Shown: positions 1-64,000 of the stretch, one piece after another
Numbering within the stretch: position 1 is the first letter of the stretch
Layout of the letters: every line of letters begins with the position of its first letter
NCBI GenBank assembly: GCA_027307335.1
Contig: DAHUXD010000033.1
Location: forward strand, 1-64,000
DNA length: 64,000 nt
Reading direction: 5' to 3'
DNA from: Acidobacteriota bacterium
GTDB taxonomy: Bacteria; Acidobacteriota; Thermoanaerobaculia; UBA5066; Gp7-AA6
Notes under the pieces: model-generated
The model's input: only the letters and a program-made list of their open reading frames with translations
Told to the model about the DNA's origin: nothing
Databases searched by the model: none
Translations under genes and position numbers: made by a program

Positions 1-938
1 GCGGCGCGCGCGGCGGCGAGGCGGCGGATGCGCGGAAGGCGGCCGGGACGCCGGTCCCGGTCGCGATCCCCGTCCGCGTCGCCGCAGTCGAGCGCGCGAC
101 GCTCGCCGACGAGGTCGCCGCGCCCGGCAAGACCGCCGCGCTCGTGCAGGAGAAGGTCCGCGCGCCGTTCGCGGGGACGCTGACCGAGCTCTTCGTCGCC
201 GACGGCGATCGGGTCCGCCGAGGCCAGACGGTCGGGTTCGTCGTGTCCCGGGACAGCGAGGCGGCGCTCGCCGGCGCGCGCGAGATGGAGCGCCAGGCGT
301 CGACCGACGCCGAGAAGTCGGATGCCGCCCGCGCCGTCGCGCTCGCGGAGAAGGGGCTCGTGCGGGCGCCGCTGACGTCCCCCGGCGACGGCACGGTCCT
401 CGCCCACGCCGCGGCTCGCGGCGACCGGATCACCGAGGACCAGGAGATCCTCACGATCGCGGACGCGGGCTCCGTCGTCTTCCTCGCCGATGTCAACCAG
501 AGCGACCTCGCCCGCATCCGCCGGGGTCAGTCCGCCTCCGTCGAGATCTCGGGCCGCACCGGGCGCGTGGCCGGCACGGTTCACGACGTGCTGCCGGCGG
601 CCAGCGCCGCCGACTTCACCGCGCCGGTGCGGATCGACCTCGCGGGACTGGACGGCGTGCCGCCGCTCGGCCTCTTCGGCTCCGCGCGCATCGCGGTGGC
701 CGAGGCCCGCGACGCGGCCGCGGTGCCGGAGGCCGCGGTCCTGCGCGACGACGTCCACGGCACCTCGCGCGTCGCGGTCGTCGAGAACGGCCACGCCCGC
801 TGGGTCGAGGTCGCGACGGGAATCCGGTCGCGCGGCCTCGTCCAGATCGCGAAGCCGCCGCTCGCGCCGGGGACGCCGGTCGTCGTGGCGGGTCAGGTGG
901 GGCTACCGGACGGCGCGGCCGTCGCCGTGGCGAAGTAG
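1..938 (+). CDS. RND efflux periplasmic adaptor (HlyD/MFP family), 5' end missing
   Basis: The frame is open from the left edge, so this is the C-terminal part (about 311 codons) of a longer gene; the GTG at 144 is an internal valine codon. It shows the two halves of a lipoyl/barrel-sandwich domain (APFAGTLTELFVADGDRVRRG, then a second half around APLTSPGDGTVL and GDRITEDQEIL) joined by an unusually short helical hairpin, followed by the beta-barrel and a membrane-proximal domain ending near GLPDGAAVAVAK. Adaptors of this family link an inner-membrane RND pump to an outer-membrane channel. The pump gene is not in the window; the next gene is convergent. The substrate cannot be told. Confidence 0.85.
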   Translation, partial: GARGGEAADARKAAGTPVPVAIPVRVAAVERATLADEVAAPGKTAALVQEKVRAPFAGTLTELFVADGDRVRRGQTVGFVVSRDSEAALAGAREMERQASTDAEKSDAARAVALAEKGLVRAPLTSPGDGTVLAHAAARGDRITEDQEILTIADAGSVVFLADVNQSDLARIRRGQSASVEISGRTGRVAGTVHDVLPAASAADFTAPVRIDLAGLDGVPPLGLFGSARIAVAEARDAAAVPEAAVLRDDVHGTSRVAVVENGHARWVEVATGIRSRGLVQIAKPPLAPGTPVVVAGQVGLPDGAAVAVAK

Positions 939-948
939 CGGCCCGGCT

Positions 949-1965
949 CTATTCGCCGGCGCGGTCCGGAATCACGAGGATCTTCCCGCCCCGCGGATCG
1001 CAGACGTAGACGTGCCCCCGCTCGTCGGCGGTCGCGCAGTGGCCGCCGGACGCGGTCGGCACCTCGCCCGCGAGGGCGAGCGCGCCGCCCGCGCCGACCG
1101 ACAGGATCGAGAGCGTCGCGCTCTTGCCGCCCGGCAGGTAGAGGTGCCGAAGGCCCGGGCTGTACGCGATGACGTCGACGCCGCTGCCGGCCTTCAGGCG
1201 GCTCAACACCTTTCCGGTCTTCGCGTCGAGCGTCACCCCCGCTCCCTCGCCGCACCCGACGAAGAGAAACGCGCGGTCCGGGTCGAGCGCGAGGCCCCGG
1301 GAGCCCTCGCAGCCGTTCGACCACTTCGCCGCCACCGAGCGGTTGCGGAGCGAGATGGCGACCGTCGTCCCCTTCCACAGGTTCGAGTAGGAGCGGGCGC
1401 GGGCCACGTCGACGATGAGCGCCTCGGGGCCGCCCGGGACCTCGATGTTGCCGTCGTGGATCGGCGCCGGCGGGTTCCCCTCGAGGCGGAAGACCTCGAT
1501 CTTCTCGTCGTCGGGCTCGGTCACCCAGACCTCGCCGGTCGGCGCGACGAAACGCACGTAGTCGGGGTTGCCCGCGAGGCGCGCGGCGGCCGCGACGCGG
1601 CCGTCCTCGGGCTGCATCACGAGGAGGCGCCTCGCGGTCCGATCGATCGCGAAGAGGAAGCCGCGGCCGAAGTCGGCGGAGGTGACTCCATCGTCGTGGC
1701 CGCCCTGGAACGTCTTCTTCTCGGAGAGTCCGGCGAAGGCCTCGACTCGCCAGTCTCCCGGATTGACGAGGAGGAGCGACCCCGTGCCGGCGGCCGGAAT
1801 GATCACGCGGTGGAGCTCTGCGGCGTACGCGAGGTCGTCGAAGCCGACGCCCGACTGCCCTCCCGGGACCGGAATCGCCTCCGGCGCCGGCTGTCCCGAA
1901 ACGACGGTGGTGAGCGTGAGACAAGCCAGGACGCCGAGGGCACTCCGCGCCGAGCGTCTGGTCAT
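949..1965 (-). CDS. Exported beta-propeller protein (YncE/NHL-like), 338 aa
   Basis: The start at 1965 overlaps the DCC gene stop by 4 bp (ATGA), and the frame begins with a signal peptide (MTRRSARSALGVLACLTLTT...). The mature part is made of repeated beta-propeller blades with phrases such as GNPDYVRFV, GPEALIVDV, GSRGLALDPDRAFLFVGC and GHVYVCDPRGGKILVI, typical of periplasmic YncE/SMP-30-like sensors or binding proteins. No catalytic motif is visible. The longer open frame to 2319 is only read-through. Function unknown; co-transcription with the DCC protein is likely from the overlap. Confidence 0.75.
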   Translation of the reverse strand: MTRRSARSALGVLACLTLTTVVSGQPAPEAIPVPGGQSGVGFDDLAYAAELHRVIIPAAGTGSLLLVNPGDWRVEAFAGLSEKKTFQGGHDDGVTSADFGRGFLFAIDRTARRLLVMQPEDGRVAAAARLAGNPDYVRFVAPTGEVWVTEPDDEKIEVFRLEGNPPAPIHDGNIEVPGGPEALIVDVARARSYSNLWKGTTVAISLRNRSVAAKWSNGCEGSRGLALDPDRAFLFVGCGEGAGVTLDAKTGKVLSRLKAGSGVDVIAYSPGLRHLYLPGGKSATLSILSVGAGGALALAGEVPTASGGHCATADERGHVYVCDPRGGKILVIPDRAGE

Positions 1966-2339
1966 GACCGTCCTCCGAGCCCGCAGGAGCGAGAAACGCG
2001 GTATCGGTTGTTGGCGAATGCCCGGTACGCCCGGTTGAAGATCGTGGCCAGTCCCGGCGCGACGGACAGGAGATACGCGGGATAGGCCCACCAGATCCTC
2101 TTCATCGCGACGCGATAAACGTCGGCGCCCTCGACGATCGACCCGTCCCCCGTCAGGAGGCGCAGGTCGTCGAGAAGTCTGTCTTCGCGGAGAGGGAGAC
2201 GTTCGCGCACCCAGTCGGCCTGCAAAGGCGCGATCCCGAATCCCCGCTTCGCGAGGGTCGGGCCCCAGAATTTCACCCAGCTGCTGCAGAAGCCGCAGGC
2301 GCCGTCGTACAGCACCCATCCCTCGAGGGCGCGGGTCAT
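1962..2339 (-). CDS. Thiol-disulfide oxidoreductase, DCC family (DUF393), 125 aa
   Basis: Residues 9-18 read VLYDGACGFC, the DxCxxC-type signature that gives the DCC family its name; the length (125 aa) is normal for the family. These are small thioredoxin-like proteins thought to do thiol-disulfide exchange, but their partners are poorly known. The gene lies 4 bp from the DUF2071 gene upstream and overlaps the beta-propeller gene downstream, so the three are probably one operon. Confidence 0.85.
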   Translation of the reverse strand: MTRALEGWVLYDGACGFCSSWVKFWGPTLAKRGFGIAPLQADWVRERLPLREDRLLDDLRLLTGDGSIVEGADVYRVAMKRIWWAYPAYLLSVAPGLATIFNRAYRAFANNRYRVSRSCGLGGRS

Positions 2340-2343
2340 CGAA

Positions 2344-3090
2344 TCACAGACGCCGCGCGGCGTGCACGCTCACGGAGGAGCCTTCCGCGAGGAAGGCGCT
2401 CGACGGCGGGACCGAGAGCACCTCGGCGAGTGCGGGGCCATAGAGATCTCGAGCGTCGCACCGAAGCTCGGCGTGCTCGCTTTCCAGGATTCTCCATCGC
2501 GGGTGCTCCACACGGTACTCGAGGGTGCCACCGTCTCGCTGTCGAGCGTATCCCCAATAGTGCTCCGCCAGGAACTCCGCCTCCGAGCCCTCGACGAGCG
2601 GCCTGGGATCCCCGCGCGCCTCCAGGCGAAGGCGCCCGTGGCGATCCCCCGAGCCCCACCAGTACACGACCGTCGATCGACGGCCCGGCGCCGGCTCGTT
2701 CTCCACGCGATGCCCCATGGGAACCGCGACGTAGTTTTCGTTGTAGAGGCCCCTCGCCACGAGCGCAATCATCCGCCGCGGCACCAGCTCCTTCACGAAG
2801 ACGACCGCGCGGCGCCAGCCGTCCTCCGCGCGCCTCCGGACGTAGAAACGAAGGTTGACCTCCTCGAAAGTCCGATGCCACGGGATCGGCACGCCTCGGA
2901 TCCTCGTGTTCCGGAACAGAAAGCCGACGACGCTGACGAGTGTCCGGCCGTCGAACCGATCGAGCTCGGTTCCCTCCGGAACGAGTGGCTGGAGCGACCG
3001 CGGATCCGCCTCGTAGTGGAGCATGGCGAGATGCCGCCATTCCGCCGTCAGGAAGGGCCGGTCGGGCGCTGGCGCGTCCGGGCGGGACAC
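2344..3090 (-). CDS. DUF2071 (YqjF-like) protein, 248 aa
   Basis: The protein has the DUF2071 pattern: an N-terminal FLTAEWRHLAMLHYEADP block, a middle stretch with LVSVVGFLFRNTRIRGVPIP and a late acidic/aromatic part with YWGYARQRDGGTLEYRVEHP. I chose the GTG at 3090 because the frame upstream of it overlaps the reverse side of the REC-EAL gene and is low complexity; no strong ribosome binding site decides it. The family is related by fold to acetoacetate decarboxylase, but no enzymatic role is established for it. Confidence 0.75.
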   Translation of the reverse strand: MSRPDAPAPDRPFLTAEWRHLAMLHYEADPRSLQPLVPEGTELDRFDGRTLVSVVGFLFRNTRIRGVPIPWHRTFEEVNLRFYVRRRAEDGWRRAVVFVKELVPRRMIALVARGLYNENYVAVPMGHRVENEPAPGRRSTVVYWWGSGDRHGRLRLEARGDPRPLVEGSEAEFLAEHYWGYARQRDGGTLEYRVEHPRWRILESEHAELRCDARDLYGPALAEVLSVPPSSAFLAEGSSVSVHAARRL

Positions 3091-3115
3091 GGGGCAAGAA
3101 TATCCGGGCCGGCAC

Positions 3116-4810
3116 CTAGCGCGAGGTGCGGATGCGGCCCGTGAACTCGCGGGCGGGCGCGTCGGCCGGCGTTTCGGCGGGGACGCCGAGGTAGAAGCCC
3201 TGACCGTACGGGATGCCGAGCTTCCGGCATTGCTCGAGGTCCTCGGGCGTCTCGAGGCCCTCGGCGACACACACGGCGTCGATGCGCCTGGCGAGGTTGA
3301 CGAGCATCTCGACGACGTCGCGCTTGATCGTGTCGCTGCGCAGGCCCGTGACGAGCGTGTTCGCGACCTTGATGAAGTCCGGCTTCAGCTCCGCGATCGC
3401 CTGGAGCGACGCGTAGCCGGACCCCGCGTCGTCGATGGCGACCCGGAACCCGCGGGAACGCAGCTCGGAGAGCGCCTCGCGGAAGACGGGCAGGTCGCGG
3501 ATCGCGGAACGCTCCGTCACCTCGAGCACGACGGGGTGGCGCGTCGCGAAGAGCGGCGCGATGGCCTGCGGCCCTTCGCGCGGCAGCCGCGCGACCGAGG
3601 ACGCCTCGACGTTGATGAAGAGGTGGCCGGGCACGGCGGGCGCGTAGTGGGACGCGGAGGACGCGAGGCAGAGCTGCTCGAGCTCCCACGTCGCTTCCTG
3701 CTCGCCGGCGAACTGGAAGAGCAGCTCGGGACTCTCGAACGCGCTGTCGACGGGGCCGCGGGTCAGCGCCTCGTGGCCGAACAGGTCGAGGGTCTCGAGG
3801 CGGAAGATCGGCTGGTACACCGTGCGCACGCGCTTGCGCCGGAGGATGTCCTTGAACGTCTCGCGCAGGAGCGTCTGGCGCTCCTCCTCCTTCGTCGTCG
3901 CGACGCCGATCGCCTGGCGGAGCGCGCGGTAGACGAGGCGCTCGACCCGCATCTGGGGATTCGGACGCAGCAGCGCGTGGCCCACGAACACCCCGATGCG
4001 CTTGTGGATCCGGGCTCCGAACGCCTCGTCGAGCGAGCCGCGCAGGGTCTCCTCCACCTGGCGCGCCTTGCGCTGGAGGCGCACGGCCGCGTCGTCGCCG
4101 CCGTCGAGCGACGCGAACACGTAGAAGTCCGAGCCGCCGGCGCGGTTCACCGCGACGAAGTCCTCGGCCGCGAAGATCGTGCCGAACATGCGCCGCAGCG
4201 TGCGGGCCGTGTGGCGCAGCAGCGAATCGAAGACCTCCCAGCCGTACGCCTCCTCGATGTGGCTGTACTGCTCGACGTCGATGTAGAGAACGCCCATGTC
4301 GCGGTTGTCGAGCAGGCGATCCCGCAGCGCGTCCACGATGACGGGCACCGTCGGGAGCTCGGTGACCGTGTCGAACAGGAGGTTCTTGTAGCGCATCTCC
4401 TCGTTCTCGGCCGTGAGGAACGAGGGCGGCGACTCGCGCTTCTCGTCGAGGAGCCGGCGCACCGTGGACAGGAGCTTCTTGCGGGTGAACGGCTTGGTAA
4501 TGTAATCGTCGGCGCCGACCTGCATCCCGGTGATCAGGTCGCGGATCTCCGCCTTCACCGTCAGCATCGCGATCGGGATCTGGCGCGTCTCGGGCGCGCT
4601 CTTCAAGGTCGTGCAGACCTCCCAGCCCGAGAGCTCCGGCATCATCACGTCGAGGAGGATCAGGTCGGGCTTGCCCTCGATCGCCTTCTCGACGCCCTCG
4701 CGTCCGTTGCGGGCGAGCAGCGCCGTGTAGCCCGCGTTGTCGAGGATGGTCTGAACGATGAGGAGCACGTCCTCGTCGTCGTCGACGATGAGAATCTTCT
4801 CGGCAGCCAT
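3116..4810 (-). CDS. Response regulator: REC - degenerate GGDEF - EAL, 564 aa
   Basis: Residues 1-120 form a receiver domain with the acidic pocket VDDDED, the phospho-acceptor Asp54 (LLDVMMPE) and Lys106 (ITKPFT). Residues about 145-310 look like a GGDEF domain in which the signature is reduced to AGGSD, so cyclase activity is unlikely. The C-terminal EAL domain keeps the residues expected of an active cyclic-di-GMP phosphodiesterase: EALTRGP, FINVE, LEVTE, DDAGSGYASL, DFIKV, AEGLE and YGQGF. It probably lowers cyclic-di-GMP in response to a histidine kinase that is not encoded here. The upstream gene apt is only 18 bp away. Confidence 0.9.
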   Translation of the reverse strand: MAAEKILIVDDDEDVLLIVQTILDNAGYTALLARNGREGVEKAIEGKPDLILLDVMMPELSGWEVCTTLKSAPETRQIPIAMLTVKAEIRDLITGMQVGADDYITKPFTRKKLLSTVRRLLDEKRESPPSFLTAENEEMRYKNLLFDTVTELPTVPVIVDALRDRLLDNRDMGVLYIDVEQYSHIEEAYGWEVFDSLLRHTARTLRRMFGTIFAAEDFVAVNRAGGSDFYVFASLDGGDDAAVRLQRKARQVEETLRGSLDEAFGARIHKRIGVFVGHALLRPNPQMRVERLVYRALRQAIGVATTKEEERQTLLRETFKDILRRKRVRTVYQPIFRLETLDLFGHEALTRGPVDSAFESPELLFQFAGEQEATWELEQLCLASSASHYAPAVPGHLFINVEASSVARLPREGPQAIAPLFATRHPVVLEVTERSAIRDLPVFREALSELRSRGFRVAIDDAGSGYASLQAIAELKPDFIKVANTLVTGLRSDTIKRDVVEMLVNLARRIDAVCVAEGLETPEDLEQCRKLGIPYGQGFYLGVPAETPADAPAREFTGRIRTSR

Positions 4811-4828
4811 GGAGGGGGAAGCGCGGGA

Positions 4829-5356
4829 TTATAGCATCAGCACGGCGTGGGCCTGCCGGGCACCGAGCTTGGAGCGGCCGCCGAGCGCGCCGAGCTCGAT
4901 GAAGACGCTCACGCCGAGCACCTCGGCGCCGAGCTTCTCCGCGAGGTCAATGGCCGCACGAGCCGTGCCCCCCGTCGCGAGCACGTCGTCGACGATGAGC
5001 ACGCGCTCCCCGCGCCCGAACGCGTCGGAGTGGACCTCCAGCCGGTCCTTCCCGTACTCGAGGCCGTAGGCGACGCTCTCGGTCATGCGCGGCAGCTTGC
5101 CGGGCTTGCGCGCCGGCACGATGCCGACGTGCAGCTCGCGCGCGAGCGCTGCCCCGAAGAGGAAGCCGCGTGCCTCGATCCCGAGGACCTTGTCCGGGCG
5201 CAGGCGCCGGAAGGGCTCGGCCATCGCCTTCACGGCGGCGAGGAACGCATCGGGCGCGGCGAGGAGCGGCGTGACGTCGCGGAAGAGAATGCCGGGGCTC
5301 GGGAAGTCGGGCACGTCGCGGATGAACGGGCGGAAATCGGTCATGGTCTCAGTCAT
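4829..5356 (-). CDS. apt: Adenine phosphoribosyltransferase, 175 aa
   Basis: Apt converts adenine and PRPP to AMP in purine salvage. The PRPP-binding loop [13 protein letters not shown] is near residue 120, and the N-terminal [18 protein letters not shown] and the [14 protein letters not shown] segments are diagnostic for Apt among type I PRTases. The length matches the family. The start at 5356 overlaps the acylphosphatase stop (ATGA); an in-frame ATG four codons later is an alternative. It is the last gene of the pcm-acylphosphatase-apt operon. Confidence 0.95.
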
Positions 5357-5622
5357 CGTCTCACCTCGAAATCGGAGAGTCCTTCGCCGGCCGCCTCCTC
5401 GACGACGACCTCGTCGACGCGCGACCCCGACGGGCCCTGCGAGAGTTGCGCGAGGTACTCCGCCACGGCCCTCTCGTCGCCCTCGGCGACCGTCTCGACG
5501 GCGCCGTCGGAGCGGTTGCGCACCCAGCCCCGGACGCCGAGCGAGCGCGCGGTCTTCTCCGCGAACCAGCGGAAGCCGACGCCCTGGACGACGCCGCGGA
5601 CGACCGCGCGGCGCACCGTCAC
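5353..5622 (-). CDS. Acylphosphatase, 89 aa
   Basis: A short gene starting with GTG at 5622, overlapping pcm by 4 bp. It carries the acylphosphatase signature: [14 protein letters not shown] (anion-binding loop with the catalytic Arg) and [12 protein letters not shown] (with the catalytic Asn). The enzyme hydrolyses acyl phosphates such as carbamoyl phosphate and 1,3-bisphosphoglycerate. The reading frame is much longer upstream, but the rest of that frame lies inside pcm and is not protein-like. Confidence 0.9.
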
Positions 5623-6326
5623 GCGGGCGACCCCGCGAAGCGCCCGAGCAGCGGCACGAACGTCACGTCCTCCGCCTCCTCCTGCGCATAGTCGTTCTTG
5701 CGCTTCCGGATCACCCGGAGGCGCTGCCGGTCCCGCGGCCCGACCGGCACGACGAGCCGCCCCCCGACCGCGAGCTGCGCGAGGAGGGGCTCCGGGACGG
5801 TCTCGGTGCCGGCGGTGACGAGGATCCGGTCGTAGGGCGCCGCGGCCGGGTAGCCATAGGTGCCGTCGAAGCACTTGACCGACACGTTGTGGAAGCCGAG
5901 GCCCGCCAGGAGGGCCGCGGCGCTCCGGGCGAGCTCGTCGATCCGCTCGAGCGAGTAGACGCTCCGCGCGAGCTTCCCGAGCACGGCCGTCTGGTACCCG
6001 GATCCCGAGCCGATCTCGAGCACCTTGTGCTCCGCGGTCACGCCGAGGCGCTGCGTCATCAGGCCGACGACGTAGGGCTGCGAGATCGTCTGCCCGTGGC
6101 CGATCGGGAGCGAGTGGTCCCCGTAGGCGCGGGCGCGGAGCGGCTCGGGAACGAACGCGTGCCGCGGCACCTCCGACATGGCGGCGAGGACGCGGGGATC
6201 GTCGACGCCGCGGGGCGCCACGAAGCGGGCGACCATCTCGCGCCGCAGGGACTCCTCCCGGCTCGCGGCCGGGTCCCTGCGCTCGCGCGGCGACATCGCC
6301 GGAATGATAGCAGGCGGGGCCTCCAC
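5619..6326 (-). CDS. pcm: Protein-L-isoaspartate O-methyltransferase, 235 aa
   Basis: A SAM-dependent repair methyltransferase for isoaspartyl residues in aged proteins. Visible motifs are [24 protein letters not shown] with [10 protein letters not shown] (substrate side), the SAM loop [14 protein letters not shown], and the family-specific [27 protein letters not shown]. The start could be 6326 or the ATG at 6296 (MSPRERRDP), which gives a length nearer the family norm. It heads an operon with acylphosphatase and apt. Confidence 0.93.
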
Positions 6327-6436
6327 CCGGGGAATCCGCGACGGCCGCGAAGCGTTGTGCCTTCGGCTTGTAGAATGGGAAAAGTCTCCCGGGCTCGATC
6401 GAGGCCCGGGTTCCTTCGCGGATCGAGGAGGCGGAG

Positions 6437-8497
6437 TTGGCGGAGACCCAGTCCATGGCCGAGGCGGCGCGGGAGCCGCGCCTGCCGGGCGTCTCGCGGG
6501 AAGAAGTCAAGCGGTGGTACGCCCTCATGCATCTCGGGCGCGTGATCGACGACCGGGCGCCGAACTACCTGAAGCAGGGGCTGGGCTGGAGCTACCACGC
6601 GCCCGCCGCCGGGCACGACGCGATCCAGCTCGCGCTCGGCCTGACGTTCCGGCCCGGCCGGGACTACCTCTTCCCCTACTACCGCGACCTGACGACCTGC
6701 CTCGCGGCCGGGCTGACGGCGGAGGAGATCATCTGGAACGGCATGTCGAAGGCGAGCGACGTCGCCTCCGGCGGCCGGCACATGTCGAACCACTTCGCCA
6801 AGCCCGCGATCGGCATCCAGAACGTGTCGTCCAGCGTCTCGAATCACGCCCAGCACGCGGCCGGGCTCGGCCGGGCGGTGAAGACCTACCACCGCGACTC
6901 GATCGTGTTCTGCTCGGTCGGCGAGTCCTCGACGTCGGAGGGGTACTTCTCCGAGGCGATCAACGGCGCCTCGCGCGAGAAGCTGCCGGTCGTCTTCGTC
7001 GTCCAGGACAACGCGTACGGCATCTCGGTGCCGAAGAGCGACCAGACCGCGAACCTCTACGCCTCCGACAACTTCTCAGGCTACAAGAACGTCCGGATCA
7101 TCCACGCCGACGGCCTCGACGTCTTCGACTCGTTCCGCGCGATACGCGAGGCGGTCGCGTACGTGAAGTCGGGGGCGGGCATCGCGATCGTCCACGCGCG
7201 GTGCGTGCGGATCCACTCGCACTCCAACTCCGACCGGCACGAGCTCTACCGGACCCCGGAAGAGCTCGCCGCGGCGAAGGCCGCCGACCCGGTCCCCCGC
7301 TTCCGCAAGCTCCTCCTGGACACCGGGCTCCTCTCGGAGGAGGAGCTCGCCGCGATCGAGGCGGGCAACGAGAAGACGTACGAGGAGGCGTCCGACCGCG
7401 CGCGCCAGGCGCCGGACCCGGATCCCGCCACGATCCACGACCACGTGGTGCCGGAGCCGTGGCGCCCCGAGCGCTGGCCGGAGGGACTGCCCGACGGCGG
7501 CGGCGAGCCGCTCACGATGGTCCAGGCGATCAACGCCACGCTGAAGGAGGAGTTCCGCGCGAACCCGGACACCTTCATCTGGGGCCAGGACGTCGCATAC
7601 CGCGAGAAGGGCGGCGTCTTCAACGCGACGAAGGGCATGCAGCAGGAGTTCGGCGTGGCGCGCGTCTTCAACGGACCGATCGCCGAGGACTACATCATGG
7701 GGACGGCCGACGGCTTCTGTCGCCTCTCCGACCGCATCCGCGTCGTCGTCGAGGGCGCGGAGTTCGCCGACTACTTCTGGCCGGCGGCCGAGCAGATGGT
7801 CGAGATGTCGCACGAGTACTGGCGCACGAACGGCCAGTACGCCCCGAACGTCACGGTCCGACTCGCCTCCGGCGGGTACATCGGCGGCGGGCTCTACCAC
7901 TCCCAGAACATCGAGGGCTGGCTGACGACTCTGCCCGGGATCCGAGTGGTCGTGCCCGCGTTCGCGGACGACGCGGCCGGGCTCCTGCGCACCGCGATCC
8001 GCTCGCGCGGCGTCACGCTCTACCTCGAGCCGAAGTTCCTCTACAACAACCCGATGGCGAAGGCGCCCGTCCCGGCGGAGTTCGCCGTGCCGTTCGGGAA
8101 GGCGCGGCTTCGACGCGAGGGGACCGACCTCTCGATCATCGCGTACGGCACGCCCGTCCACTTCGCGCTCGAGGCCGCGAAAGCGCTCGAGAAGGAGGGC
8201 GTCTCCGTCGAGGTGCTCGACCTGCGGTCGCTCGTGCCGCTGGACCACGCGGCCGTGCTCGCCACCGTGAAGAAGACGTCGCGGGTCTTGATCGCGCACG
8301 AGGACAAGGTCCACGGCGGCTTCGGCGGCGAGGTCGCGGCGTGGATCCAGGAACACGCGTTCGAATTCCTCGACGCGCCGGTCGGCCGCGTCGGCTCGGA
8401 GTTCACGCCCGTCGGCTTCAACCGGATCCTCGAGCGCGCCATCCTGCCGAACACCGAGAAGGTCCTCGCGGCCGCCCGCAAGGTCCTGGCCTACTGA
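6437..8497 (+). CDS. 2-oxo acid (branched-chain type) dehydrogenase E1, fused alpha-beta subunits, 686 aa
   Basis: This thiamine-diphosphate enzyme decarboxylates branched-chain 2-oxo acids and passes the acyl group to a lipoyl E2. Residues about 20-340 are the alpha part (HAPAAGHDAIQLALG, then GESSTSEGYFSEAING and VFVVQDNAYGIS as the TPP site); residues about 360-686 are the beta part (MVQAINATLKEEF, FIWGQDVAYREKGGVF, GGYIGGGLYHSQNIEGWLTT, EVLDLRSLVPLD). Single-chain alpha-beta fusions are a known variant. The TTG at 6437 sits just after a strong AGGAGGCGGAG ribosome binding site; an ATG at 6455 is the alternative. No E2 or E3 gene is adjacent. A palindromic repeat begins directly after the stop. 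Confidence 0.9.
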   Translation: MAETQSMAEAAREPRLPGVSREEVKRWYALMHLGRVIDDRAPNYLKQGLGWSYHAPAAGHDAIQLALGLTFRPGRDYLFPYYRDLTTCLAAGLTAEEIIWNGMSKASDVASGGRHMSNHFAKPAIGIQNVSSSVSNHAQHAAGLGRAVKTYHRDSIVFCSVGESSTSEGYFSEAINGASREKLPVVFVVQDNAYGISVPKSDQTANLYASDNFSGYKNVRIIHADGLDVFDSFRAIREAVAYVKSGAGIAIVHARCVRIHSHSNSDRHELYRTPEELAAAKAADPVPRFRKLLLDTGLLSEEELAAIEAGNEKTYEEASDRARQAPDPDPATIHDHVVPEPWRPERWPEGLPDGGGEPLTMVQAINATLKEEFRANPDTFIWGQDVAYREKGGVFNATKGMQQEFGVARVFNGPIAEDYIMGTADGFCRLSDRIRVVVEGAEFADYFWPAAEQMVEMSHEYWRTNGQYAPNVTVRLASGGYIGGGLYHSQNIEGWLTTLPGIRVVVPAFADDAAGLLRTAIRSRGVTLYLEPKFLYNNPMAKAPVPAEFAVPFGKARLRREGTDLSIIAYGTPVHFALEAAKALEKEGVSVEVLDLRSLVPLDHAAVLATVKKTSRVLIAHEDKVHGGFGGEVAAWIQEHAFEFLDAPVGRVGSEFTPVGFNRILERAILPNTEKVLAAARKVLAY

Positions 8498-8498
8498 T

Positions 8499-8665
8499 GG
8501 GGTCAGGTCTCTGAAAATGTGACTTTGCGGTTTCTCTCGTCACCGGCCTCTCTTCCAGTCCCGTTTCCGAACTCAAGATAGGCATCCGGTCTCCCGAGGT
8601 CGTGAATTGCAGGTGTTTTCGACGACCACACTGCTCGAAGGTCACACTTTCAGAGACCTGACCCC
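8499..8665. repeat. MITE-like palindromic element, GGGGTCAG family, 167 bp
   Basis: The element starts two bases after the E1 stop codon and has 25-bp terminal inverted repeats (GGGGTCAGGTCTCTGA at the left end, its complement at the right end) that match at 24 of 25 positions. The roughly 115 bp inside have no reading frame of note. Similar ends occur at 15046-15111 and, in shorter form, at 16904-16927. Such elements are usually mobilised in trans, for example by REP-associated Y1 transposases, but no transposase is in the window. Confidence 0.85.
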
Positions 8666-8718
8666 AAATATGATCCCGGTCATGGGCGCTTTGGGCGTTT
8701 CGCGCCATCGTCCGGTTC

Positions 8719-10482
8719 ATGGATAGCGCCTCCGTCATCGACCCCGTCATCCCCGTCAGAGACCTCCTCGCGAAGTATCCGCACCTCACCTCCGCGCTCG
8801 CCGCGCACGGCCTCGACACCTGCTGCGGCGGCATGCATCCCCTGAAGGACGCCTGTGCGGCCAAGGGACTCGCCCTCTCCGAGGTCGTCGCCGACCTCGA
8901 GTCGGCCCATGCCGCGGCCGAGGCGCACTCGATCGTGCCGCCGACGACTTCGATCCGCGAGGTCCTCCGGCGGTTTCCCGCGACGCGCCCGGTGCTCGAG
9001 CGATGGGGTCTCGCGGACTGCGGCGGCGCCGAAGGACCGGACGAGCCGCTCGCGTGGTTCGCCACGGTCCACCGTCTTCCCCTCGACCAGTTCCTCCAGG
9101 ACGTGCGCGCGGCGGCGGTCCGCGATGCCGCCGCCGCGCCACCGGTTTCGGGCCCCGCGCCGCCCCTCTTCTCCCCGCACTTCCTGGTCGGCTCGCTCCT
9201 CCTGACGCTGACGCTCGGCGCGACGACCGGCATGATCAACCTGATCCGCATCGCCGCCGGCGGCGAGGTTCCGATCGACCACCGCCAGATCCACGGCCAC
9301 ACCCAGGTGCTCGGCTTCGCGGCGCTCTTCCTGATGGGAATCGCGTATCACGCCTTCCCGCGCATCCTCGGCGTGGGTGGCGTCCGGCCCGGACGCGCCG
9401 CGCGCGCGAGCTTCTGGCTGATGCTCTCCGGCGTCCTGCTGCGCAACGCGGGCCAGCCCTTCGGGCTCCACCCCGCCGGCCGTCTCGCCTCGCTCTTCTC
9501 GGGCATTCTCGAGCTCGCCGCGGGACTTCTCTTCGCCCGTTATGTCTTCGACGTCCTGCGGCAGGCTCCGCCGGGCAAGTACGCGAAGCGGGACCCGATG
9601 CACGTCTTCGTCGCCGGCGGCACGGCCTGCTTCGTTCTCGCGCTCCTCCTGGCGGCGGCACAGGGCGCCTGGCTCGCGGGCCACGCGGACACGGTGCTCC
9701 CGGCGGCGCTCAACGAGCCTTTTTACTTCGCCGCGCTCTACGGCTTTCTGCTCGCGTGGATCTACGGGTTCGGACACCGCGTCGTCTCGATGTTCCTCGG
9801 CGTCGGCGCGCCGGTGCGCGGGACGGCGGAGGCGGCCTTCGTCGCGCAGATGATCGGCGTCGCCTGTGCCGCCGTTTCCTGGGTCCCCGGGATTCCCGAC
9901 GCGGCGGGGCTCGCGCTGCGCGACGCGGCCTGGGCGCTCGTCGCGATCTCGGCGCTCCTCTTCCTCGGCGGCAACGGCTTCCTCTGGAGGCGGTCGAACC
10001 TGCCGATGCTGCGCACTCCGGGCTCGCCGACCGTCGCGATCCGGATGGCCTTCGGCTGGCTCGCGGTCTGGGCCGTGCTCCAGCTCGGCGCCGTCCTCGT
10101 CGTCCGCACGACGGAATTCCCGGCGCGCAACCTCTGGTGGGCCGACGCTGCGCGTCACGCCTTCACGATCGGGTTCCTGACCCTCCTCATCGTCGGCATG
10201 AGCTTCCGCATCCTGCCGGTCTTTTCGGGCAAGAAGCTCTGGTCGGCGAAGATGGCATGGGCGACGTACGGACTGCTGACGCTCGGCGCCGCGCTGCGCC
10301 TGCTCCAGTACCCGGCGGCGTTCCATCCCGTGCTCTACCAGGTCGGCTCCTGGATGGGGATTCCGGTCGTGCTGGCGCTCTGCTTCTACCTCTACAACCT
10401 GGTGCGCACGATGCGCGCGCCCGCGCGGCCGCCCGTCGCCGCACCCCGTCCCGCCTTCGCCTCAACGCTGCCCGTGCGATAG
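8719..10482 (+). CDS. DUF542-NnrS fusion, heme-copper-type membrane protein, 587 aa
   Basis: Residues 1-75 are a DUF542 (RIC/ScdA N-terminal) domain with the HGLDTCCGG cysteine motif; a second, weaker copy follows (SIREVLRRFPATRPVLERWGL and ADCGG). From about residue 145 the protein is an NnrS-type membrane protein with about 12 hydrophobic segments and the conserved HRQIHGHTQVLGF and GFGHRVVSMFLG histidine motifs. NnrS proteins bind heme and copper and protect against nitric oxide stress; DUF542 belongs to iron-sulfur-repair proteins. A Crp/Fnr regulator follows 9 bp downstream, supporting a nitrosative stress role. Confidence 0.85.
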   Translation: MDSASVIDPVIPVRDLLAKYPHLTSALAAHGLDTCCGGMHPLKDACAAKGLALSEVVADLESAHAAAEAHSIVPPTTSIREVLRRFPATRPVLERWGLADCGGAEGPDEPLAWFATVHRLPLDQFLQDVRAAAVRDAAAAPPVSGPAPPLFSPHFLVGSLLLTLTLGATTGMINLIRIAAGGEVPIDHRQIHGHTQVLGFAALFLMGIAYHAFPRILGVGGVRPGRAARASFWLMLSGVLLRNAGQPFGLHPAGRLASLFSGILELAAGLLFARYVFDVLRQAPPGKYAKRDPMHVFVAGGTACFVLALLLAAAQGAWLAGHADTVLPAALNEPFYFAALYGFLLAWIYGFGHRVVSMFLGVGAPVRGTAEAAFVAQMIGVACAAVSWVPGIPDAAGLALRDAAWALVAISALLFLGGNGFLWRRSNLPMLRTPGSPTVAIRMAFGWLAVWAVLQLGAVLVVRTTEFPARNLWWADAARHAFTIGFLTLLIVGMSFRILPVFSGKKLWSAKMAWATYGLLTLGAALRLLQYPAAFHPVLYQVGSWMGIPVVLALCFYLYNLVRTMRAPARPPVAAPRPAFASTLPVR

Positions 10483-10491
10483 TCTGCGCGG

Positions 10492-11178
10492 GTGCCGCCG
10501 CGGCCCCCGATTCCCTTCGGAGCGATCCCGATCCTCGCGCCGCTGACGGCGGACGATCGCGCCGCGCTCGAGCCGCTCTGCGAGCTGCGCGCCTACGAGA
10601 AGGGCGACACGATCTTCGAGGAGGGCGAGGCGGCGGCCTTCATCCACTTCCTCTTCGTGGGCCGCGCGAAGATCGTCAAGTCGACTCCGGAGCGCGACCT
10701 CATCCTGGAGATCCTCGGCCCCGGCGAGCCCGTCGGCGCCGTCGCCGTCTTCGAGGAGCGGCCCTTCCCGGCCACGGCCGTCGCGCTGGAGCCCTGCGGG
10801 ACGGTGACGCTCCCCTCGCGCGAATTCTTCCACCTCGTCGAGAGGAAGCCCGAGATCGTGCGCCGCCTCCTCGCCGGGCTCACGCTCCGCCTGATGGCAC
10901 TCAACCGCCGCCTCGCCGACATGACCGGCTCCGTCGAGTACCGCGCCGCGCGCCTGTTCGCGACGCTGGCCGAGCGGCTCGGGAAGCCCCGTGACGGCGG
11001 CACGTTCGTGCCCCTGCACCTGTCGCGGCAGGAGATCGCCGACCTCGTCGGCACCACGATCGAGACCGCGATCCGCATCATGAGCCGCTGGCAGAAGGAC
11101 GGGCTCGTGGAGACGGACAGGGACGGCTTCCTGATCCGCCGCATCGAGGCGCTGAAGGAGATGGCGCCGGCGGACTAG
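10492..11178 (+). CDS. Crp/Fnr-family transcriptional regulator, 228 aa
   Basis: A cyclic-nucleotide-binding-like beta roll (YEKGDTIFEEGEAAAFIHFLFVGRAKI, GEPVGAVAVFEERPFPATAVALE) is followed by a dimerisation helix and a winged helix (HLSRQEIADLVGTTIETAIRIMSRW then KDGLV). There is no N-terminal cysteine cluster of the Fnr type, so sensing by a 4Fe-4S cluster is unlikely; DNR/NnrR-type heme or NO sensing is possible. The GTG start at 10492 is 9 bp after the NnrS fusion gene. It most likely controls its neighbour and other NO-detoxification genes. Confidence 0.85.
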   Translation: MPPRPPIPFGAIPILAPLTADDRAALEPLCELRAYEKGDTIFEEGEAAAFIHFLFVGRAKIVKSTPERDLILEILGPGEPVGAVAVFEERPFPATAVALEPCGTVTLPSREFFHLVERKPEIVRRLLAGLTLRLMALNRRLADMTGSVEYRAARLFATLAERLGKPRDGGTFVPLHLSRQEIADLVGTTIETAIRIMSRWQKDGLVETDRDGFLIRRIEALKEMAPAD

Positions 11179-11186
11179 GGGTTACG

Positions 11187-11282
11187 ACTCCTCTCCCCCC
11201 ACCGGGGGGCGAGGCCGGGAGAGGGGGGCGTGATCGAGCCCCTCACCCCTGCCCCTCTCCCGGAGGGAGAGGGGGGACTCGC
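11187..11282. terminator. Convergent terminator region with GC-rich hairpins
   Basis: Two inverted repeats lie between convergent genes: CCTCTCCC (11190-11197) with GGGAGAGG (11217-11224), and CCCCTCTCCC (11252-11261) with GGGAGAGGGG (11265-11274, loop of 3). The second is a strong hairpin without a T tract. The block of CTCACCCCTGCCCCTCTCCC type is the kind of intergenic sequence that recurs in many high-GC genomes. Confidence 0.6.
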
Positions 11283-11285
11283 CGG

Positions 11286-12698
11286 TCAGTGCAGGTGCGC
11301 CGTCGCGTTCCCGGGCGGCAGCGCATCGAACGCCGGGTGGTCGGGATTTCCCTTCGTCAGGATCATCGCGTAGAGGAACGGGCCGAAGCTCGTCCCGCGC
11401 CGGCCGTTGACGGCGACGATCGGCGTGCCGTCCGAGTCGAACGGACGCGCCGCCGCGAGGTCCTGATCGAGCTCGACCTTCGTCGCGGGCGAGGCCACGC
11501 ACGCCGCCAGCTTCTCCTTCGGCATGAACCGCGAGCCGATCTCGAGCACGGCCTCGCGCGTCAGACCCTTCTGCCGCTGGAAGAGCGCGCCGGCGAACTC
11601 CGGCTCCTTGCCGCTCGGCTCCATGCAGAGGCGCGCCGCCGCGGCGACGCAGCGGACGTCGTCGCCCTTGCCGCCCTCGAACTGCGGATTGCAGCGGCCG
11701 TCGAGCGGGAACTGCCGCGCGTCCACGCTGAAGCTGCCGGGCGCCGTGTTCTCCCGGATCGTCTGCAGCGTCTCGTAGAGGCTCGCGCAGTGATCGCAAA
11801 GGATGTCCGTGAAGTCCGTGATCCGGACCGGCGCGACGCTCGACCCGACGAGGGCACGCGGCGCGGGCATCATGGCGGGCGACGAGCTCCGGTAGATCGC
11901 GAGCGAGTCCGCGAGGAGCTGCTTCCCGCCCGGATCGAGCGAGGCGACGAGCTCCTCGAGCGCCCGGTCCCTGCCGGCATCGCCCGTGCCGGCGCGGGAC
12001 GGCGCGGCCGCCGCCGCGCCCGTCGGCGCCGTGATATCGATCGTCTCGTGGGGAACGGCCGCGGCCGCCGCCTCGACCGCCGACCGGCCCGCCTCGCCGC
12101 TCGTCCTCGGCGTGTGGAGGCCGGGATAGAGCAGGAGAAGGAACGCGGCGAGCGCGCTCCCCGCGGCGAGCACGGCGCCCCGGGCGCGGTCGGTGGACGG
12201 CGCGTGGCGCCAGCCGAGCAGCGCGATCGCCGCGTAAGCCAGCACGATCAGGTACGTGCCGATGCAGCCGGCGCAGAAGTGGCCCTCGATCGCGCTCGCC
12301 GCGAGCATGATCGCGACGACGGCGATGCCCGCCGCCGCGGTCCAGCGCACGGCGGCCTGGAGCGTCTCGGTCCGCTCGCCCGCGGCCCGGCGCGTCAGGC
12401 CCGCGAGCGGCAGGGCGAAGGCGACGAGGCCCCACGCCAGGCCCCAGCCCGCGATCGGCATGGCCGTCATCCCCTGCACCGCCTTCGCGAACGTGCCGTT
12501 CCAGACCGGGCTGCAGTCGAGGGCCCCGCCGCCGCCGCAGAACGAGCCCCCGCCCGTGCGCGAGCGCACGAGCTCCGACCAGAGGAAGAGCGCCCAGAGC
12601 GCGGCGAGCGCGCCGAGCGCCGCCAGCTTCGCCCAGTCACTCGGGGTCCCCGTTTCGGGCGGCGCTTCGGCCGCCGGCTTTCGCTTCATGGGGGTCAT
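11286..12698 (-). CDS. Vitamin K epoxide reductase fused to DsbA-like thioredoxin domain, 470 aa
   Basis: Residues about 20-190 form a VKOR domain with the loop cysteine in ALDCSPVWNGTF and the active-site pair in FCAGCIGTYLIVLAY, within four to five membrane helices. After an alanine-rich linker, residues about 270-460 are a periplasmic DsbA-like domain with the CxxC motif DILCDHCASLYE and the cis-proline region DGTPIVAVNGRRG. Such fusions oxidise protein thiols in the periplasm and hand electrons to quinone. This organism exports a protein with 84 heme-binding cysteines (42 CxxCH motifs), so thiol-redox control matters here, though a direct link is inference. Confidence 0.88.
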   Translation of the reverse strand: MTPMKRKPAAEAPPETGTPSDWAKLAALGALAALWALFLWSELVRSRTGGGSFCGGGGALDCSPVWNGTFAKAVQGMTAMPIAGWGLAWGLVAFALPLAGLTRRAAGERTETLQAAVRWTAAAGIAVVAIMLAASAIEGHFCAGCIGTYLIVLAYAAIALLGWRHAPSTDRARGAVLAAGSALAAFLLLLYPGLHTPRTSGEAGRSAVEAAAAAVPHETIDITAPTGAAAAAPSRAGTGDAGRDRALEELVASLDPGGKQLLADSLAIYRSSSPAMMPAPRALVGSSVAPVRITDFTDILCDHCASLYETLQTIRENTAPGSFSVDARQFPLDGRCNPQFEGGKGDDVRCVAAAARLCMEPSGKEPEFAGALFQRQKGLTREAVLEIGSRFMPKEKLAACVASPATKVELDQDLAAARPFDSDGTPIVAVNGRRGTSFGPFLYAMILTKGNPDHPAFDALPPGNATAHLH

Positions 12699-12755
12699 TC
12701 TGTCACCCGGGGAGGCGGGAAGCTCACTTCCGGCGCGGCGTCGCCTCGCCGCGAT

Positions 12756-14033
12756 TCAGGCGATGCCGCGGGGCGACCTCTTCCAGGCGACGTAGGGGCG
12801 CGCCAGGCGGCGCATCGCCGCGAGCTTCCACTCGTACATGCGGAAGCCTCGCGGCACGAGGTCGGCGGCCTCCTCCGGCTGGACGACGAGCGAGACCTCG
12901 ATCGGCAGGATGCCGACGGGCAGGCCCGCGCGTCGGCAGGTCTCGTAGAGGTGCGCGAACACGCGCTTCATGTCGTCCGGGTTCGGCGGCGGCTCGTCCG
13001 CGAGCTCGCTCCCGAGGGTCGGGCGGAAGATGCACACCGTCGGGAACGCGCCGGCCTCGACGATGCGCTCGATGCCCCGCATCGTCGCCTCGATCGGCTC
13101 GAGGCCCGCGATGATCTCGCCGGCGACGCGCCCGCGGCCGAGCTTCTTCGCCGTGTACTCCATCGCCTCGAAGAAGCCGCTCTGGCCGAGCGTCGCCGCC
13201 TTGCCGGGGCAGAGCCGGGCGAAGTGGTCCGGGTCCTCGAACTCGTAGCAGAACGAGAAGTGGTCGGCGCCCGCCTCGATCAGCGCGTCGTACTCGCCGA
13301 ACTTGCGCTTCGGCACCGGGTGCGCCTGCACGCCGATGAATCCGCCCACGCGCTCGCGCAGCGCCCGCACGAACGGCTCGCACTGGCGCAGGCCGTGGAT
13401 CGGCTCGAGACGGTCGACGTCCTCGAAATGGTAGCCGGTGTTCAGGTGCGTGAAGATCGCGCCCGATTCCTCGCGCGCGGCCTGCGCGACCTCGACGACG
13501 TCCTCGACGCTCTTGCGCTTCTCCTCCACGACGCCCACGTTCTTGCCGGTCGTGCAGAACTTGCAGGCCTGCGAGGGGGACGACGCCCAGTACAGGCATG
13601 AGTTCGAGACGTAGACGCCGAGGTAGTTGCCCTGGAGCACGCCGACCCGGCTCATCGGGATGCCGGAGGAGGTGGCGCGCGAATACCAGGCCGGCTCCTC
13701 CGGAAGCCTCACCGGGTAAACGTCGCCGGCGCGGTCGTCGAGGACGCGGTAGCTGCCCTCCTCCCTCGCCAGCCGGAAGGGTGAGACGGCGGCGAAGGGT
13801 TCGACCACCGGGACGTTGACCCAGATCGGCTTCCGGGGAGCCGCCAGCACGAGCTCGAGCCCGGAGCCCAGGCCCGCGCGCGTGCGAAGAACCGGGCGGC
13901 CGTCCTCGTCGACATCGCAGCTCGCATCGATGCGCATGCCACGGCAGAAGAGCTCGATCTCGAGTTCGACGGGAGACAGCATCCCAGTCGCAGAGTAAGG
14001 GCGCGCCCGTCCGGCCGGCATGATGCAGATCAT
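12756..14033 (-). CDS. Radical SAM-like protein with an atypical cysteine motif, up to 425 aa
   Basis: The cysteines that would bind the 4Fe-4S cluster read CLYWASSPSQACKFC, a CX10CX2C spacing instead of the usual CX3CX2C. Downstream segments fit a TIM barrel of the radical SAM type (AIFTHLNTGYHFEDVDRLEP, VGGFIGVQAHPVPKRKFGEYDAL, VAGEIIAGLEPIEATMRGIE, GAFPTVCIFRPTLGSE, GLPVGILPIEV). I favour the start at 13982 (MLSPVELEIELF) because the first 17 residues look non-coding, but no ribosome binding site settles it. No maturase target peptide is seen nearby, and the substrate is unknown. Confidence 0.75.
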   Translation of the reverse strand: MICIMPAGRARPYSATGMLSPVELEIELFCRGMRIDASCDVDEDGRPVLRTRAGLGSGLELVLAAPRKPIWVNVPVVEPFAAVSPFRLAREEGSYRVLDDRAGDVYPVRLPEEPAWYSRATSSGIPMSRVGVLQGNYLGVYVSNSCLYWASSPSQACKFCTTGKNVGVVEEKRKSVEDVVEVAQAAREESGAIFTHLNTGYHFEDVDRLEPIHGLRQCEPFVRALRERVGGFIGVQAHPVPKRKFGEYDALIEAGADHFSFCYEFEDPDHFARLCPGKAATLGQSGFFEAMEYTAKKLGRGRVAGEIIAGLEPIEATMRGIERIVEAGAFPTVCIFRPTLGSELADEPPPNPDDMKRVFAHLYETCRRAGLPVGILPIEVSLVVQPEEAADLVPRGFRMYEWKLAAMRRLARPYVAWKRSPRGIA

Positions 14034-14269
14034 TCAGTGGCGGCGAATCGGCGCGCGGGAAGGGCCTCTCGCGGGAGGACCGTCGGCCCGGCCCCGCCGC
14101 AAGTCGTTCGGTCGTTTTGATCCCGGAATTGATGCAACTGGATCAGGCGGAACGGCCGCCGATTCTTGCAAAGTACGCGAGGCGGGCAATGAGCGAAAAT
14201 GAGTCAAACCGGTCGCCGGCAAAGACTTCCCCGCCTTTTCGTCCGGCTTCGACCTCGCAAAGGAGTTCG

Positions 14270-14533
14270 ATGAGCGCACAGTCCAAACACGTCGGCCCGG
14301 CCCCGGTTCCCGTTCCTCCCCCCGCCTCCGACCCCGCCGGCGACCGCGCGTTCCTGTCGCGCGGCGAGGTGGCGAAGCTCTTCGGCGTCTCGGTCTCGAC
14401 CGTGACGCGCTGGGCCCGCACGGGTCTGCTGAAGGCGGTCCGGACCCCCGGCGGCCATTACCGCTTCCGCGCCGACGAGATGCGCCGCGCGGCCCGGGCC
14501 GGTTCGCCGGACGAACTCGTCCGGCTCGACTGA
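14270..14533 (+). CDS. Small helix-turn-helix DNA-binding protein (MerR/BldC/excisionase type), 87 aa
   Basis: The ATG at 14270 follows a clear AAAGGAG site. A proline-rich N-terminus (to about residue 25) precedes a winged-helix block FLSRGEVAKLFGVSVSTVTRWA then GLLKAVRTPGGHYRF, typical of the MerR-like HTH_17 family to which BldC and excisionases belong. There is no effector-binding domain. It is followed 55 bp later by a hemerythrin gene on the same strand, which it may regulate. Confidence 0.85.
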   Translation: MSAQSKHVGPAPVPVPPPASDPAGDRAFLSRGEVAKLFGVSVSTVTRWARTGLLKAVRTPGGHYRFRADEMRRAARAGSPDELVRLD

Positions 14534-14588
14534 TCTCCGGAGCTCGCGAAACGAGGCGCGGTTGCCCCGCGTCTCGAGGAGGTTCTTC

Positions 14589-15041
14589 TTGGAACTGACG
14601 GTTCCCCAATCGATCCAGACCGAGCACCAGGAGCTCCACCGCGAGCTCGCCGGCGCGCTCAAGGCGGGAGGCCACACGGGCGAGTGCGCGCGCGCCGTCA
14701 TGAAGGTCATCCAGCCGCACATGGCGCGCGAGGAGGAGTACGTCGCGCCCGCGCTCGCGCTGCTCTCCGCCGCGGCGGAGAACCGGCTCACCGACGACAT
14801 GGCGGTCTTCCTGCCCCGTATCGCGCTCCTGCGCGGCGAGCTGCCCCGCATGCGCCGCGAGCACGCCACGATGGTCGAGGCGCTCCGCGAGCTGATGAGG
14901 GCGGCGACCGAAGAGCGCCACGCCGGCATCGCGCGCGTCGCCCAGCGCCTGGTCGCCCACGCGCAGGAGGAGGAGGAGATCCTCTACCCCGCCGCGATCC
15001 TGGTGGGCGAAGCCCTCAAGCAGCGCTTCGGCAAGACCTGA
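14589..15041 (+). CDS. Hemerythrin-domain protein, 150 aa
   Basis: A four-helix hemerythrin-like fold with the iron ligands expected from TEHQELHREL, IQPHMAREEEY, RREHATMVEAL and VAHAQEEEEILYP. I place the start at TTG 14589 because GAGGAGG lies 6 bp upstream; a longer frame reaches TTG 14562. Proteins of this type bind oxygen or nitric oxide or protect iron-sulfur proteins. Four bases after the stop a GGGGTCAG palindrome begins, which probably doubles as terminator against the convergent MauE-like gene. Confidence 0.8.
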   Translation: MELTVPQSIQTEHQELHRELAGALKAGGHTGECARAVMKVIQPHMAREEEYVAPALALLSAAAENRLTDDMAVFLPRIALLRGELPRMRREHATMVEALRELMRAATEERHAGIARVAQRLVAHAQEEEEILYPAAILVGEALKQRFGKT

Positions 15042-15045
15042 AAAT

Positions 15046-15111
15046 GGGGTCAGGTCTCTGAATGTGTGACTTCCAATATTTTGGAGTTCACGCTTTCAGA
15101 GACCTGACCCC
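15046..15111. repeat. Palindromic repeat, GGGGTCAG family, 66 bp, between convergent genes
   Basis: The left arm GGGGTCAGGTCTCTGA and its exact complement at the right end are followed inward by further pairing, giving a hairpin with about 30-bp arms around CAATATTTTGG. It is a short internal-deletion relative of the 167-bp element at 8499. It lies between the hemerythrin stop and the MauE-like stop and supplies the stop codon and last codons of the latter. Confidence 0.9.
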
Positions 15112-15557
15112 GCGTCGCGGCGCGTCGCCCCCAGCACCTGGCCGACCAGCAGCAGGAGGCCCGCGTCCCGGGCGATTGCCCATTTCATGTCGCGCAGGCG
15201 CTCTTCCGTCGTCTTCTCGACCTTCGACGTCCCGAAGCAACCGCAGTCGACGGGGCGCTTGCGCGCGAGGTTGATCCCGAGCGCGATCACGAACACGACG
15301 AGGAGCACGCCCAGGATCCGCGCCGCCGAGCGCCGCGCGAGCCCGACGAAGAGCGCGAGGCCGCAGATGAGCTCGAGCCACGGCAGGGCGATCGCCATCG
15401 CGTTGACCGCGACGCCCGGCACGAGCGCGTAGTTGTGGATCTCGTGCGCGAAGCCCGGCGGGTCGGCGATCTTCCCGACGGCGGCCACGACGAACACCGC
15501 CGCGAGCACGAACTGCACGCGGATCGTCAGCCACGGCGAGGACAACGGGCCGCTCAC
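15096..15557 (-). CDS. MauE/DoxX-like membrane protein, 153 aa
   Basis: Four hydrophobic helices and the family motif RPVDCGCFG identify a MauE-type protein; MauE is needed for disulfide formation in methylamine dehydrogenase, and relatives serve thiol-redox roles in membranes. The GTG start at 15557 overlaps the rhodanese gene by 4 bp. The last residues, AGSGL and the stop, are encoded by the palindromic repeat at 15046-15111, so the natural C-terminus was probably replaced when the repeat inserted. Confidence 0.78.
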   Translation of the reverse strand: MSGPLSSPWLTIRVQFVLAAVFVVAAVGKIADPPGFAHEIHNYALVPGVAVNAMAIALPWLELICGLALFVGLARRSAARILGVLLVVFVIALGINLARKRPVDCGCFGTSKVEKTTEERLRDMKWAIARDAGLLLLVGQVLGATRRDAGSGL

Positions 15558-16147
15558 GGCGCGTCCCCCTTCGCGACCGGGAGATTGCGCCTCTGCCAGT
15601 CGGGGAACCCGTCCTTGTAGACGAGCACGTCGTCGAAGCCGACCCTGTAGAGCTTCTCGGCCAGCATGTGGGAGTCCTCGCACTCGCCGCCGCTGCAGTA
15701 AACGACGACCGGCGCGCTCTGGTCGCGTCCCTCCGCGAAGAGCCCCCGCACCTTGTCGTCCGCGTCCGCCTCCCAGACCGACAGGGACCGCGCGCCGGCG
15801 ATGTGGCCATCGCGGTAGACGCTCGAGCGCCGCGCGTCGAGGATCAGCGCGCCGCGGTCCCGCAGGAGGGCGACGTCGTCGCCCGAGATCTCGAGCCAGG
15901 GCTTATCGGGGTGCGGCGGGAAGGCCTTGCCCGCGTCGCCGGCCGAGGGGGAGATCGCGGGCGCCGGCGCGGCGGATGCGGCCGCCGCCGGGGGCTCCTT
16001 CGAAGACGGCGGCGGCGCCGCTTCCGCGTAGGATCCGACCCAACGGAGCTTGCGCTCCGGCCCCGCGGCGAGATTCGAAACCGCCGCCGCCGCGACCGAC
16101 AGCGCCACGAGTGCGACGGCATCCCGCCAGAAGCTCTCCCTCCGCAT
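15554..16147 (-). CDS. Membrane-anchored rhodanese-domain protein, 197 aa
   Basis: An N-terminal transmembrane helix (VALVALSVAAAAVSNLAAG) and an alanine/proline-rich linker lead to a single rhodanese domain (residues about 85-190): ILDARRSSVYRDGHIAGARSL and the catalytic-cysteine loop VVYCSGGECEDS. The domain should face the periplasm and handle sulfane sulfur or act as a redox partner of the overlapping MauE-like protein. The same two-gene pairing occurs in other bacteria, from general knowledge. Confidence 0.85.
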   Translation of the reverse strand: MRRESFWRDAVALVALSVAAAAVSNLAAGPERKLRWVGSYAEAAPPPSSKEPPAAAASAAPAPAISPSAGDAGKAFPPHPDKPWLEISGDDVALLRDRGALILDARRSSVYRDGHIAGARSLSVWEADADDKVRGLFAEGRDQSAPVVVYCSGGECEDSHMLAEKLYRVGFDDVLVYKDGFPDWQRRNLPVAKGDAP

Positions 16148-16159
16148 GCTGCGGGGAGT

Positions 16160-16882
16160 TTAACCTCGGTTCCGAACGCTCCGTCCCTCGTAAACTTGGA
16201 TCTTCCGGACCAGGCGATCGGCCGTCTCGGCCCCGAGCAGGTAGTCCGTCGTCGGATAGAGCATCTGCTCTTCCTTCGCGTTGTGGTCGCCGAGCACGGC
16301 GTGGAAACGCGAGCGAAGCCGATCGAGCTCGGAGGCGGCGTCGCCGATGCCGCCGGCGATCTGCTCGAGCAGGTCCTCGATCTCCCGGTGCTCGACGCGC
16401 ATCACGGCCGTCGGCCCGCAGTGGGCGGGCGTGCCGCTCGCCGCCTCGAACGCCTGGAACAGGATCTCCTCCTCGAACCCGATGTGCCGGCGCAGCCCCG
16501 CGGCGAAGCGCGCGTACAGATCAAACGCCGTCTGCAGGTCTCCGGCCGCGCGGGCGCGGAACGCCTCCGACTCGAGCGCGTCGAGCCGGTCGTGGTCCCA
16601 CGCGAGCGCCTCGAGGACCTCGCGGCGCGGGGACGGCTTCGCGCGGCGCAGGATCTCCGTCGTCCAGACCGGCGGGCCCGCCTCGATCGGCGACCACTCG
16701 TACTCGCCGGGCCTCAGGGCCTGGAGTTTCGCGAGGACCTCCGAACCCGAGTCCTTCGTCCTGAGCTCCATCTTCTCGCCCGGCTCGAGGGCGTCGAACC
16801 TCGAGAGACATCCGTCCACGGCCTCCCGGGCTGTCAACTCCGTGGCATCCAGGATCCGCTCGGTCAGAACAGCGTGCGTCAT
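16160..16882 (-). CDS. DUF2249-hemerythrin protein, 240 aa
   Basis: Residues 1-75 match DUF2249 (ILDATELTAREAVDGCLSRFDAL then GEKMELRTKD); residues about 90-235 are a hemerythrin domain with ligands in WDHDRLDALE, RRHIGFEEEILF, RVEHREIEDLLE and GDHNAKEEQMLYP. The combination is common in proteins linked to nitric oxide or denitrification. The start overlaps the GNAT stop by 4 bp, so it is translated after it at the tail of the benzoyl-CoA operon. Confidence 0.85.
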   Translation of the reverse strand: MTHAVLTERILDATELTAREAVDGCLSRFDALEPGEKMELRTKDSGSEVLAKLQALRPGEYEWSPIEAGPPVWTTEILRRAKPSPRREVLEALAWDHDRLDALESEAFRARAAGDLQTAFDLYARFAAGLRRHIGFEEEILFQAFEAASGTPAHCGPTAVMRVEHREIEDLLEQIAGGIGDAASELDRLRSRFHAVLGDHNAKEEQMLYPTTDYLLGAETADRLVRKIQVYEGRSVRNRG

Positions 16883-17475
16883 CGTGCCTCCTTCTTACAG
16901 ACCGGGGTCAGGCTTAAGCCTGACCCCGAGCCTCCGCCCTCGAGGATCGCCGACGGAAGCGCCGCCGGCGTATGACGCCGGTCAGACGAAGCGACAGATC
17001 GGCCGGCGGCCTCCGGCTCGAGCCGCAGCTCGAGGACCAGCCGCGGCGCCGGGACGAACCCCGCCTTGCCGAGGAACCGATTGAGCGCGTGCTCGTCCCA
17101 GGCGACCTCGGTCCGCAGCCGCTCGATCCCGAAGGCGCGCAGGTTGCGTGTGAGGGTCTCGAGGAGCGAGCGTCCGACGCCGCGCCCGGCGCAGTCCGGG
17201 TCCACCAGGATCGTGTCCAGGATCGCGATCGGTTCCGGCTGGCCGTACTCGCCGTACTGCAGCGAGCCGAGCACCGCGCCGACGAGAAAGCCGTCGAGCT
17301 CCGCGCCGAGCGAGATGCGCACGTCCGACTCCCCGAGCGCGCGCTTCAGCTTCCCCTCGTACCAGGCCGAGCGATTGCGCCCCGTCAGCCGCTGGTCGAT
17401 GCGGACGAGCCGCGGGGCGTCCCCGGGCACGAGCGTCCGGACCGTCAGGCTCTCGATCTCTCCTTCGCCGTCCAT
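16879..17475 (-). CDS. GNAT-family N-acetyltransferase, 198 aa
   Basis: Acetyl-CoA binding signatures are present: ILDTILVDPDCAGRGVGRSLLETL and the late FGIERLRTEVAWDEHALNRFLGKAGF. The ATG at 17475 follows GGAGGG. It overlaps bcrD by 31 bp. Its last 17 or so residues (after ILEGGGSGS) pass through the perfect palindrome at 16904-16927, which means a repeat has become part of the coding sequence. The target is unknown; a link to acyl-CoA metabolism is only suggested by position. Confidence 0.82.
   Translation of the reverse strand: MDGEGEIESLTVRTLVPGDAPRLVRIDQRLTGRNRSAWYEGKLKRALGESDVRISLGAELDGFLVGAVLGSLQYGEYGQPEPIAILDTILVDPDCAGRGVGRSLLETLTRNLRAFGIERLRTEVAWDEHALNRFLGKAGFVPAPRLVLELRLEPEAAGRSVASSDRRHTPAALPSAILEGGGSGSGLSLTPVCKKEAR
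16904..16927. repeat. Perfect 24-bp palindrome GGGGTCAGGCTTAAGCCTGACCCC type
   Basis: A complete inverted repeat with no loop, sharing its GGGGTCAGG ends with the elements at 8499-8665 and 15046-15111. It lies inside the 3' end of the GNAT gene. A single arm of the same kind (GGCCTGACCCC) is at 33494-33504. Confidence 0.85.
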
Positions 17476-18314
17476 GCGAATCCCTCCATGCCGGCGCGCC
17501 GCCGGCGAAACGCTCCCCAGATCGCGGCGCCGATCGCCCCCGACCACGGCGAGAGCACGTGGCGCTCGAGCTCGACCGGCTTCGCGCCCCGCGCGGCGCC
17601 CGCCTTGAGCGCTCCCTCGAGCGCCGCCGCCAGCCCGTCGTCGGCCGCGAGGCCGCCGCTGACGAACACGACGCCCTCGGCGCCGAGCGACTGCAGGAGG
17701 CGCGCGAACCGGCCCGCCATGCTCTCGTGGATGCCCCGCAGGATGTCGGCCGCCGAGAGGCCGCGCGAGACCATGTTGATGACGTCGGTCTCCGCCAGGA
17801 CCGCGCAGATCGAGCTGACCGCCTCCGGCTTCTGCGCGCCGATCGAGAGCGCGCCGACTTCCGACGCCGCGACCCCCAGGTACCGGGCGATGTTCTCGAG
17901 GAACTGGCCCGACCCCGACGCGCACTGGCTCGTCATCTTGTAGCCGAGGACCTTGCCGCGCGCGTCCATCGAGATCGCCCGCGCGTGCAGCGCGCCGACG
18001 TCGAGGACCGCGCGGGCCCGCGGCTCGAGGAAGAGCGCCCCGCGGGCATGCGCCGTCATCCCGTAGAAGTGGCCGGTCGCGAAGGGTGTCTCCTCGCCCT
18101 CGCCGGTCGTCGCGACGTAGTCGAGCCCGTCCACCCCGGCCTCGGCCACGGCCGCGTCGAAGGCCTCGGCGACGACCTCCGCGACCTCGCGCTTGCGCAC
18201 GCGGGCGAGGCCGCGGCCGAGCAGCGTCTCGCCGCCCTCCTCCTCGATCCGCACGACGGCGGCCTTGACGGCGCTCGAGCCGACGTCGATCCCGGCCGTG
18301 ACGGCGGCGCTCAC
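17445..18314 (-). CDS. bcrD: Benzoyl-CoA reductase (class I) subunit D, 289 aa
   Basis: One of the two ATPase/activator subunits of ATP-dependent benzoyl-CoA reductase. The ASKHA-type phosphate loop [15 protein letters not shown] is at the N-terminus, [15 protein letters not shown] follows, and the cluster cysteines are in [14 protein letters not shown] and [23 protein letters not shown] is the adenosine motif. The length fits BcrD/BadG. The GTG at 18314 overlaps bcrA by 4 bp. With BcrA it forms the 4Fe-4S-bridged dimer that drives electrons to the BcrBC catalytic part using ATP. Confidence 0.92.
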
Positions 18315-19591
18315 GCCGCGGCCCCCCGGCGCGCGAAGTGCGCGGCGCCGAGCGCGCCCGTGTAGATGCTGTCGGCCGAGATGTTGATCCGCCGCTCGCC
18401 GTAGTTCTCGGCGACGAGCCGGCGCAGCGCCTCGACGGCCGCGGGGTTCTTCGCGACGCCGCCGGTGAACGTGAACTCGTCGTCGATGCCGCCCGAACGG
18501 GCGAGCAGGCTCATCGCGCGGAGGATGACCGCCCGGTGGAGCCCGGCGAGGATGTCCTCGCGGCGCTCGCCGAGCGAGAGGCGTTCGCGCAGCTCCGCGC
18601 CCGCGAACACCGTGCACGTCGACGTGATCCGCACCGGGCGCCGACTGCCGAGCGCCAGCGGCCCGAGCTCGTGGAGGCCCATGTTCATCTCGTCCGCGAT
18701 GTAGCCGAGGTAGCGGCCGCACCCCGCGGCGCAGCGGTCGTTCATCTGGAAGCTCGTGACGATGCCGGCCGGGTCCACCTGGATCGCCTTCGTGTCCTGG
18801 CCGCCGATGTCGAGCACGGTGCGCGTCCCGGGGAACAGCACGTGCGCGCCGAGGCCGTGGCACAGGATCTCCGAGCGGATCTGCTCCTTCGGGAACGGCA
18901 GCCGCGCGCGGCCGTAGCCCGTACCGACCGTCGCGACGGGGTCGAGCGGGGCGTCGACCGCCGCGTCGACCGCCTCGCGCACGCCCGAGGCATTGCCCAC
19001 GCGCTCGAGCGCCTGCCCGATGTGCTCGCGGAAGCCGAGCTCGAGCGGCTCGTTCTCGACGCGGACGATGCACTGGTCGTAGAGACCGAGGAGCGCGTCG
19101 AACGTGACCGCCCCGCCCGAGGCGGCCGCCGCCCTCTCCGCGAGGCGCGCGTACGCGGAGCCCGCGGCGTCGCGGAAGAAGTCGGAGCGCGCCGGCGGGT
19201 CCGCCTCGAGGAACCGGGCCTCCTCCTCGGCGACGATCCCGTCGAAGATCGCGGCGACGGCGGCGCGGAGGGCCTTCTGGCCGGGCACCGGACGCTTCCC
19301 GATCTCCTCCTCGACCTTCCCGCGCAGCGCCGAGAGTTGCGTGAGCATCTGCTCGAGCCGGAACGCGCGCAGCAGCCGGGCGAGCGTCTCCCGGCCCGCG
19401 GCCCTCTCCACCGCGCGCTCGAGGAGCCGGAACCGGGCGCTGACGAACGCCTCGGTCCGCGCGATCTCGGCCGCGAGGTCGTAGTTCGACCTCGAGTTGG
19501 TGATGCCTCGGCCGAGCACCTCGGAGGCCTCGTCCAGCACGACGGCCTTGGTCGTCGTCGAGCCGAGGTCGATGCCGACGAAGCACCTCAT
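18311..19591 (-). CDS. bcrA: Benzoyl-CoA reductase (class I) subunit A, 426 aa
   Basis: The larger ATPase subunit. It begins [18 protein letters not shown] (phosphate 1), continues with a helical insertion of about 200 residues typical of BcrA/BadF, then [16 protein letters not shown], the cluster-binding [15 protein letters not shown] and [12 protein letters not shown], and [10 protein letters not shown]. The length and the insertion separate it from BcrD. It overlaps bcrB and bcrD by 4 bp on each side. Function: couples ATP hydrolysis to low-potential electron delivery for ring reduction. Confidence 0.92.
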
Positions 19592-20868
19592 GCGGGCACC
19601 GCAGCGCCGGTCCGCCGCGCCTCGAGCATCTGGAAGTAGCTCTCGAGGCGGTTCTTCAGGTTGGCGGCCGAGAAGTACCGCGCGTCCACGAGGTCCGACT
19701 CGATGAAGGCGCCGGGCAGCCCCGTCCGGCGCTCGACCTCGCGGAGCATGGTGAGCTGGCCGGCCGAGAACGAGTTGCAGGACTTGACCGAGTGGACGAG
19801 GAACCCGTCGGCCGAATACTCCCGGCAGTAGCGCTCGAGCATCTCGACGCGGGCCGGGAGACTCCGGTTCGTGTAGCAGCCCGAGCAGTAGTCGGCCAGC
19901 GTCCCGAGCGGATCGGCCGGGTCGTGGCGGAAGCCGAGGTCGTACGTGCCCCCGACCTTCGAGTACGTCGAGGCGACGACGACCGCGCCCTCCTCCGCGA
20001 ACATCCGCCAGAACTCGCGGAAGTGCGTCCAGTTGGGGGGCCCCTCGACGACCAGCCGGTACTTCTGCGCGTCGAGGCGTCCCGCGGGCGTCGCCGGCCC
20101 CTCGGCGCGCGCCGCCCGCTGCTCCACTTCCTCGCGGAGCGCCCGGTAGTACGCGAGCCCCTCCTCGGTGCCGCGGAACGCCGAGAAGATCGGGCCGACG
20201 TAGTAGACCGCGCCGAAGTACGCGTCGATCGGGCTCGGCGTCTTCCGCGCGGACTGGAGCACCGCGACGAGGTCGTCCTCGGCCGCGCGGCTGCGGGCGA
20301 GGCTCTCCTTCAGCCGGTCCTCGTCGTAGCGCCGGCCGGTCGCCTTCTCGAGCGCCGGGATCAGCGTCTCGCGGATCTGCCGCGCCACGTACGCGCGCAT
20401 CGCGGGCGTCTGCGAGCCGTCGCCCTCGTACGGCACCTGGAGGAACACGGTCGGGCACCGGTACTCCTCGCGGAGGAGCTCGAACCACTTCATGAACGTG
20501 TAGCAGCCGGTGTAGGAGAGGAGCAGGAGGTCCGGCTTCGGCAGCCGCGTGCCGGTCGGGCCGACGTTGCCGGCGCGCGCCATCCCGATGTCGCACTTGA
20601 CGTACGAGCAGACGTCCTCGGAGTGGCCGCCCTTCTCCGCCGCGGCGATGTAGCCCTGGCTCTTCCCGCGCATCGCCGACTGGAGCGCGTTGATCTCGGG
20701 CAGCACCGGCAGCGCGCCGAAGGAGCGGATGAGCTCGGTCAGGTTGCCGGGGACGAACGTGTAGACGACGGGCTCGCGCGTCTCGGGCGCGGCCTCGAGC
20801 CGGCGGTAGTGCTCCGCCAGCATCTCCTTCTGGAGCAGCATCGAGCGGTCCTTGTCCTGGTCGCTCAT
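19588..20868 (-). CDS. bcrB: Benzoyl-CoA reductase (class I) subunit B, 426 aa
   Basis: A catalytic subunit of the 2-hydroxyglutaryl-CoA dehydratase D-component superfamily. Conserved cysteines in [34 protein letters not shown] and [10 protein letters not shown] are those expected to bind the 4Fe-4S cluster and line the active site. The length (426 aa) fits BcrB/BadE rather than BcrC. The ATG at 20868 follows GAGGAG. It is separated from bcrC by 130 bp, the only real gap in this operon. Confidence 0.92.
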
Positions 20869-20887
20869 GGCACGCTCCTCCCCGCGC

Positions 20888-20959
20888 GGGCGGCCGCCAG
20901 GGCCGCCCCTACCGTTCCGCGGGCCGATGACCACGTCGGGGCGGGGCTCGTCCCCGCCC
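20888..20959. repeat. Two strong hairpins in the bcrC-bcrB gap
   Basis: GGGCGGCC (20888-20895) pairs with GGCCGCCC (20901-20908), and GGGCGGGG (20939-20946) pairs with CCCCGCCC (20952-20959), both with 5-base loops. There is no T tract for either strand, so these are more likely intergenic repeats or mRNA-stabilising structures than terminators. They lie in the only sizeable gap of the benzoyl-CoA operon. Confidence 0.65.
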
Positions 20960-20998
20960 GCGGGCGCGAATGGCGGCGCGGCCGACAGCGGCAGGACA

Positions 20999-22177
20999 TC
21001 ACTCCCCTCCCCACAGCTTGATCGCGTCGGCGAAGGTCCCGGCCTGCTCGCGGAACTGCTGGAACTGCCCCGTGTTCTCCGCGAACTGGAACGCGATGCA
21101 CGGGATGCACGCCGCCTCCGCGCCGGCGCGCAGCATCGGGCGGTCGAGGAGCGCCGGGTCGCAGAAGCTCGCGGACGCGAAGATGACGCCGTCGGCCCTC
21201 GCCGCCGCGACGCGCTCGCCGATCAGCCGGCGCTTGCCCTCCGGGTCCGCCTCGTACAGCGTCGAGTTGCGGACGGCGCGGCCCACGAACGCGCGGGCGA
21301 GCGCGCCGAGCGGGTCGCCGTCGAGCGGCACGTCGCCGTCGATCATCCGGTTGCCGAGCAGGAAGTCGTCGTCGACGATCGAGCAGCCCGCCCGCTCGAC
21401 CGTCTTGATGAGGCCGATCGGCGGCGGCTCGCAGAAGGCGCCGACCACGACCACGCGCGCCTTGTCGCGGACGCGCCCGGCGTCGGCCTCGACCGCGGCG
21501 AGGTATGCCCTCGCGCGCTCGACGAACGCCTCGAGCGGCACGGTCTCGCCCGCGCGCAGCAGCAGGTACAGCTCCTCGCTCGGCACGCGCCAGGGCGTCT
21601 CGCGCCGGACGCGGTAGAGCTCCCGGATCAGGGAACGCACGGCGTTGTAGGCCGCGATCGCCTCGCGGAGCGAGTCGCCGGTCACCGCGCGGCCGGCGAT
21701 GCGGCCGAGGTCCGCGGCGAGGACGCCGAGCTCCTCCTTCCAGAACTCCGCCGCGAGCTCCGAGGCGCCGCCCTGCGGCAGGTCGAGGTAGCGGACGTAC
21801 ACCTCCGGCGAGACGAGCTGCCACGTGCCCGAGAGGTTGCGGATGACGTCGCACGTCGCCGGAAAGAGGACCGCGGACAGGAAATCGAGGCGCCCCGACT
21901 GCGCGAGCTCGATCACCGAGCGCGGCAGGTGGCAGATGTAGGACTGGTAGAAGGCGTCGCCCCGGATGATCTCGAGCCGGTCTCCCCCGCCGTGGACGCC
22001 GACCGGAAGCATGCCGGCGGCGCGCACGATCTCGCGCGGCGCGTACACGGGCAGGTAGCCGGCGGCCTTCCTCCCCGGGTTCTCGGCGAGGTGCGCCCGC
22101 GCGGCGGCAAAATCGAGGTCCTCGGCGATCTGCGCCGCCCAGTCGACGACCGCGGCGCGCGGCGACGGCTCAGTCAT
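20999..22177 (-). CDS. bcrC: Benzoyl-CoA reductase (class I) subunit C, 392 aa
   Basis: The second catalytic subunit of the same superfamily. Cysteines in YQSYICHLPRS, LFPATCDVIRN, FASASFCDPALLD and AACIPCIAFQFAENTGQF are placed as in BcrC/BadD. The gene order bcrC-bcrB-bcrA-bcrD is the same as in the well-studied Thauera aromatica cluster. It overlaps the end of dch by 8 bp. With BcrB it binds benzoyl-CoA and carries out the Birch-like two-electron ring reduction to cyclohexa-1,5-diene-1-carbonyl-CoA. Confidence 0.92.
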   Translation of the reverse strand: MTEPSPRAAVVDWAAQIAEDLDFAAARAHLAENPGRKAAGYLPVYAPREIVRAAGMLPVGVHGGGDRLEIIRGDAFYQSYICHLPRSVIELAQSGRLDFLSAVLFPATCDVIRNLSGTWQLVSPEVYVRYLDLPQGGASELAAEFWKEELGVLAADLGRIAGRAVTGDSLREAIAAYNAVRSLIRELYRVRRETPWRVPSEELYLLLRAGETVPLEAFVERARAYLAAVEADAGRVRDKARVVVVGAFCEPPPIGLIKTVERAGCSIVDDDFLLGNRMIDGDVPLDGDPLGALARAFVGRAVRNSTLYEADPEGKRRLIGERVAAARADGVIFASASFCDPALLDRPMLRAGAEAACIPCIAFQFAENTGQFQQFREQAGTFADAIKLWGGE

Positions 22178-22961
22178 GCGTCCAGACGGGCGACCGGCGC
22201 TCGAGGAACGCCGTCAGCCCCTCGACCGGATCGCGGTGCCGCATCAGGTCCCTCAGGTACTGCGCCTCGAGGACCGGCAGCGAATTGGCGAGCGCGGCCG
22301 CGAGCCGGAGCCGCGACGCCCGCCACGCGGCGCGCAGGGCGACGGCCGACTTGTCCGCGAGGTGCCGGTCGAAGTAGCGCCCGAGCGCCGCCTCGGCATC
22401 GTCCTCGACGGTGTCGACGAGGCCCATCGCGAAGGCCGCCCCGGCCTCGACGACCTCGCCGGTCAGGATGAGCTGCGTCGCCCGCGCCCCGCCGACGCGC
22501 CACGGCAGCGCGAGCGCCGCGACCGGCGGGAACACGCCGAGCTTCGTCTCCGGCACGCCGAGGCGGGCGGAGGGCTCCGCGAAGACCATGCCGCACCAGA
22601 GCGCGAGCTCGAACGCGCCGCCGAGGCACTGCCCGCGCACGACGGCCGCGGTCGGGATGCCGAGCGTCTCGAGCTCGCGGAAGAACGCATGGAACGCCGG
22701 AATGAGCGTCCCCGCCTTCTCCGGCAGGTGCTCCGGGACCGAGGCGCCGAAGCTGAAGTGCGGGCCGGCGCCCTCGAAGACGACGAGCTTGGTTCGGCCC
22801 GGCGCGCGGGCGAGCGTCGCGACGGCGGCGCGCAGGCCCGCGAGCATCTCGAGGTCCAGGATGTTGCCCTTCGGCCGGTCGAGCACGATCCGGACGAGCT
22901 CGCCCGAGCGCTCGGTCGTGACGCGGACGGGCGAGGCCACGGCGGTGGAAGTGGTCGTCAT
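22170..22961 (-). CDS. dch: Cyclohexa-1,5-diene-1-carbonyl-CoA hydratase, 263 aa
   Basis: A crotonase-fold hydratase acting directly on the benzoyl-CoA reductase product. The Dch-type features are HFSFGASVPEHLPEKAG (oxyanion loop), TAAVVRGQCLGGAFELALWC and ETKLGVFPPVAALALPWRVG, and the ending FLERRSPVW. The length equals known Dch enzymes. The ATG at 22961 overlaps had by 4 bp. It adds water to give 6-hydroxycyclohex-1-ene-1-carbonyl-CoA, the substrate of Had encoded upstream. Confidence 0.9.
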   Translation of the reverse strand: MTTTSTAVASPVRVTTERSGELVRIVLDRPKGNILDLEMLAGLRAAVATLARAPGRTKLVVFEGAGPHFSFGASVPEHLPEKAGTLIPAFHAFFRELETLGIPTAAVVRGQCLGGAFELALWCGMVFAEPSARLGVPETKLGVFPPVAALALPWRVGGARATQLILTGEVVEAGAAFAMGLVDTVEDDAEAALGRYFDRHLADKSAVALRAAWRASRLRLAAALANSLPVLEAQYLRDLMRHRDPVEGLTAFLERRSPVWTHD

Positions 22962-24058
22962 GGCTCCTCCTCGTCGGGCACGAGCACGATCCGGCGGTCG
23001 GCGCGTCGGGCGTGGACGTCCGCGAGCGCCTCGGCAATTCTGGACAGCGGTCGAAACATGGTGGGCGTGACGACGTCGATCTTCCCCGCGAGGACCTTCT
23101 CGAGGATCGCGGGATAGAGCTCCGGCGCACAGCCCCAGTTGCCGAGCGCCCGCGCGTCGAAGGCCATGAGGTTCGAGAGGCGCACGCTCACCGCCTCGAG
23201 CGTGAAGCCGACGACCATGAGCGTCGCGCCGTGCACGAGCAGGCCGAACGCGGTCTGCTGCCCGGCGGCCGTGCCGGAGCACTCGAGGATCGTCCAGCCG
23301 GTGCCGGGCACGCCCCGCTCCTTCGCAAACGTCGCCACGCGGGCGCGCAGCTCCTTGCCGGACACCTCCTTCGGGTCGAGGGCGAGCCCGGCGCCGAGCC
23401 GCGAAGCCTCGGCGCGGCGCCGCGCGTCCACGTCGAGCGCGACCACCTCCGCGCCGCGGTCCGAAGCGATCTGCGCCGCGAAGCCGCCCACGCCGCCGAG
23501 GCCGACGACCACGGCGACCGAGCCGCTCGCGGCGCCCGAGCGCTCGACGGCCTGGTACGCGGTCGAGACGGCGTCCGCGACGACCGCGAGGTGGCGCAGC
23601 GTCAATCCGGGCATCCTCCCGAGCGGCGCGTCCGGGTTCGAGTCCGCGCCCGGGACCGGGCACAGGAAGCGCGCGGGCAGCACGACGCGCTCGGCGAAGC
23701 CGCCGTCGCGGTCGTTGCCGGGCATGATCTGGCGCGCGCAGATCGTCGAGCGGCCGCTCCGGCACGCCGCGCACTCGCCGCACGGCAGCACCGCCGGCAC
23801 CACCACGGCCCGGCCGACGAGGTCGCGATGCGCGCTCCCCGCGTCCTCGACGATCCCGCTGATCTCGTGGCCGAGGATGAGCGGCAGCGCGTGCCGCGTG
23901 CGCACGCCGTCGTAGAGGAACCCGAGGTCCGTGTGGCAGACGCCGCAGCCGGCCACGCGCACGAGCGCGTCGGTCGCCGTCAGCGGGGGCACCTCGCGGC
24001 ACGCGCGCACGAGCTCCCGCGAGCCCTCGCGCATCTCCCAGCCCTTGAACGCCGCCAC
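22958..24058 (-). CDS. had: 6-hydroxycyclohex-1-ene-1-carbonyl-CoA dehydrogenase, 366 aa
   Basis: A zinc-dependent medium-chain alcohol dehydrogenase: catalytic zinc ligands in GCGVCHTDLGF and GHEISGIVED, structural zinc cysteines in CGECAACRSGRSTIC, and the NAD-binding VVVGLGGVGGFAAQIASDRG. The length and the operon position between dch and oah point to Had rather than a general alcohol dehydrogenase. It oxidises the hydroxyl made by Dch to the 6-oxo compound. Confidence 0.9.
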   Translation of the reverse strand: MAAFKGWEMREGSRELVRACREVPPLTATDALVRVAGCGVCHTDLGFLYDGVRTRHALPLILGHEISGIVEDAGSAHRDLVGRAVVVPAVLPCGECAACRSGRSTICARQIMPGNDRDGGFAERVVLPARFLCPVPGADSNPDAPLGRMPGLTLRHLAVVADAVSTAYQAVERSGAASGSVAVVVGLGGVGGFAAQIASDRGAEVVALDVDARRRAEASRLGAGLALDPKEVSGKELRARVATFAKERGVPGTGWTILECSGTAAGQQTAFGLLVHGATLMVVGFTLEAVSVRLSNLMAFDARALGNWGCAPELYPAILEKVLAGKIDVVTPTMFRPLSRIAEALADVHARRADRRIVLVPDEEEP

Positions 24059-24061
24059 GCC

Positions 24062-24808
24062 TCAGGCCCCGATCGCCTGCCCGCCGTCGACGGCGAGCGC
24101 CTGTCCCGTGACGTGCGAGGCCGCGGGCGACGCGAAGAACGCGACCGCCTCGGCGACGTCCTCGGGCCGGCCCGCTCGGCCGAGCGGCGTCTCGGCGACG
24201 GCACGCGCGCGGACGTCCGCCGGGAGTCCCGCCGTCATCGGCGTGTCGGTGAACCCGGGCTCGACGACGTTGACGGTCACGCCGCTCGCGGCGAGCTCCT
24301 TCGCGGCCGAGCGCGCGAGGCCGAGCAGCCCCGCCTTCGCCGCGGCGTAGTTCGCCGGGCCGAACTTGCCGCGCCGGCCGTTGATCGACGAGACCAGCAC
24401 GACGCGGCCGCCGCGGCTCTTGCGCAGCGCCGGCGCCGCCGCGCGCACGTAGTGGGCCGCACCGGAGAGATCCACCGCGATCACGCGGTCCCATGCGTCG
24501 TCGGTCATCTTCCACAGGACCGCGTCGCGGCAGATCCCCGCGGCGAGGACGAGCACGTCGAGGCGCCCGCGCCGCGCGACGAGGTCGGCGACGGTGTCGC
24601 GGGCCGCCGCCGCGTCGGCGACATCCACGGGATAGAGGTCCTCCGCCGCGAAGGCCCTCCTCAGCCGCGCGAGCCGCGCCGTGGACGCGTCGGCGACCGC
24701 GACGCGCGCGCCCGCCGCCTTCAGCCGCTTCGCGCAGGCGAGCCCGATCCCGCTCGCTCCGCCCGTCACGAGCGCCACGCGGCCGGCGAGCACCCGGCGT
24801 CCGTTCAC
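24062..24808 (-). CDS. Short-chain dehydrogenase (FabG-like), 248 aa
   Basis: A classical SDR: cofactor loop VALVTGGASGIGLACAKRL, LVLAAGIC (NNAG-like), catalytic Ser in VVLVSSINGRRG and Tyr-Lys in NYAAAKAGLLG, with the C-terminal PLGRAGRPEDVAEAVAFFASP. The GTG start at 24808 overlaps oah by 4 bp and it is 3 bp from had, so it is firmly within the benzoyl-CoA operon. Known clusters use a separate 3-hydroxyacyl-CoA dehydrogenase after ring opening; this enzyme could fill that step (3-hydroxypimelyl-CoA oxidation) or duplicate Had. That assignment is inference. Confidence 0.85.
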   Translation of the reverse strand: MNGRRVLAGRVALVTGGASGIGLACAKRLKAAGARVAVADASTARLARLRRAFAAEDLYPVDVADAAAARDTVADLVARRGRLDVLVLAAGICRDAVLWKMTDDAWDRVIAVDLSGAAHYVRAAAPALRKSRGGRVVLVSSINGRRGKFGPANYAAAKAGLLGLARSAAKELAASGVTVNVVEPGFTDTPMTAGLPADVRARAVAETPLGRAGRPEDVAEAVAFFASPAASHVTGQALAVDGGQAIGA

Positions 24809-25857
24809 GACAGGTGAATGCCGCACGTGCCGCAGTAGGCGAACGTCGCCGGGAGCCCCTCGGCGCCGCAGCCCTGGCACGTCTTGACATGGGCGCCCCA
24901 CGGCGTCTCCGGCGAGCCGCCGGGCTCGACCGCGCGCCGCCGCACCGCGGCGAAGTCGACGCGCCGCTTCTTCGCGAACGCACTCATGCCCTCGAACGGC
25001 TCGTAGTCCGTGTAGTGGAGTGCGAGCCAGTCCTGCGCGTGGCGGACCGTCAGCGCCCACGAGAAGTCCTTCCAGAAGTTGACCTGCTGCTTCGTGTAGC
25101 GCACGCACTCCGGGAACGTGCGCAGGAGCTCCTGCGCGAGCTCGTGCACCTCCTGGTCGAGCGGGCCGAGGTCGATCGCGTACGCGTTCTCGCTCTTGCG
25201 CGCCATCTCGATCTGCTCCGGCGAGGGGTTGTGCACGAAGCTCGCTCCGTGCCGCACCGACGGTGCGACGCGGTTGACGAGGCCCCAGTCGAGCGCGAGG
25301 CGCGCGGGGATCTGGCGGTTCGTCATGAGCATCTCGCGGGCGCGCTTGTCGCCGACGGTGATCGGCAGCCACTGCGTGGCGCCGCCGCACGCGACGGAGC
25401 CGACGCGCACGCCGACCTGGCCGACGTAGGCGTGATCCGCCATCACCGCGAGGTCGCAGGCGAGGACGGACTCGTTGCCGCCGCCGACCGCGATGCCGTT
25501 GATGCGGGCGATGACGGGCTTGCCGGTCGAGAGGATCGCGTCGATGTAGGCGCGGAAGAGCGCCATGTACTTCCAGTAGTCGCGCGGCGCCGAGACGTAG
25601 GAGTCGGCGTACTCCTTGACGTCGCCGCCGGTGCAGAAGGCCCGGTCGCCGGCGCCGGTTAAGACGATGACGCCGACGCCGTCGTCGAAGGTCGCGGCGC
25701 GCAGCGCGTTCGCGAGCTCCTCGAGGCACACCGTCGAGTAGGCGTTGAAGCGCTTCGGCCGGTTGATCGTGATCGTGGCGACGCCGTCCGCCTTCTCGTA
25801 CAGGACCTCCTTGAAGGAGAGCGTCCGGGTCTCCGGGGTCGGGAAGGCGCGCATCAT
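24805..25857 (-). CDS. oah: 6-oxocyclohex-1-ene-1-carbonyl-CoA hydrolase, 350 aa
   Basis: The ring-opening hydrolase of the benzoyl-CoA pathway, a crotonase-fold enzyme. Diagnostic parts are ITINRPKRFNAYSTVCLEEL, FCTGGDVKEYADSYVSAPRDYWKYM, INGIAVGGGNESVLACDLAV and KQQVNFWKDFSW, and a C-terminal zinc-ribbon-like CxxC pair (TCQGCGAEG, YCGTCGIHL) found in Oah proteins. ATG 25857 is used; ATGs at 25854 and 25872 are alternatives. It is the first gene of the leftward aromatic operon, and a perfect inverted repeat lies 31 bp upstream of the start. Confidence 0.9.
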   Translation of the reverse strand: MMRAFPTPETRTLSFKEVLYEKADGVATITINRPKRFNAYSTVCLEELANALRAATFDDGVGVIVLTGAGDRAFCTGGDVKEYADSYVSAPRDYWKYMALFRAYIDAILSTGKPVIARINGIAVGGGNESVLACDLAVMADHAYVGQVGVRVGSVACGGATQWLPITVGDKRAREMLMTNRQIPARLALDWGLVNRVAPSVRHGASFVHNPSPEQIEMARKSENAYAIDLGPLDQEVHELAQELLRTFPECVRYTKQQVNFWKDFSWALTVRHAQDWLALHYTDYEPFEGMSAFAKKRRVDFAAVRRRAVEPGGSPETPWGAHVKTCQGCGAEGLPATFAYCGTCGIHLS

Positions 25858-25887
25858 GGGCAATATCCGCACTTTGGACGCCCGCCC

Positions 25888-25905
25888 CCATGACGGACGT
25901 CATGG
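25888..25905. promoter_or_regulatory. Candidate operator upstream of the benzoyl-CoA operon
   Basis: CCATGACG and CGTCATGG form a perfect 8-bp inverted repeat with a 2-base spacer, 31 bp upstream of the oah start in an otherwise gene-free 265-bp region. The size suits a dimeric repressor of the MarR, TetR or BzdR type, as used by other benzoyl-CoA operons. No such regulator gene is in the window, and I cannot place a convincing promoter relative to it. Confidence 0.45.
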
Positions 25906-26137
25906 AGCAAGGGTGTCTTGCGCGCAGGTTCATGGAGTGATGGAAACGCATCAGAGGATGCAGATTTCGGGATTCGTCGCGGGGAAGCGCCGCATTCGGC
26001 ACTCCCTTCCTCCCATGGGATATAGCCGGCTTCTCCCGTCGCAGCGGGGTCGGTGGACCGCCTTTAGCCAGACCCTGCTGCCACGCCGTCGGCCCCCCCC
26101 CCGGATTCAATGCGTCGGTGGGCGGTAGAATCAGGGA

Positions 26138-26335
26138 ATGCGGTACAAGGTCGCGCTCCAGCGCAGCGAGGAAGGCTTCAGTGTCTCGTGCCCGGGGCTT
26201 CCGGGGTGCTGGTCGCAAGGCACCACCGAGAAAGAGGCGCTGGAGAACATCCGAGATGCCATCCGGGAATACCTGGCTGCGGTCGACGAGTCGCTGAAAA
26301 GCAAGGAAGTCAGAGAAGTAGAAGTCACGGTCTAG
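26138..26335 (+). CDS. hicB: HicB-type antitoxin, 65 aa
   Basis: A small HicB protein with the partial RNase H-like fold: RYKVALQRSEEGFSVSCPGLPGCWSQG then TEKEALENIRDAIREYLAAV. There is no C-terminal DNA-binding extension, as is usual for the short HicB form. It is followed after 3 bp by hicA. It would neutralise the HicA mRNA interferase; the pair separates the leftward aromatic operon from the rightward cytochrome cluster. Confidence 0.9.
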   Translation: MRYKVALQRSEEGFSVSCPGLPGCWSQGTTEKEALENIRDAIREYLAAVDESLKSKEVREVEVTV

Positions 26336-26338
26336 CCG

Positions 26339-26554
26339 ATGCCGAAGCTGCCCGGTGTGAACCACCAGGAGGCTGTTCGAGCGCTGGAAAAGGCTGGATT
26401 TCGAATCGCGCGCCAGGGCGGAAAGCATGCCGTGATGACCAATGGTGTGCGGTTCCTGACGATACCCAGGCATAACCCGGTGAACGCCTTCACGATGGGC
26501 GGCATCGTTCGGGACGCCGGCCTTACGGTCGAGGAGTTCAAGAAGTTGTTGTGA
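26339..26554 (+). CDS. hicA: HicA-type mRNA interferase toxin, 71 aa
   Basis: The double-stranded RNA-binding-like toxin fold is seen in AVRALEKAGFRIARQGGKHAVM, with the catalytic His in GGKHAV, and in TIPRHNPVNAFTMGGIVRDAGLTVEEF. HicA cleaves mRNA when free from HicB. Here the antitoxin gene comes first, the reverse of the Escherichia coli order but common in other HicBA pairs. Confidence 0.9.
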   Translation: MPKLPGVNHQEAVRALEKAGFRIARQGGKHAVMTNGVRFLTIPRHNPVNAFTMGGIVRDAGLTVEEFKKLL

Positions 26555-26707
26555 CTGGCCTCGACCCGACGAGGATCCAGCGACTCGCACATCGAACTTA
26601 GCCCCGGTCAGCCTCCCCCGGCGCACCCTTTGCCCCAATTGATGCGTTTGCACCACGATCCGCGCGACCCCCGGCGGGAGACTCATCCCGACAGAGGGAG
26701 AACTCCG

Positions 26708-27115
26708 ATGGAGAACGTCGAAAACAAGCCCGAGACCCCCGACCACCTCACGCGCCCCGAGGCGATCGCGATGCTCCGCGCGAAGCTCGTGAAGCTGACC
26801 GACGCGGACCACTGCGTCTGCACGGTCGCGCAGCGCCTGGGCCTCCCCTGCCAGGGCTTCGCCTCGCTGCCCGACAAGGAGTTCAAGCAGCGCTTCGCCT
26901 GGATCGCGGAGAAGCGCCCGAGCGCCTCCCGCGAGGAGATGAACGAGCTCGCGAACCTCTACTTGCTCGGCCGCCAGGAGGCGACGGGCGCCGCAATCGC
27001 CTGCGACGTCGAGACCCGCGAGCACGACCTGTGCGGCGGCTGGAACAGCTTCGACAACGAGACGCTCGAGAAGTTCTACGGGAACGTGTTCGGCCGGCCC
27101 GTCAAGATCGGCTGA
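26708..27115 (+). CDS. Hypothetical protein, 135 aa, partly duplicated downstream
   Basis: ATG 26708 follows AGGGAG. The protein is mostly helical and hydrophilic, with cysteines at ADHCVCTVAQRLGLPCQGF and later CD, LCGGW; I recognise no family. Its 3' half plus the following leader is found again, broken, at 30668-30830, so an ancestral duplication included this gene together with the cytochrome leader. It is 270 bp upstream of the 42-heme cytochrome gene. A regulatory or accessory role for the cytochrome locus is possible but not shown. Confidence 0.65.
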   Translation: MENVENKPETPDHLTRPEAIAMLRAKLVKLTDADHCVCTVAQRLGLPCQGFASLPDKEFKQRFAWIAEKRPSASREEMNELANLYLLGRQEATGAAIACDVETREHDLCGGWNSFDNETLEKFYGNVFGRPVKIG

Positions 27116-27325
27116 AAACCGGCGCGAGCCGCGGCCCGCGGCGCGAATCGCTCAAACAATCCGAATCGCCCACAACGGGACTCGTCTGGTGCGGCACCAT
27201 GCCACCCGGCACCAGGCCCCATCGACCCGTAAAACTTCTGGACAAAGAAAACGCGCGGATTGACAAGGGTTTCTGAGCACTCCCCGCCCCCCCGCGGCGA
27301 CCCGCAATCGAACGCAAAAAAGGCG

Positions 27326-27399
27326 CCGAATTGGTGACTTTGCATCAGATCGGTGACCCCCTTGCGTCCCTATGCTGCGACTCAAATGAGCCGTTTCCC
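27326..27399 (+). promoter_or_regulatory. Conserved leader of the 42-heme cytochrome gene (copy A)
   Basis: This block, from AAGGCGCCG through GGTGACTTTGCATCAG and TATGCTGCGA to the first codons, is nearly identical to the block at 31033-31115 in front of the NHL gene. No Shine-Dalgarno sequence is visible before the ATG at 27386, and TATGCT lies 10 bp upstream of it, so a leaderless or very short transcript is possible. The role is inferred only from conservation. Confidence 0.5.
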
Positions 27400-30300
27400 G
27401 CAGCAGGGCTCCAGGGCGACGCAGCCATATAAGAGGACCGGATTCGTCGCCGCTGCGCTGGCTTTTCTCGCCGCCGCGTTCCTGCTCCCGGCGAGCGCCA
27501 CCGCGAATCCCAAGATCATCTCGAAGAGCTGCATCGAGTGCCACGCACCGGTGCTGAAGGAAGCATCGAAGAAGTTCGTTCACGCTCCGTTTAAGGACGA
27601 GAAGAACTGCGAGTCCTGCCACAAGCGCCACGGCGTCGTCGGCGCGCTCGTGCTGAAGGAAGAAGAGCCGGCGCTCTGTCTCTCGTGCCACCCGAAGGAA
27701 AACGAGACGTTGAAGCAGGCGCACGTCCACGCGCCGTTCAAGGGCACCTGCACCTCCTGCCACTCGCCGCACTCCTCCGACTTCAAGGGACTCCTCAAGG
27801 CGCAGGGCAGCCAGGCGTGCCTCTCCTGCCACAAGACGGACTCGTTCACGCGCGCGAACGTCCACGCGCCGGCCGCCGCCGACTGCCTGACCTGCCACGC
27901 GCCGCACGCGAGCGCGCAGCCGGCGCTCCTGCTCCAGCCTCAGGGCGAGCTCTGTCAGAGCTGCCATAAGGCCGGCGGCAGCGCGAAGGCGCCGGCGCAC
28001 GCGGGCTTCTCCGTCGAGGGCGCGACATGCACGTCGTGCCACACGCCGCACTCCTCCGACGAGAAGACGCTGCTGCGCAAGGTCGTCCACCCGCCCGCGA
28101 CCGACTGCTCGACGTGCCACAAACCGGCCGCCGCCGGAAAGAAGCTCGAGCTCACGGCCGCCGAGCCGGACCTCTGCTTCTCCTGCCACTCGGACCGCCA
28201 GGACGACATGAAGAAGAAGGTCGTGCACGAGGCGTTCAAGGCCGGCACGTGCACCACGTGCCACACGCCGCACGCGTCCGACCAGAAGTCGCTGCTCGCG
28301 TCGAGCCAGAAGGACCTCTGCCTCACCTGCCACGACGACGTCGCGAAGCAGGTCGCCGGCAAGAACCCGCACAAGCCCGCCGCGCAGGGCGAGTGCACGA
28401 GCTGCCACACGCCGCACGCGTCGGCGAACGCGAAGCTCCTCAAGGCCGAGGGCGCGGCGCTCTGCGAGACCTGCCACCCGAAGATCAAGGAAGCGCTCGC
28501 CGCGAAGAACGTGCACCCACCCGCGGCCTCCGGCGACTGCACGAGCTGCCACTCGCCCCACGGCGGCGACGTGCCGAAGCTCCTCGCGCAGGCGGGCGCC
28601 GAGACCTGCTTCTCGTGCCACTCCGACCAGAAGAAGGAGTTCGCGAAGGCGTTCGTGCACGGGCCGGTGTCCGAAGGCCAGTGCGCCAAGTGCCACGACC
28701 CGCACGGCAGCGCGCAGGCGAAGTTCCTCGTCAAGCCGGCCGACCAGCTCTGCTTCACCTGCCATGCCGACATGAAGGCCCGGCGCGAGACGCCCGGCGG
28801 CAAGATGCACAGCCCTTTCGCCGACGGCTCCTGCGACACCTGCCACACCCCGCACGCGAGCAGCCGCTCGCGCCTGCTCAAGGACGCGACCGCGAATCTC
28901 TGCGGCGCCTGCCACGAGGACATCTCGGGCAACATGGCGAAGGCAGTCTCGACGCACCAGCCCGTGAAGGCCGGCGCCTGCACCTCCTGCCACGACCCGC
29001 ACGGCTCGAAGAACCCGGCCTTCCTGAAGATGACCGGCGCGCAGCTCTGCTACACGTGCCACGACAAGCTCCAGGCGCGTTTGAAGGCCCGCAAGGCGAT
29101 CGTCCACAAGCCCGTCCTCGACGGCAAGTGCACCGAGTGCCACGCCGGCCACTCCTCCGCACAGCCGGGTCTCCTGCTGAAGCCGGTCGCCCAGCTCTGC
29201 GGCAACTGCCACAAGGTCGAGGAGCCGAAGCTCCTCCAGGCGCACAAGGGCTACTCGGTCGAGAAGGCGGACTGCCTCACCTGCCACGACCCCCACGTCT
29301 CGAACAAGAAGGGCCTCTTCTCGACCGTCGCGCATCCGCCCTTCGCCGACGGCGACTGCGCGTCCTGCCACAAGCCGCCCGCGCCCGCCCCCGCGCCGCC
29401 GGCGGCGCCGCAGCTCGCGTCGAAGACCTCCGAGCTGTGCGCCGCGTGCCACTCCGACTTCTTCGACAGGTTCGCGAAGGCGGCCTGGTCGCACCCGCCG
29501 GCGAAGCAGGGCGACTGCACGTCGTGCCACTCGCCGCACGCGTCGTCGCAGAAGCACCTCGTCCTGAAGTCGGGCGCGGCGGTCTGCGTGAGCTGCCATC
29601 CGACGATCAAGGCCGACCTCGAGAAGAAGGCCGTGCACACGCCGGTGAAGAACGGTGAGTGCGTCAAGTGCCACGACCCGCACACGTCGGACAACGGCCG
29701 CGGCCTGATCAAGAAGACCCCGGAGCTCTGCTTCTCGTGCCACGCGCCGGAGAAGGCGCTCGCGAGCGCGAAGACGGTCCACTCCCCCTTCGCCAGGGGC
29801 AACTGCAACGCGTGCCACGACCCGCACGCCTCGGGCAACGCGAACCAGCTCCTCCTCCCGGCGAGCCAGCTCTGCGCGAAGTGCCACGACGTGAAGAACC
29901 CGAAGACCTCCGAGAAGCACAAGGGCCTGGTGACCGCCGGCTCCGACTGCACGTCCTGCCACAACCCGCACGGCTCCGAGCAGGCCGGCCTCATCCGCTC
30001 GAAGCCGCACGAGGTCTTCGCGACGTGCAACCGCTGCCACACGCCGAGCTCCGGCACGCCGCAGCAGATGGCCGCGAAGGCGACCGAGCTCTGCGAGCGC
30101 TGCCATTCCGCCGTCAAGCTCGCCGCGCAGAAGCCCGACGCGCACAAGGCCCTCGAGAAGGGCTGCACCACGTGCCACACGCCGCACGCCTCGGATCTCG
30201 CCGGCCTCGTCAAGGGCCGCGACCAGCGCGCGGTCTGCCTCTCCTGCCACACCGACATCCAGAAGCAGATGGCGAGCGCGCTGACGACGCACCCGCTGAA

Positions 30301-30634
30301 GGCCGGCGGCTGCCCGATCTGCCACGCGCCGCACCAGTCCGACCAGAAGCCCCTGCTGAAGGCCTCGAAGACGGATCTCTGCAAGGACTGCCACAAGGGC
30401 CACTCGCAGTTCGGCCACCCGTTCGGCCCGGGCGTCATCGACCCGCGGACCGGCCAGACGATGACGTGCCTCTCCTGCCACAACCCGCATGGCACGCAGT
30501 TCGTCAGCATCCTGATCGACAGCCCGAGCCGCGCGCTCTGCATCCAGTGCCACTCGGACACGCCCGAGGAGGAGAAGCGGCACGGCGTCATCAAGAGCAA
30601 GAACGCCGCCGCGCCTCCGGAGGAGGAGCCGTGA
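27386..30634 (+). CDS. Giant multiheme cytochrome c with 42 CxxCH motifs, 1082 aa
   Basis: By my count the protein holds 42 CxxCH heme-binding motifs in 1082 residues, about one per 25 residues. After a signal peptide (residues 1-40, ending ASATANPK) the chain is a string of doubled-CxxCH domains: each repeat has a CTSCHxPHAS-type heme, a LLK stretch, a LCxxCH heme and an HxP linker. Alternating PH and H residues supply the distal ligands expected for bis-histidine hemes. There is no transmembrane segment or lipobox after the signal peptide, so it is periplasmic or extracellular. A proline-rich break at about residue 670 divides it. It should act as a long electron conductor; the neighbours suggest extracellular electron transfer. 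Confidence 0.93.
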   Translation: MSRFPQQGSRATQPYKRTGFVAAALAFLAAAFLLPASATANPKIISKSCIECHAPVLKEASKKFVHAPFKDEKNCESCHKRHGVVGALVLKEEEPALCLSCHPKENETLKQAHVHAPFKGTCTSCHSPHSSDFKGLLKAQGSQACLSCHKTDSFTRANVHAPAAADCLTCHAPHASAQPALLLQPQGELCQSCHKAGGSAKAPAHAGFSVEGATCTSCHTPHSSDEKTLLRKVVHPPATDCSTCHKPAAAGKKLELTAAEPDLCFSCHSDRQDDMKKKVVHEAFKAGTCTTCHTPHASDQKSLLASSQKDLCLTCHDDVAKQVAGKNPHKPAAQGECTSCHTPHASANAKLLKAEGAALCETCHPKIKEALAAKNVHPPAASGDCTSCHSPHGGDVPKLLAQAGAETCFSCHSDQKKEFAKAFVHGPVSEGQCAKCHDPHGSAQAKFLVKPADQLCFTCHADMKARRETPGGKMHSPFADGSCDTCHTPHASSRSRLLKDATANLCGACHEDISGNMAKAVSTHQPVKAGACTSCHDPHGSKNPAFLKMTGAQLCYTCHDKLQARLKARKAIVHKPVLDGKCTECHAGHSSAQPGLLLKPVAQLCGNCHKVEEPKLLQAHKGYSVEKADCLTCHDPHVSNKKGLFSTVAHPPFADGDCASCHKPPAPAPAPPAAPQLASKTSELCAACHSDFFDRFAKAAWSHPPAKQGDCTSCHSPHASSQKHLVLKSGAAVCVSCHPTIKADLEKKAVHTPVKNGECVKCHDPHTSDNGRGLIKKTPELCFSCHAPEKALASAKTVHSPFARGNCNACHDPHASGNANQLLLPASQLCAKCHDVKNPKTSEKHKGLVTAGSDCTSCHNPHGSEQAGLIRSKPHEVFATCNRCHTPSSGTPQQMAAKATELCERCHSAVKLAAQKPDAHKALEKGCTTCHTPHASDLAGLVKGRDQRAVCLSCHTDIQKQMASALTTHPLKAGGCPICHAPHQSDQKPLLKASKTDLCKDCHKGHSQFGHPFGPGVIDPRTGQTMTCLSCHNPHGTQFVSILIDSPSRALCIQCHSDTPEEEKRHGVIKSKNAAAPPEEEP

Positions 30635-31101
30635 AGCGCACCGCGGCATAGCGAGGGAAGACAAGACCCAGGGCTTCGCGTCCGCGGCCCGACGAGGAAT
30701 TCCAGCAGCGCTTCGCCGGATCGCGGAGAAGCGCCCGAGCGTCTGCCGCGGTATGAACGGGCTCGCGAATCTCCGCCTGCAGAAGCCCTTCGGCAACGGG
30801 CTCCGCCGCCGCCTCAACGTTCGGCTGAGAACCGGCGCGAGGCGCATCGAGCGGCGCAAAGCGTGCACAGCGCCCGAATCGCTCCATCCCGGGTCGGCGT
30901 CGTGCGGCACCATGCCGGGCCGCACCCTGTCCGGCGGCAATTCGTAGAAGTTCTGGACACCGGGAAAGCACGGTCTGAAGCGGGTTTTAAGGCTCTCCCT
31001 GCGATCCTCCGGGGACTCGGAATCGCCTCGAAAAGAGGCGCCGAAATTGGTGACTTTGCATCAGTTCGGCACCGCTCCCGCGTCTCTATGCTGCGATTCA
31101 A
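30635..31101. other. Non-coding gap: duplicated leader region between cytochrome and NHL genes
   Basis: This 467-bp stretch holds no intact gene. It contains the pseudogene remnant (30668-30830), a diverged copy of the leader at 27116-27385, a CGCCTC-GAAAA-GAGGCG hairpin at about 31023-31039, and then the strongly conserved block that runs into the NHL gene start. Confidence 0.75.
30668..30830 (+). pseudogene. Broken partial copy of the 135-aa gene at 26708
   Basis: The sequence from CCAGGGCTTCGC onward matches 26851-27120, including GCGCTTCGCC, GATCGCGGAGAAGCGCCCGAGCG and the end CGGCTGA followed by the same downstream leader, but it has small indels, an about 100-bp loss and no start or intact frame. 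It is what remains of the upstream gene after the duplication that placed a second leader before the NHL gene. Confidence 0.75.
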
Positions 31102-31115
31102 ATGAGCCGTTTCCC
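31033..31115 (+). promoter_or_regulatory. Conserved leader of the NHL-hexaheme operon (copy B)
   Basis: The second copy of the block described at 27326-27399. The stretches GGTGACTTTGCATCAG, TATGCTGCGA and AATGAGCCGTTTCCC are kept, while spacers have changed, which suggests selection on the block rather than recent copying alone. Again there is no clear Shine-Dalgarno before ATG 31102. It probably coordinates expression of both cytochrome transcription units. Confidence 0.5.
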
Positions 31116-32250
31116 GGAGAAACATCCCGCGGCGCAAGCCCCATACAAGAAGATGGGAATCGCCGGGGCCGCGCTCATTCCCGCGCTGCTTCTCGCCGCG
31201 GCGGCGCTGCCCGCGCAGTACAACCCCTCGCCGGCCGCGCCGACCTCCGAGGCCCGGCAGTTCCACATCAAGCCCGTCACGATCTTCGGCGAGCACCTCT
31301 ACGAGGGCACGTTCGCGAACCCGAGCGGCGTCGCCTTCGACGCGACGGCGAACGAGGTCTGGGTGGCCGACACGCAGAACAATCTCGTCGGCGCGTTCAC
31401 GCCGGACGGCGTGCCGCTCTTCGCGTTCGGCAGCGACGACATGGTCGAGCCCGTCCGGATCGCGACCGACGCGAACGGCCGCCTCTACGTCCTCGACAAC
31501 GACCGCACGACGGTCAAGGTGTACAGCTACAAGGGCGACCCGCTCGCGCACCTCGCGCTGCCGGGTCTCGGCGAGAAGCCGATCATCGGCACGATCGCGA
31601 TGGACGCCGACGGCAACCTCTACGTCGGCGAGAACGAGAGCTGCCAGGTCCTCGTGTACGGCCCGGACGGGAAGCCCCGCCAGCGCTTCGGCAGCTGCGG
31701 CGTCGACGAGGGCGAGTTCCAGTCGATCACCGGCATCGCGGTGGACGCGACGCGCATCGTCGTGACCGACGCGCAGGGCGTCTCGGTCCAGGTGTTCGAC
31801 AAGCACGGCGACTTCGTCCGCGGCTGGGGCCGGCACGACATGGGCCGCGAGAACTTCTCGTTCCCGTCCTCGGTCGCCCTGCTCTCGGACGGCCGCGTCG
31901 TCGTGACCGACGCGCTCCGGCACGAGATCAAGTTCTTCGACGCGGAGGGCCACTACCTCGACCGGTTCGGCGGCATCGGCTGGCGGCTCGGCCAGATCGC
32001 CTTCCCCGCCGGGATCGCCGCCGATCCCAACGGCCGGCTCTACGTCCTCGAGAAAGGCAATCAACGCGTGCAGGCCTTCGTCGTCGTCGCGGGCGACTTC
32101 CCGCCCGACGCGATGGACACGAACAGAAACAACGGCCCGAAGGGCCAGGCCTCGGTGGGAAAGGAGGTGCCCCGGATTTCGTCACCATCTGGATCCAACT
32201 CCGGTTCTTCTCCCGGTTCACCACAGCAACCGCTTGGAGGAAACAGATGA
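31102..32250 (+). CDS. Exported NHL-repeat beta-propeller protein, 382 aa
   Basis: The first residues (MSRFPEKHPAAQAPYKK) and signal peptide are homologous to those of the 42-heme cytochrome. The mature part is a six-bladed NHL propeller: NPSGVAFDATANEVWVAD, EPVRIATDANGRLYVLD, IIGTIAMDADGNLYVGE, SITGIAVDATRIVVTDA, FPSSVALLSDGRVVVTDA and FPAGIAADPNGRLYVLE. A Ser/Gly/Pro-rich tail follows. It overlaps the hexaheme cytochrome start by 4 bp, so the two are translationally coupled. NHL proteins often sit beside multiheme cytochrome genes; a scaffolding or maturation role is likely but unproven. Confidence 0.88.
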   Translation: MSRFPEKHPAAQAPYKKMGIAGAALIPALLLAAAALPAQYNPSPAAPTSEARQFHIKPVTIFGEHLYEGTFANPSGVAFDATANEVWVADTQNNLVGAFTPDGVPLFAFGSDDMVEPVRIATDANGRLYVLDNDRTTVKVYSYKGDPLAHLALPGLGEKPIIGTIAMDADGNLYVGENESCQVLVYGPDGKPRQRFGSCGVDEGEFQSITGIAVDATRIVVTDAQGVSVQVFDKHGDFVRGWGRHDMGRENFSFPSSVALLSDGRVVVTDALRHEIKFFDAEGHYLDRFGGIGWRLGQIAFPAGIAADPNGRLYVLEKGNQRVQAFVVVAGDFPPDAMDTNRNNGPKGQASVGKEVPRISSPSGSNSGSSPGSPQQPLGGNR

Positions 32251-33428
32251 CTCGCAAAGTACTTCTGGGTCTCGCCATCTTCGCCGCGCTGGCCCTGCCG
32301 GCCATCGCCGGTGAGTACCACTCCGGCGCCAACCTCGTGTGCGCCGACTGTCACACGGCCCACTTCAGCATGCAGCACAACTGGGACGGCACGACGCCGG
32401 TCCCGGGTGCGCCGAACGGCACCGGCCCCGACAACACGATGAACTGGCTCTCCGCGACGGGCCCGAACGCCTACCTGCTCAAGGCCCCCGCGAACCAGCT
32501 GTGCCTCATGTGCCATGACGGCCAGACGTTCGCCCCCGACGTGTACGCCCTGAACACCAACGCGGCCAGCTACCCGCAGGGCCGCGCCGCCGGCGGCATC
32601 AACGATCCGGCGGCCGGCACTCCGTACGACACGTGGAAGGGCCACACCCTCTCCTCGACGGCGACGCCTCCGGGCTGGAACCCGGCGTCCCTCGGCGCCA
32701 CGCTGCCCCCGACCTGGTACGACCCGACCCAGGGCCTCGAGTGCATCAACTGCCACGCGCAGCACGGCCCGGCGGCCTCGTTCCGCAACCTCGGCTCCTA
32801 CAGCCTCGGCGGCTTCGCCGCGCAGGCGCGTCCGACGTACGTCATCAGCACCACGGACGACACGACCAAGGACGTCTGGATCAACATCCCGGCCGGCTAC
32901 GTCGCCGGAACCGGCAGCGCGGCCACCTTCGGTCCCTACTATGACCAGAGCAACCTCTTCTACAACCGTCACGACGCGCTCAACGGCACCACGAACACGT
33001 CCAACAAGCTGGACACCTTCTGCGCGACCTGCCACGGCAACTTCCACGGCGGCACGGGCGACGCGCAGATCGGCGGCGGCACGGCCGGTGCGGCGGCGGA
33101 CGGTTTCATCCGTCACCCGACCTCGATTCAGGTCATCGGCTCCGCGACGGCGGGCGGCCACTCCTCGCTGACCCGGTACGTCGCCAACACGGCCAAGGTC
33201 CCGGTGTACAGCCAGGCGCAGGCCGCGGGCGGCTACACGGACGCCACTCCCGGATGCGTCTCCTGCCACAAGGCCCACGGCAACCAGAATCCCTTCGGTC
33301 TCTTCTACCTGGGCCGCACTCCTTCGACTCCGATCGACGAGCAGGGAGCCTGGCAGGCGGGTGAGGTCCCGAACGACCAGAACGGCACCCGCAACCTGTG
33401 TGGCCAGTGCCACGGACAGGGCGCGTAA
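32247..33428 (+). CDS. Hexaheme cytochrome c, OmcS-like (candidate cytochrome filament subunit), 393 aa
   Basis: A signal peptide (to about residue 21) precedes six CxxCH motifs: CADCH, CLMCH, CINCH, CATCH, CVSCH and CGQCH. By eye the order and surrounding marks follow OmcS of Geobacter sulfurreducens: mature start YHSG before the first heme, a KGH after the second, an RHP after the fourth, CHKAHG at the fifth and the last heme at the extreme C-terminus, with long Gly/Ser/Thr-rich loops between. OmcS (also six hemes) polymerises into conductive extracellular filaments. GGAGG precedes the ATG. The similarity is a judgement by eye, and filament formation is inference. Confidence 0.85.
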   Translation: MTRKVLLGLAIFAALALPAIAGEYHSGANLVCADCHTAHFSMQHNWDGTTPVPGAPNGTGPDNTMNWLSATGPNAYLLKAPANQLCLMCHDGQTFAPDVYALNTNAASYPQGRAAGGINDPAAGTPYDTWKGHTLSSTATPPGWNPASLGATLPPTWYDPTQGLECINCHAQHGPAASFRNLGSYSLGGFAAQARPTYVISTTDDTTKDVWINIPAGYVAGTGSAATFGPYYDQSNLFYNRHDALNGTTNTSNKLDTFCATCHGNFHGGTGDAQIGGGTAGAAADGFIRHPTSIQVIGSATAGGHSSLTRYVANTAKVPVYSQAQAAGGYTDATPGCVSCHKAHGNQNPFGLFYLGRTPSTPIDEQGAWQAGEVPNDQNGTRNLCGQCHGQGA

Positions 33429-33447
33429 TCGCTTCCGTATGCGTTAC

Positions 33448-33476
33448 GGGGAGAGGCTGCCCGGCAGCCTCTCCCC
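33448..33476 (+). terminator. Strong terminator hairpin after the hexaheme cytochrome
   Basis: GGGGAGAGGCTGCC (33448-33461) pairs perfectly with GGCAGCCTCTCCCC (33463-33476), and is followed by CCCTCTTTCCCTTCC, a weak pyrimidine tract. It lies 19 bp after the stop codon and should end most transcription of the NHL-hexaheme unit before the barrel gene. Confidence 0.85.
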
Positions 33477-33695
33477 CCTCTTTCCCTTCCTGAGGGCCTG
33501 ACCCCATGAGGCTCGATTCACAAGTACCGCTCGGAGTGTTCGCTCCCGCGAGCGCTTTGAGTCCTTTGATTCCTGCGTTCGATTCGGAAATCTTCGGATG
33601 GGTTTCCGAAGTCTTGCCCACGAGGACGCCGACGCGCACCCGCTCTTTCGTGGGTGGACGCCGGTCTCCTCACGCCAGCGACCGGTGAAGCGACG
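33477..33695 (+). promoter_or_regulatory. Leader of the barrel gene with a hairpin and a repeat arm
   Basis: No gene is seen here. A single GGCCTGACCCC arm of the palindromic repeat family is at 33494-33504. TTCGGAAA and TTTCCGAA (about 33574-33602) form an 8-bp stem with a 12-base loop some 95 bp before the barrel start, which could be an attenuator or simply a structured leader. Confidence 0.4.
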
Positions 33696-35879
33696 ATGCG
33701 CGCGAACCGGAGCAGACAGGCGGCCTGGTTCGGCGCCGCCGTCACCCTCCTCTTCCTGCTCGCCGCGTCCGCTTCCGGCCAGCAGGACCTCACCGGCCGC
33801 GCGATCCTCGGCTACACCTTCTTCGGCGACCCGAGCTTCTCGACGGACGGCTTCAACCAGCTCTACGAGGTCGGCTACCAGCGGCAGGTCTCCGAGCCGC
33901 TCCGGTTCCGCCTCTTCTTCCGCGGACTCGGCAACCGCGGGATGCAGGACTTCGCCGGGTCGCAGACGCAGTCCTCGTACTGGCAGCTCCAGCCGCTCGC
34001 GGAGGTGTACTACATCCTCCCCTTCTTCTCGATCGTCGGCCGGTACGACTACTCGACCGAGCTGTCGCACTACGGGGACCAGCCCCAGAGCACGCGCATG
34101 GACCAGCGGGCCTTCGAGACGCTGAACTGGGCGCCGGAGGCGCTGCCGAGCGTGCTCCTCCACGGCGAGCAGTACCGGGACACGGAGTCGAGCGCCTCGA
34201 TCGACGAGGCGCAGTCGCTCGTGAGCGCCGCCGTCTCGTACGGCTGGCGAGGCCTGACGATCGGCGGATACGGGCTGTACCGCGTGCTCGACCTCTACGA
34301 GACGGGCTTCCACGGCACGGAGGCCGACGCCCAGGCCCTCGGCAAGTACGAGAGGACCTTCTTCGACGGCCGCGCCTCCGTCAACGCCAACGCGACCGTG
34401 GGCATCCAGAGGCTCGAGCAGGCGTCCGGCTCGGTCTCGGGCGCCTCGGTCCCGAACCAGGCCACCATCTCGTCCGCCGCGTACGCCTACGACGAGACGC
34501 CGCTCGACTCGCGGGACGCGACGGGCGTGCCCGCGCCGGCCCTGCTCGACGGCGACGTCCGGGCGAGCGCGGGGATCTCGCTCGGGCCCGACGGCTCGTC
34601 CTTCCAGAACCTCACGCTCGACATGGCCCGCTACCTCGTCCTCGACACGTTCCGGGTGTTCGTGCGCGACCGGACCGGGGAACCGGTGCCCATCGGCGGC
34701 CTCGTGAGCTGGGACGTGTACGTGACGGACAACGGGCTCGACTGGAGGCTGGTCGGGAGCGCCGACTCCCGCTTCATCGCGTCCCTCTCCGCCTACGAGA
34801 TCACGTTTCCGGAAACCCGCTCGCGTTACTTCAAGCTCGTCAGCTTCGGCATCAGCACGCTCGCGACGTACGTGACGGAGGCCCAGGCCTTCTTCCACAC
34901 GGCGCTCGCCGCGAATACCACCAGGGAGACCGACGTCCACTTCCTGAGCGCCATGGTCTCCGCGTCCGGCACCCCGGCGACGTGGCTCAACCTCAGCTAC
35001 AACGGCGTCTTCAACGACTACAAGACGACGAACCCCGACAGCTCCCAGTTCTCCAGCGTGGACAACGACCAGCTCCTCTCCGCGGACTTCATGCCGAGCC
35101 AGGCCTTTGACCTGACGGTGCGCGCCGAGAACCGGACGGTCTCGCCGTCCGAGGGCGCGAAGCAGACCTACCAGACCTACACGGGAATCTTCACGTACCG
35201 GTACAACCCGAACCTCGTCACGACGATCGAAGCCGACCGCGTTCACCAGACCGGCGAAAACCCCGGGGACGTCGTGACGACGACGCTGCGGGCGTCGGAG
35301 TACCTGCGGCTCCTCCCGACGGTGTACTTCCAGCTCGACGGCGGCGTCGCGAACCAGGACCAGGATTTCGGCAACCTCTCCTCGAAGGCCGTGTTCTTCG
35401 ACGGCACCGGCTCGATCCAGCTGACCCAGTCCTGGCTGCTGCAGCTGAACGCCAACTACTCGAAGACCCACTACGAGGGGCCTCTCGCGTCCGTCACGGG
35501 CGGCCTCGACCAGATCGCCTCGCGCTATTACCTGCAGCTCCAGTACCGGCCGAGCGGCGCGGTCAACCTGATGGGCCGCTTCGGCGTCACGACCGTCAAC
35601 GGGACCAGGTTCCAGATCCGGGGCGGCCAGCTCTGGTGGTACCCTCTCGCCGGCGGCACGGTCGGGATCGGCACGATCTACAGCGAGGACGCCGACGTCA
35701 ACGCCGAGTTCCGTCGCTTCCGGACGCTCCAGGTGACGCCGAGCTGGATCCTGAACCCCCACGCGGTTCTGAACCTCAACTACAACCTGCTGCAGCTGCA
35801 CCAGTCCCTGACGCCGACGTCCCCCGGGACCGACACGACGGCGCGGCAGTTCTACGTCACCCTGACCCTCACGCTCTGA
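33696..35879 (+). CDS. Large outer-membrane beta-barrel protein, 727 aa
   Basis: ATG 33696 starts a signal peptide (AAWFGAAVTLLFLLAASASG) followed by amphipathic beta strands over most of the chain, with dense aromatic alternation (YWQLQPLAEVYYILPFFSIVG, YYLQLQYRPSG, LWWYPLAGG, FYVTLTLTL at the C-terminus). Residues about 265-425 form a different insert (SWDVYVTDNGLDWRLVGS, ETRSRYFKLVSF) that looks like a discoidin-type beta-sandwich domain. No heme motif is present. Position between the hexaheme cytochrome and CsgG/LpoB-like proteins suggests a porin or export channel for the cytochromes. I do not recognise the family. Confidence 0.75.
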   Translation: MRANRSRQAAWFGAAVTLLFLLAASASGQQDLTGRAILGYTFFGDPSFSTDGFNQLYEVGYQRQVSEPLRFRLFFRGLGNRGMQDFAGSQTQSSYWQLQPLAEVYYILPFFSIVGRYDYSTELSHYGDQPQSTRMDQRAFETLNWAPEALPSVLLHGEQYRDTESSASIDEAQSLVSAAVSYGWRGLTIGGYGLYRVLDLYETGFHGTEADAQALGKYERTFFDGRASVNANATVGIQRLEQASGSVSGASVPNQATISSAAYAYDETPLDSRDATGVPAPALLDGDVRASAGISLGPDGSSFQNLTLDMARYLVLDTFRVFVRDRTGEPVPIGGLVSWDVYVTDNGLDWRLVGSADSRFIASLSAYEITFPETRSRYFKLVSFGISTLATYVTEAQAFFHTALAANTTRETDVHFLSAMVSASGTPATWLNLSYNGVFNDYKTTNPDSSQFSSVDNDQLLSADFMPSQAFDLTVRAENRTVSPSEGAKQTYQTYTGIFTYRYNPNLVTTIEADRVHQTGENPGDVVTTTLRASEYLRLLPTVYFQLDGGVANQDQDFGNLSSKAVFFDGTGSIQLTQSWLLQLNANYSKTHYEGPLASVTGGLDQIASRYYLQLQYRPSGAVNLMGRFGVTTVNGTRFQIRGGQLWWYPLAGGTVGIGTIYSEDADVNAEFRRFRTLQVTPSWILNPHAVLNLNYNLLQLHQSLTPTSPGTDTTARQFYVTLTLTL

Positions 35880-35895
35880 TGACCAGGAGGATGCA

Positions 35896-36474
35896 ATGAG
35901 ATACCGGCACCAGGTCGTCCTCGGGCTCCTGACGGCGGGCCTCGTCGTCGTCGCCGGCTGCGCGAGCACGAAGACGACGAAGTACGTCCACCCGAACGCG
36001 GACCTCGCGGCGATCAAGCGGGTCGCCGTGCTGCCGTTCGAGAACCTCTCGAGCGACCGGACCGCCGGCGAGAAGGTGCAGAAGCTCTTCCAGACCGAGC
36101 TCCTGGCGCTCGAGGCGTTCGACGTCGTCGAGCCCGGCCAGGTATCCAAGGTGCTGCGCAACGAGCGCATCGACTCGGTCGAGAACCTCGGCTCGGCGGA
36201 CTTGAAGAAGCTCGGCGACGCGCTGAAGGTCCAGGGGCTCTTCCTCGGGTCGGTCGTCGACTACGCCGACACCCGGCTGGGCGCGACGCCCACCCCCGAC
36301 GTGACGATCCAGCTGCGGCTCGTCGAGACGGCGTCCGGCGTGACGGTCTGGTCGGCGAGCCGGACGCGGAGCGGAGCGAACGCCTCGGCGCGGCTCTTCG
36401 GCATCGGCGGCGACTCGCTCACGCAGGCCTCGCGCCAACTGATCAAGGACGAGCTCTCGACCCTGGTGAAGTAG
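35896..36474 (+). CDS. CsgG/LpoB-like lipoprotein, 192 aa
   Basis: AGGAGG lies 6 bp before the ATG. The lipobox VVAGC (Cys22) marks it as a lipoprotein. The mature domain (KRVAVLPFENLSSDRTAGEKVQ, LLALEAFDVVEPGQVSKVL, LGDALKVQGLFLGSVVDY, LRLVETASGVTVWSAS) has the alpha/beta fold shared by CsgG, LpoB and GNA1162-type envelope proteins. CsgG forms the curli export pore; this form lacks the CsgG transmembrane hairpins as far as I can see. It probably works with the barrel gene 16 bp upstream and the larger CsgG-like protein that starts 4 bp downstream. Confidence 0.82.
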   Translation: MRYRHQVVLGLLTAGLVVVAGCASTKTTKYVHPNADLAAIKRVAVLPFENLSSDRTAGEKVQKLFQTELLALEAFDVVEPGQVSKVLRNERIDSVENLGSADLKKLGDALKVQGLFLGSVVDYADTRLGATPTPDVTIQLRLVETASGVTVWSASRTRSGANASARLFGIGGDSLTQASRQLIKDELSTLVK

Positions 36475-36478
36475 AACG

Positions 36479-39409
36479 ATGCCGCTGCCCGGGCTCCTCG
36501 CCGCCGTCCTGGCCCTCGCCGCGCCCTCCGCGGGAGGCGCCTCGACCGTCGCCGTCATGCCGTTCGAGAACCTCTCGGGCGTGCCGGCCGCGCGGGCCGA
36601 GGTGACCGCGGCGGTCCTGAAGCACCTCGAGAGCGCCGGCTACCGGGTCGTCCCGGCCGCTTCCGTCGACGAGTTCGTCGCCGCCGAGCGCCTGCGCTAC
36701 CTCGACTCCCTCTCGAATCCGGAGAGAAAGAAGCTGCTCGAGACGCTCGGGGCCGACGCGGTCGTCCTCGGATCGATCTACAGCTTCCTCGACGGCGGGA
36801 ACGCGATCGTCGCCGCCGCGGCGCGGATGCTGCGCGCCGACGGCAGCGTCGTCTGGTCGTCCGTCGAGGGCCTCTCGGCGCAGGACACCCAGGGCCTCTT
36901 CGGCATCGGGCGCGTACCGACGGTCAGGGCGCTGGCGAACGCCGTCGTCTCGCGGCTGCTGCGCCATCTGCCCCGGCCCGGCCAGGCGGGCTCGATCGCC
37001 GGCGCGAAGGCGAAGCCCTTCGACATTCCGGGGCCCCGGACCTATCGCTCGGCGGCGCTGCCCGAGGATGGACCGATCCTCGTCTGCATTCTCCCGCTCG
37101 CGAACCGCTCCCCCGCCCGCGTGGCGCCCCGGGTCGTCGGCGAGCTGCTCGTGCAGCGTCTCGCCGGGTCGAAACAGCTCCGCGCCGTCGAGTCCGCCGA
37201 CTTCCGCCAGGCGCTCGTCGCGGCCCGCATCCGCGTCATCCGCCTGGGCGACCCGGACGACCTCCGGCACCTCGCCAAGGAGCTCGGAACGAACCTGTTT
37301 CTCCAGGGGACGATCGACGTCTATCAGGACGGATCCACCCAGAACGAGTCGGTGCCGCCCGTGTTCGAGCTGCAGCTGCAGCTCGTCAGCGCGAAGACAG
37401 GCAAGGTCCTGTGGACCGCGAGCCTCGCCCGCAAGGGAACCGACTACCAGGGGCTCCTCGAGCTCGGCGCGATCTCGAACGTCGTGACGCTCGCGGACCA
37501 GGCCATCGCGGAGATCGTCGCTTCCTTCGACCACACCGAGGGGACGGGACGGCACGGGGTCACCGCGACCGTCGTCGCCTCCGACAAGACCTACGACCGC
37601 AGCGAGGCGGCGACGATCACGTCCTGCAAGGTCTCCGGCGCTCCGGCCGCGGACCTCGCCAACCTCCAGTGCGCCGCCGCTGCGGCGTCCTTCGCCGACG
37701 CCAGCGCCGGGACCGGCAAGACCGTCACGGCGACCGGACTGACTCTCTCGGGGAGCGCGGCGAACCGCTACGTCCTCGAGGACGACACGGCCTCGACGAC
37801 GGGGACGATCCGCCCGAAGCCGGTGACCGTATCGGCCGCGGCTTCGGACAAGACGTACGACGGGACGCCCTCGGCGACGATCGCCTCCTGCACGCCGTCC
37901 GGCGTGCTCCCGGCCGATGCGGACGCGGTGGCCTGCGCCGCGGGCAACGCGTCCTTCGCGGACTCCGGCGCCGGCTCCGGGAAGACCGTGAGCGTCGGCG
38001 GGATCACGCTGTCGGGGGCCGCCTCGGGCAACTACGCTCCGTCGTCGACGGCGGTGACGACCACCGCGACGATCCGGCGGAAGCCGGTGACCCCGGAGGT
38101 GAGCGTAGCGAGCAAGACGTACGACGGCACGGTCAGCGCGACCCTCGCCGCCTGCGGGTTCCAGGGCGTGCTCGCCGCGGACGCGAGCGGGACAAGCTGC
38201 CGGGTCGGGGCCGCCGACTTCGGCGACGCTGCGGCCGGCGTGGAGAAACCGGTGACGGTCACCGGGATCGGCATATCGGGACCGGCTTCGGCCAACTACG
38301 TGGTGACGGAAACGCTCGTCGAGACGACGGCCGACATCGTCCCCCGGTCCGTCACGGCGTCCGTCACGGCCGCGGACAAGACCTACGACGGGACCCCGGC
38401 CGCGGCGATTTCGGGATGCCGGCTCACCCGAGTCATCGAGATCGACTCGGGAAAGGTCGAATGCGCCGCCGGCGCGGGTGCTTTCGCCGACCGGAACGCG
38501 GGCGCCGGGAAGACCGTGACGGCTCCCGTCGCGCTCGCCGGAGCCGCGGCGGGCAACTACGTCCTGGCGACTCCAGTCGGGACAACGAACGCGGGCATCA
38601 CGCCGAAGCCGCTCTCCCCCTCGGGGGTGATCGCGCGCGACAAGGTCTACGACGGCACGAACTCGGCGCGCCTGGACCTCGGCGCGGCGACGCTGCCGGG
38701 CGCGGTCGAGGGCGACGACGTCGCGCTCGACGGGAGCCGGGCGATCGCCACCTTCCCGGGCAAGGACGTCGCGGCGAACGAAATCGTGACGGTCTCGGGC
38801 CTGGCGCTCGCCGGTCGCGACGCCGGCAACTACGCCCTCGAGCCGTTCGCCCTGCGCGCGGCGATCGCGCCGCGGCCGGCCGGGCCCCGGATCGCCGCCG
38901 CGAACAAGGTCTACGACGGGACGCGGGCGGCGGAGCTCACCGGCGCCTCGCTCGACGGGGTCCTGGCGGCGGACGCGGAGAGCGTGCGGCTGACGGTCGA
39001 GGCTTCCACCTTCGACACGAAGAACGCCGGCACCGGCCGGACGGTGACGGCGACGAGCCTCTCGCTTTCGGGCGACGCCTCGCGCAACTACTCCGTTCCG
39101 CAGACCGCACGGACGAAGGCGGACATCATGCCGAAGCACGTCACGGGGAGCTTCACGGCGGCCAACAAGCGGTACGACGCGAGCCCGCTCGCGATCGTGC
39201 GCTCCCGGTCTCTGACCGGCGTCATCCCCGGAGACGCGGTGGCGCTCACCGGCGGCCGCGCCCGCTTCGCGGACGCTGCGGTCGGCAGCGAGAAGACCGT
39301 GACGCTCGAAGGCGCGAAGCTGACCGGAGCCGATTCCCGCAACTACGTTCTCGACACCGTCGCGCCGACCACGGCCGACATCACCGCCTCACGACGGGAG
39401 CCTCAATGA
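36479..39409 (+). CDS. Exported CsgG-like protein with seven YDG repeats, 976 aa
   Basis: A signal peptide (residues 1-21) is followed by two CsgG/LpoB-like alpha/beta domains (STVAVMPFENLSGVPAARAE, about 20-165; GPILVCILPLANRSP, about 195-345). From about residue 360 to the end there are seven repeats of about 85 residues, each opening with KTYDGT or a variant (KTYDRS, KTYDGT x3, KVYDGT x2, KRYDAS) and containing GKTVT, LSG and NYVL marks: the YDG domain known from large surface adhesins. The combination of an envelope CsgG-like part and an adhesin-like stalk is unusual. It may hold or display filaments at the surface; this is inference. It overlaps the next gene by 4 bp. Confidence 0.83.
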   Translation: MPLPGLLAAVLALAAPSAGGASTVAVMPFENLSGVPAARAEVTAAVLKHLESAGYRVVPAASVDEFVAAERLRYLDSLSNPERKKLLETLGADAVVLGSIYSFLDGGNAIVAAAARMLRADGSVVWSSVEGLSAQDTQGLFGIGRVPTVRALANAVVSRLLRHLPRPGQAGSIAGAKAKPFDIPGPRTYRSAALPEDGPILVCILPLANRSPARVAPRVVGELLVQRLAGSKQLRAVESADFRQALVAARIRVIRLGDPDDLRHLAKELGTNLFLQGTIDVYQDGSTQNESVPPVFELQLQLVSAKTGKVLWTASLARKGTDYQGLLELGAISNVVTLADQAIAEIVASFDHTEGTGRHGVTATVVASDKTYDRSEAATITSCKVSGAPAADLANLQCAAAAASFADASAGTGKTVTATGLTLSGSAANRYVLEDDTASTTGTIRPKPVTVSAAASDKTYDGTPSATIASCTPSGVLPADADAVACAAGNASFADSGAGSGKTVSVGGITLSGAASGNYAPSSTAVTTTATIRRKPVTPEVSVASKTYDGTVSATLAACGFQGVLAADASGTSCRVGAADFGDAAAGVEKPVTVTGIGISGPASANYVVTETLVETTADIVPRSVTASVTAADKTYDGTPAAAISGCRLTRVIEIDSGKVECAAGAGAFADRNAGAGKTVTAPVALAGAAAGNYVLATPVGTTNAGITPKPLSPSGVIARDKVYDGTNSARLDLGAATLPGAVEGDDVALDGSRAIATFPGKDVAANEIVTVSGLALAGRDAGNYALEPFALRAAIAPRPAGPRIAAANKVYDGTRAAELTGASLDGVLAADAESVRLTVEASTFDTKNAGTGRTVTATSLSLSGDASRNYSVPQTARTKADIMPKHVTGSFTAANKRYDASPLAIVRSRSLTGVIPGDAVALTGGRARFADAAVGSEKTVTLEGAKLTGADSRNYVLDTVAPTTADITASRREPQ

Positions 39410-41022
39410 AACGACTGACTTCCACGACCCTCTTGCTGTCCGCTCTTCTGGCGGGAGGGTGCGCCTCCACCTCGTATCTCGCCAAGGTCAACGACGACAA
39501 GATCACCGGAACGGACCTGAAGGACGAGTTCCAGCGCAAGCACGGCGGCCACCAGAAGTTCCTGCTTGGAGAGTCGGAAACGCGCCAGTTCCTGAACGTC
39601 GTCATCGACGAGAAGCTCCTCATGCAGGAGTCCTATCGGCTCGACCTGGAGTCGATCCCGACGATCCAGAAGGCAGTGGAGGACTACGCCTCGAACCGGG
39701 CGGCCGACCATCTCCTGAAGGTCGAGATCGAGGACAAGGCCGATCCGACGCCCGAGCAGGTGAAGGAAGTGTGGGAGAAGGAGACGACGCTCTTCTACCA
39801 GGGGCGGCAGATCGTCAGCGACACGAAGCAGGAGGCCGACGAGGTCTACATGCAGCTCCTCTTCGGAGCGGACTTCGAGCAACTCGCCCGCGCCTGCTCG
39901 ATCGTGCCCTCATGGATCCAGGGCGGGCGGCTCTCGTGGGCCGGCTGGGGGTCCATGGAGCCGTCCTGGGAGAAAGTGGTCCACTCGCTCGCGCCCGGCG
40001 AGACGAGCGAGGTCTTCGAGGGACCGAAGGGATGGGAGATCTTCCAGCTCGAGCAGATCCAGGGAGCGGAGCGGCCGGACTTCGCGCAGTCCTCCAAGCG
40101 GATCGAGGGAATCCTCAAGAGCCGGATGCTCAAGCAGAGGAAGCAGGAGCTCTCGGACTACCTCTGGACCAAGTACCACGCGAAGCAGGTCCTTCCGCAT
40201 CTCGGCCTTCGCGAGCTCGCCGACGCCATGAACAAGAATCCGGACGGGCCGATCGCCACGTGGGACGGGGGCAGCCTCAGCGTGAAGCAGTTCGTGTCGG
40301 GCCTCGAGCGCAACGACTTCGAAGGCCTGCCGCCGGGCCGCGCCGAGGCCGAGGTGGAGAAGCAGCTCCGGCAGACCGTCAACGCGCCCCTCGCGGTGGT
40401 CGAGGCCCGCGCGCGGGGCTACGAGAAGATCCCGTCGGTGGAGGAAGCGACCAAGGTGCGTCAGGAAGACTTGATGGAGAACGCGCTCTATGCCGACTAC
40501 ATTACCAAGGACGTCGCCGTCAGCGACTCGGAGATCCAGGCCTACTACGAGGCGCACAAGGCCGACTTCATGACACCGGAGAAGCGGCGCGTGTCCCAGA
40601 TCGTCGTTCCGACGAAGGAGGACGCCGAAGCCATCCGGAAGGAGATCGCGGACGGCCAAGCGTTCGAGTCCCTCGTGAGTCGCTCGACCGACGCCGACTC
40701 GGCCAAGAAGAAGGGCGACCTCGGCTGGATCACGGCAAAGGATGCCAAGGGCGAGTTAGACGCGGTCTTCACGCTGGCGAGCGACCAGGTCTCGGCGCCG
40801 ATCCAGTCGAAGTTCGGCTTCCACCTCATCAAGGTCACCGAGATCGTTCCGCCCAAGCCGATGTCGTTCCAACAGGCGAAGCCGCAGATCAAGGAGAAGC
40901 TCCTCGATCAGAAGAAGCGCGAGCAGCGAAAGGTCTGGATCCAGAAGCTCCGCCAGGCCGCCACGATCGAGATCAACAACGCCGGGATCAGCGCGTTCGT
41001 GAAGGCCAACTCGCCTTCGTGA
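39406..41022 (+). CDS. Lipoprotein peptidyl-prolyl isomerase (parvulin/SurA-like), 538 aa
   Basis: The lipobox LLAGGC (Cys19) follows a short signal sequence. A SurA/PpiD-like helical N-domain (LAKVNDDKITGTDLKDEF, FLNVVIDEKLLMQES) leads into a first, divergent parvulin-like region (about 120-225, ADFEQLARACSI, SEVFEGPKGWEIFQLEQ) and a well conserved second one (about 390-475: RRVSQIVVPTKEDAEAIRKE, FESLVSRSTDADSAKKKGDLGWI, APIQSKFGFHLIKVTEI). It should assist folding of exported proteins, here plausibly the proline-rich cytochromes or barrel. The start overlaps the YDG gene by 4 bp. Confidence 0.9.
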   Translation: MKRLTSTTLLLSALLAGGCASTSYLAKVNDDKITGTDLKDEFQRKHGGHQKFLLGESETRQFLNVVIDEKLLMQESYRLDLESIPTIQKAVEDYASNRAADHLLKVEIEDKADPTPEQVKEVWEKETTLFYQGRQIVSDTKQEADEVYMQLLFGADFEQLARACSIVPSWIQGGRLSWAGWGSMEPSWEKVVHSLAPGETSEVFEGPKGWEIFQLEQIQGAERPDFAQSSKRIEGILKSRMLKQRKQELSDYLWTKYHAKQVLPHLGLRELADAMNKNPDGPIATWDGGSLSVKQFVSGLERNDFEGLPPGRAEAEVEKQLRQTVNAPLAVVEARARGYEKIPSVEEATKVRQEDLMENALYADYITKDVAVSDSEIQAYYEAHKADFMTPEKRRVSQIVVPTKEDAEAIRKEIADGQAFESLVSRSTDADSAKKKGDLGWITAKDAKGELDAVFTLASDQVSAPIQSKFGFHLIKVTEIVPPKPMSFQQAKPQIKEKLLDQKKREQRKVWIQKLRQAATIEINNAGISAFVKANSPS

Positions 41023-41054
41023 TCGCTCGAGAACATTCAGAAGGGAGAACGTCC

Positions 41055-41864
41055 ATGAAATTGCCCACCCTCGTCGCCCTGCTCCTGGCCGGAGCCGTTG
41101 CCGGCCTGGCCGTGCCCGCTCCCGCTCCGCAACAGCCGAAACCGGCTTCCGCGAAGGCTCCGGCCCCGGCGCCGCCCGCTGCGGCGCCTTCCGAGGTGAC
41201 CGGCACCGTCGTCGACACGATGGACTCCGGCGGCTACACGTACCTGAAGCTCAAGACCGCGGGCGGCGAGGTCTGGGCGGCCGTGAACAAGGTCGACGTG
41301 AAGAAGGGCTCCACCGCGACCGTCGCGAACGCGATGCTGATGGAAAACTTCGAGAGCAAGACCCTCAACCGCAAGTTCGACAAGATCTACTTCGGCACGC
41401 TCGCCGGGGCCGGATCGCCGGCGGCCGCCGGCGGAGCCCTGCCGCCGGGACACCCCGCCGTCGGCGGCCAGGACGCCGGAGCGGCCGTCGCCGCGCAGCA
41501 CGCCGCCGCCGCCCTGGGCCCGGCCGACGCCGGCCCACCGATCAAGGTCTCGAAAGCGTCCGGCGCGAACGGCCGGACGGTCGCAGAGATCTACGCGCAG
41601 AAAGCGGCGCTGAAGGACAAGACGGTCGTCCTGCACGGCAAGGTCGTGAAGTTCCTTCCCGAGATCATGGGCAAGAACTGGATCCACGTGCGCGACGGCT
41701 CGGGTTCGGTCGCGGACAAGAACGACGACATGACGGTGACGACGAAGGACACGGTCGCCGTGGGGGACGTCGCGACGGTCACCGGGACGGTCCGGCTCGA
41801 CAAGAACTTCGGCGCCGGATACGCCTACCCCGTCATGATCGAGGACGCCAAGGTCACGAAGTGA
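41055..41864 (+). CDS. Exported NrfJ-like / OB-fold protein, 269 aa
   Basis: ATG 41055 follows AAGGGAG. After a signal peptide and an Ala/Pro-rich spacer, residues about 48-120 resemble NrfJ-type proteins (EVTGTVVDTMDSGGYTYLKL, MENFESKTLNRKFDKIYFG); residues about 185-268 form an OB-fold (VVLHGKVVKFLPEIMGKNWIHV, VGDVATVTGTVRLDKNFGAG). NrfJ-like proteins are found with multiheme cytochromes of nitrite reduction but their role is unclear. It closes the cytochrome/envelope cluster. Confidence 0.75.
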   Translation: MKLPTLVALLLAGAVAGLAVPAPAPQQPKPASAKAPAPAPPAAAPSEVTGTVVDTMDSGGYTYLKLKTAGGEVWAAVNKVDVKKGSTATVANAMLMENFESKTLNRKFDKIYFGTLAGAGSPAAAGGALPPGHPAVGGQDAGAAVAAQHAAAALGPADAGPPIKVSKASGANGRTVAEIYAQKAALKDKTVVLHGKVVKFLPEIMGKNWIHVRDGSGSVADKNDDMTVTTKDTVAVGDVATVTGTVRLDKNFGAGYAYPVMIEDAKVTK

Positions 41865-41891
41865 GGCGATTCGCCAACTAGGGAGATCGCC

Positions 41892-43532
41892 ATGGCCCTG
41901 ACCGCTGTTGCGCCCGTCGACGGTGCGGCCGCAACCCGCGTCATCGATCGCGAACGCCGCACGGTGTCGTCTCTCGTCGCTTGGCTCGCGGTCTGCTTCG
42001 TCATTCTGGTCGCCGCCACGATCCGAGTGCGCCTTCTCGACGTTCCGTTCGAGCGGGACGAGGGCGAGTACGCGTACCAGGGCGCGCTCGTCCTGTCGGG
42101 GATTCCGCCATACCGAATGGTCTATACGCAGAAGCTCCCGGGCACGCATCTCGTGTACGCCTTGTCGATGGCCGTGTTCGGGCAGACGATCCCGGGAGCC
42201 CGAGTCGTCCTCGTCATCGCTACCGCCGCGACGGCCCTCAGCGTGTTCCTTCTCGGTCGCCGGTTCTTCTCTCCCGTAGGAGCAGCCGGCGCCGCGGCCG
42301 CCTATGCGGTCTTCTCACTCTCGACGGAACTGCTCGGGCCATTCGGTCACGCCACGCATTTCGTCGCTCTCTTCGCGGTCTGGGGACTCCTGACGCTTTC
42401 GATTGCGATCGAACGCAGTCGGGATGTGCTCTATCTCCTGTCCGGATTTCTCCTCGGGCTCGGAATCCTGATGAAACAGCACGGCGCGTTTTTCCTCGTT
42501 GCCGCGGCCGTCTGGATCGCGACAGGGTCACGAGGAAGAAGGCTTTGGAATTTCGGCCTCGTCGTGGCTGGAAGCGCCCTTCCACTGTTGCTGCTCGGCC
42601 TCTGGTTTGCCCTCGTGGGAAGCCTCGGCGATGCCTGGTACTGGGTCGTCCGCTACGCGAGCGCTTACGGGACGATGCAGAGCCTTCAAGAAGGCTGGAG
42701 GAACCTCGTGTCGGTTGCATCGGCGTTCCTTCCGCAAGCGATTTTGCTGTGGCTCCTCGCCGCGGGCGGCGCAGCCCTCCTCCTCACCCGGCGCTTCGCC
42801 GGGACGACACGCATCCGCCTCGGAGCGCTGGCCCTACTCTCTTTTCTCGCCGTCTGTCCGGGGCTCTACTTTCGGGAGCACTACTTCCTTCTCTTCCTTC
42901 CCGCCGCCGCCCTCCTCGTCGGCTCGTCGGCGGACGCACTCGGCGCAATCCGCGGAAACGGACCGGTGATCGCGGCCGTGGCCGTTATCGTCGGATGCGG
43001 CCAGGCCCTCTGGGCTCAGCGTGAGATCTTCTTCCGAGCGTCGCCCGACGAGGTGTCGCGACTCATCTACGCGCCGAACCTGTTTCCGGAGTCGTACGAG
43101 ATCGCTCGCTACATTCGGAACCACACGAAGACGGATGACACGATCGTCGTGTTCGGCTCGGAGCCGCAGATTCCCTTTTATGCGCATCGTCGTTCCGCGA
43201 CCGGGTTTGTCTTCGTGTATCCGCTCATGCAGACGCACGGCGACACGCACGCGATGCAGGAAAGGATGGTGCGCGAGGTCGAGTCGGCTCGGCCCGCCTA
43301 CGCCGTCCTCATCAAAGCGCCGACGAGCTGGCTCGAGCAGCCGGACTCCGACCACTTCATGCAGGACTGGGCCGTGCGGTACCTCGACCAGAACTACACG
43401 CTTGCGGGCCAGGTGCTCGTGACCGACCGCGGAAGCCGCTACCTGTGGGACGAGGCGGCGCTCCAGACTCCCGTCGGTGACGCCAGTCAGGCGCTGGTCA
43501 TGCGCCGGAGGGATCTTGCACCCGGCCACTGA
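41892..43532 (+). CDS. Membrane glycosyltransferase, ArnT/PMT-like (GT39/GT83 type), 546 aa
   Basis: About ten membrane helices and the acidic motif FERDEGEYAYQGALVL after the first helix, the catalytic site of GT-C enzymes that use polyprenyl-linked sugars, followed by PYRMVYTQKLPGTHLVYALSM. The C-terminal 150 residues are a soluble periplasmic domain. It would transfer a sugar from a lipid carrier to a protein or glycolipid outside the membrane. The next gene, also a GT-C-like protein, overlaps it; the acceptor is unknown. Confidence 0.8.
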   Translation: MALTAVAPVDGAAATRVIDRERRTVSSLVAWLAVCFVILVAATIRVRLLDVPFERDEGEYAYQGALVLSGIPPYRMVYTQKLPGTHLVYALSMAVFGQTIPGARVVLVIATAATALSVFLLGRRFFSPVGAAGAAAAYAVFSLSTELLGPFGHATHFVALFAVWGLLTLSIAIERSRDVLYLLSGFLLGLGILMKQHGAFFLVAAAVWIATGSRGRRLWNFGLVVAGSALPLLLLGLWFALVGSLGDAWYWVVRYASAYGTMQSLQEGWRNLVSVASAFLPQAILLWLLAAGGAALLLTRRFAGTTRIRLGALALLSFLAVCPGLYFREHYFLLFLPAAALLVGSSADALGAIRGNGPVIAAVAVIVGCGQALWAQREIFFRASPDEVSRLIYAPNLFPESYEIARYIRNHTKTDDTIVVFGSEPQIPFYAHRRSATGFVFVYPLMQTHGDTHAMQERMVREVESARPAYAVLIKAPTSWLEQPDSDHFMQDWAVRYLDQNYTLAGQVLVTDRGSRYLWDEAALQTPVGDASQALVMRRRDLAPGH

Positions 43533-45231
43533 GCCCGCGCCCACGTCTGGTGGGAGTGCGTCCAACGTTGTCGCGATTGGCCTCGTCCTGCTCGTCGCAG
43601 CGCTCTACGCCCGCACGTTTCAGTTCGCCGCCCAGGGCGACTACGACGACGACGAGTACGTCTACACCAACGTCGACGTGCTACAGGGAGTGACGGCCGA
43701 GGGTGTCCGCTGGGCCGTGACTGCGTACCACGCGGCGAACTGGCATCCGCTGACGTGGATTTCGCACATGACCGACGTCGAACTCTTCGGGCGAGAACCG
43801 GGGCCGCACCATCTCGTCAATGCGGGATTCCACGCCGCGAACGCAGTCCTGCTCTTCTTCGTGCTGAGGGTGGCGACGGGAGCCTTCTGGCCGAGCGCGA
43901 TAGTTGCCGCCCTTTTCGCGGTCCACCCGCTCAACGTCGAAAGCGTCGCGTGGATCTCGCAACGCAAGAGCGTGCTCTCGACCCTCTTCCTCTTTCTCGC
44001 GATGGGTGCCTACGTATCCTGGACGCGGCACCGCGGGTTAGGCCGGGCAAGCCTCGTCGTGCTCCTGCTCGCTCTCGGGCTGCTGGCGAAGCCCATGCTC
44101 GTCACGGCGCCGCTGCTTTTCCTCGTGCTGGACTTCTGGCCTCTGAAAAGGCTCGAGTCACTTTCGGACCTGCGGCCGCGCCTGCTCGAGAAGATCCCGC
44201 TCTTCGCCGTCGCGGCGGGTTCGAGCGCGGCGACACTGATCGCGCAGAAGGCCGGAGGCGCCGTCGCATCGACCACCGACTATCCGATCGTCGAGCGGAT
44301 CGCCAACGCGCTCGTGTCCACGGTGCTGTACCTGCGCGACGCGGCGTGGCCAGGAAGGCTCGCCTGCTTTTACCCCCACCCGGCCTCGATCGGCGAGCGC
44401 ACGAGTCTCCTCGAGGCGTTCGGCGCGCTCATCCTTCTGCTCGTGTTCACTGTCCTGGCCGTCGTCTCCCGGCGAACGCGTCCCTGGCTCCTCTTTGGTT
44501 GGACGTGGTTTCTGATCGCGCTCGCGCCCGTCATCGGCCTGATCCAGGTGGGCTCGCAGTCCCGCGCCGACCGCTACATGTACGTTCCGATGATCGGGAT
44601 CCTCGTCGGCGTCGTTTGGGAGATCGCGTCGCGAGCCGGCGAGAACCTGGCCGCCCGAAGAGCCGCGGCGCTCGCGGGCGCGGCGACACTCGCGATCTTC
44701 GCCGCCATCGCGTTCGTCCAGATCGGGACCTGGCGCGACGGCGAGACGCTCAACACGCACGCGCTGCGAGTGACGCATCGCAATTGGCTCGCGGCAAACA
44801 ACCTCGGCACGTTCAAGATGAAGAAGAACGACATGGTGGGCGCGCTCGCTTCGTTCCAGGACTCCGCGCGATTCAAGACGGATTACGAGGAGGCCTACTA
44901 CAACGAAGGCGTCGCCCTGAACGCCCTCGGCCGATACCCGGAGGCGGTCGAAGCCTTTCACCGCAATCTCGATCTGGCTCCGAGGAACACGGACGGCTGG
45001 GACCACGTCGGTTATGCGCTCGTGGCTCTGAAACGATACCCGCAGGCCCTGAAGGCGTTCGAGACCGCGCTCTCTCAGAGGCCGAACGATGCCATGGCGC
45101 TCCACGGAGCGGCGGCGATGCACGACACTCTCGGCGATCGAAACGGCGCGCTCCAGTATCTCGCCCGCCTCGAGCAGGTGGACGACGTCCGCGCCATGGA
45201 GCTCCGACGGGACATGGGATTGTCGAAGTAG
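43516..45231 (+). CDS. TMTC-like membrane protein with C-terminal TPR repeats, about 571 aa
   Basis: About ten membrane helices in the first 420 residues with the GT-C-type early acidic motif QGDYDDDEYVYTNVDVL and HPLTWISHMTDVELFG, then tetratricopeptide repeats (YNEGVALNALGRYPEAVEAFHRNLDLAP, GYALVALKRYPQALKAFETALSQRP, GAAAMHDTLGDRNGALQYLARLEQ). This architecture is that of TMTC-type O-mannosyltransferase relatives common in some bacteria. I use TTG 43516, just after GGAGGG and overlapping the preceding gene by 17 bp; GTG 43477 is possible. With its neighbour it suggests O-glycosylation of exported proteins. Confidence 0.75.
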   Translation: MHPATEPAPTSGGSASNVVAIGLVLLVAALYARTFQFAAQGDYDDDEYVYTNVDVLQGVTAEGVRWAVTAYHAANWHPLTWISHMTDVELFGREPGPHHLVNAGFHAANAVLLFFVLRVATGAFWPSAIVAALFAVHPLNVESVAWISQRKSVLSTLFLFLAMGAYVSWTRHRGLGRASLVVLLLALGLLAKPMLVTAPLLFLVLDFWPLKRLESLSDLRPRLLEKIPLFAVAAGSSAATLIAQKAGGAVASTTDYPIVERIANALVSTVLYLRDAAWPGRLACFYPHPASIGERTSLLEAFGALILLLVFTVLAVVSRRTRPWLLFGWTWFLIALAPVIGLIQVGSQSRADRYMYVPMIGILVGVVWEIASRAGENLAARRAAALAGAATLAIFAAIAFVQIGTWRDGETLNTHALRVTHRNWLAANNLGTFKMKKNDMVGALASFQDSARFKTDYEEAYYNEGVALNALGRYPEAVEAFHRNLDLAPRNTDGWDHVGYALVALKRYPQALKAFETALSQRPNDAMALHGAAAMHDTLGDRNGALQYLARLEQVDDVRAMELRRDMGLSK

Positions 45232-45294
45232 CCGCCTCCGGGGAACGTTCCCGGCCGGTGGACTTCGATCGATCGAAGCCGTCCTAAACCAGCA

Positions 45295-45600
45295 CTAAGG
45301 GGTCTCGACCTCCCCCACCACACCCGCGACGTCCTCCAGAAGATTCAGCGAGCCGTGGTCCGTCAGGTCGAGGTGGAGCGGCGTCAGCGAGATGTACTTC
45401 TCCGCCACCGACGACAGGTCGGTCCTCTGCTCGATGTCGCCCTTCCGCGGCGTCGCGCCGATCCAGTAGTACGGGCGGCCGCGCGGGTCGATCTTTACGT
45501 CCTCGCCGTAGCGCCGCCAGCCGAGGCGACCGACGCGCACGCCCCTCGGCGCGCCCGCGGGGACGTTGACGTTGACGAGGGTGCCCGGCCGCAGCGGCTC
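45295..45600 (-). pseudogene. Truncated second copy of surE (3' third only)
   Basis: The translation reads GTLVNVNVPAGAPRGVRVGRLG, then RGRPYYWIGATPRKGDIEQ and SLTPLHLDLTDHGSLNLLEDVAGVVG, matching the last 95 or so residues of SurE at 46167-46928 with scattered differences. There is no catalytic N-terminal part; homology stops at about 45600, 5 bp from the end of the TonB-like gene. It is a remnant of a partial duplication. A shortened product from ATG 45540 is possible but would lack the active site. Confidence 0.85.
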
Positions 45601-45604
45601 CCCT

Positions 45605-46057
45605 TCACTCCCCCGACACGTCGAAAAACAGGGGAATCCTGATCGGATACGGAACGGCGACTCCGTCTCGTGTCGCCGGCGAATACCGCCACTCCGCGAC
45701 GGCCGCGAGGGAGTTCGTGATCATGTCGGGATCGCTCGCCCTGAGCACCTTCAGATCAGTCACGGACCCGTCCGTCTGAACCGTACCCTCCACGCATGCG
45801 AAGGCCGGTGACGAGTCTGTCGGGTGCTTTGGGTCGATGCTGTAAAGGAGTTGTGGCGGCGTCATCGTCGGATCAGGGCTTGCGGTCTCGGGTCCACAAA
45901 CATCCCCGGGCAATGTCGGTTGCGGCCCGCCGACTAGAGATGCGCAGGCCGCCGAGCTTAGAGACCCAACCGTTCCAATGGCGACCAACAGCCAGAACGC
46001 CGCCCTTGCCGGGTGGAAAGCCGCAGCGATGTGACCGTTCGCGGAGTTGGAGTTCAT
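45605..46057 (-). CDS. TonB C-terminal-domain exported protein, 150 aa
   Basis: An N-terminal hydrophobic segment (residues about 18-40, with a lipobox-like SSAAC) leads to a TonB/energy-transducer type domain: GTVQTDGSVTDLKVLRASDPDM and AAVAEWRYSPATRDGVAVPYPIRIPLFF. Small proteins of this kind are common and often regulatory rather than true TonB. It lies between the surE remnant and the complete surE, which makes it look like an insertion within, or a passenger of, the duplication. Confidence 0.75.
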   Translation of the reverse strand: MNSNSANGHIAAAFHPARAAFWLLVAIGTVGSLSSAACASLVGGPQPTLPGDVCGPETASPDPTMTPPQLLYSIDPKHPTDSSPAFACVEGTVQTDGSVTDLKVLRASDPDMITNSLAAVAEWRYSPATRDGVAVPYPIRIPLFFDVSGE

Positions 46058-46166
46058 CCCTGCGGCCCCGAAGGCTCCATGTCGATCTCCTCCCGAATCT
46101 TGCTCACCCGGGACTCTCCAAATCGCGCGTTGAAGGACTGAACGGGCGCCGCCTCCAACTCCTGCC

Positions 46167-46928
46167 TCACTCGATCGCCCCCACCACGCCCGCCACGTCC
46201 TCCAGCAGGTTCAGCGACCCGTAGTCCGTCAAATCCAGGTGCAGCGGCGTCATCGAGATGTACTTCTCCGCCACCGCCGAGAGATCGGTCCCCTGCTCGA
46301 TGTCGCCCTTCGGCGGCGTCGCGCCGATCCAGTAGTACGGCCGGCCGCGCGGGTCCCTCTTCTCGATGACGTCCTCGCCGTAGCGGCGCCGGCCCAGCCG
46401 CGCGACGCGCACGCCCTTCGGCGAGCCCGCGGGGACGTTGACGTTGACGAGCGTCCCCGGCGGCAGCGGCGTCTCGAGCAGGTGCCGGGCGAGGCGGATC
46501 GCGAAGGCGGCCGCCGCGTCGAACGTGAAGCCCGTCTCGATCTCCTGCGAGATCGCGACCGACGGGATGCCGATGAGCGTGCCCTCGAACGCGGCGGAGA
46601 CCGTGCCCGAGTACGTCACGTCGTCGCCGAGGTTCAGGCCCAGGTTGATGCCGGAGACGAGGAGGCGCGGCCGCTCGTCCTTCAGGAGATGGAGCACGCC
46701 CCAGTTGACGCAGTCGGTCGGCGTACCGTCCACGGACCAGCGCTGCGGGCCGACCATCTTCGCGCGGAGCGGATGGTGGAGCGTGAGCGAGTGGCCGGCG
46801 GCGCTGCGCTCCTGGTCGGGCGCGACGGTGAAGACGTCGCCGACCTCGGAGAGCGCGGCCGCGAGCCGCTCGATGCCCTCCGTGAAGACGCCGTCGTCGT
46901 TGGTGACGAGGATCCGCGGGCGCGTCAT
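46167..46928 (-). CDS. surE: 5'/3'-nucleotidase SurE, 253 aa
   Basis: SurE dephosphorylates nucleoside 5'- and 3'-monophosphates, usually in stationary phase. The acidic metal site ILVTNDDGVFTEGI is at the start, APDQERSAAGHSLTLHHPLR holds the phosphate-binding Ser/Asn region, and LLVSGINLGLNLGDDVTYSGTVSAAFEG is the second metal-binding block. The length is typical. The start overlaps the PspC gene by 4 bp. Its 3' end has a truncated copy 0.9 kb further left. Confidence 0.95.
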   Translation of the reverse strand: MTRPRILVTNDDGVFTEGIERLAAALSEVGDVFTVAPDQERSAAGHSLTLHHPLRAKMVGPQRWSVDGTPTDCVNWGVLHLLKDERPRLLVSGINLGLNLGDDVTYSGTVSAAFEGTLIGIPSVAISQEIETGFTFDAAAAFAIRLARHLLETPLPPGTLVNVNVPAGSPKGVRVARLGRRRYGEDVIEKRDPRGRPYYWIGATPPKGDIEQGTDLSAVAEKYISMTPLHLDLTDYGSLNLLEDVAGVVGAIE

Positions 46929-47158
46929 GCTCCCGGGGCGCCGGGTTGCACCGGGGGCGGCGGCGGCATCACGAACATCAGGATGACGTACGCGAGAATG
47001 CCCGGGAACGCGACCGACACGATCGAGACCAGCACGTAGGCCACGCGCACGACGGTCGGGTCGAGCTCGAAGTACTCGGCGAGACCGCCGCACACGCCCG
47101 CGATCATCTTGTGCTGCCGCGAGCGGGTCAGGCGGCGCTTCGGTTCGGTGCCGTTCAT
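46925..47158 (-). CDS. PspC-domain membrane protein, 77 aa
   Basis: A single PspC domain: RLTRSRQHKMIAGVCGGLAEYFELDPTVVRVAYVL followed by a hydrophobic helix (SIVSVAFPGILAYVILMFVMP) and a proline tail. Stand-alone PspC proteins occur in many phyla as small membrane stress proteins. It overlaps surE and the QueD-like gene by 4 bp each, so the three form one operon. Confidence 0.9.
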   Translation of the reverse strand: MNGTEPKRRLTRSRQHKMIAGVCGGLAEYFELDPTVVRVAYVLVSIVSVAFPGILAYVILMFVMPPPPPVQPGAPGA

Positions 47159-47571
47159 GGCGCGCCTCCTTCGTAGACGACGCTGTTTCTCTCGGTTTCC
47201 TGCAGGGCGACGCGCACGAGCCGGCCGGGCGCGACCCGGTCCGCGAGCTGCCCCCAGATCGCGACCGCGATGTTCTCGGCCGTCGGGTTGACGCCCTTCA
47301 GGAAGTCCACGTCGAAGTTCAGGTGCCGCCGGTCGAGCCGGCGCACGACCGACTCGTCCACGGCGCGCTTCAAGTGCCCGAAGTCCATGAGGTAGCCCGT
47401 CTCCGGGTCGATCTCCCCTTCGACGGTGACCGCGAGTCCGTACGTGTGGCCGTGGCCGTGCGGGTTGTTGCACTTGTCGAAGATGCGCCGGTTGGTCGCT
47501 TCGTCCCAGTCGTCCCGGTGCAGCCGGTGGGCCGCGGCGAAGTGGGACGTGGAGACGAGGCGCACGCGCAT
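47155..47571 (-). CDS. queD: 6-pyruvoyl-tetrahydropterin synthase / QueD family, 138 aa
   Basis: The zinc histidines are in SHFAAAHRL and NNPHGHGHTYGL, with the active-site cysteine in FDKCNNPHG and the Asp/His relay in GYLMDFGHLK and DRRHLNFD. Length and CxxxHGH spacing fit 6-carboxytetrahydropterin synthase (QueD, queuosine pathway) but a PTPS role cannot be excluded. ATG 47571 (MRVRLVSTSHF) is chosen over the longer frame to 47634, whose first 21 residues are low complexity. Confidence 0.85.
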   Translation of the reverse strand: MRVRLVSTSHFAAAHRLHRDDWDEATNRRIFDKCNNPHGHGHTYGLAVTVEGEIDPETGYLMDFGHLKRAVDESVVRRLDRRHLNFDVDFLKGVNPTAENIAVAIWGQLADRVAPGRLVRVALQETERNSVVYEGGAP

Positions 47572-47799
47572 CGCCTCGGATTCTAGCGCGCGGCCTGCGC
47601 CGCACGGGGGCCCGGCGCCGTCGGCTCCGTGCACGAATCGAGTTCGTCCGCTCGCGGACGGATCGCCCGTGTTTAACGCCCGTTCACGGGCACCCCGGTA
47701 CCATCGTCCTCAGCGAACGATGCGCGTCGGCAGACCGGCCCATCTCGGCTCATCGGCGGGATCGGCGCCGGCGTTCATCATGACCCGGACGGCCGGAGC

Positions 47800-49497
47800 T
47801 TGACGGCGGTGCCGCCCGCCATCGAGCCGGAGTGCCCTCGCTGCGGAGCCCGCACGGGGAACTCGCGGTTCTGCCCGTCCTGCGGCGCGCTCCAAGAGGC
47901 GTTCTTCCGCGGGCAGATCCTCGACGAGAAGTACGAGATCCTCGGGAAGATCGGCGCCGGGGGGATGGGCGAGGTATACCGGGCGCGGCACCTCCACCTC
48001 GACGAGATCCGCATCATCAAGGTCACCCGGCCGGACCCGGGCGGAGGGACTCCCGATCCGCGGCGCTTCCAGGAGGAGGCCCGCCTGGCGGCCCTCGTGC
48101 GTCATCCGAACGTGGCGGCCCTGCACGATTTCTCCCCGCGGCCCGACGGCACCTTCTACATGGTCTGGGAGTACATCGACGGCGTCACCCTGCAGGCCCT
48201 GCTGAGGAAGAGGCCGCTGCCCCTCGACCAGGCGATCGAGATCTCGCTGCAGGTTCTCGCGGGGCTCGAAGCGATCCACGAACAGGGCATCGTTCATCGG
48301 GACCTTTCGCCCGACAACATCATGGTGCGCGAGACGTCGAGCGGCCGTCTCCAGGCGAAGATCATCGACCTCGGAATCGCGAAGCGGCTCACGGCGGAGT
48401 CTCTCTCGATGACGGGCACCGGGATCTTCCTCGGCAAGCTCAAGTACGGCTCGCCCGAGCAGGCGGGCTCCCTGCGCCCGGGAGAGACGATCGACGCCCG
48501 GAGCGACCTCTACTCGTTCGGCGTCGTCCTCTACGAGATGCTCGCGGGGAAGGCGCCCTTCGAGGCGGAGACCCCGGGCGAGTACCTCGGCAAGCATCTC
48601 CACCAGCCGCCTCCCCCGCTCGACCTCGCCCGATTGCCTGCCACGGCGGGACCGACGGTCGCCGCGGTCGTCGCAAAGGCCCTCGAGAAGAATCGGGAGC
48701 GCCGGTTCCGGAGCGCGCGGGATCTCGCCGAGGCGCTCCGCGCCGTTTCGCCTGAGGCTGCGCCGGATCGCTCCATGGAGAACGAGGAGACGATCGCGAC
48801 GGCAACGCGGCCGGCCGGTCCGTCCGGGAAGCCCGCGCTTCGCTCGCTCCGGGTCGTCGCCGTGCTCGCGCTCGTGGCGGCCGGCGTTGGCGTGTGGCTG
48901 ACCACCCGCCGCGCGCCGGAGGCGGGTTCGGCGGGCATCATCCCGGCTCACCCGTCGCCCGCACCGACCCGCGGCGCGGCCGCAGCGGCGAATTCCCCGT
49001 CGCCTTCCCTTCCGCCGTCACCGAGCGACACGCCGCCCGCGCCGGCCGCGGTCGCGCCCGAGTCGAGACCGACCGCCAGGGACACGGCGGTCCGCACCGC
49101 CAGCCGCCGGGCCACCCGCACCCCGAGCTCCTCTCCCACCGTCGCGCCGTCGACGACCCCGACGCCGGCTCCTTTTGCCGTTCTGTTCACGACGCCACGG
49201 CCGGGACTCGAGCAGTGGAGGTCGAAGCCCATCGAGGAAAGGGCCCGAACGGCACAACAGCTCGCGCAGCGGGCCAACCGGGTCGTTTCGAAGAGGCCGG
49301 ACGCGTCCGAGATGGTGCCGTACCGCAAGGACGTGGCGGCGCTTCTGAAGTCCGAGACTCTCGGAGCGCTCGATCTGGGTCGTCCCCGCCTGGCGGCCCT
49401 TTTCTACAAGGCCTACCTGAGCCTCGATTTCGCTCCCGCGGATCCCGACCTCGCTCTTCGGATGAGCGCGCAGGCGCGCCAGCCGACGCCGCCGTAG
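47800..49497 (+). CDS. Serine/threonine protein kinase with N-terminal zinc ribbon, 565 aa
   Basis: A zinc-ribbon (CPRCGARTGNSRFCPSCGA) precedes a complete Hanks-type kinase domain (about 40-300): glycine loop GKIGAGGMGEVYRA, Lys in IRIIKVTR, catalytic HRDLSPDNIMV, DLG in IIDLGIAKR instead of DFG, and GSPEQAG. A transmembrane helix (VVAVLALVAAGVGVWLT, about 350) and a Ser/Thr/Pro-rich periplasmic stretch lead to a small C-terminal helical domain. TTG 47800 or GTG 47809 is the start; the site is weakly defined. Targets are unknown. Confidence 0.88.
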   Translation: MTAVPPAIEPECPRCGARTGNSRFCPSCGALQEAFFRGQILDEKYEILGKIGAGGMGEVYRARHLHLDEIRIIKVTRPDPGGGTPDPRRFQEEARLAALVRHPNVAALHDFSPRPDGTFYMVWEYIDGVTLQALLRKRPLPLDQAIEISLQVLAGLEAIHEQGIVHRDLSPDNIMVRETSSGRLQAKIIDLGIAKRLTAESLSMTGTGIFLGKLKYGSPEQAGSLRPGETIDARSDLYSFGVVLYEMLAGKAPFEAETPGEYLGKHLHQPPPPLDLARLPATAGPTVAAVVAKALEKNRERRFRSARDLAEALRAVSPEAAPDRSMENEETIATATRPAGPSGKPALRSLRVVAVLALVAAGVGVWLTTRRAPEAGSAGIIPAHPSPAPTRGAAAAANSPSPSLPPSPSDTPPAPAAVAPESRPTARDTAVRTASRRATRTPSSSPTVAPSTTPTPAPFAVLFTTPRPGLEQWRSKPIEERARTAQQLAQRANRVVSKRPDASEMVPYRKDVAALLKSETLGALDLGRPRLAALFYKAYLSLDFAPADPDLALRMSAQARQPTPP

Positions 49498-49520
49498 GAA
49501 CGGGCTCGCGAGCACCTCCG

Positions 49521-51278
49521 CTATTCGGGATGCTTCGGGTGTCCCGACTCCTTCGGCTTCGAGGCGGGCTTCCTGGGAGGCGGCTCGTGGCCCTTGCCCG
49601 TTTTCTTCGTGTGGGCGGTGGGCGCCGCGGCGTGTGGCGCGTGCGGCTCGGCGACGTGCGATGCGGCCGATGCGTTCGAGCCGCCGTAGGGCTTAGCGGG
49701 AGCGAGGCCCGACCGCACCGGCACGAGCTTTCCGTGGGACCCGGACGTGCTCGTGGCGCTCCTGGCGAGCGGCGCGGCCGACGATCCGGACGCCTGGCGG
49801 ATCTTCGCCAGCGCCGGGGCGCCGAGCGGCCGGCCGGGATGCGCGGCGAGCGCCGACTGCTGCGCGGCGAAGGGAACCGCCGCCGGCGCCGGCGCTCGAA
49901 GCGTGGTCACGGTTCGGGAAGCGACGGCCGCGGGAGGCCGCGCGACGGCGCTCGGGGAACCCGAGTGACCCAGAACGCTCGCCGGAACGGGCGCCGCGGC
50001 CGGTGCGGAGCCGGTCACGCGGGCCGATGCCAACGCCGACGGAGCGAGTGCGACGGCGGCAGGCCCGACCGGCCTCGCGAGCGTGACCGTTTCCCGGGAC
50101 ACGGCCGTGACCGCCCCCGGCACGGCGCGGTTCGCGTAGGCGACGCTTCCCGGGGTGACGGCCGTGACGTTGATGTTGATGTTGACCCGGCCCAAGTACG
50201 CCGGACCGTAGCGGTAGAACGGGAAGAAGGGCTCTCGCGGGCCGAGCGGAAACCACGCGAAACCACCGCCGACACCGAAGGACGCGCGCCAGCCGCCCCC
50301 GCCGAAGAACCCGACGAGCGCCGGCGCGTACCACGGTCGCACAGCGATCGGGCCGGGCGCCCAGACCCATGCCCCTCCCCAGAACGCCCAGCGCCCGTAG
50401 TGAAACGGCGCGAATCCCCACGGCGCGGCATCGATCCAGGTCCAGCCCCACGGCGCGACCCAGGCCCAGTGGCCAAATCGGTAGGGCGCCCAGCCGGCGA
50501 CGACGACGGTCGGCCGCCACACGGCTCCATACTCCGGGGCAGTCGTCCACGTGCCGTTCTCGGCGAGGTCTTCATAGCCGATGACCTCCGGGGAAACGTT
50601 GCCCTTCGGCGCGTTCGCGACGCGCTCGTCCCGCTCGCTGCTCCAGCGATCGAAGTCGTCGGCGGGAGCCGCCTCCGTCACGTCGTAGGTCAGGTCGTTG
50701 TCCGCGTCTCCGGTGATCCGGGCCTGCTGCTTCGCTTCCACTCGAAACGTGGAACCCGCGGCCAGGACCTCGGCTTCGCTTCCCCGGACCACCAGCTTCG
50801 TGGTCTCGGCGGGGCCGTCGAAGGCGATGCGGTAGAGCCCGGGCTTCAGCAGAGTCACCGAGGAGTTCGGCGAGTCGACCTCGACCCAGTCGCCCAGCCC
50901 GAGGCTCCAGAGCCGGACGATGACGGTTCCCTGCTGGACCATCACGTGCGCCCCATGGTCGTCGAGACCCAGGAAACCCAGCGACGTCGACGCGCCCATC
51001 CGCAGCGTCACGTTCCCGGCGGACAGCTCGGCGCGCGCCTCCTTGTCCGTCCAGATCTGATCGTTCGCGTGGAACGGATAGTTGAGCTCCGCGGCGGACC
51101 AGTCGTCCAGGCCGGCCGGCTTGAACGAAACGGCGCCCGCCATCGAGGAGAGCCGGGCGACGCGGCCCGGTGGGTCGTCCGCATCCGATCCTTTCGCACG
51201 GGCGGCCTGCTGTCCCGTTGCCATCGCGGCACTCGCGAGCGCGACGGCCACCGCGAGCAAGGCCTTTCTCGAGCGCAT
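49521..51278 (-). CDS. Exported FecR-like / DUF6600 protein, 585 aa
   Basis: After a signal peptide (LLAVAVALASAAMATG) comes a FecR-like beta domain (about 40-190: VARLSSMAGAVSFKPAG, VTLRMGASTSLGFL, SVTLLKPGLYRIAF), then the Trp/Tyr-rich repeats of DUF6600 (WAPYRFGHWAWVAPWGWTW, PFHYGRWAFWGGAWVWAPG) and a long Ala/Pro/His low-complexity tail to the C-terminus. I use ATG 51278 with GAGGTGG just upstream; a GTG at 51284 is the alternative. The family is frequent in Acidobacteriota-like genomes, with no known function. Confidence 0.8.
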   Translation of the reverse strand: MRSRKALLAVAVALASAAMATGQQAARAKGSDADDPPGRVARLSSMAGAVSFKPAGLDDWSAAELNYPFHANDQIWTDKEARAELSAGNVTLRMGASTSLGFLGLDDHGAHVMVQQGTVIVRLWSLGLGDWVEVDSPNSSVTLLKPGLYRIAFDGPAETTKLVVRGSEAEVLAAGSTFRVEAKQQARITGDADNDLTYDVTEAAPADDFDRWSSERDERVANAPKGNVSPEVIGYEDLAENGTWTTAPEYGAVWRPTVVVAGWAPYRFGHWAWVAPWGWTWIDAAPWGFAPFHYGRWAFWGGAWVWAPGPIAVRPWYAPALVGFFGGGGWRASFGVGGGFAWFPLGPREPFFPFYRYGPAYLGRVNININVTAVTPGSVAYANRAVPGAVTAVSRETVTLARPVGPAAVALAPSALASARVTGSAPAAAPVPASVLGHSGSPSAVARPPAAVASRTVTTLRAPAPAAVPFAAQQSALAAHPGRPLGAPALAKIRQASGSSAAPLARSATSTSGSHGKLVPVRSGLAPAKPYGGSNASAASHVAEPHAPHAAAPTAHTKKTGKGHEPPPRKPASKPKESGHPKHPE

Positions 51279-51284
51279 GTCCAC

Positions 51285-51582
51285 CTCTCGGAAATCGTTT
51301 CGCCTCAGGATTGGACGAGGACCGGGGCCCCAGGGTCTACACCAGGATCGCGATGATGATGTCCGTCAAGATACGCTCCGGAAGTGAACCCGCTCTAAAT
51401 CGGGGAATACTCTCCGGTGGCAGCCTCCCGGCGCGTGCTCTTTTCCAGCAACTTCTCCCGAGAGGACCGAAGACGTCCGTTCATTCCGCCGTGCTCGACC
51501 CGACACAGCAGCCGGCGGGCGCCTGCGGGCCGGGCACGCCACATTTCCGCGATACCACCAACGACACGCGATCTGCGTGCGT
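51285..51582. other. Non-coding stretch before tRNA-Pro
   Basis: About 300 bp between the divergent exported-protein gene and the tRNA promoter. I see only short, low-quality frames and no clear regulatory element for the leftward gene. Confidence 0.6.
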
Positions 51583-51611
51583 TTGACAGGCCGCGCCGAC
51601 CCTGCTGAAAT
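51583..51611 (+). promoter_or_regulatory. Sigma-70-type promoter of tRNA-Pro
   Basis: A perfect -35 TTGACA (51583-51588), a 17-bp spacer and TGAAAT (51606-51611) as -10, placing transcription start near 51618, about 14 bp before the tRNA 5' end. Confidence 0.75.
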
Positions 51612-51631
51612 GCGCGACGGTATCCCCCGGT

Positions 51632-51708
51632 CGGGATGTGGCGCAGTCTGGTAGCGTACCTGAATGGGGTTCAGGGGGTCCCGGGTTCGAATCCCGGCAT
51701 CCCGACCA
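51632..51708 (+). tRNA. tRNA-Pro (anticodon GGG)
   Basis: A 77-nt cloverleaf with acceptor stem CGGGATG/CATCCCG, D-arm GCGC-AGTCTGGTA-GCGT, anticodon stem CCTGA/TCAGG with loop ATGGGGT (anticodon GGG), T-arm with GGTTCGAATC, and an encoded CCA at 51706-51708. It reads proline codons CCC and CCU. Its 3' half serves as the attachment site of the adjoining element. Confidence 0.95.
51671..51708. other. Candidate attachment site in the 3' half of tRNA-Pro
   Basis: The integrase gene ends inside the tRNA (stop at 51671-51673 on the reverse strand), the usual arrangement when an element has integrated at a tRNA 3' end and kept the gene whole. The core is therefore expected within the T-arm and acceptor stem to CCA. 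The matching copy should lie beyond the right edge of the window. Confidence 0.65.
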
Positions 51709-52936
51709 AATTACCCGCAATTGGCGGGGCTTTTCGAGACAACAGACGTGACGTGTGCTCGTTCGTGTGCTCGTTCGAACGGAACGGCGAGACGTTTTCT
51801 CCGACCGCGGCACGACGCTCCGCATAGCTCCGCGCCTTCGTCAGCGCGTCGAGCTTGTCGTCCATCGTCGTGATGTTGTAGCGGGCGAGCATCGACCGGG
51901 TCTTGTGCCCGGTGATCGTCATCGCGACCGTCTCCGGGACACCGGCGCGGACCATGTTCCTCACGGCCGTCCGCCGGAGATCGTGGAATAGCCGACCCGG
52001 CGAGACGCCGGCCTTCCTGCACGCCTTCCGAAACTGCTTGTTGAAGGTCGATGTCGGGATCGGGGCGCCGCCGCGGTGGAAGACGTACTCCGAGACTCCA
52101 ATCGCGCCGCCCAGGCGCGGGTACTCGCGAGACCGCCAGCGCCCCTCGATGATCGCCGTGAGTTCGTCGTCGAGCGGGACCGACTGCGGCTCGCCGTTCT
52201 TCGAGTCGGGCACGCCCACCACGCCGCCGGCCCGGTCTACCCATTCCCACCGAAGCCCGAGCAGCGTCCCCCGGCGCCAGCCCGTTGCGAACGCGAAGCG
52301 CGCCATCGCGGCGAGCGGTTCGGGGAGGTGCTCGAGTAGCCTCATCAGGTCCGCGGTTTCGAAGAAGCCCTGCCGCGTGTTCTTCTCAGGGAACCTCCCC
52401 GGGAAGGCCGGCGCGCGGCGGATGCGCCTGGACTCCAGCCCGAGCTGGAAGGCTCGGCGCAACAGCTCGACCTCACGATTGACCGTCGCCGGTTCCCGCC
52501 CCTCGGCGCGACGGGCGGTCATGAACCGGGTGACGTCGGCCGTCGTCACGTCGGCCGCACGCCTCGGGCCGAAGACCGCCCGCACCGGCGGAATGACGTC
52601 TGTTCCGTCCTTGCCCTTGTGGATCGCCAGCCGGAGCCGCGCACTCTCGAGCCCCTTGATCTCGCGGCGCTCGTAGTCGGCCAGGAGCTCGTCTAGCAGC
52701 TCCTCGACCCTCACCCGGCGATGCGCCGACGTCTCGAAGTCGTCGAGCCCGTCGCGATCGTTCGCAACCTGGCGCAGGCGCGCGGCGAGCTTCTTCTTCG
52801 CCTTCTCCTCGTCCTCGGTCTTCGCCGACTCGCGGATCAGGCCCCAGCCCGAGCCGTTCGGCCTCGGGCCGTAGAACGCCATCATCCAGACCCTCCGACC
52901 CTTTGGCCGGTAGATCCGGCCGTCGCCGCGTGTCAT
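51671..52936 (-). CDS. int: Tyrosine recombinase / phage integrase, 421 aa
   Basis: An N-terminal arm-binding region and SAM-like core-binding domain (about 70-180, TVNREVELLRRAFQLGLE) precede the catalytic domain with the first Arg in TGWRRGTLLGLRW, the HxxR box HDLRRTAVRNM, the GH in ITGHKTRS and the Tyr nucleophile in MLARYNITT. The last codons (GMPGFEPGTP) are the reverse reading of the tRNA 3' half. It catalyses insertion and excision at tRNA-Pro. The start overlaps the small RHH gene by 4 bp. Confidence 0.93.
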   Translation of the reverse strand: MTRGDGRIYRPKGRRVWMMAFYGPRPNGSGWGLIRESAKTEDEEKAKKKLAARLRQVANDRDGLDDFETSAHRRVRVEELLDELLADYERREIKGLESARLRLAIHKGKDGTDVIPPVRAVFGPRRAADVTTADVTRFMTARRAEGREPATVNREVELLRRAFQLGLESRRIRRAPAFPGRFPEKNTRQGFFETADLMRLLEHLPEPLAAMARFAFATGWRRGTLLGLRWEWVDRAGGVVGVPDSKNGEPQSVPLDDELTAIIEGRWRSREYPRLGGAIGVSEYVFHRGGAPIPTSTFNKQFRKACRKAGVSPGRLFHDLRRTAVRNMVRAGVPETVAMTITGHKTRSMLARYNITTMDDKLDALTKARSYAERRAAVGENVSPFRSNEHTNEHTSRLLSRKAPPIAGNLVGMPGFEPGTP

Positions 52937-53103
52937 GGCCTCGCCGCCTTCTTCGGCGGCTTCGCGAGCGCCACCTCGAGGGCCTCCGTCACTACACGCC
53001 GCAGGTCGCGATCCGTATCCAGCGCGCGCTGTTTCGCCCTCCGCCAGAGCGCCTCTGGAACGTCGACATTGAGCCGTTTGAATCCCTTCGCTGGACCCGG
53101 CAT
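52933..53103 (-). CDS. Small ribbon-helix-helix (Arc/CopG-like) protein, 56 aa
   Basis: ATG 53103 follows GGGGGAGG. The sequence FKRLNVDVPEALWRRAKQRALD then RDLRRVVTEALEVAL is a typical strand-helix-helix DNA-binding unit. It overlaps int by 4 bp, so it probably controls integrase expression or serves as an excision factor. Confidence 0.75.
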   Translation of the reverse strand: MPGPAKGFKRLNVDVPEALWRRAKQRALDTDRDLRRVVTEALEVALAKPPKKAARP

Positions 53104-53280
53104 CGTGCCTCCCCCTATGTAATTATGCACTTGCTCGCTTGCAGATGCAACCCGAGATTCCCCGGGTGGCGATGACGGCCACTCCGCGCGACTGTCGCGT
53201 GTACGGCTCGAGAGGGGCCGTGGGAGACGGCTGGGAAGCGGTCAGCGACTCGCCCCGCTGATGTCACACCCTCCCAGACC

Positions 53281-56200
53281 TCACGACACGCCCCGCGCGC
53301 GCCGCGTCGACGCCGTGTAGCCGAAGGCTGCCGCCTTGCTCGCGAGGAAGTCGGCCACATCCACGAGATTCGAGAACGACGTCGTCAGCTGCGTAGTCGC
53401 CGAGTTGAGCGCGGTCATCGAGCCCGACGCCGTCGTCAGGTCGATCGCGAACTGGTTCGTCGTCGTGGTGAACAGGTCGATGATCGGGCGCATCTGGTGC
53501 TCGAACTGGGTATTCGCCGTGTCGATCGCCTGACCCATGCGACCCATGACGAGCTCGAACTGGTGCTCTGCGCTGGTCAGCTCCTTCGCCGCCCACGTCT
53601 GGATCGAGGCGCTGTTCGGGAATAGCCCCGACATGGTCATGATCGTCTGGACGATCTGGTTGTAGATCGTCTGCGCCTGCGTCGGGTCGGTGATCGTCGG
53701 CAACTCGCCTTCGAGGCTCGTCAGCTGCGTCTGGTAGATGCCGTACTGCTGCTGCGGCGTCTTGCCACGGAGCGAGACCGTCAACAGGTTCGACTCGAGC
53801 CCGGCCTGCGCCGACTGGATCATCGACACGATCTGCTGAACCATCTGCTGCTCGAGCTGGTAGCGGTTCTGGATGAGGGTGTTCAGCTGCTTGGCGCTGT
53901 CGATCTGCGACTGGCCGGTTAAGTACTGGAGGTTGTTGCCGAGGTCGAGGATGTTCTTGTCGGCGTCCTGGAGCTGCTGCGCGAAGGACTCCGACCCTTT
54001 CGCGAGCGTGTCGGCGAAGAGGCCGCTGTCTCTGCCTCCGACGTTGACCGGCTGAGCGATCTTCGTCATCAGGTCCTGCATCGTCGACAGGACCGAGAAG
54101 TAGCTGGAGAGGTAGTTCAGCGCGTCCTGAGCATTGAGACCTTTTGCCTTCGCCCAGATTTCGTTGAACTTGTCGAGCGTCCCGCCCATCGCGAGGAACG
54201 CATCCTGAAACGCCGGCTGGAACACGGACTGGACCTGCGCGGGCATCGACGAGCCGACCCAGTTGTTCATCATCGACTGCCAGTCCTGAGCGGTGATGTA
54301 CCCGCCGCTCGGCCCGGACTGGGAGACGTTCGCGTATGGCGACGGGAATGCCGTCGACAGACTGCCGCCGAGATCGCCACGAGGATCGACGCCGGTCGCG
54401 ATCCGAGTGAGGACCTTGATGAGCTCCGGCATCACGGAGTCTTTGATGCTGTCGGGCAGCGAGAGCAGGATGTTCGCGTAGCCGTTTCGGAAGTTGTCGA
54501 ATGAGGTCTGGATCTTCTGGAGCCACGCCTGCTGCTGCGCGGGGTCGGAGGCGATCTCACCGACCATGCCGCCGAGTTCTGCCATGCCGTTTCTGATGAC
54601 TGGCACCGCGTAGGTCGTGATCGAAGGCATCGCCTCGGTCAGCGCCGCGACGAGTGCGCCGACGAACGCCCCGATCAGGGCGCCGACGGGGCCGGCCATC
54701 GAGCCGGCCTCCGCTCCGGTGGTTGCGGTCAGGGCGCCGACGGCCGTTCCGACCGAGTAACCGGCCGAGGCGCCGGAGATCGCGCCCTGCAGCGGCGACA
54801 TGCCGCCCTGCGACAGCTGGTATCCGAGCGCCGCGACATTGAAGACCGCCCCCCCGACTGGAACGGCGGTGGCCAACCCCTGCTGATTCGCTGCGGCTAC
54901 TTCCGCCGGCGTGTAGTTCTTGCCGGTCGCGGGATTGATCTGATCGACACTGATGTTCCCGGCGATCGCCTTCCCTAACGCGGTGCCGAGCATGTCGGCC
55001 AGGTCCTGGCCGAACCGCTTCGCGCTGTTCGAGAGTTGCGCCTCGAGGATCTTCCCGATGTTCGCGCCGCCTGTCGTAGCCAGATCCGCGAACAGGTCCG
55101 AGAAGACGTTCGAGAACTCCTGCTTCCACGCCGCCGCGAGTCGCGTCAAACCCGCAAGCTGCTGCCGCTCGCTCTCCTGCTCGACCTGGACGTTTAGCTC
55201 ACTCTGCCGGTTCGAGAACTGCGTGAGGAGGTAGTCCTCCTTCGCGACGAAGTCCGGCGACAGCACCCACGAGCCGTCCTCGGACTGCTGTAGGCCCATG
55301 AAGCTGGTCGGGACCGTCGTGCCCTGCGTCTGCAAAAACTTCGAGAAGGTGTCGCCCTGCGGCAGCGGCCGAGCCGCCTGCGCCAGATCCATGAACGACC
55401 GCGTCAGCCCATCGACCGACACGCCGTAGTTCGACGTCAGGTCCGCGAGCTTCTGCAGGTCGCTCTTGTGCTGCTCGGAGAAAGCCTCGTCGGAGAGACC
55501 CTTGTCGGCCGCCAGCGTCGCCCAGTAGTTCGCCGTCAGATCGGCGAGCGCCTTCGTCAGCTTCGAGATGTCGTCGGCCGCCTGCACCGCCTTGCCGGCG
55601 GCGCCGAGCTGGCCGACGCCGCCCTGCAGAAGGCTGCTCGGCCCCGGGTCGAGCGCCGGCAGCGTCGGCATGTCCAAGCCGCCGTAAAAGTTCGAGTAGT
55701 ACTGGGAGTCGCCCTGGCTGGCGCGGCCGCTCTGCTGACGGAGCCATGCGATGTATGCGTCTGCCGAGGCCGGGCTGCCCGACTGCCAGCCTCCCGACGG
55801 CGGCGAGCCGTACCCGAGGCGCTCGCCCATCGCACTCAAGCCCGTGCCGGCCTGCTGGACGTTGTACGCGCCCGCCTTGAACAGCATGATCGCGTCCTGC
55901 AACGCCAGCCCGAGGACGCGCCCGAGGTCCCGAATGTCCTGCAGCAGCTCCGGGTCCTTGAACATGTCCCGCAGCGACTTCATCGCGTCTGAGCCCTGCC
56001 CGAACGTCGACTCGAACCCCTGCCCTAACGCCGTCGCGAGGTCGTCCTTCGCCTTCTCCCACGCCGAGTGCAGCGAGTCCGGCACCGAGCCGCCGAGTGC
56101 CGCGATCTTCGACTGGATGGCCTGGGCGAGGACCTGCCCCGCATCCTCCCCGGCAGCCTGGAGGTCCTGCGACGTGATGCCGAGCACCTGCAGCAGTGCG

Positions 56201-56682
56201 TTACGGCCTGCACCACGGCCGCCGCCGCTGGACAGCAGCCTCGTGAACGCCGCCTGCATCTCCTCCGGCGCGCGCCCGGCCGCCGCAGCCAGCTGGTCAA
56301 GCTCGACTGTGATCTCCTGCAGCCCCGCCTGCGACCAGCCCTGCCGGATGCCCAGCGGCAAGATCCGCGTATACATGTCCGCCAGCTGCAGCGCAGTCGA
56401 TCGCGTCTCGTCCTGCGCCTTCTGGAAGAACGCCAGCGCTTCCGCACCGGCCTGCGCCGACCCCGTAAACGTCGTCAGCGCCCGCGACACGTCCTGCAGC
56501 TTGTCCGCCGCATCCGCCGCCGTGTCGAACACCTTGAACGCCGTGTCCAGCGTCAACAGCGTCGTCCCCAACGCCATCACGTCGTCGCCAAAACGGCTGA
56601 TCCGGTCGCTGATCCGGTTCAGCGGCTCCGTCAGCCCGTCCTCGAGCTGCAGCAGAATTGAGAGTGTTTCGTCGCTTGCCAT
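53281..56682 (-). CDS. Phage tail tape measure protein, 1133 aa
   Basis: A long, mostly helical protein with the N-terminal LQLEDGLTEPLNRISDRISRFGDDV and coiled-coil segments of tape measure proteins, a central hydrophobic glycine-zipper stretch (GAISGASAGYSVGTAVGALTA, MAGPVGALIGAFVGALVAAL, about residues 630-690) that would insert in the host membrane, and Gln/Ser-rich C-terminal helices. Its length predicts a tail of about 170 nm if intact, using the usual 1.5 angstrom per residue rule. No tail tube or assembly chaperone genes lie next to it. Confidence 0.85.
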   Translation of the reverse strand: MASDETLSILLQLEDGLTEPLNRISDRISRFGDDVMALGTTLLTLDTAFKVFDTAADAADKLQDVSRALTTFTGSAQAGAEALAFFQKAQDETRSTALQLADMYTRILPLGIRQGWSQAGLQEITVELDQLAAAAGRAPEEMQAAFTRLLSSGGGRGAGRNALLQVLGITSQDLQAAGEDAGQVLAQAIQSKIAALGGSVPDSLHSAWEKAKDDLATALGQGFESTFGQGSDAMKSLRDMFKDPELLQDIRDLGRVLGLALQDAIMLFKAGAYNVQQAGTGLSAMGERLGYGSPPSGGWQSGSPASADAYIAWLRQQSGRASQGDSQYYSNFYGGLDMPTLPALDPGPSSLLQGGVGQLGAAGKAVQAADDISKLTKALADLTANYWATLAADKGLSDEAFSEQHKSDLQKLADLTSNYGVSVDGLTRSFMDLAQAARPLPQGDTFSKFLQTQGTTVPTSFMGLQQSEDGSWVLSPDFVAKEDYLLTQFSNRQSELNVQVEQESERQQLAGLTRLAAAWKQEFSNVFSDLFADLATTGGANIGKILEAQLSNSAKRFGQDLADMLGTALGKAIAGNISVDQINPATGKNYTPAEVAAANQQGLATAVPVGGAVFNVAALGYQLSQGGMSPLQGAISGASAGYSVGTAVGALTATTGAEAGSMAGPVGALIGAFVGALVAALTEAMPSITTYAVPVIRNGMAELGGMVGEIASDPAQQQAWLQKIQTSFDNFRNGYANILLSLPDSIKDSVMPELIKVLTRIATGVDPRGDLGGSLSTAFPSPYANVSQSGPSGGYITAQDWQSMMNNWVGSSMPAQVQSVFQPAFQDAFLAMGGTLDKFNEIWAKAKGLNAQDALNYLSSYFSVLSTMQDLMTKIAQPVNVGGRDSGLFADTLAKGSESFAQQLQDADKNILDLGNNLQYLTGQSQIDSAKQLNTLIQNRYQLEQQMVQQIVSMIQSAQAGLESNLLTVSLRGKTPQQQYGIYQTQLTSLEGELPTITDPTQAQTIYNQIVQTIMTMSGLFPNSASIQTWAAKELTSAEHQFELVMGRMGQAIDTANTQFEHQMRPIIDLFTTTTNQFAIDLTTASGSMTALNSATTQLTTSFSNLVDVADFLASKAAAFGYTASTRRARGVS

Positions 56683-56692
56683 CGCCTTTACC

Positions 56693-57022
56693 TCACGTCG
56701 AACTTACCGCCGCGCGCACCGATGGGAACTCAGCAAGGTACGCCTCCCACCTGGCGGCCTCCCGCGCGTCAACCGCCTCGATGATGCGAAGGCCGAACTC
56801 GTCGAGCCCCTCAAGCCGGCGGTCGAACGCGTGCGACTTTGTGGTCATCATCGACCAGTAATAAATGGCGTCGAGAAGCTCGTCCCGCACCTTCAACATC
56901 GCACCCTCGTCGTCCATGTTCATGATCGCGTCCACATCGACGCCGTTACCGCACGAGTCGAAGTAGTGGCGCAGTTCTTCCATGCCGATGCTCAAGTCGT
57001 GGCAGAGATCACCCATGCCCAT
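56693..57022 (-). CDS. Hypothetical phage protein, 109 aa
   Basis: ATG 57022 is preceded by GGAGGA. The protein is acidic and helical (MGMGDLCHDLSIGMEELRHY, DELLDAIYYWSMMTTKSHAF, EFGLRIIEAVDAREAARWEAY). I recognise no family. It is 10 bp upstream of the tape measure gene, a position often held by tail-assembly proteins, but the sequence does not show that role. Confidence 0.65.
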   Translation of the reverse strand: MGMGDLCHDLSIGMEELRHYFDSCGNGVDVDAIMNMDDEGAMLKVRDELLDAIYYWSMMTTKSHAFDRRLEGLDEFGLRIIEAVDAREAARWEAYLAEFPSVRAAVSST

Positions 57023-57089
57023 GACGTTTCCTCCTTCTGCCGCACGCGGCGGCGGGTAACACGCGACTCGCGAAACCCCCACGGACTGC

Positions 57090-58682
57090 TCACCACAGCC
57101 GCCTCCGCAACATCCCGGCACGCTCGAAATCCGCCCTCGTCGGTCGCGGCTCCTTCTTCTGCTCGGGCACCGACGCCTCCGGTGCATCCGGTGCAATAGC
57201 AGGCTCGGCTCCGGGCCCGGACACATCCGGTGCGCCGGCAGGCTCCGCTTTCTTCGCCTCGGCCGGGGCACCGCTGCGCCTCGAGTCGCGTGGGCGCAAC
57301 ACGCCGTCCGCGCCGCGCTCAACAAGATGCTGCTCGTAGTACGCGAAGACGTTCTCGCCCGGCCCCGGTGCGCGAAGGTACGTCATCCCGTGAACGAACG
57401 CGTCGACCAGGTCGTCATGCACCGCGGCCGGAAACGCCGACAACTCCTCGACGAACCCATCCAGCCATGCCGCACCTTCCGGCAGGAACACACGCCCCGC
57501 CTCGATCGTCGGCGTCACCACGCTTGCCCTCAACACCTTGTCGCCCTCGGCCTTGATCGCCAACACCGGCAGACTCGTCTCGCGCTGCAACTCCTGCAAC
57601 AGCGACTGCCCGCTCGCCTTGTCCTCAACCACGACCGCCGCCGGCTTGAACTCGTGCGCGAGCTCGACGACGCGGCGCTTCAGCTCCGGGAACTCGACGC
57701 GGCCGCGCCACGCCGACAACACGTAGAAGCCCGTCGCCGTCTCCCCAATCGTCACGCACGCCGAGTAGTCGCTCTCCGTTCCCGTCTTGAACGCCGTGTC
57801 CCACGCCTGGATCACCCTGCTGAACGCCGGCGCTTCGCGATACCAACTCCACCACTCGCGCCGGAAAACCCGGCCCTCGCCCGCCGCCGGTCGCCCCTGG
57901 TACAGACTCACGAACTGCGCCGAGCCGAGAATCGCTCGACGACTCGCTAACTCCTCCCGCGAATACCGCGACCACAACGGCTCGCCCACCGCACGCCCGA
58001 GCGGATCGTTCTCCTCGGCGATCGCCGGCCAGTTCACGACCGTCCAGCCCTCGCCGCGATGCTCCGTCTCGAGCACGCCGATAAGGTCCGCCTGGTGCCA
58101 CCGCGTCGCGACGCAGACCACTGGCGCGCCCGGCTGCAACCGCGTCACGAGCGAAGTCGCGAACCAGTCGATCACGCTCTTCCGAATCGTCGGCGAGAAC
58201 GCTTCCGCGGCGTCCTTGATCGCGTCGTCGACGATCAGCAAGTCGGCCGACCTGCCCGTGACTCCGCTGCCTCGTCCGACCGCGAAGAAATTCCCGCCGG
58301 CAGTCGTCCCGAACCGCGTAGCCGCGGCACTCGTCTCGTCGACGCGACACGCCGGGAAGATCGCCTTGTGCCGCGGATCCTTCAGCAGCTCGCGCAGCGG
58401 ACGGCCAACGTCCGCGGCCCGCTCGTCGCTGTAGGTGCCGTAGACGATCCGCCGCGTCGGTTGACGGCCAAGCGCCCAGGCCATGAACGCCATCGCGGCA
58501 GATGTCTTCCCGTGTTGGGGAGGCGCACTCACAAGCAGCCGCTTGATCTCGCCCCGTTCGATCGCCTCGAACAGCTCGATCAGCCGCAGGATGTGCGGCG
58601 CCGGCTCGAACGCAGGCAGGACGCCCGCCGCGTAGATCGCGAGGTCAGCGGCCGCAGCCGCGAGGAAGCCGTCCGGTTTCAT
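57090..58682 (-). CDS. terL: Phage terminase large subunit, 530 aa
   Basis: The packaging ATPase-nuclease. Residues about 45-60 hold the Walker A loop SAPPQHGKTSAAM, LLIVDDAIKDA is Walker B, and CVATRWHQADLIG is the coupling motif; the C-terminal RNase H-like nuclease has its acidic residues in VIQAWDTAFKTG, AVVVEDKASGQS and HDDLVDAFVHG. A Pro/Ala/Glu-rich extension ends the protein. ATG 58682 and ATG 58691 are both possible starts. Confidence 0.92.
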   Translation of the reverse strand: MKPDGFLAAAAADLAIYAAGVLPAFEPAPHILRLIELFEAIERGEIKRLLVSAPPQHGKTSAAMAFMAWALGRQPTRRIVYGTYSDERAADVGRPLRELLKDPRHKAIFPACRVDETSAAATRFGTTAGGNFFAVGRGSGVTGRSADLLIVDDAIKDAAEAFSPTIRKSVIDWFATSLVTRLQPGAPVVCVATRWHQADLIGVLETEHRGEGWTVVNWPAIAEENDPLGRAVGEPLWSRYSREELASRRAILGSAQFVSLYQGRPAAGEGRVFRREWWSWYREAPAFSRVIQAWDTAFKTGTESDYSACVTIGETATGFYVLSAWRGRVEFPELKRRVVELAHEFKPAAVVVEDKASGQSLLQELQRETSLPVLAIKAEGDKVLRASVVTPTIEAGRVFLPEGAAWLDGFVEELSAFPAAVHDDLVDAFVHGMTYLRAPGPGENVFAYYEQHLVERGADGVLRPRDSRRSGAPAEAKKAEPAGAPDVSGPGAEPAIAPDAPEASVPEQKKEPRPTRADFERAGMLRRRLW

Positions 58683-58748
58683 GCCCGCCATCCTTCCTGC
58701 GCCGTTCCCGTCGAAGCCGAAGGCGCACCGCTGATAGGCTCCCAGGAC

Positions 58749-58949
58749 ATGGACGACACTGGCTTCGCTGCTCCGAATGGCGTGACCGTCACCTGCCCTG
58801 TCTGCGGCAGCAGGGCCGAGCTCAAGCCCGACACGGGCACACCGATCACGTCGGCTGCCAGGTGGACCTGCGAGAACCGCCACAAGCTCCGCGTCCGGTT
58901 CATGCCGAACGGCCCCGAGGTCGTCGAGGACAAGACCGGCGAGAACTGA
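58749..58949 (+). CDS. Small zinc-ribbon-like protein on the opposite strand, 66 aa
   Basis: A short frame with TVTCPVCGSRAELKPDTG and WTCENRHKLRVRF, which could bind zinc through CxxC...CxxxH. It points right while all neighbours point left, and only a weak AGGA precedes it. It fits the gap between the HTH and terminase genes well, which speaks for a real gene. Confidence 0.5.
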   Translation: MDDTGFAAPNGVTVTCPVCGSRAELKPDTGTPITSAARWTCENRHKLRVRFMPNGPEVVEDKTGEN

Positions 58950-58980
58950 CCAGGGACCGACGCTCGAACGAACAGATCGT

Positions 58981-59307
58981 TCACGACGTCCGCCCCGCGA
59001 TCCAGCGCTCGAGCCCAGCTTCGGACACGCCCCAGCCGCCGGTCGGGAAGTGCACGAGCGGCAGCGCCGCCTTGTTCCGATAGATCCACCACCGACCGCG
59101 GCCGAGCCGCGTAGCCGCTTCGGCCGGCGATAAGACGCGATCCGGAGCCGGTGGCGACGAAATCGGTCGCGAGGCTGTCGCGGCCATGACCGCCTCGGTT
59201 CGGACACGCTCCAACTCGCCCAGGAAAGCCGGAAGCCCTCCCGCCGCGGCCGCCTCGGTGGCAGCCTCCCGGACCAGTCGGAGGGCCTCCTGTTCCTTGA
59301 TTGTCAC
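58981..59307 (-). CDS. Phage helix-turn-helix protein (excisionase-like), 108 aa
   Basis: A helical N-terminal half is followed by a winged-helix block VLSPAEAATRLGRGRWWIYRNK then LPLVHFPTGGWGVSEAGLERWI, as in HTH_17 excisionase-type proteins. The position between terminase large and small subunits is unusual for an excisionase; a packaging-related DNA-binding role is possible. Confidence 0.75.
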   Translation of the reverse strand: MTIKEQEALRLVREAATEAAAAGGLPAFLGELERVRTEAVMAATASRPISSPPAPDRVLSPAEAATRLGRGRWWIYRNKAALPLVHFPTGGWGVSEAGLERWIAGRTS

Positions 59308-59449
59308 GAGCGGTCTGCCCCGCCGCGCTCACCAAGGAACGAGCACACAACTGACACACGTGCAGATAACCCACGCTTTTGCAGTAGCTTAGCGGCGTGT
59401 TCTGGGTCTTCGACCCGGCACGAACACGGCGAAACCGGCCGAATCCGGC

Positions 59450-60211
59450 TCATTCCGCGCCATCCCGAACGGGCTCGAGCACGGCCGGCGGCGGCTCGGG
59501 CTGCATCGGCTCCGGCACAACCTCCGCGTCGAGCACTTCGCCGACCGCTTCCGAAAAGTTTTCGGAACCGCTCTTGCGACCCTTCCCTTCCTTCGGGCCT
59601 GCAGCAGCCTGCCGCGCCTTCGCTTCTTCCCGCAGCTTCGGCTCGATCGCGTCGAGCACTTCGCCGGCCAAGCTGCCCGCCGTGAGATGCGCGATCGGGC
59701 GCGCGACACCCGCACGTTCCAGCAGCGCCGCACGCGCGGCCTCGTCCTTCCGCGCCAGCCCGGCCACGAGCATCGCGTCGAGCGCCTCCTGCCCGAACAG
59801 CTCCGACGGCGACACCTGCGCGACCTCGATCTGGACGGGCTTGTCCGCGCCGATCAGGCGCCGCTGCGATTCGGAGACGGAGACGAGGGCGCGAGCAAGC
59901 GCAGCGACCGCCGACGCGTCGCCGCCACCCGGCCTCTCTGCTTCCATCGCAAGGCGCTGCGAGAGTCTCAACCGGACGGCGTCGAGACGCTCACCTTCGA
60001 GCTTGCGGTACGTCGCGACGTCGGCCTCGGCCGGTGCCAGCTCGGCCAAGATCCGCCGCAGGTCGAAGTACACCGTCTTGCTCGAGACGCCGACTGCCGT
60101 CGCAATCGCTCCGAGGGAGGCGCCGGCGAGGCGATACTGCCAGACCTTCGCCCGTCGCTCGGCCGCCGCAGCGACCTCTGCGCGACGCTTCGGGTCGTTG
60201 CGCTTACCCAC
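59450..60211 (-). CDS. Terminase small subunit-like DNA-binding protein, about 253 aa
   Basis: An N-terminal homeodomain-like HTH (RAKVWQYRLAGASLGAIATAVGVSSKTVYFDL) precedes a long helical region (about 65-130, VRLRLSQRLAMEA, ALARALVSVSESQRRLIGADK) and an Ala/Pro/Glu-rich tail. This is the layout of terminase small subunits, and the gene is upstream of terL in transcription order. I start at GTG 60211 (VGKRNDPKRRAEV); the frame to 60301 runs through the GGAACGGGTT repeats and is less protein-like. Assignment is moderate. Confidence 0.6.
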   Translation of the reverse strand: MGKRNDPKRRAEVAAAAERRAKVWQYRLAGASLGAIATAVGVSSKTVYFDLRRILAELAPAEADVATYRKLEGERLDAVRLRLSQRLAMEAERPGGGDASAVAALARALVSVSESQRRLIGADKPVQIEVAQVSPSELFGQEALDAMLVAGLARKDEAARAALLERAGVARPIAHLTAGSLAGEVLDAIEPKLREEAKARQAAAGPKEGKGRKSGSENFSEAVGEVLDAEVVPEPMQPEPPPAVLEPVRDGAE

Positions 60212-60239
60212 GGCTCGACTCCCGGCGCCGTATCTGTGC

Positions 60240-60401
60240 AACCCGTTCCAACCCGTTCCAACCCGTTCCCGGTGCGGGTTGAACCCGGTCTCTCCCGACA
60301 ACTCGTTCCCGTTCCCCGACCGTTAGGTCGGGAACGAGTTTCGGGAACGGGTTCGGCGATCGCGGAACGAGTGTCATGCGGGGGCATCTTCGGAACGGGT
60401 T
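60240..60401. repeat. Five GGAACGGGTT boxes (iteron-like cluster)
   Basis: Three tandem copies of AACCCGTTCC lie at 60240-60269 and two copies in the other orientation (GGAACGGGTT) at 60344-60353 and 60392-60401. Between them CTCGTTCCCG and GGTCGGGAACGAG add related half-sites in a nearly palindromic arrangement. The cluster spans the gap between the RecA-like ATPase and the terminase small subunit-like gene. Confidence 0.75.
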
Positions 60402-61543
60402 CGGGATCCGAAAAGGGACTTCTCGACGTCCTCGGCGAAGACGTAGGCCTTGCCGCCGCCTTTGCCGGTTCGCTTGATCTCGACGATGACGGGGTCGCGG
60501 CCGGTGTCCGGGTCGATCGTGATGAGGCGGTCTCGCGCCTGGGCTAGGGTCGTGACGTTGCCGGTCGCCTTGTCGCGCCAGGTCGTCCAGGAGGCCGGGT
60601 ATTTCTCGCTGCCGCCCCGCCGGAGCTTCTCGAGGGCGCGACACAGTTCGCCCTGGGCCTCCTTCACCGCGGCCTCGTGTTGGGCGTCGCGGCTCGTGAA
60701 GCGCTCCTCGTCGGTCTGGCGGCGGAAGAGCAGCGTCTGCTCGTCGAGCAGGAGCGGGAAGGGGGCGATCTCGCCGGCGGCCTTGGTGTCGGCGCGGGCC
60801 GTGAAGAGGCAGTCGCCGGTCTTGAGCATCCCGATGACGCCCTGGGAGGCGGCGACGAGATCGCCCGAGCCACGCGCGGCCTCGCGCCAGTCCTCGTCGT
60901 CGTCTTGTGGCAGGCCCTTCTTCGAGTGGTGGATCGGCATGGTCGCGCAGCCGAACTCCTCGCCGAGGGCGATGATCGTGGCCATGACCTTCGCCATCAG
61001 GTCGGAGCTTTTCTCCTCGGACATGTGGATGCGGCGCAGGGTGTCGAAGAAGACGAGGTCCGCGGCGCCCCCAGGGAAGAGCGAGATCTCGCGCCGTAGC
61101 AGGTCGAGCCTTTCGGCATCGTCCACGCGTAGACCCTGCCGAGAGACGACGCGGAACCGTTCGAGGACCTCGGAAGCATTGAACTCGTCGCGCCCGGAGC
61201 GCATCAGGCGGATGCGTTTCCAGAGCAGCGGCAGGCCCATCTCCTCGTCGACGTAGAGCACGCGCAGCGGCCGGGCGATTCGGAATCCGCCGGTGCCGTC
61301 GGGCAGTGGCAGGAACGTGAGGCCCGCGGCCGCATGGAGGCCGGTCTGCAGCGCCTTGAGGCTCTTGCCGCCGAAGGGCTTGCCGAAGAGCAGGACGAGT
61401 TCGTGTTCTGGGATAAGCCCCTCGATGAGCCACGAGACCGGCGGAGGAGGATCGCGGTCGAGATCGAGTAGCGATCGCGAAAGCAGCTCGCTCGCGGGGG
61501 CCTCGTACTCCGGCACGACGTCGACGACGGGCTCGCTGCTCAC
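60374..61543 (-). CDS. RecA-like AAA ATPase (RepA-type helicase/replication protein), 389 aa
   Basis: The Walker A loop LFGKPFGGKSLKAL (about residue 50), RVLYVDEEMG and Walker B DLVFFDTLRRIH, and the sensor region ATMPIHHSKKG are those of AAA_25/RepA-like hexameric helicases. GTG 61543 overlaps the primase-polymerase gene by 4 bp. Together the two would initiate element replication at a dedicated origin, perhaps the repeat cluster at its own 3' end. Confidence 0.85.
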   Translation of the reverse strand: MSSEPVVDVVPEYEAPASELLSRSLLDLDRDPPPPVSWLIEGLIPEHELVLLFGKPFGGKSLKALQTGLHAAAGLTFLPLPDGTGGFRIARPLRVLYVDEEMGLPLLWKRIRLMRSGRDEFNASEVLERFRVVSRQGLRVDDAERLDLLRREISLFPGGAADLVFFDTLRRIHMSEEKSSDLMAKVMATIIALGEEFGCATMPIHHSKKGLPQDDDEDWREAARGSGDLVAASQGVIGMLKTGDCLFTARADTKAAGEIAPFPLLLDEQTLLFRRQTDEERFTSRDAQHEAAVKEAQGELCRALEKLRRGGSEKYPASWTTWRDKATGNVTTLAQARDRLITIDPDTGRDPVIVEIKRTGKGGGKAYVFAEDVEKSLFGSRTRSEDAPA

Positions 61544-62421
61544 GCCGGTTGCCTCGTGACGCGATGGGAGATTTCCTTGTCCTCGTACCAGTCGGCGATC
61601 TCGCGGGCCTTCGACTCCGGCTTCTCGGTCGGGTTCTCGAAGGCGCAGTCGCGCAGCGCCAGCATCAAGTGGATCTTCTGCTCGCGGTCGAGCCCTAGGT
61701 TGTGCAGGTACCCCGCGAAGGAGACCCAGACAGCGTGGCGGTTTCCGGCGGGGACCTTGCCGCCGGTGCGGACGACGGGACCTCTCGGGCCCCGCCGCGT
61801 CATCCGCTCGAGTAGTGCTGGTGGGCAGGCGCCGATCGGCGTGCCTCGTGGCGTGACGCGTTTGTACCGCCGGCCGCTGACGTGGAGAGAGCCCGGGCCG
61901 ATGACGTACGCGTTGCCGTGCTTGACCGTCTCGATGAAGTCCGGCGCCGCGATCTCGACGTTCTCGGGCACGGAGAGCCAGACGTGGAAGCCGCGCCCAG
62001 ACCGGACGATGATCGTGACCGGTAGAACGATCCCGAGCTCGGCGAGGGCGCGCTTGAATCGCGCGAGGGACGTCTCGCTGTCGAAGTCGAGGACGACGAA
62101 GCGCTTGCCGACTTGGATGCCGTAGTTCGCATCTGGGAACTTGCGGAACCAGCGACCGATGAGGATGGCGTTGCGCGTTGCCTCGCTGACGCCGTGCTCG
62201 ACGAGCTCGGTGATCGGGTGCTTCCCGATGTTCCGCGACTCGGGGCCAGGGTGCGGGTTCCCGCACGCGCACGAGCCATCGGGCTCCGGCCACCAGACCG
62301 GGATGACTGGATGTCCGGCCAGCGCCCATCCAATCGCCTCACGCTCGCAGGACGACCCGACACCCTCGGCCTGGATCGCCTCGCGCTCCTGGCGCTCGAG
62401 ATCGGCGTCGTGCTGGTTCAC
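61540..62421 (-). CDS. Bifunctional DNA primase/polymerase (PrimPol), 293 aa
   Basis: An archaeo-eukaryotic-primase-like domain: AIGWALAGHPVIPVWWPEPDGSC with CACGNPHPGP (zinc-like cysteines), the metal motif RFVVLDFDSETSLARF, and the third motif TIIVRSGRGFHVWLSVP, then VIGPGSLHVSGRRYKRV. Such enzymes prime and extend DNA in plasmids, phages and satellites. GTG 62421 overlaps the preceding small gene by 4 bp. Confidence 0.88.
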   Translation of the reverse strand: MNQHDADLERQEREAIQAEGVGSSCEREAIGWALAGHPVIPVWWPEPDGSCACGNPHPGPESRNIGKHPITELVEHGVSEATRNAILIGRWFRKFPDANYGIQVGKRFVVLDFDSETSLARFKRALAELGIVLPVTIIVRSGRGFHVWLSVPENVEIAAPDFIETVKHGNAYVIGPGSLHVSGRRYKRVTPRGTPIGACPPALLERMTRRGPRGPVVRTGGKVPAGNRHAVWVSFAGYLHNLGLDREQKIHLMLALRDCAFENPTEKPESKAREIADWYEDKEISHRVTRQPA

Positions 62422-62696
62422 GCGACGCCCCGCGGACCCGTCGGGCGATCGTCGTCGCCTGTGGATTGGTCCTGTCCCACGTCCGGCGCCACCTTCGGGA
62501 CGACGGACAGTTTCGGCCGCATCGCGACGAGCAGCCGTTCGCCGAGCGCGATAAGCGAAGGAGCCGCGCGGTGAAGACTTGCCGCGTCCTTCTCGCTGAA
62601 GAGGCCCTCGGCGCGGGCACGTTCCCATTCGACCGTGTCGAGACTCTGCAGAGAGTCGACCAGCCTCAATAGAGCCTCTCGCTCATCGGCGTTCAT
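62418..62696 (-). CDS. Hypothetical phage protein, 92 aa
   Basis: ATG 62696 (MNADEREALLRLVDSLQSLD) follows GGAGAC. Helical and acidic, no recognised domain. It overlaps both neighbours by 4 bp, which supports its reality and a shared polycistronic message. Confidence 0.65.
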   Translation of the reverse strand: MNADEREALLRLVDSLQSLDTVEWERARAEGLFSEKDAASLHRAAPSLIALGERLLVAMRPKLSVVPKVAPDVGQDQSTGDDDRPTGPRGVA

Positions 62697-62935
62697 GACG
62701 TCTCCGGCTTGTCCCCGGCCGCATCTACGAGCTGCTGTCCACACGCAATCAACTCGCGGCCGATCCGAGAGAACTCCACGCGATGACGCTCCTGCAAGAC
62801 GCCGAGTCCGCGCGCGTACTGCAGGAACGCGACGGCCAGACCGACGCCTTCACTCACCGGAGCGAGCGCCGCCGTGATCTTCGCCATGTTGATGTACATG
62901 CCGGGTTGCCGGGGAAACCGCCGATCTTGTTTCAT
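62693..62935 (-). CDS. Hypothetical phage protein, 80 aa
   Basis: ATG 62935 has AGGAGG at a good distance. The sequence (MKQDRRFPRQPGMYINMAKI, FLQYARGLGVLQERHRVEF) is basic then helical; I recognise no family. It sits in the chain of 4-bp overlaps of the early operon. Confidence 0.65.
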   Translation of the reverse strand: MKQDRRFPRQPGMYINMAKITAALAPVSEGVGLAVAFLQYARGLGVLQERHRVEFSRIGRELIACGQQLVDAAGDKPETS

Positions 62936-63117
62936 GCCGTCCTCCTGCCCAGGAGCTCCGACACTCGCAACCGGCACTCACAGTGCGGATGCCGCTCGCA
63001 GCGCTTCCGCCGCGACCGTGTGGCCGGCCGTGGCCTCGCCGGGACCTCGAGGGGTACCACGCCCTCCGTCACCTCGCGCCACAGCGCAGCGTCGTCGAGG
63101 CGCGGCTCGCTGCTCAT
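62932..63117 (-). CDS. Hypothetical small phage protein, 61 aa
   Basis: A short frame with a Cys/His cluster near the C-terminus (RCERHPHCECRLRVSELLG) that might bind a metal. It overlaps the genes on either side by 4 bp each. No family is recognised. Confidence 0.55.
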   Translation of the reverse strand: MSSEPRLDDAALWREVTEGVVPLEVPARPRPATRSRRKRCERHPHCECRLRVSELLGRRTA

Positions 63118-63395
63118 TCGGTCCTCGTCCTGGCGCGGGCGCGCGCGGCAAGTACATGGGCGTCGCGGAGGAGTTGCGCGGCGAGCACCTCAAGCCGCTC
63201 GACCCTCTCGAGCAAGCCGAGGATCTTGTCGAGCCGCAAGCTCGCTCCGGCGCAGAACGCGCCGTCGACCGCCCTCTCGACGTCGCGAAGGACGCCCACA
63301 CGCGCCGCAACCGTCGCGAGGCGTGTCTGGAGCCCCCGGGCCTCGCGCTCATCCCGACGCGCGGCCAGCTCGACGACGGCGGCGCCAGCGCTCAT
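63114..63395 (-). CDS. Hypothetical phage protein, helical, 93 aa
   Basis: Mostly helical with heptad-like leucines (ILGLLERVERLEVLAAQLLRDA), so perhaps a coiled coil. It overlaps neighbours by 4 bp on both sides. No family is recognised. Confidence 0.6.
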   Translation of the reverse strand: MSAGAAVVELAARRDEREARGLQTRLATVAARVGVLRDVERAVDGAFCAGASLRLDKILGLLERVERLEVLAAQLLRDAHVLAARARARTRTE

Positions 63396-63745
63396 CGGCC
63401 GCCCCCGGCTTGCAGGAGACGCTCGGCAAATGCGATGACGTCATCGCTCTGCACGAGGTACTTGAAGGCAACGCGCTTGGTGAGTGATGCGACGCGGGTC
63501 GCGGGCAGCTCATCGGCACGAACCTTCCCGGCCACTGTGCTGCGCGAGCAGGCGAGGAAGAACGCCGTTTCCGACGACGTCAAGACCAGCCCCGGCGAGA
63601 GACGTGTCAAGCGGGATTTGATGAGAGCGAGCCGAAGACGCGACCGCGTTAGTTTCCCTTTCAGGCGAAGACGTAGAAACTCGGAAAGGGACGCCCGCTC
63701 GGGCGTCAGCCGTTCCGCGCGAGTGGTGTTAGATTCGTAGGACAC
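63392..63745 (-). CDS. Phage helix-turn-helix protein (AlpA/excisionase-like), 117 aa
   Basis: GTG 63745 (VSYESNTTRAERL) follows GAGGAG. A basic N-terminal half precedes GLVLTSSETAFFLACSRSTVAGKV, a helix-turn-helix, and the wing LPATRVASLTKRVAFKYLVQSDDVIAFAERLL. It is the first gene of the overlapping early operon and is the best candidate for its regulator. Confidence 0.7.
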   Translation of the reverse strand: MSYESNTTRAERLTPERASLSEFLRLRLKGKLTRSRLRLALIKSRLTRLSPGLVLTSSETAFFLACSRSTVAGKVRADELPATRVASLTKRVAFKYLVQSDDVIAFAERLLQAGGGR

Positions 63746-63807
63746 CGTTCTCCTCTCCCTCTCCGACACACGCGACCGGTTCCAGCGGTCGACGTGTATG
63801 CGTGCGC

Positions 63808-64000
63808 TTAGTAAACGAGACCCAGAGCCCTCCCGAGCGCCTTGCGCGCCGTGTCGAACTTCTTGGCCAAGACGGCCTCGCAACCCGCGTCGGTTGGCCG
63901 GAAACCCGCTTCCTGAAGCGCGATGCAACGCCTGCGTGCAGTCTCGTATCTCGCGATCGCCGCGGTGACCGGGACCGGATGCGCTTCGAGTTCGCCCGCA
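63808..64000 (-). CDS. Partial phage protein, C-terminal 64 codons
   Basis: Reading left from the right edge there is an open frame ending in TAA at 63808-63810: it includes HPVPVTAAIARYETARRRC, LQEAGFRPTDAGCEA and KKFDTARKALGRALGLVY. It has protein-like codon use and a helical character; the start is outside the window and no family can be named. Confidence 0.6.
   Translation of the reverse strand, partial: AGELEAHPVPVTAAIARYETARRRCIALQEAGFRPTDAGCEAVLAKKFDTARKALGRALGLVY

Follow-up and report, generated by a model that had tools for sequence, protein, structure and literature searches.

The closest described counterpart of the locus analysed here is the osc cluster (omcS-companion operon) of Geobacter sulfurreducens. 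In PMC13194489, which cites Shen et al. 2025 (Cell Chem Biol 32:239), folding is attributed to OscH, secretion to OscE, OscF and OscG, and filament morphology to OscD, and oscI and oscJ are equated with GSU2495 and GSU2494. Both of the latter gene products were listed as periplasmic (PMC13194489, PMC9248073), and 26 hemes were reported for GSU2495 (PMC2996986). Geobacter genomes encoding the hexaheme cytochrome GSU2501 all carry the eight-gene block GSU2500-GSU2493, GSU2501-type relatives not being known as wire formers (PMC12977616). The KN400 annotation displays a YVTN propeller and the lipoprotein GSU2497 in matching places (PMC3495685), in agreement with the letters E, F and G that we infer from gene order for the barrel, the single CsgG/LpoB-like protein (lpo) and the double one (dlpo). 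OmcS itself (PDB 6ef8, 6nef) is known as a filament, in which one of the 12 histidine ligands is donated by the neighbouring subunit (PMC6584659).

Gene layout and correspondence with osc clusters

The window (the whole stretch of 64,000 nucleotides analysed here) harbored a cluster of eight genes (27386-41864), all on the + strand and with coding-type codon use, whose positions and overlaps were confirmed as given in the first-pass annotation. The cluster opened with a cytochrome of 1082 aa holding 42 CXXCH motifs and a Sec-type signal peptide (27386-30634; 22 Paired_CXXCH stretches, E 4e-226), followed by an NHL beta-propeller (31102-32250; Pfam NHL 6.6e-31), homologous to the propeller that osc clusters encode 5' of omcS, and by an OmcS-type cytochrome with six CXXCH motifs (32247-33428), a candidate nanowire subunit by its homology to OmcS and its conserved histidines. 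Further downstream were encoded a 727-aa barrel with an inserted domain (33696-35879, OscE-type, with homologues in the same cluster position), a CsgG/LpoB-like lipoprotein (35896-36474, OscF-type), a protein with two LpoB/GNA1162-type domains and seven C-terminal YDG repeats (36479-39409, OscG-type), a lipoprotein parvulin PPIase (39406-41022, OscH-type; Rotamase_2 7.7e-38) and an exported NrfJ/OB-type protein (41055-41864), a recurring osc neighbour with homologues at the same place. The NHL and hexaheme genes overlapped by 4 nt, as did those of the YDG protein and the parvulin; the CsgG-like gene lay 16 nt after the barrel gene and 4 nt before the YDG gene, and larger spacers separated the 42-heme from the NHL gene (467 nt) and the hexaheme from the barrel gene (267 nt).

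A perfect 13-bp hairpin (33448-33476, + strand, z -4.4) was found just 3' of the hexaheme stop. Of 57 osc clusters, 29 had a hairpin of at least 9 bp at this place, compared with 1 of 57 after shuffling, and in several clusters with two hexahemes the hairpin stood 3' of the first one instead. Low hairpin counts at the other cluster genes are an unfair control, because those genes mostly abut. The hairpin would be terminator-like or mRNA-stabilising, and it may allow an excess of the subunit over its machinery.

The gene located 5' of the cluster (26708-27115, + strand), encoding a 135-aa protein, was rejected as a member of the system: since its homologues in 7 further genomes of the phylum occurred without any multiheme ORF within ~1.5 kb, it is probably a mere neighbour. 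A duplicated segment (26865-27403 and 30683-31119) took in the 3' part of this gene, the DNA between the genes and the beginning of the one that follows (MSRFP leader); its copies were 76% identical over 330 bp (27069-27403 / 30781-31119), and the 42-heme and NHL genes therefore have the same upstream region.

When OmcS of G. sulfurreducens, its sequence verified against PDB 6ef8, was used to scan GTDB contigs, 74 loci were obtained, and these were searched with profiles made from the window together with two of its classmates. The cluster of G. sulfurreducens was represented in this comparison by relatives, and the scanned loci included C. bremense, L1geo, G. luticola and H2geo, named as holders of the nanowire block in PMC12977616. 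The order beside OmcS was NHL, OmcS, OscD, barrel, lpo, dlpo, parvulin, 26-heme and 16-heme cytochromes, and it was seen in Geobacter, Geomonas, Anaeromyxobacter, Nitrospirota, Rokubacteria and, partly rearranged, Schekmanbacteria. The NHL profile matched the gene before OmcS in most loci. Both CsgG/LpoB genes were present in 43 of the 48 barrel-matching loci, many of the remainder being cut by contig ends.

In the window, an OmcS/GSU2501-type hexaheme adjoined the block, barrel, lpo, double-lpo and parvulin followed in osc order, and the 26-heme OscI and 16-heme OscJ were present as one fused protein. The window thereby shared with the osc cluster of G. sulfurreducens (GSU2504-GSU2493) the NHL protein, the OmcS-type hexaheme, the barrel, the two CsgG/LpoB-like proteins, the parvulin and the OscI and OscJ sequences, but it differed in that OscI and OscJ were fused and relocated upstream of the NHL gene, OscD was missing, OscG carried seven YDG repeats, the hexaheme was single and the OB protein lay directly 3' of the parvulin. 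OscD, a YVTN-propeller lipoprotein, was not found in the window genome, which displayed generic propeller repeats only, nor in those fused clusters whose contig extended far enough (window, L009, L195); no gene separated hexaheme and barrel in the window, and the OscD profile did not match its NHL protein. Because OscD was not found, the locus was considered a variant of osc rather than a canonical osc cluster. In two fused-type clusters, a 9-heme cytochrome that is absent from the window was encoded between hexaheme and barrel, in OscD's place (L008 1796-3229, L009 11303-12586).

Of 396 genomes belonging to the window's phylum, 17 had the barrel according to its profile. In each of the 16 besides the window's, the barrel lay among multiheme cytochromes, and lpo, dlpo and parvulin were also present in 15, the contig of the remaining one ending just past the barrel. 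The first-pass annotation had stated that its reading would fall if the barrel, CsgG and YDG genes occurred as often without cytochromes; with adjacent multiheme cytochromes in 16 of 16 homologues, the barrel was never found without them in this sample. Its claim that the combination is not a described system was mistaken, as the locus corresponds to the osc cluster (PMC13194489 and PMC12977616, both citing Shen et al. 2025). Its core proposal, that a nanowire cytochrome akin to OmcS is encoded together with a dedicated barrel, CsgG-like proteins and a PPIase that would export and fold it, is supported. The system itself is thus known, and what is new here is the OscI-OscJ fusion, the missing OscD and the seven YDG repeats on OscG.

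The 42-heme cytochrome, OscI and OscJ

OscI and OscJ held 26 and 16 hemes, respectively, in essentially every complete cluster. Hemes 1-26 of the window protein aligned to OscI at offset 0 with 10 of 10 homologues, and hemes 27-42 aligned to OscJ at offset 26, again with 10 of 10. Judged from these alignments, the giant joins OscI (26 hemes) to OscJ (16 hemes), heme for heme in register; the giant cytochrome initially annotated was thus present with its 42 hemes, but not as an extra component, being OscI and OscJ in one gene. In the classmate G026, the OscI part aligned in the same register with 10 of 10 homologues and the OscJ part with 7 of 10 at offset 26, while for the other 3 an offset of 17 was favoured, by a small margin in two of them and a clearer one in the third. 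A Pro/Ala-rich linker between hemes 26 and 27 (29372-29437, + strand), delimited by comparison with free OscI tails and OscJ heads, occupied the place of the signal peptide of free OscJ, and similar linkers were found in L195 and L196. In Geomobilimonas luticola, two neighbouring genes matched residues 20-662 and 681-1058 of the window protein.

In four genomes of the class (G000, G026, G062, G463) a single reading frame encoded exactly 42 hemes, and in seven the 26- and 16-heme genes were separate; a possible fifth fused case (L115) was excluded because an assembly gap cuts it. The window genome harbored no second OscI or OscJ, the 42-heme gene being the sole copy, and the fused gene was located just upstream of the NHL gene wherever the contig sufficed (window, L009, L195). 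The barrels of the four fused clusters grouped together in a quick tree with long branches (SH-aLRT 100%), so the fusion likely arose once.

A different large cytochrome was displayed by Anaeromyxobacter soli (L049 11487-17576), where an ORF of 2029 aa with 49 CXXCH motifs directly followed an OmcS-type hexaheme, the osc export genes being absent from the stretch examined.

Hexaheme cytochrome and envelope proteins

The hexaheme was ~24% identical to OmcS (24% over 396 columns) and shared with it six CXXCH motifs in the same order. The six CXXCH histidines and six further histidines aligned with those of OmcS and were kept in 40-41 of 41 sequences, window included; in this alignment, H25, H39, H133, H173, H290 and H344 of the window protein corresponded to OmcS H2, H16, H110, H147, H257 and H335. 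A profile built from hexahemes of the window's phylum only retrieved OmcS at 2.5e-21 among 261 decoys, displaying full-length homology. A single-sequence PDB search with the hexaheme gave no match; the heme-free AlphaFold model (pLDDT 40) was not used. The conserved histidine set and the profile match support an OmcS-type fold and possibly the formation of filaments.

No Pfam model matched the barrel above threshold, and its predicted identity as an outer-membrane barrel comes from the AlphaFold model (pLDDT 77), which displayed about 28 strands and an inserted domain around residues 250-400. The OscF-type protein (35896-36474) shared with the CsgG curli channel and LpoB a CsgG-family domain above the Pfam cut-off (1.1e-6; 28.5 bits against a cut-off of 20.8), but it is shorter than CsgG, with a putative pore; it was 53-54% identical to its homologues in L008 and L009. 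The OscG-type protein instead has two fused domains, which matched LpoB and GNA1162-like rather than CsgG.

Among the components expected to recur as a set beside OmcS-like genes, the barrel, the CsgG-like protein and the parvulin did so, but the YDG repeats did not: OscG homologues of classmates were 373-382 aa long and without YDG, and the seven repeats were unique to the window in this sample. An OscG homologue from another phylum (L035 15567-19019, 1150 aa) carried about eight Ig/PKD-like repeats at its N-terminus, at the opposite end from the YDG repeats of the window, and repeat extensions of OscG therefore arose at least twice. The parvulin was 38% identical to its homologues in L008 and L009, and the OB protein was 51% identical to those found at the same place in these two loci, with further homologues in the Geobacter-type L061, L062 and L067.

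Proposed electron route and alternative explanations

We consider it very probable that the cluster encodes an osc-type nanowire assembly, in which the hexaheme (32247-33428) would be the building block of an OmcS-like filament, the lipoprotein parvulin would fold the apo- or holo-hexaheme, the barrel and its two CsgG/LpoB-like partners would export or anchor it across the outer membrane, and the 42-heme protein would serve as a periplasmic electron store or conduit charging the filament. For such an assembly we infer a polymerising hexaheme, a barrel acting as exit channel and one continuous heme chain in the fused OscI-OscJ; the relay role of the 42-heme protein and the docking of free OscI and OscJ would follow from the fusion. 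With 42 hemes at the spacing of OmcS (47.5 A per six), the protein would reach over ~33 nm, which is on the order of the width of the periplasm, and it is in principle long enough to cross the cell envelope. Only tentatively can this be carried further, to a single-polypeptide 42-heme wire that spans the periplasm and feeds the filament directly, free OscI and OscJ docking end to end. Under this wire reading, the fixed 26+16 composition implies that OscI and OscJ, where they occur as free proteins in Geobacter and elsewhere, dock in this order and form the same conduit.

Rather unlikely in our view, the cluster could export the hexaheme as a soluble or surface-bound non-polymer, filaments having arisen in the OmcS branch only. 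The equivalent of OmcS H16, which we take to be the inter-subunit heme ligand and which aligned with H39 of the window protein, was kept in 40 of 41 sequences, window included, and this argues against a non-polymer. Yet a single hexaheme and no OscD are encoded in the window, and according to PMC12977616 GSU2501, which is not proven to form wires, never occurs without the secretion block, and the block may predate nanowires. The large putative outer-membrane barrel adjoining a DmsE/MtrA-like paired-CXXCH cytochrome also recalls MtrCAB, and barrel and giant cytochrome might form a porin-cytochrome conduit with the hexaheme as outer cytochrome and without any secretion role. The 42-heme protein scored with DmsE-family decahemes, and of the top Foldseek matches listed for the barrel, MtrB (6r2q_B) stood far ahead in TM-score (0.42-0.46), with a VIA-align Z of 16.8. 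However, TonB receptors equalled MtrB by Z, and these matches to generic large barrels were rejected as a family assignment, as was an MtrB identity of the barrel, since MtrB_PioB matched neither the barrel nor any other protein of the genome.

The osc homologues are moreover tied to secretion in Geobacter, no MtrC is encoded in the cluster, and the same genome harbored a separate Mtr-like locus (L010, contig 19, 14000-33900) with decahemes resembling MtrC and MtrA, a probable barrel of 651 aa that MtrB_PioB did not match, proteins carrying 12 and 19 hemes, and a pentaheme of the NapC/NirT type. This locus, which a paralogue of the window's 135-aa protein adjoins, is consistent with extracellular respiration, and an MtrCAB-like role of the osc-type cluster appears improbable. 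The 467 and 267 bp gaps and the hairpin split the cluster and might point to a chance adjacency of genes, but the same gene order recurs across several phyla and we give this explanation practically no credence. The osc-type nanowire assembly remains the reading that we retain, although the low identity of the hexaheme to OmcS, the missing OscD and the GSU2501-type relatives not known as wire formers count against it.

The window's phylum grouped with an NCBI-named Acidobacteria MAG in a RecA tree (support 96/95), which makes this phylum name probable. Such an Acidobacteria-like host, and export genes that are strictly linked to cytochromes, provide markers for nanowire makers in genomes. Neither the electron route to extracellular cytochrome nanowires nor their secretion is regarded as resolved (PMC12307469). 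The OscI-OscJ fusion occurs in nature and is conserved heme for heme; it brings genetic evidence that both cytochromes work as one chain, and it gives a testable prediction about a working nanowire system, that of Geobacter.
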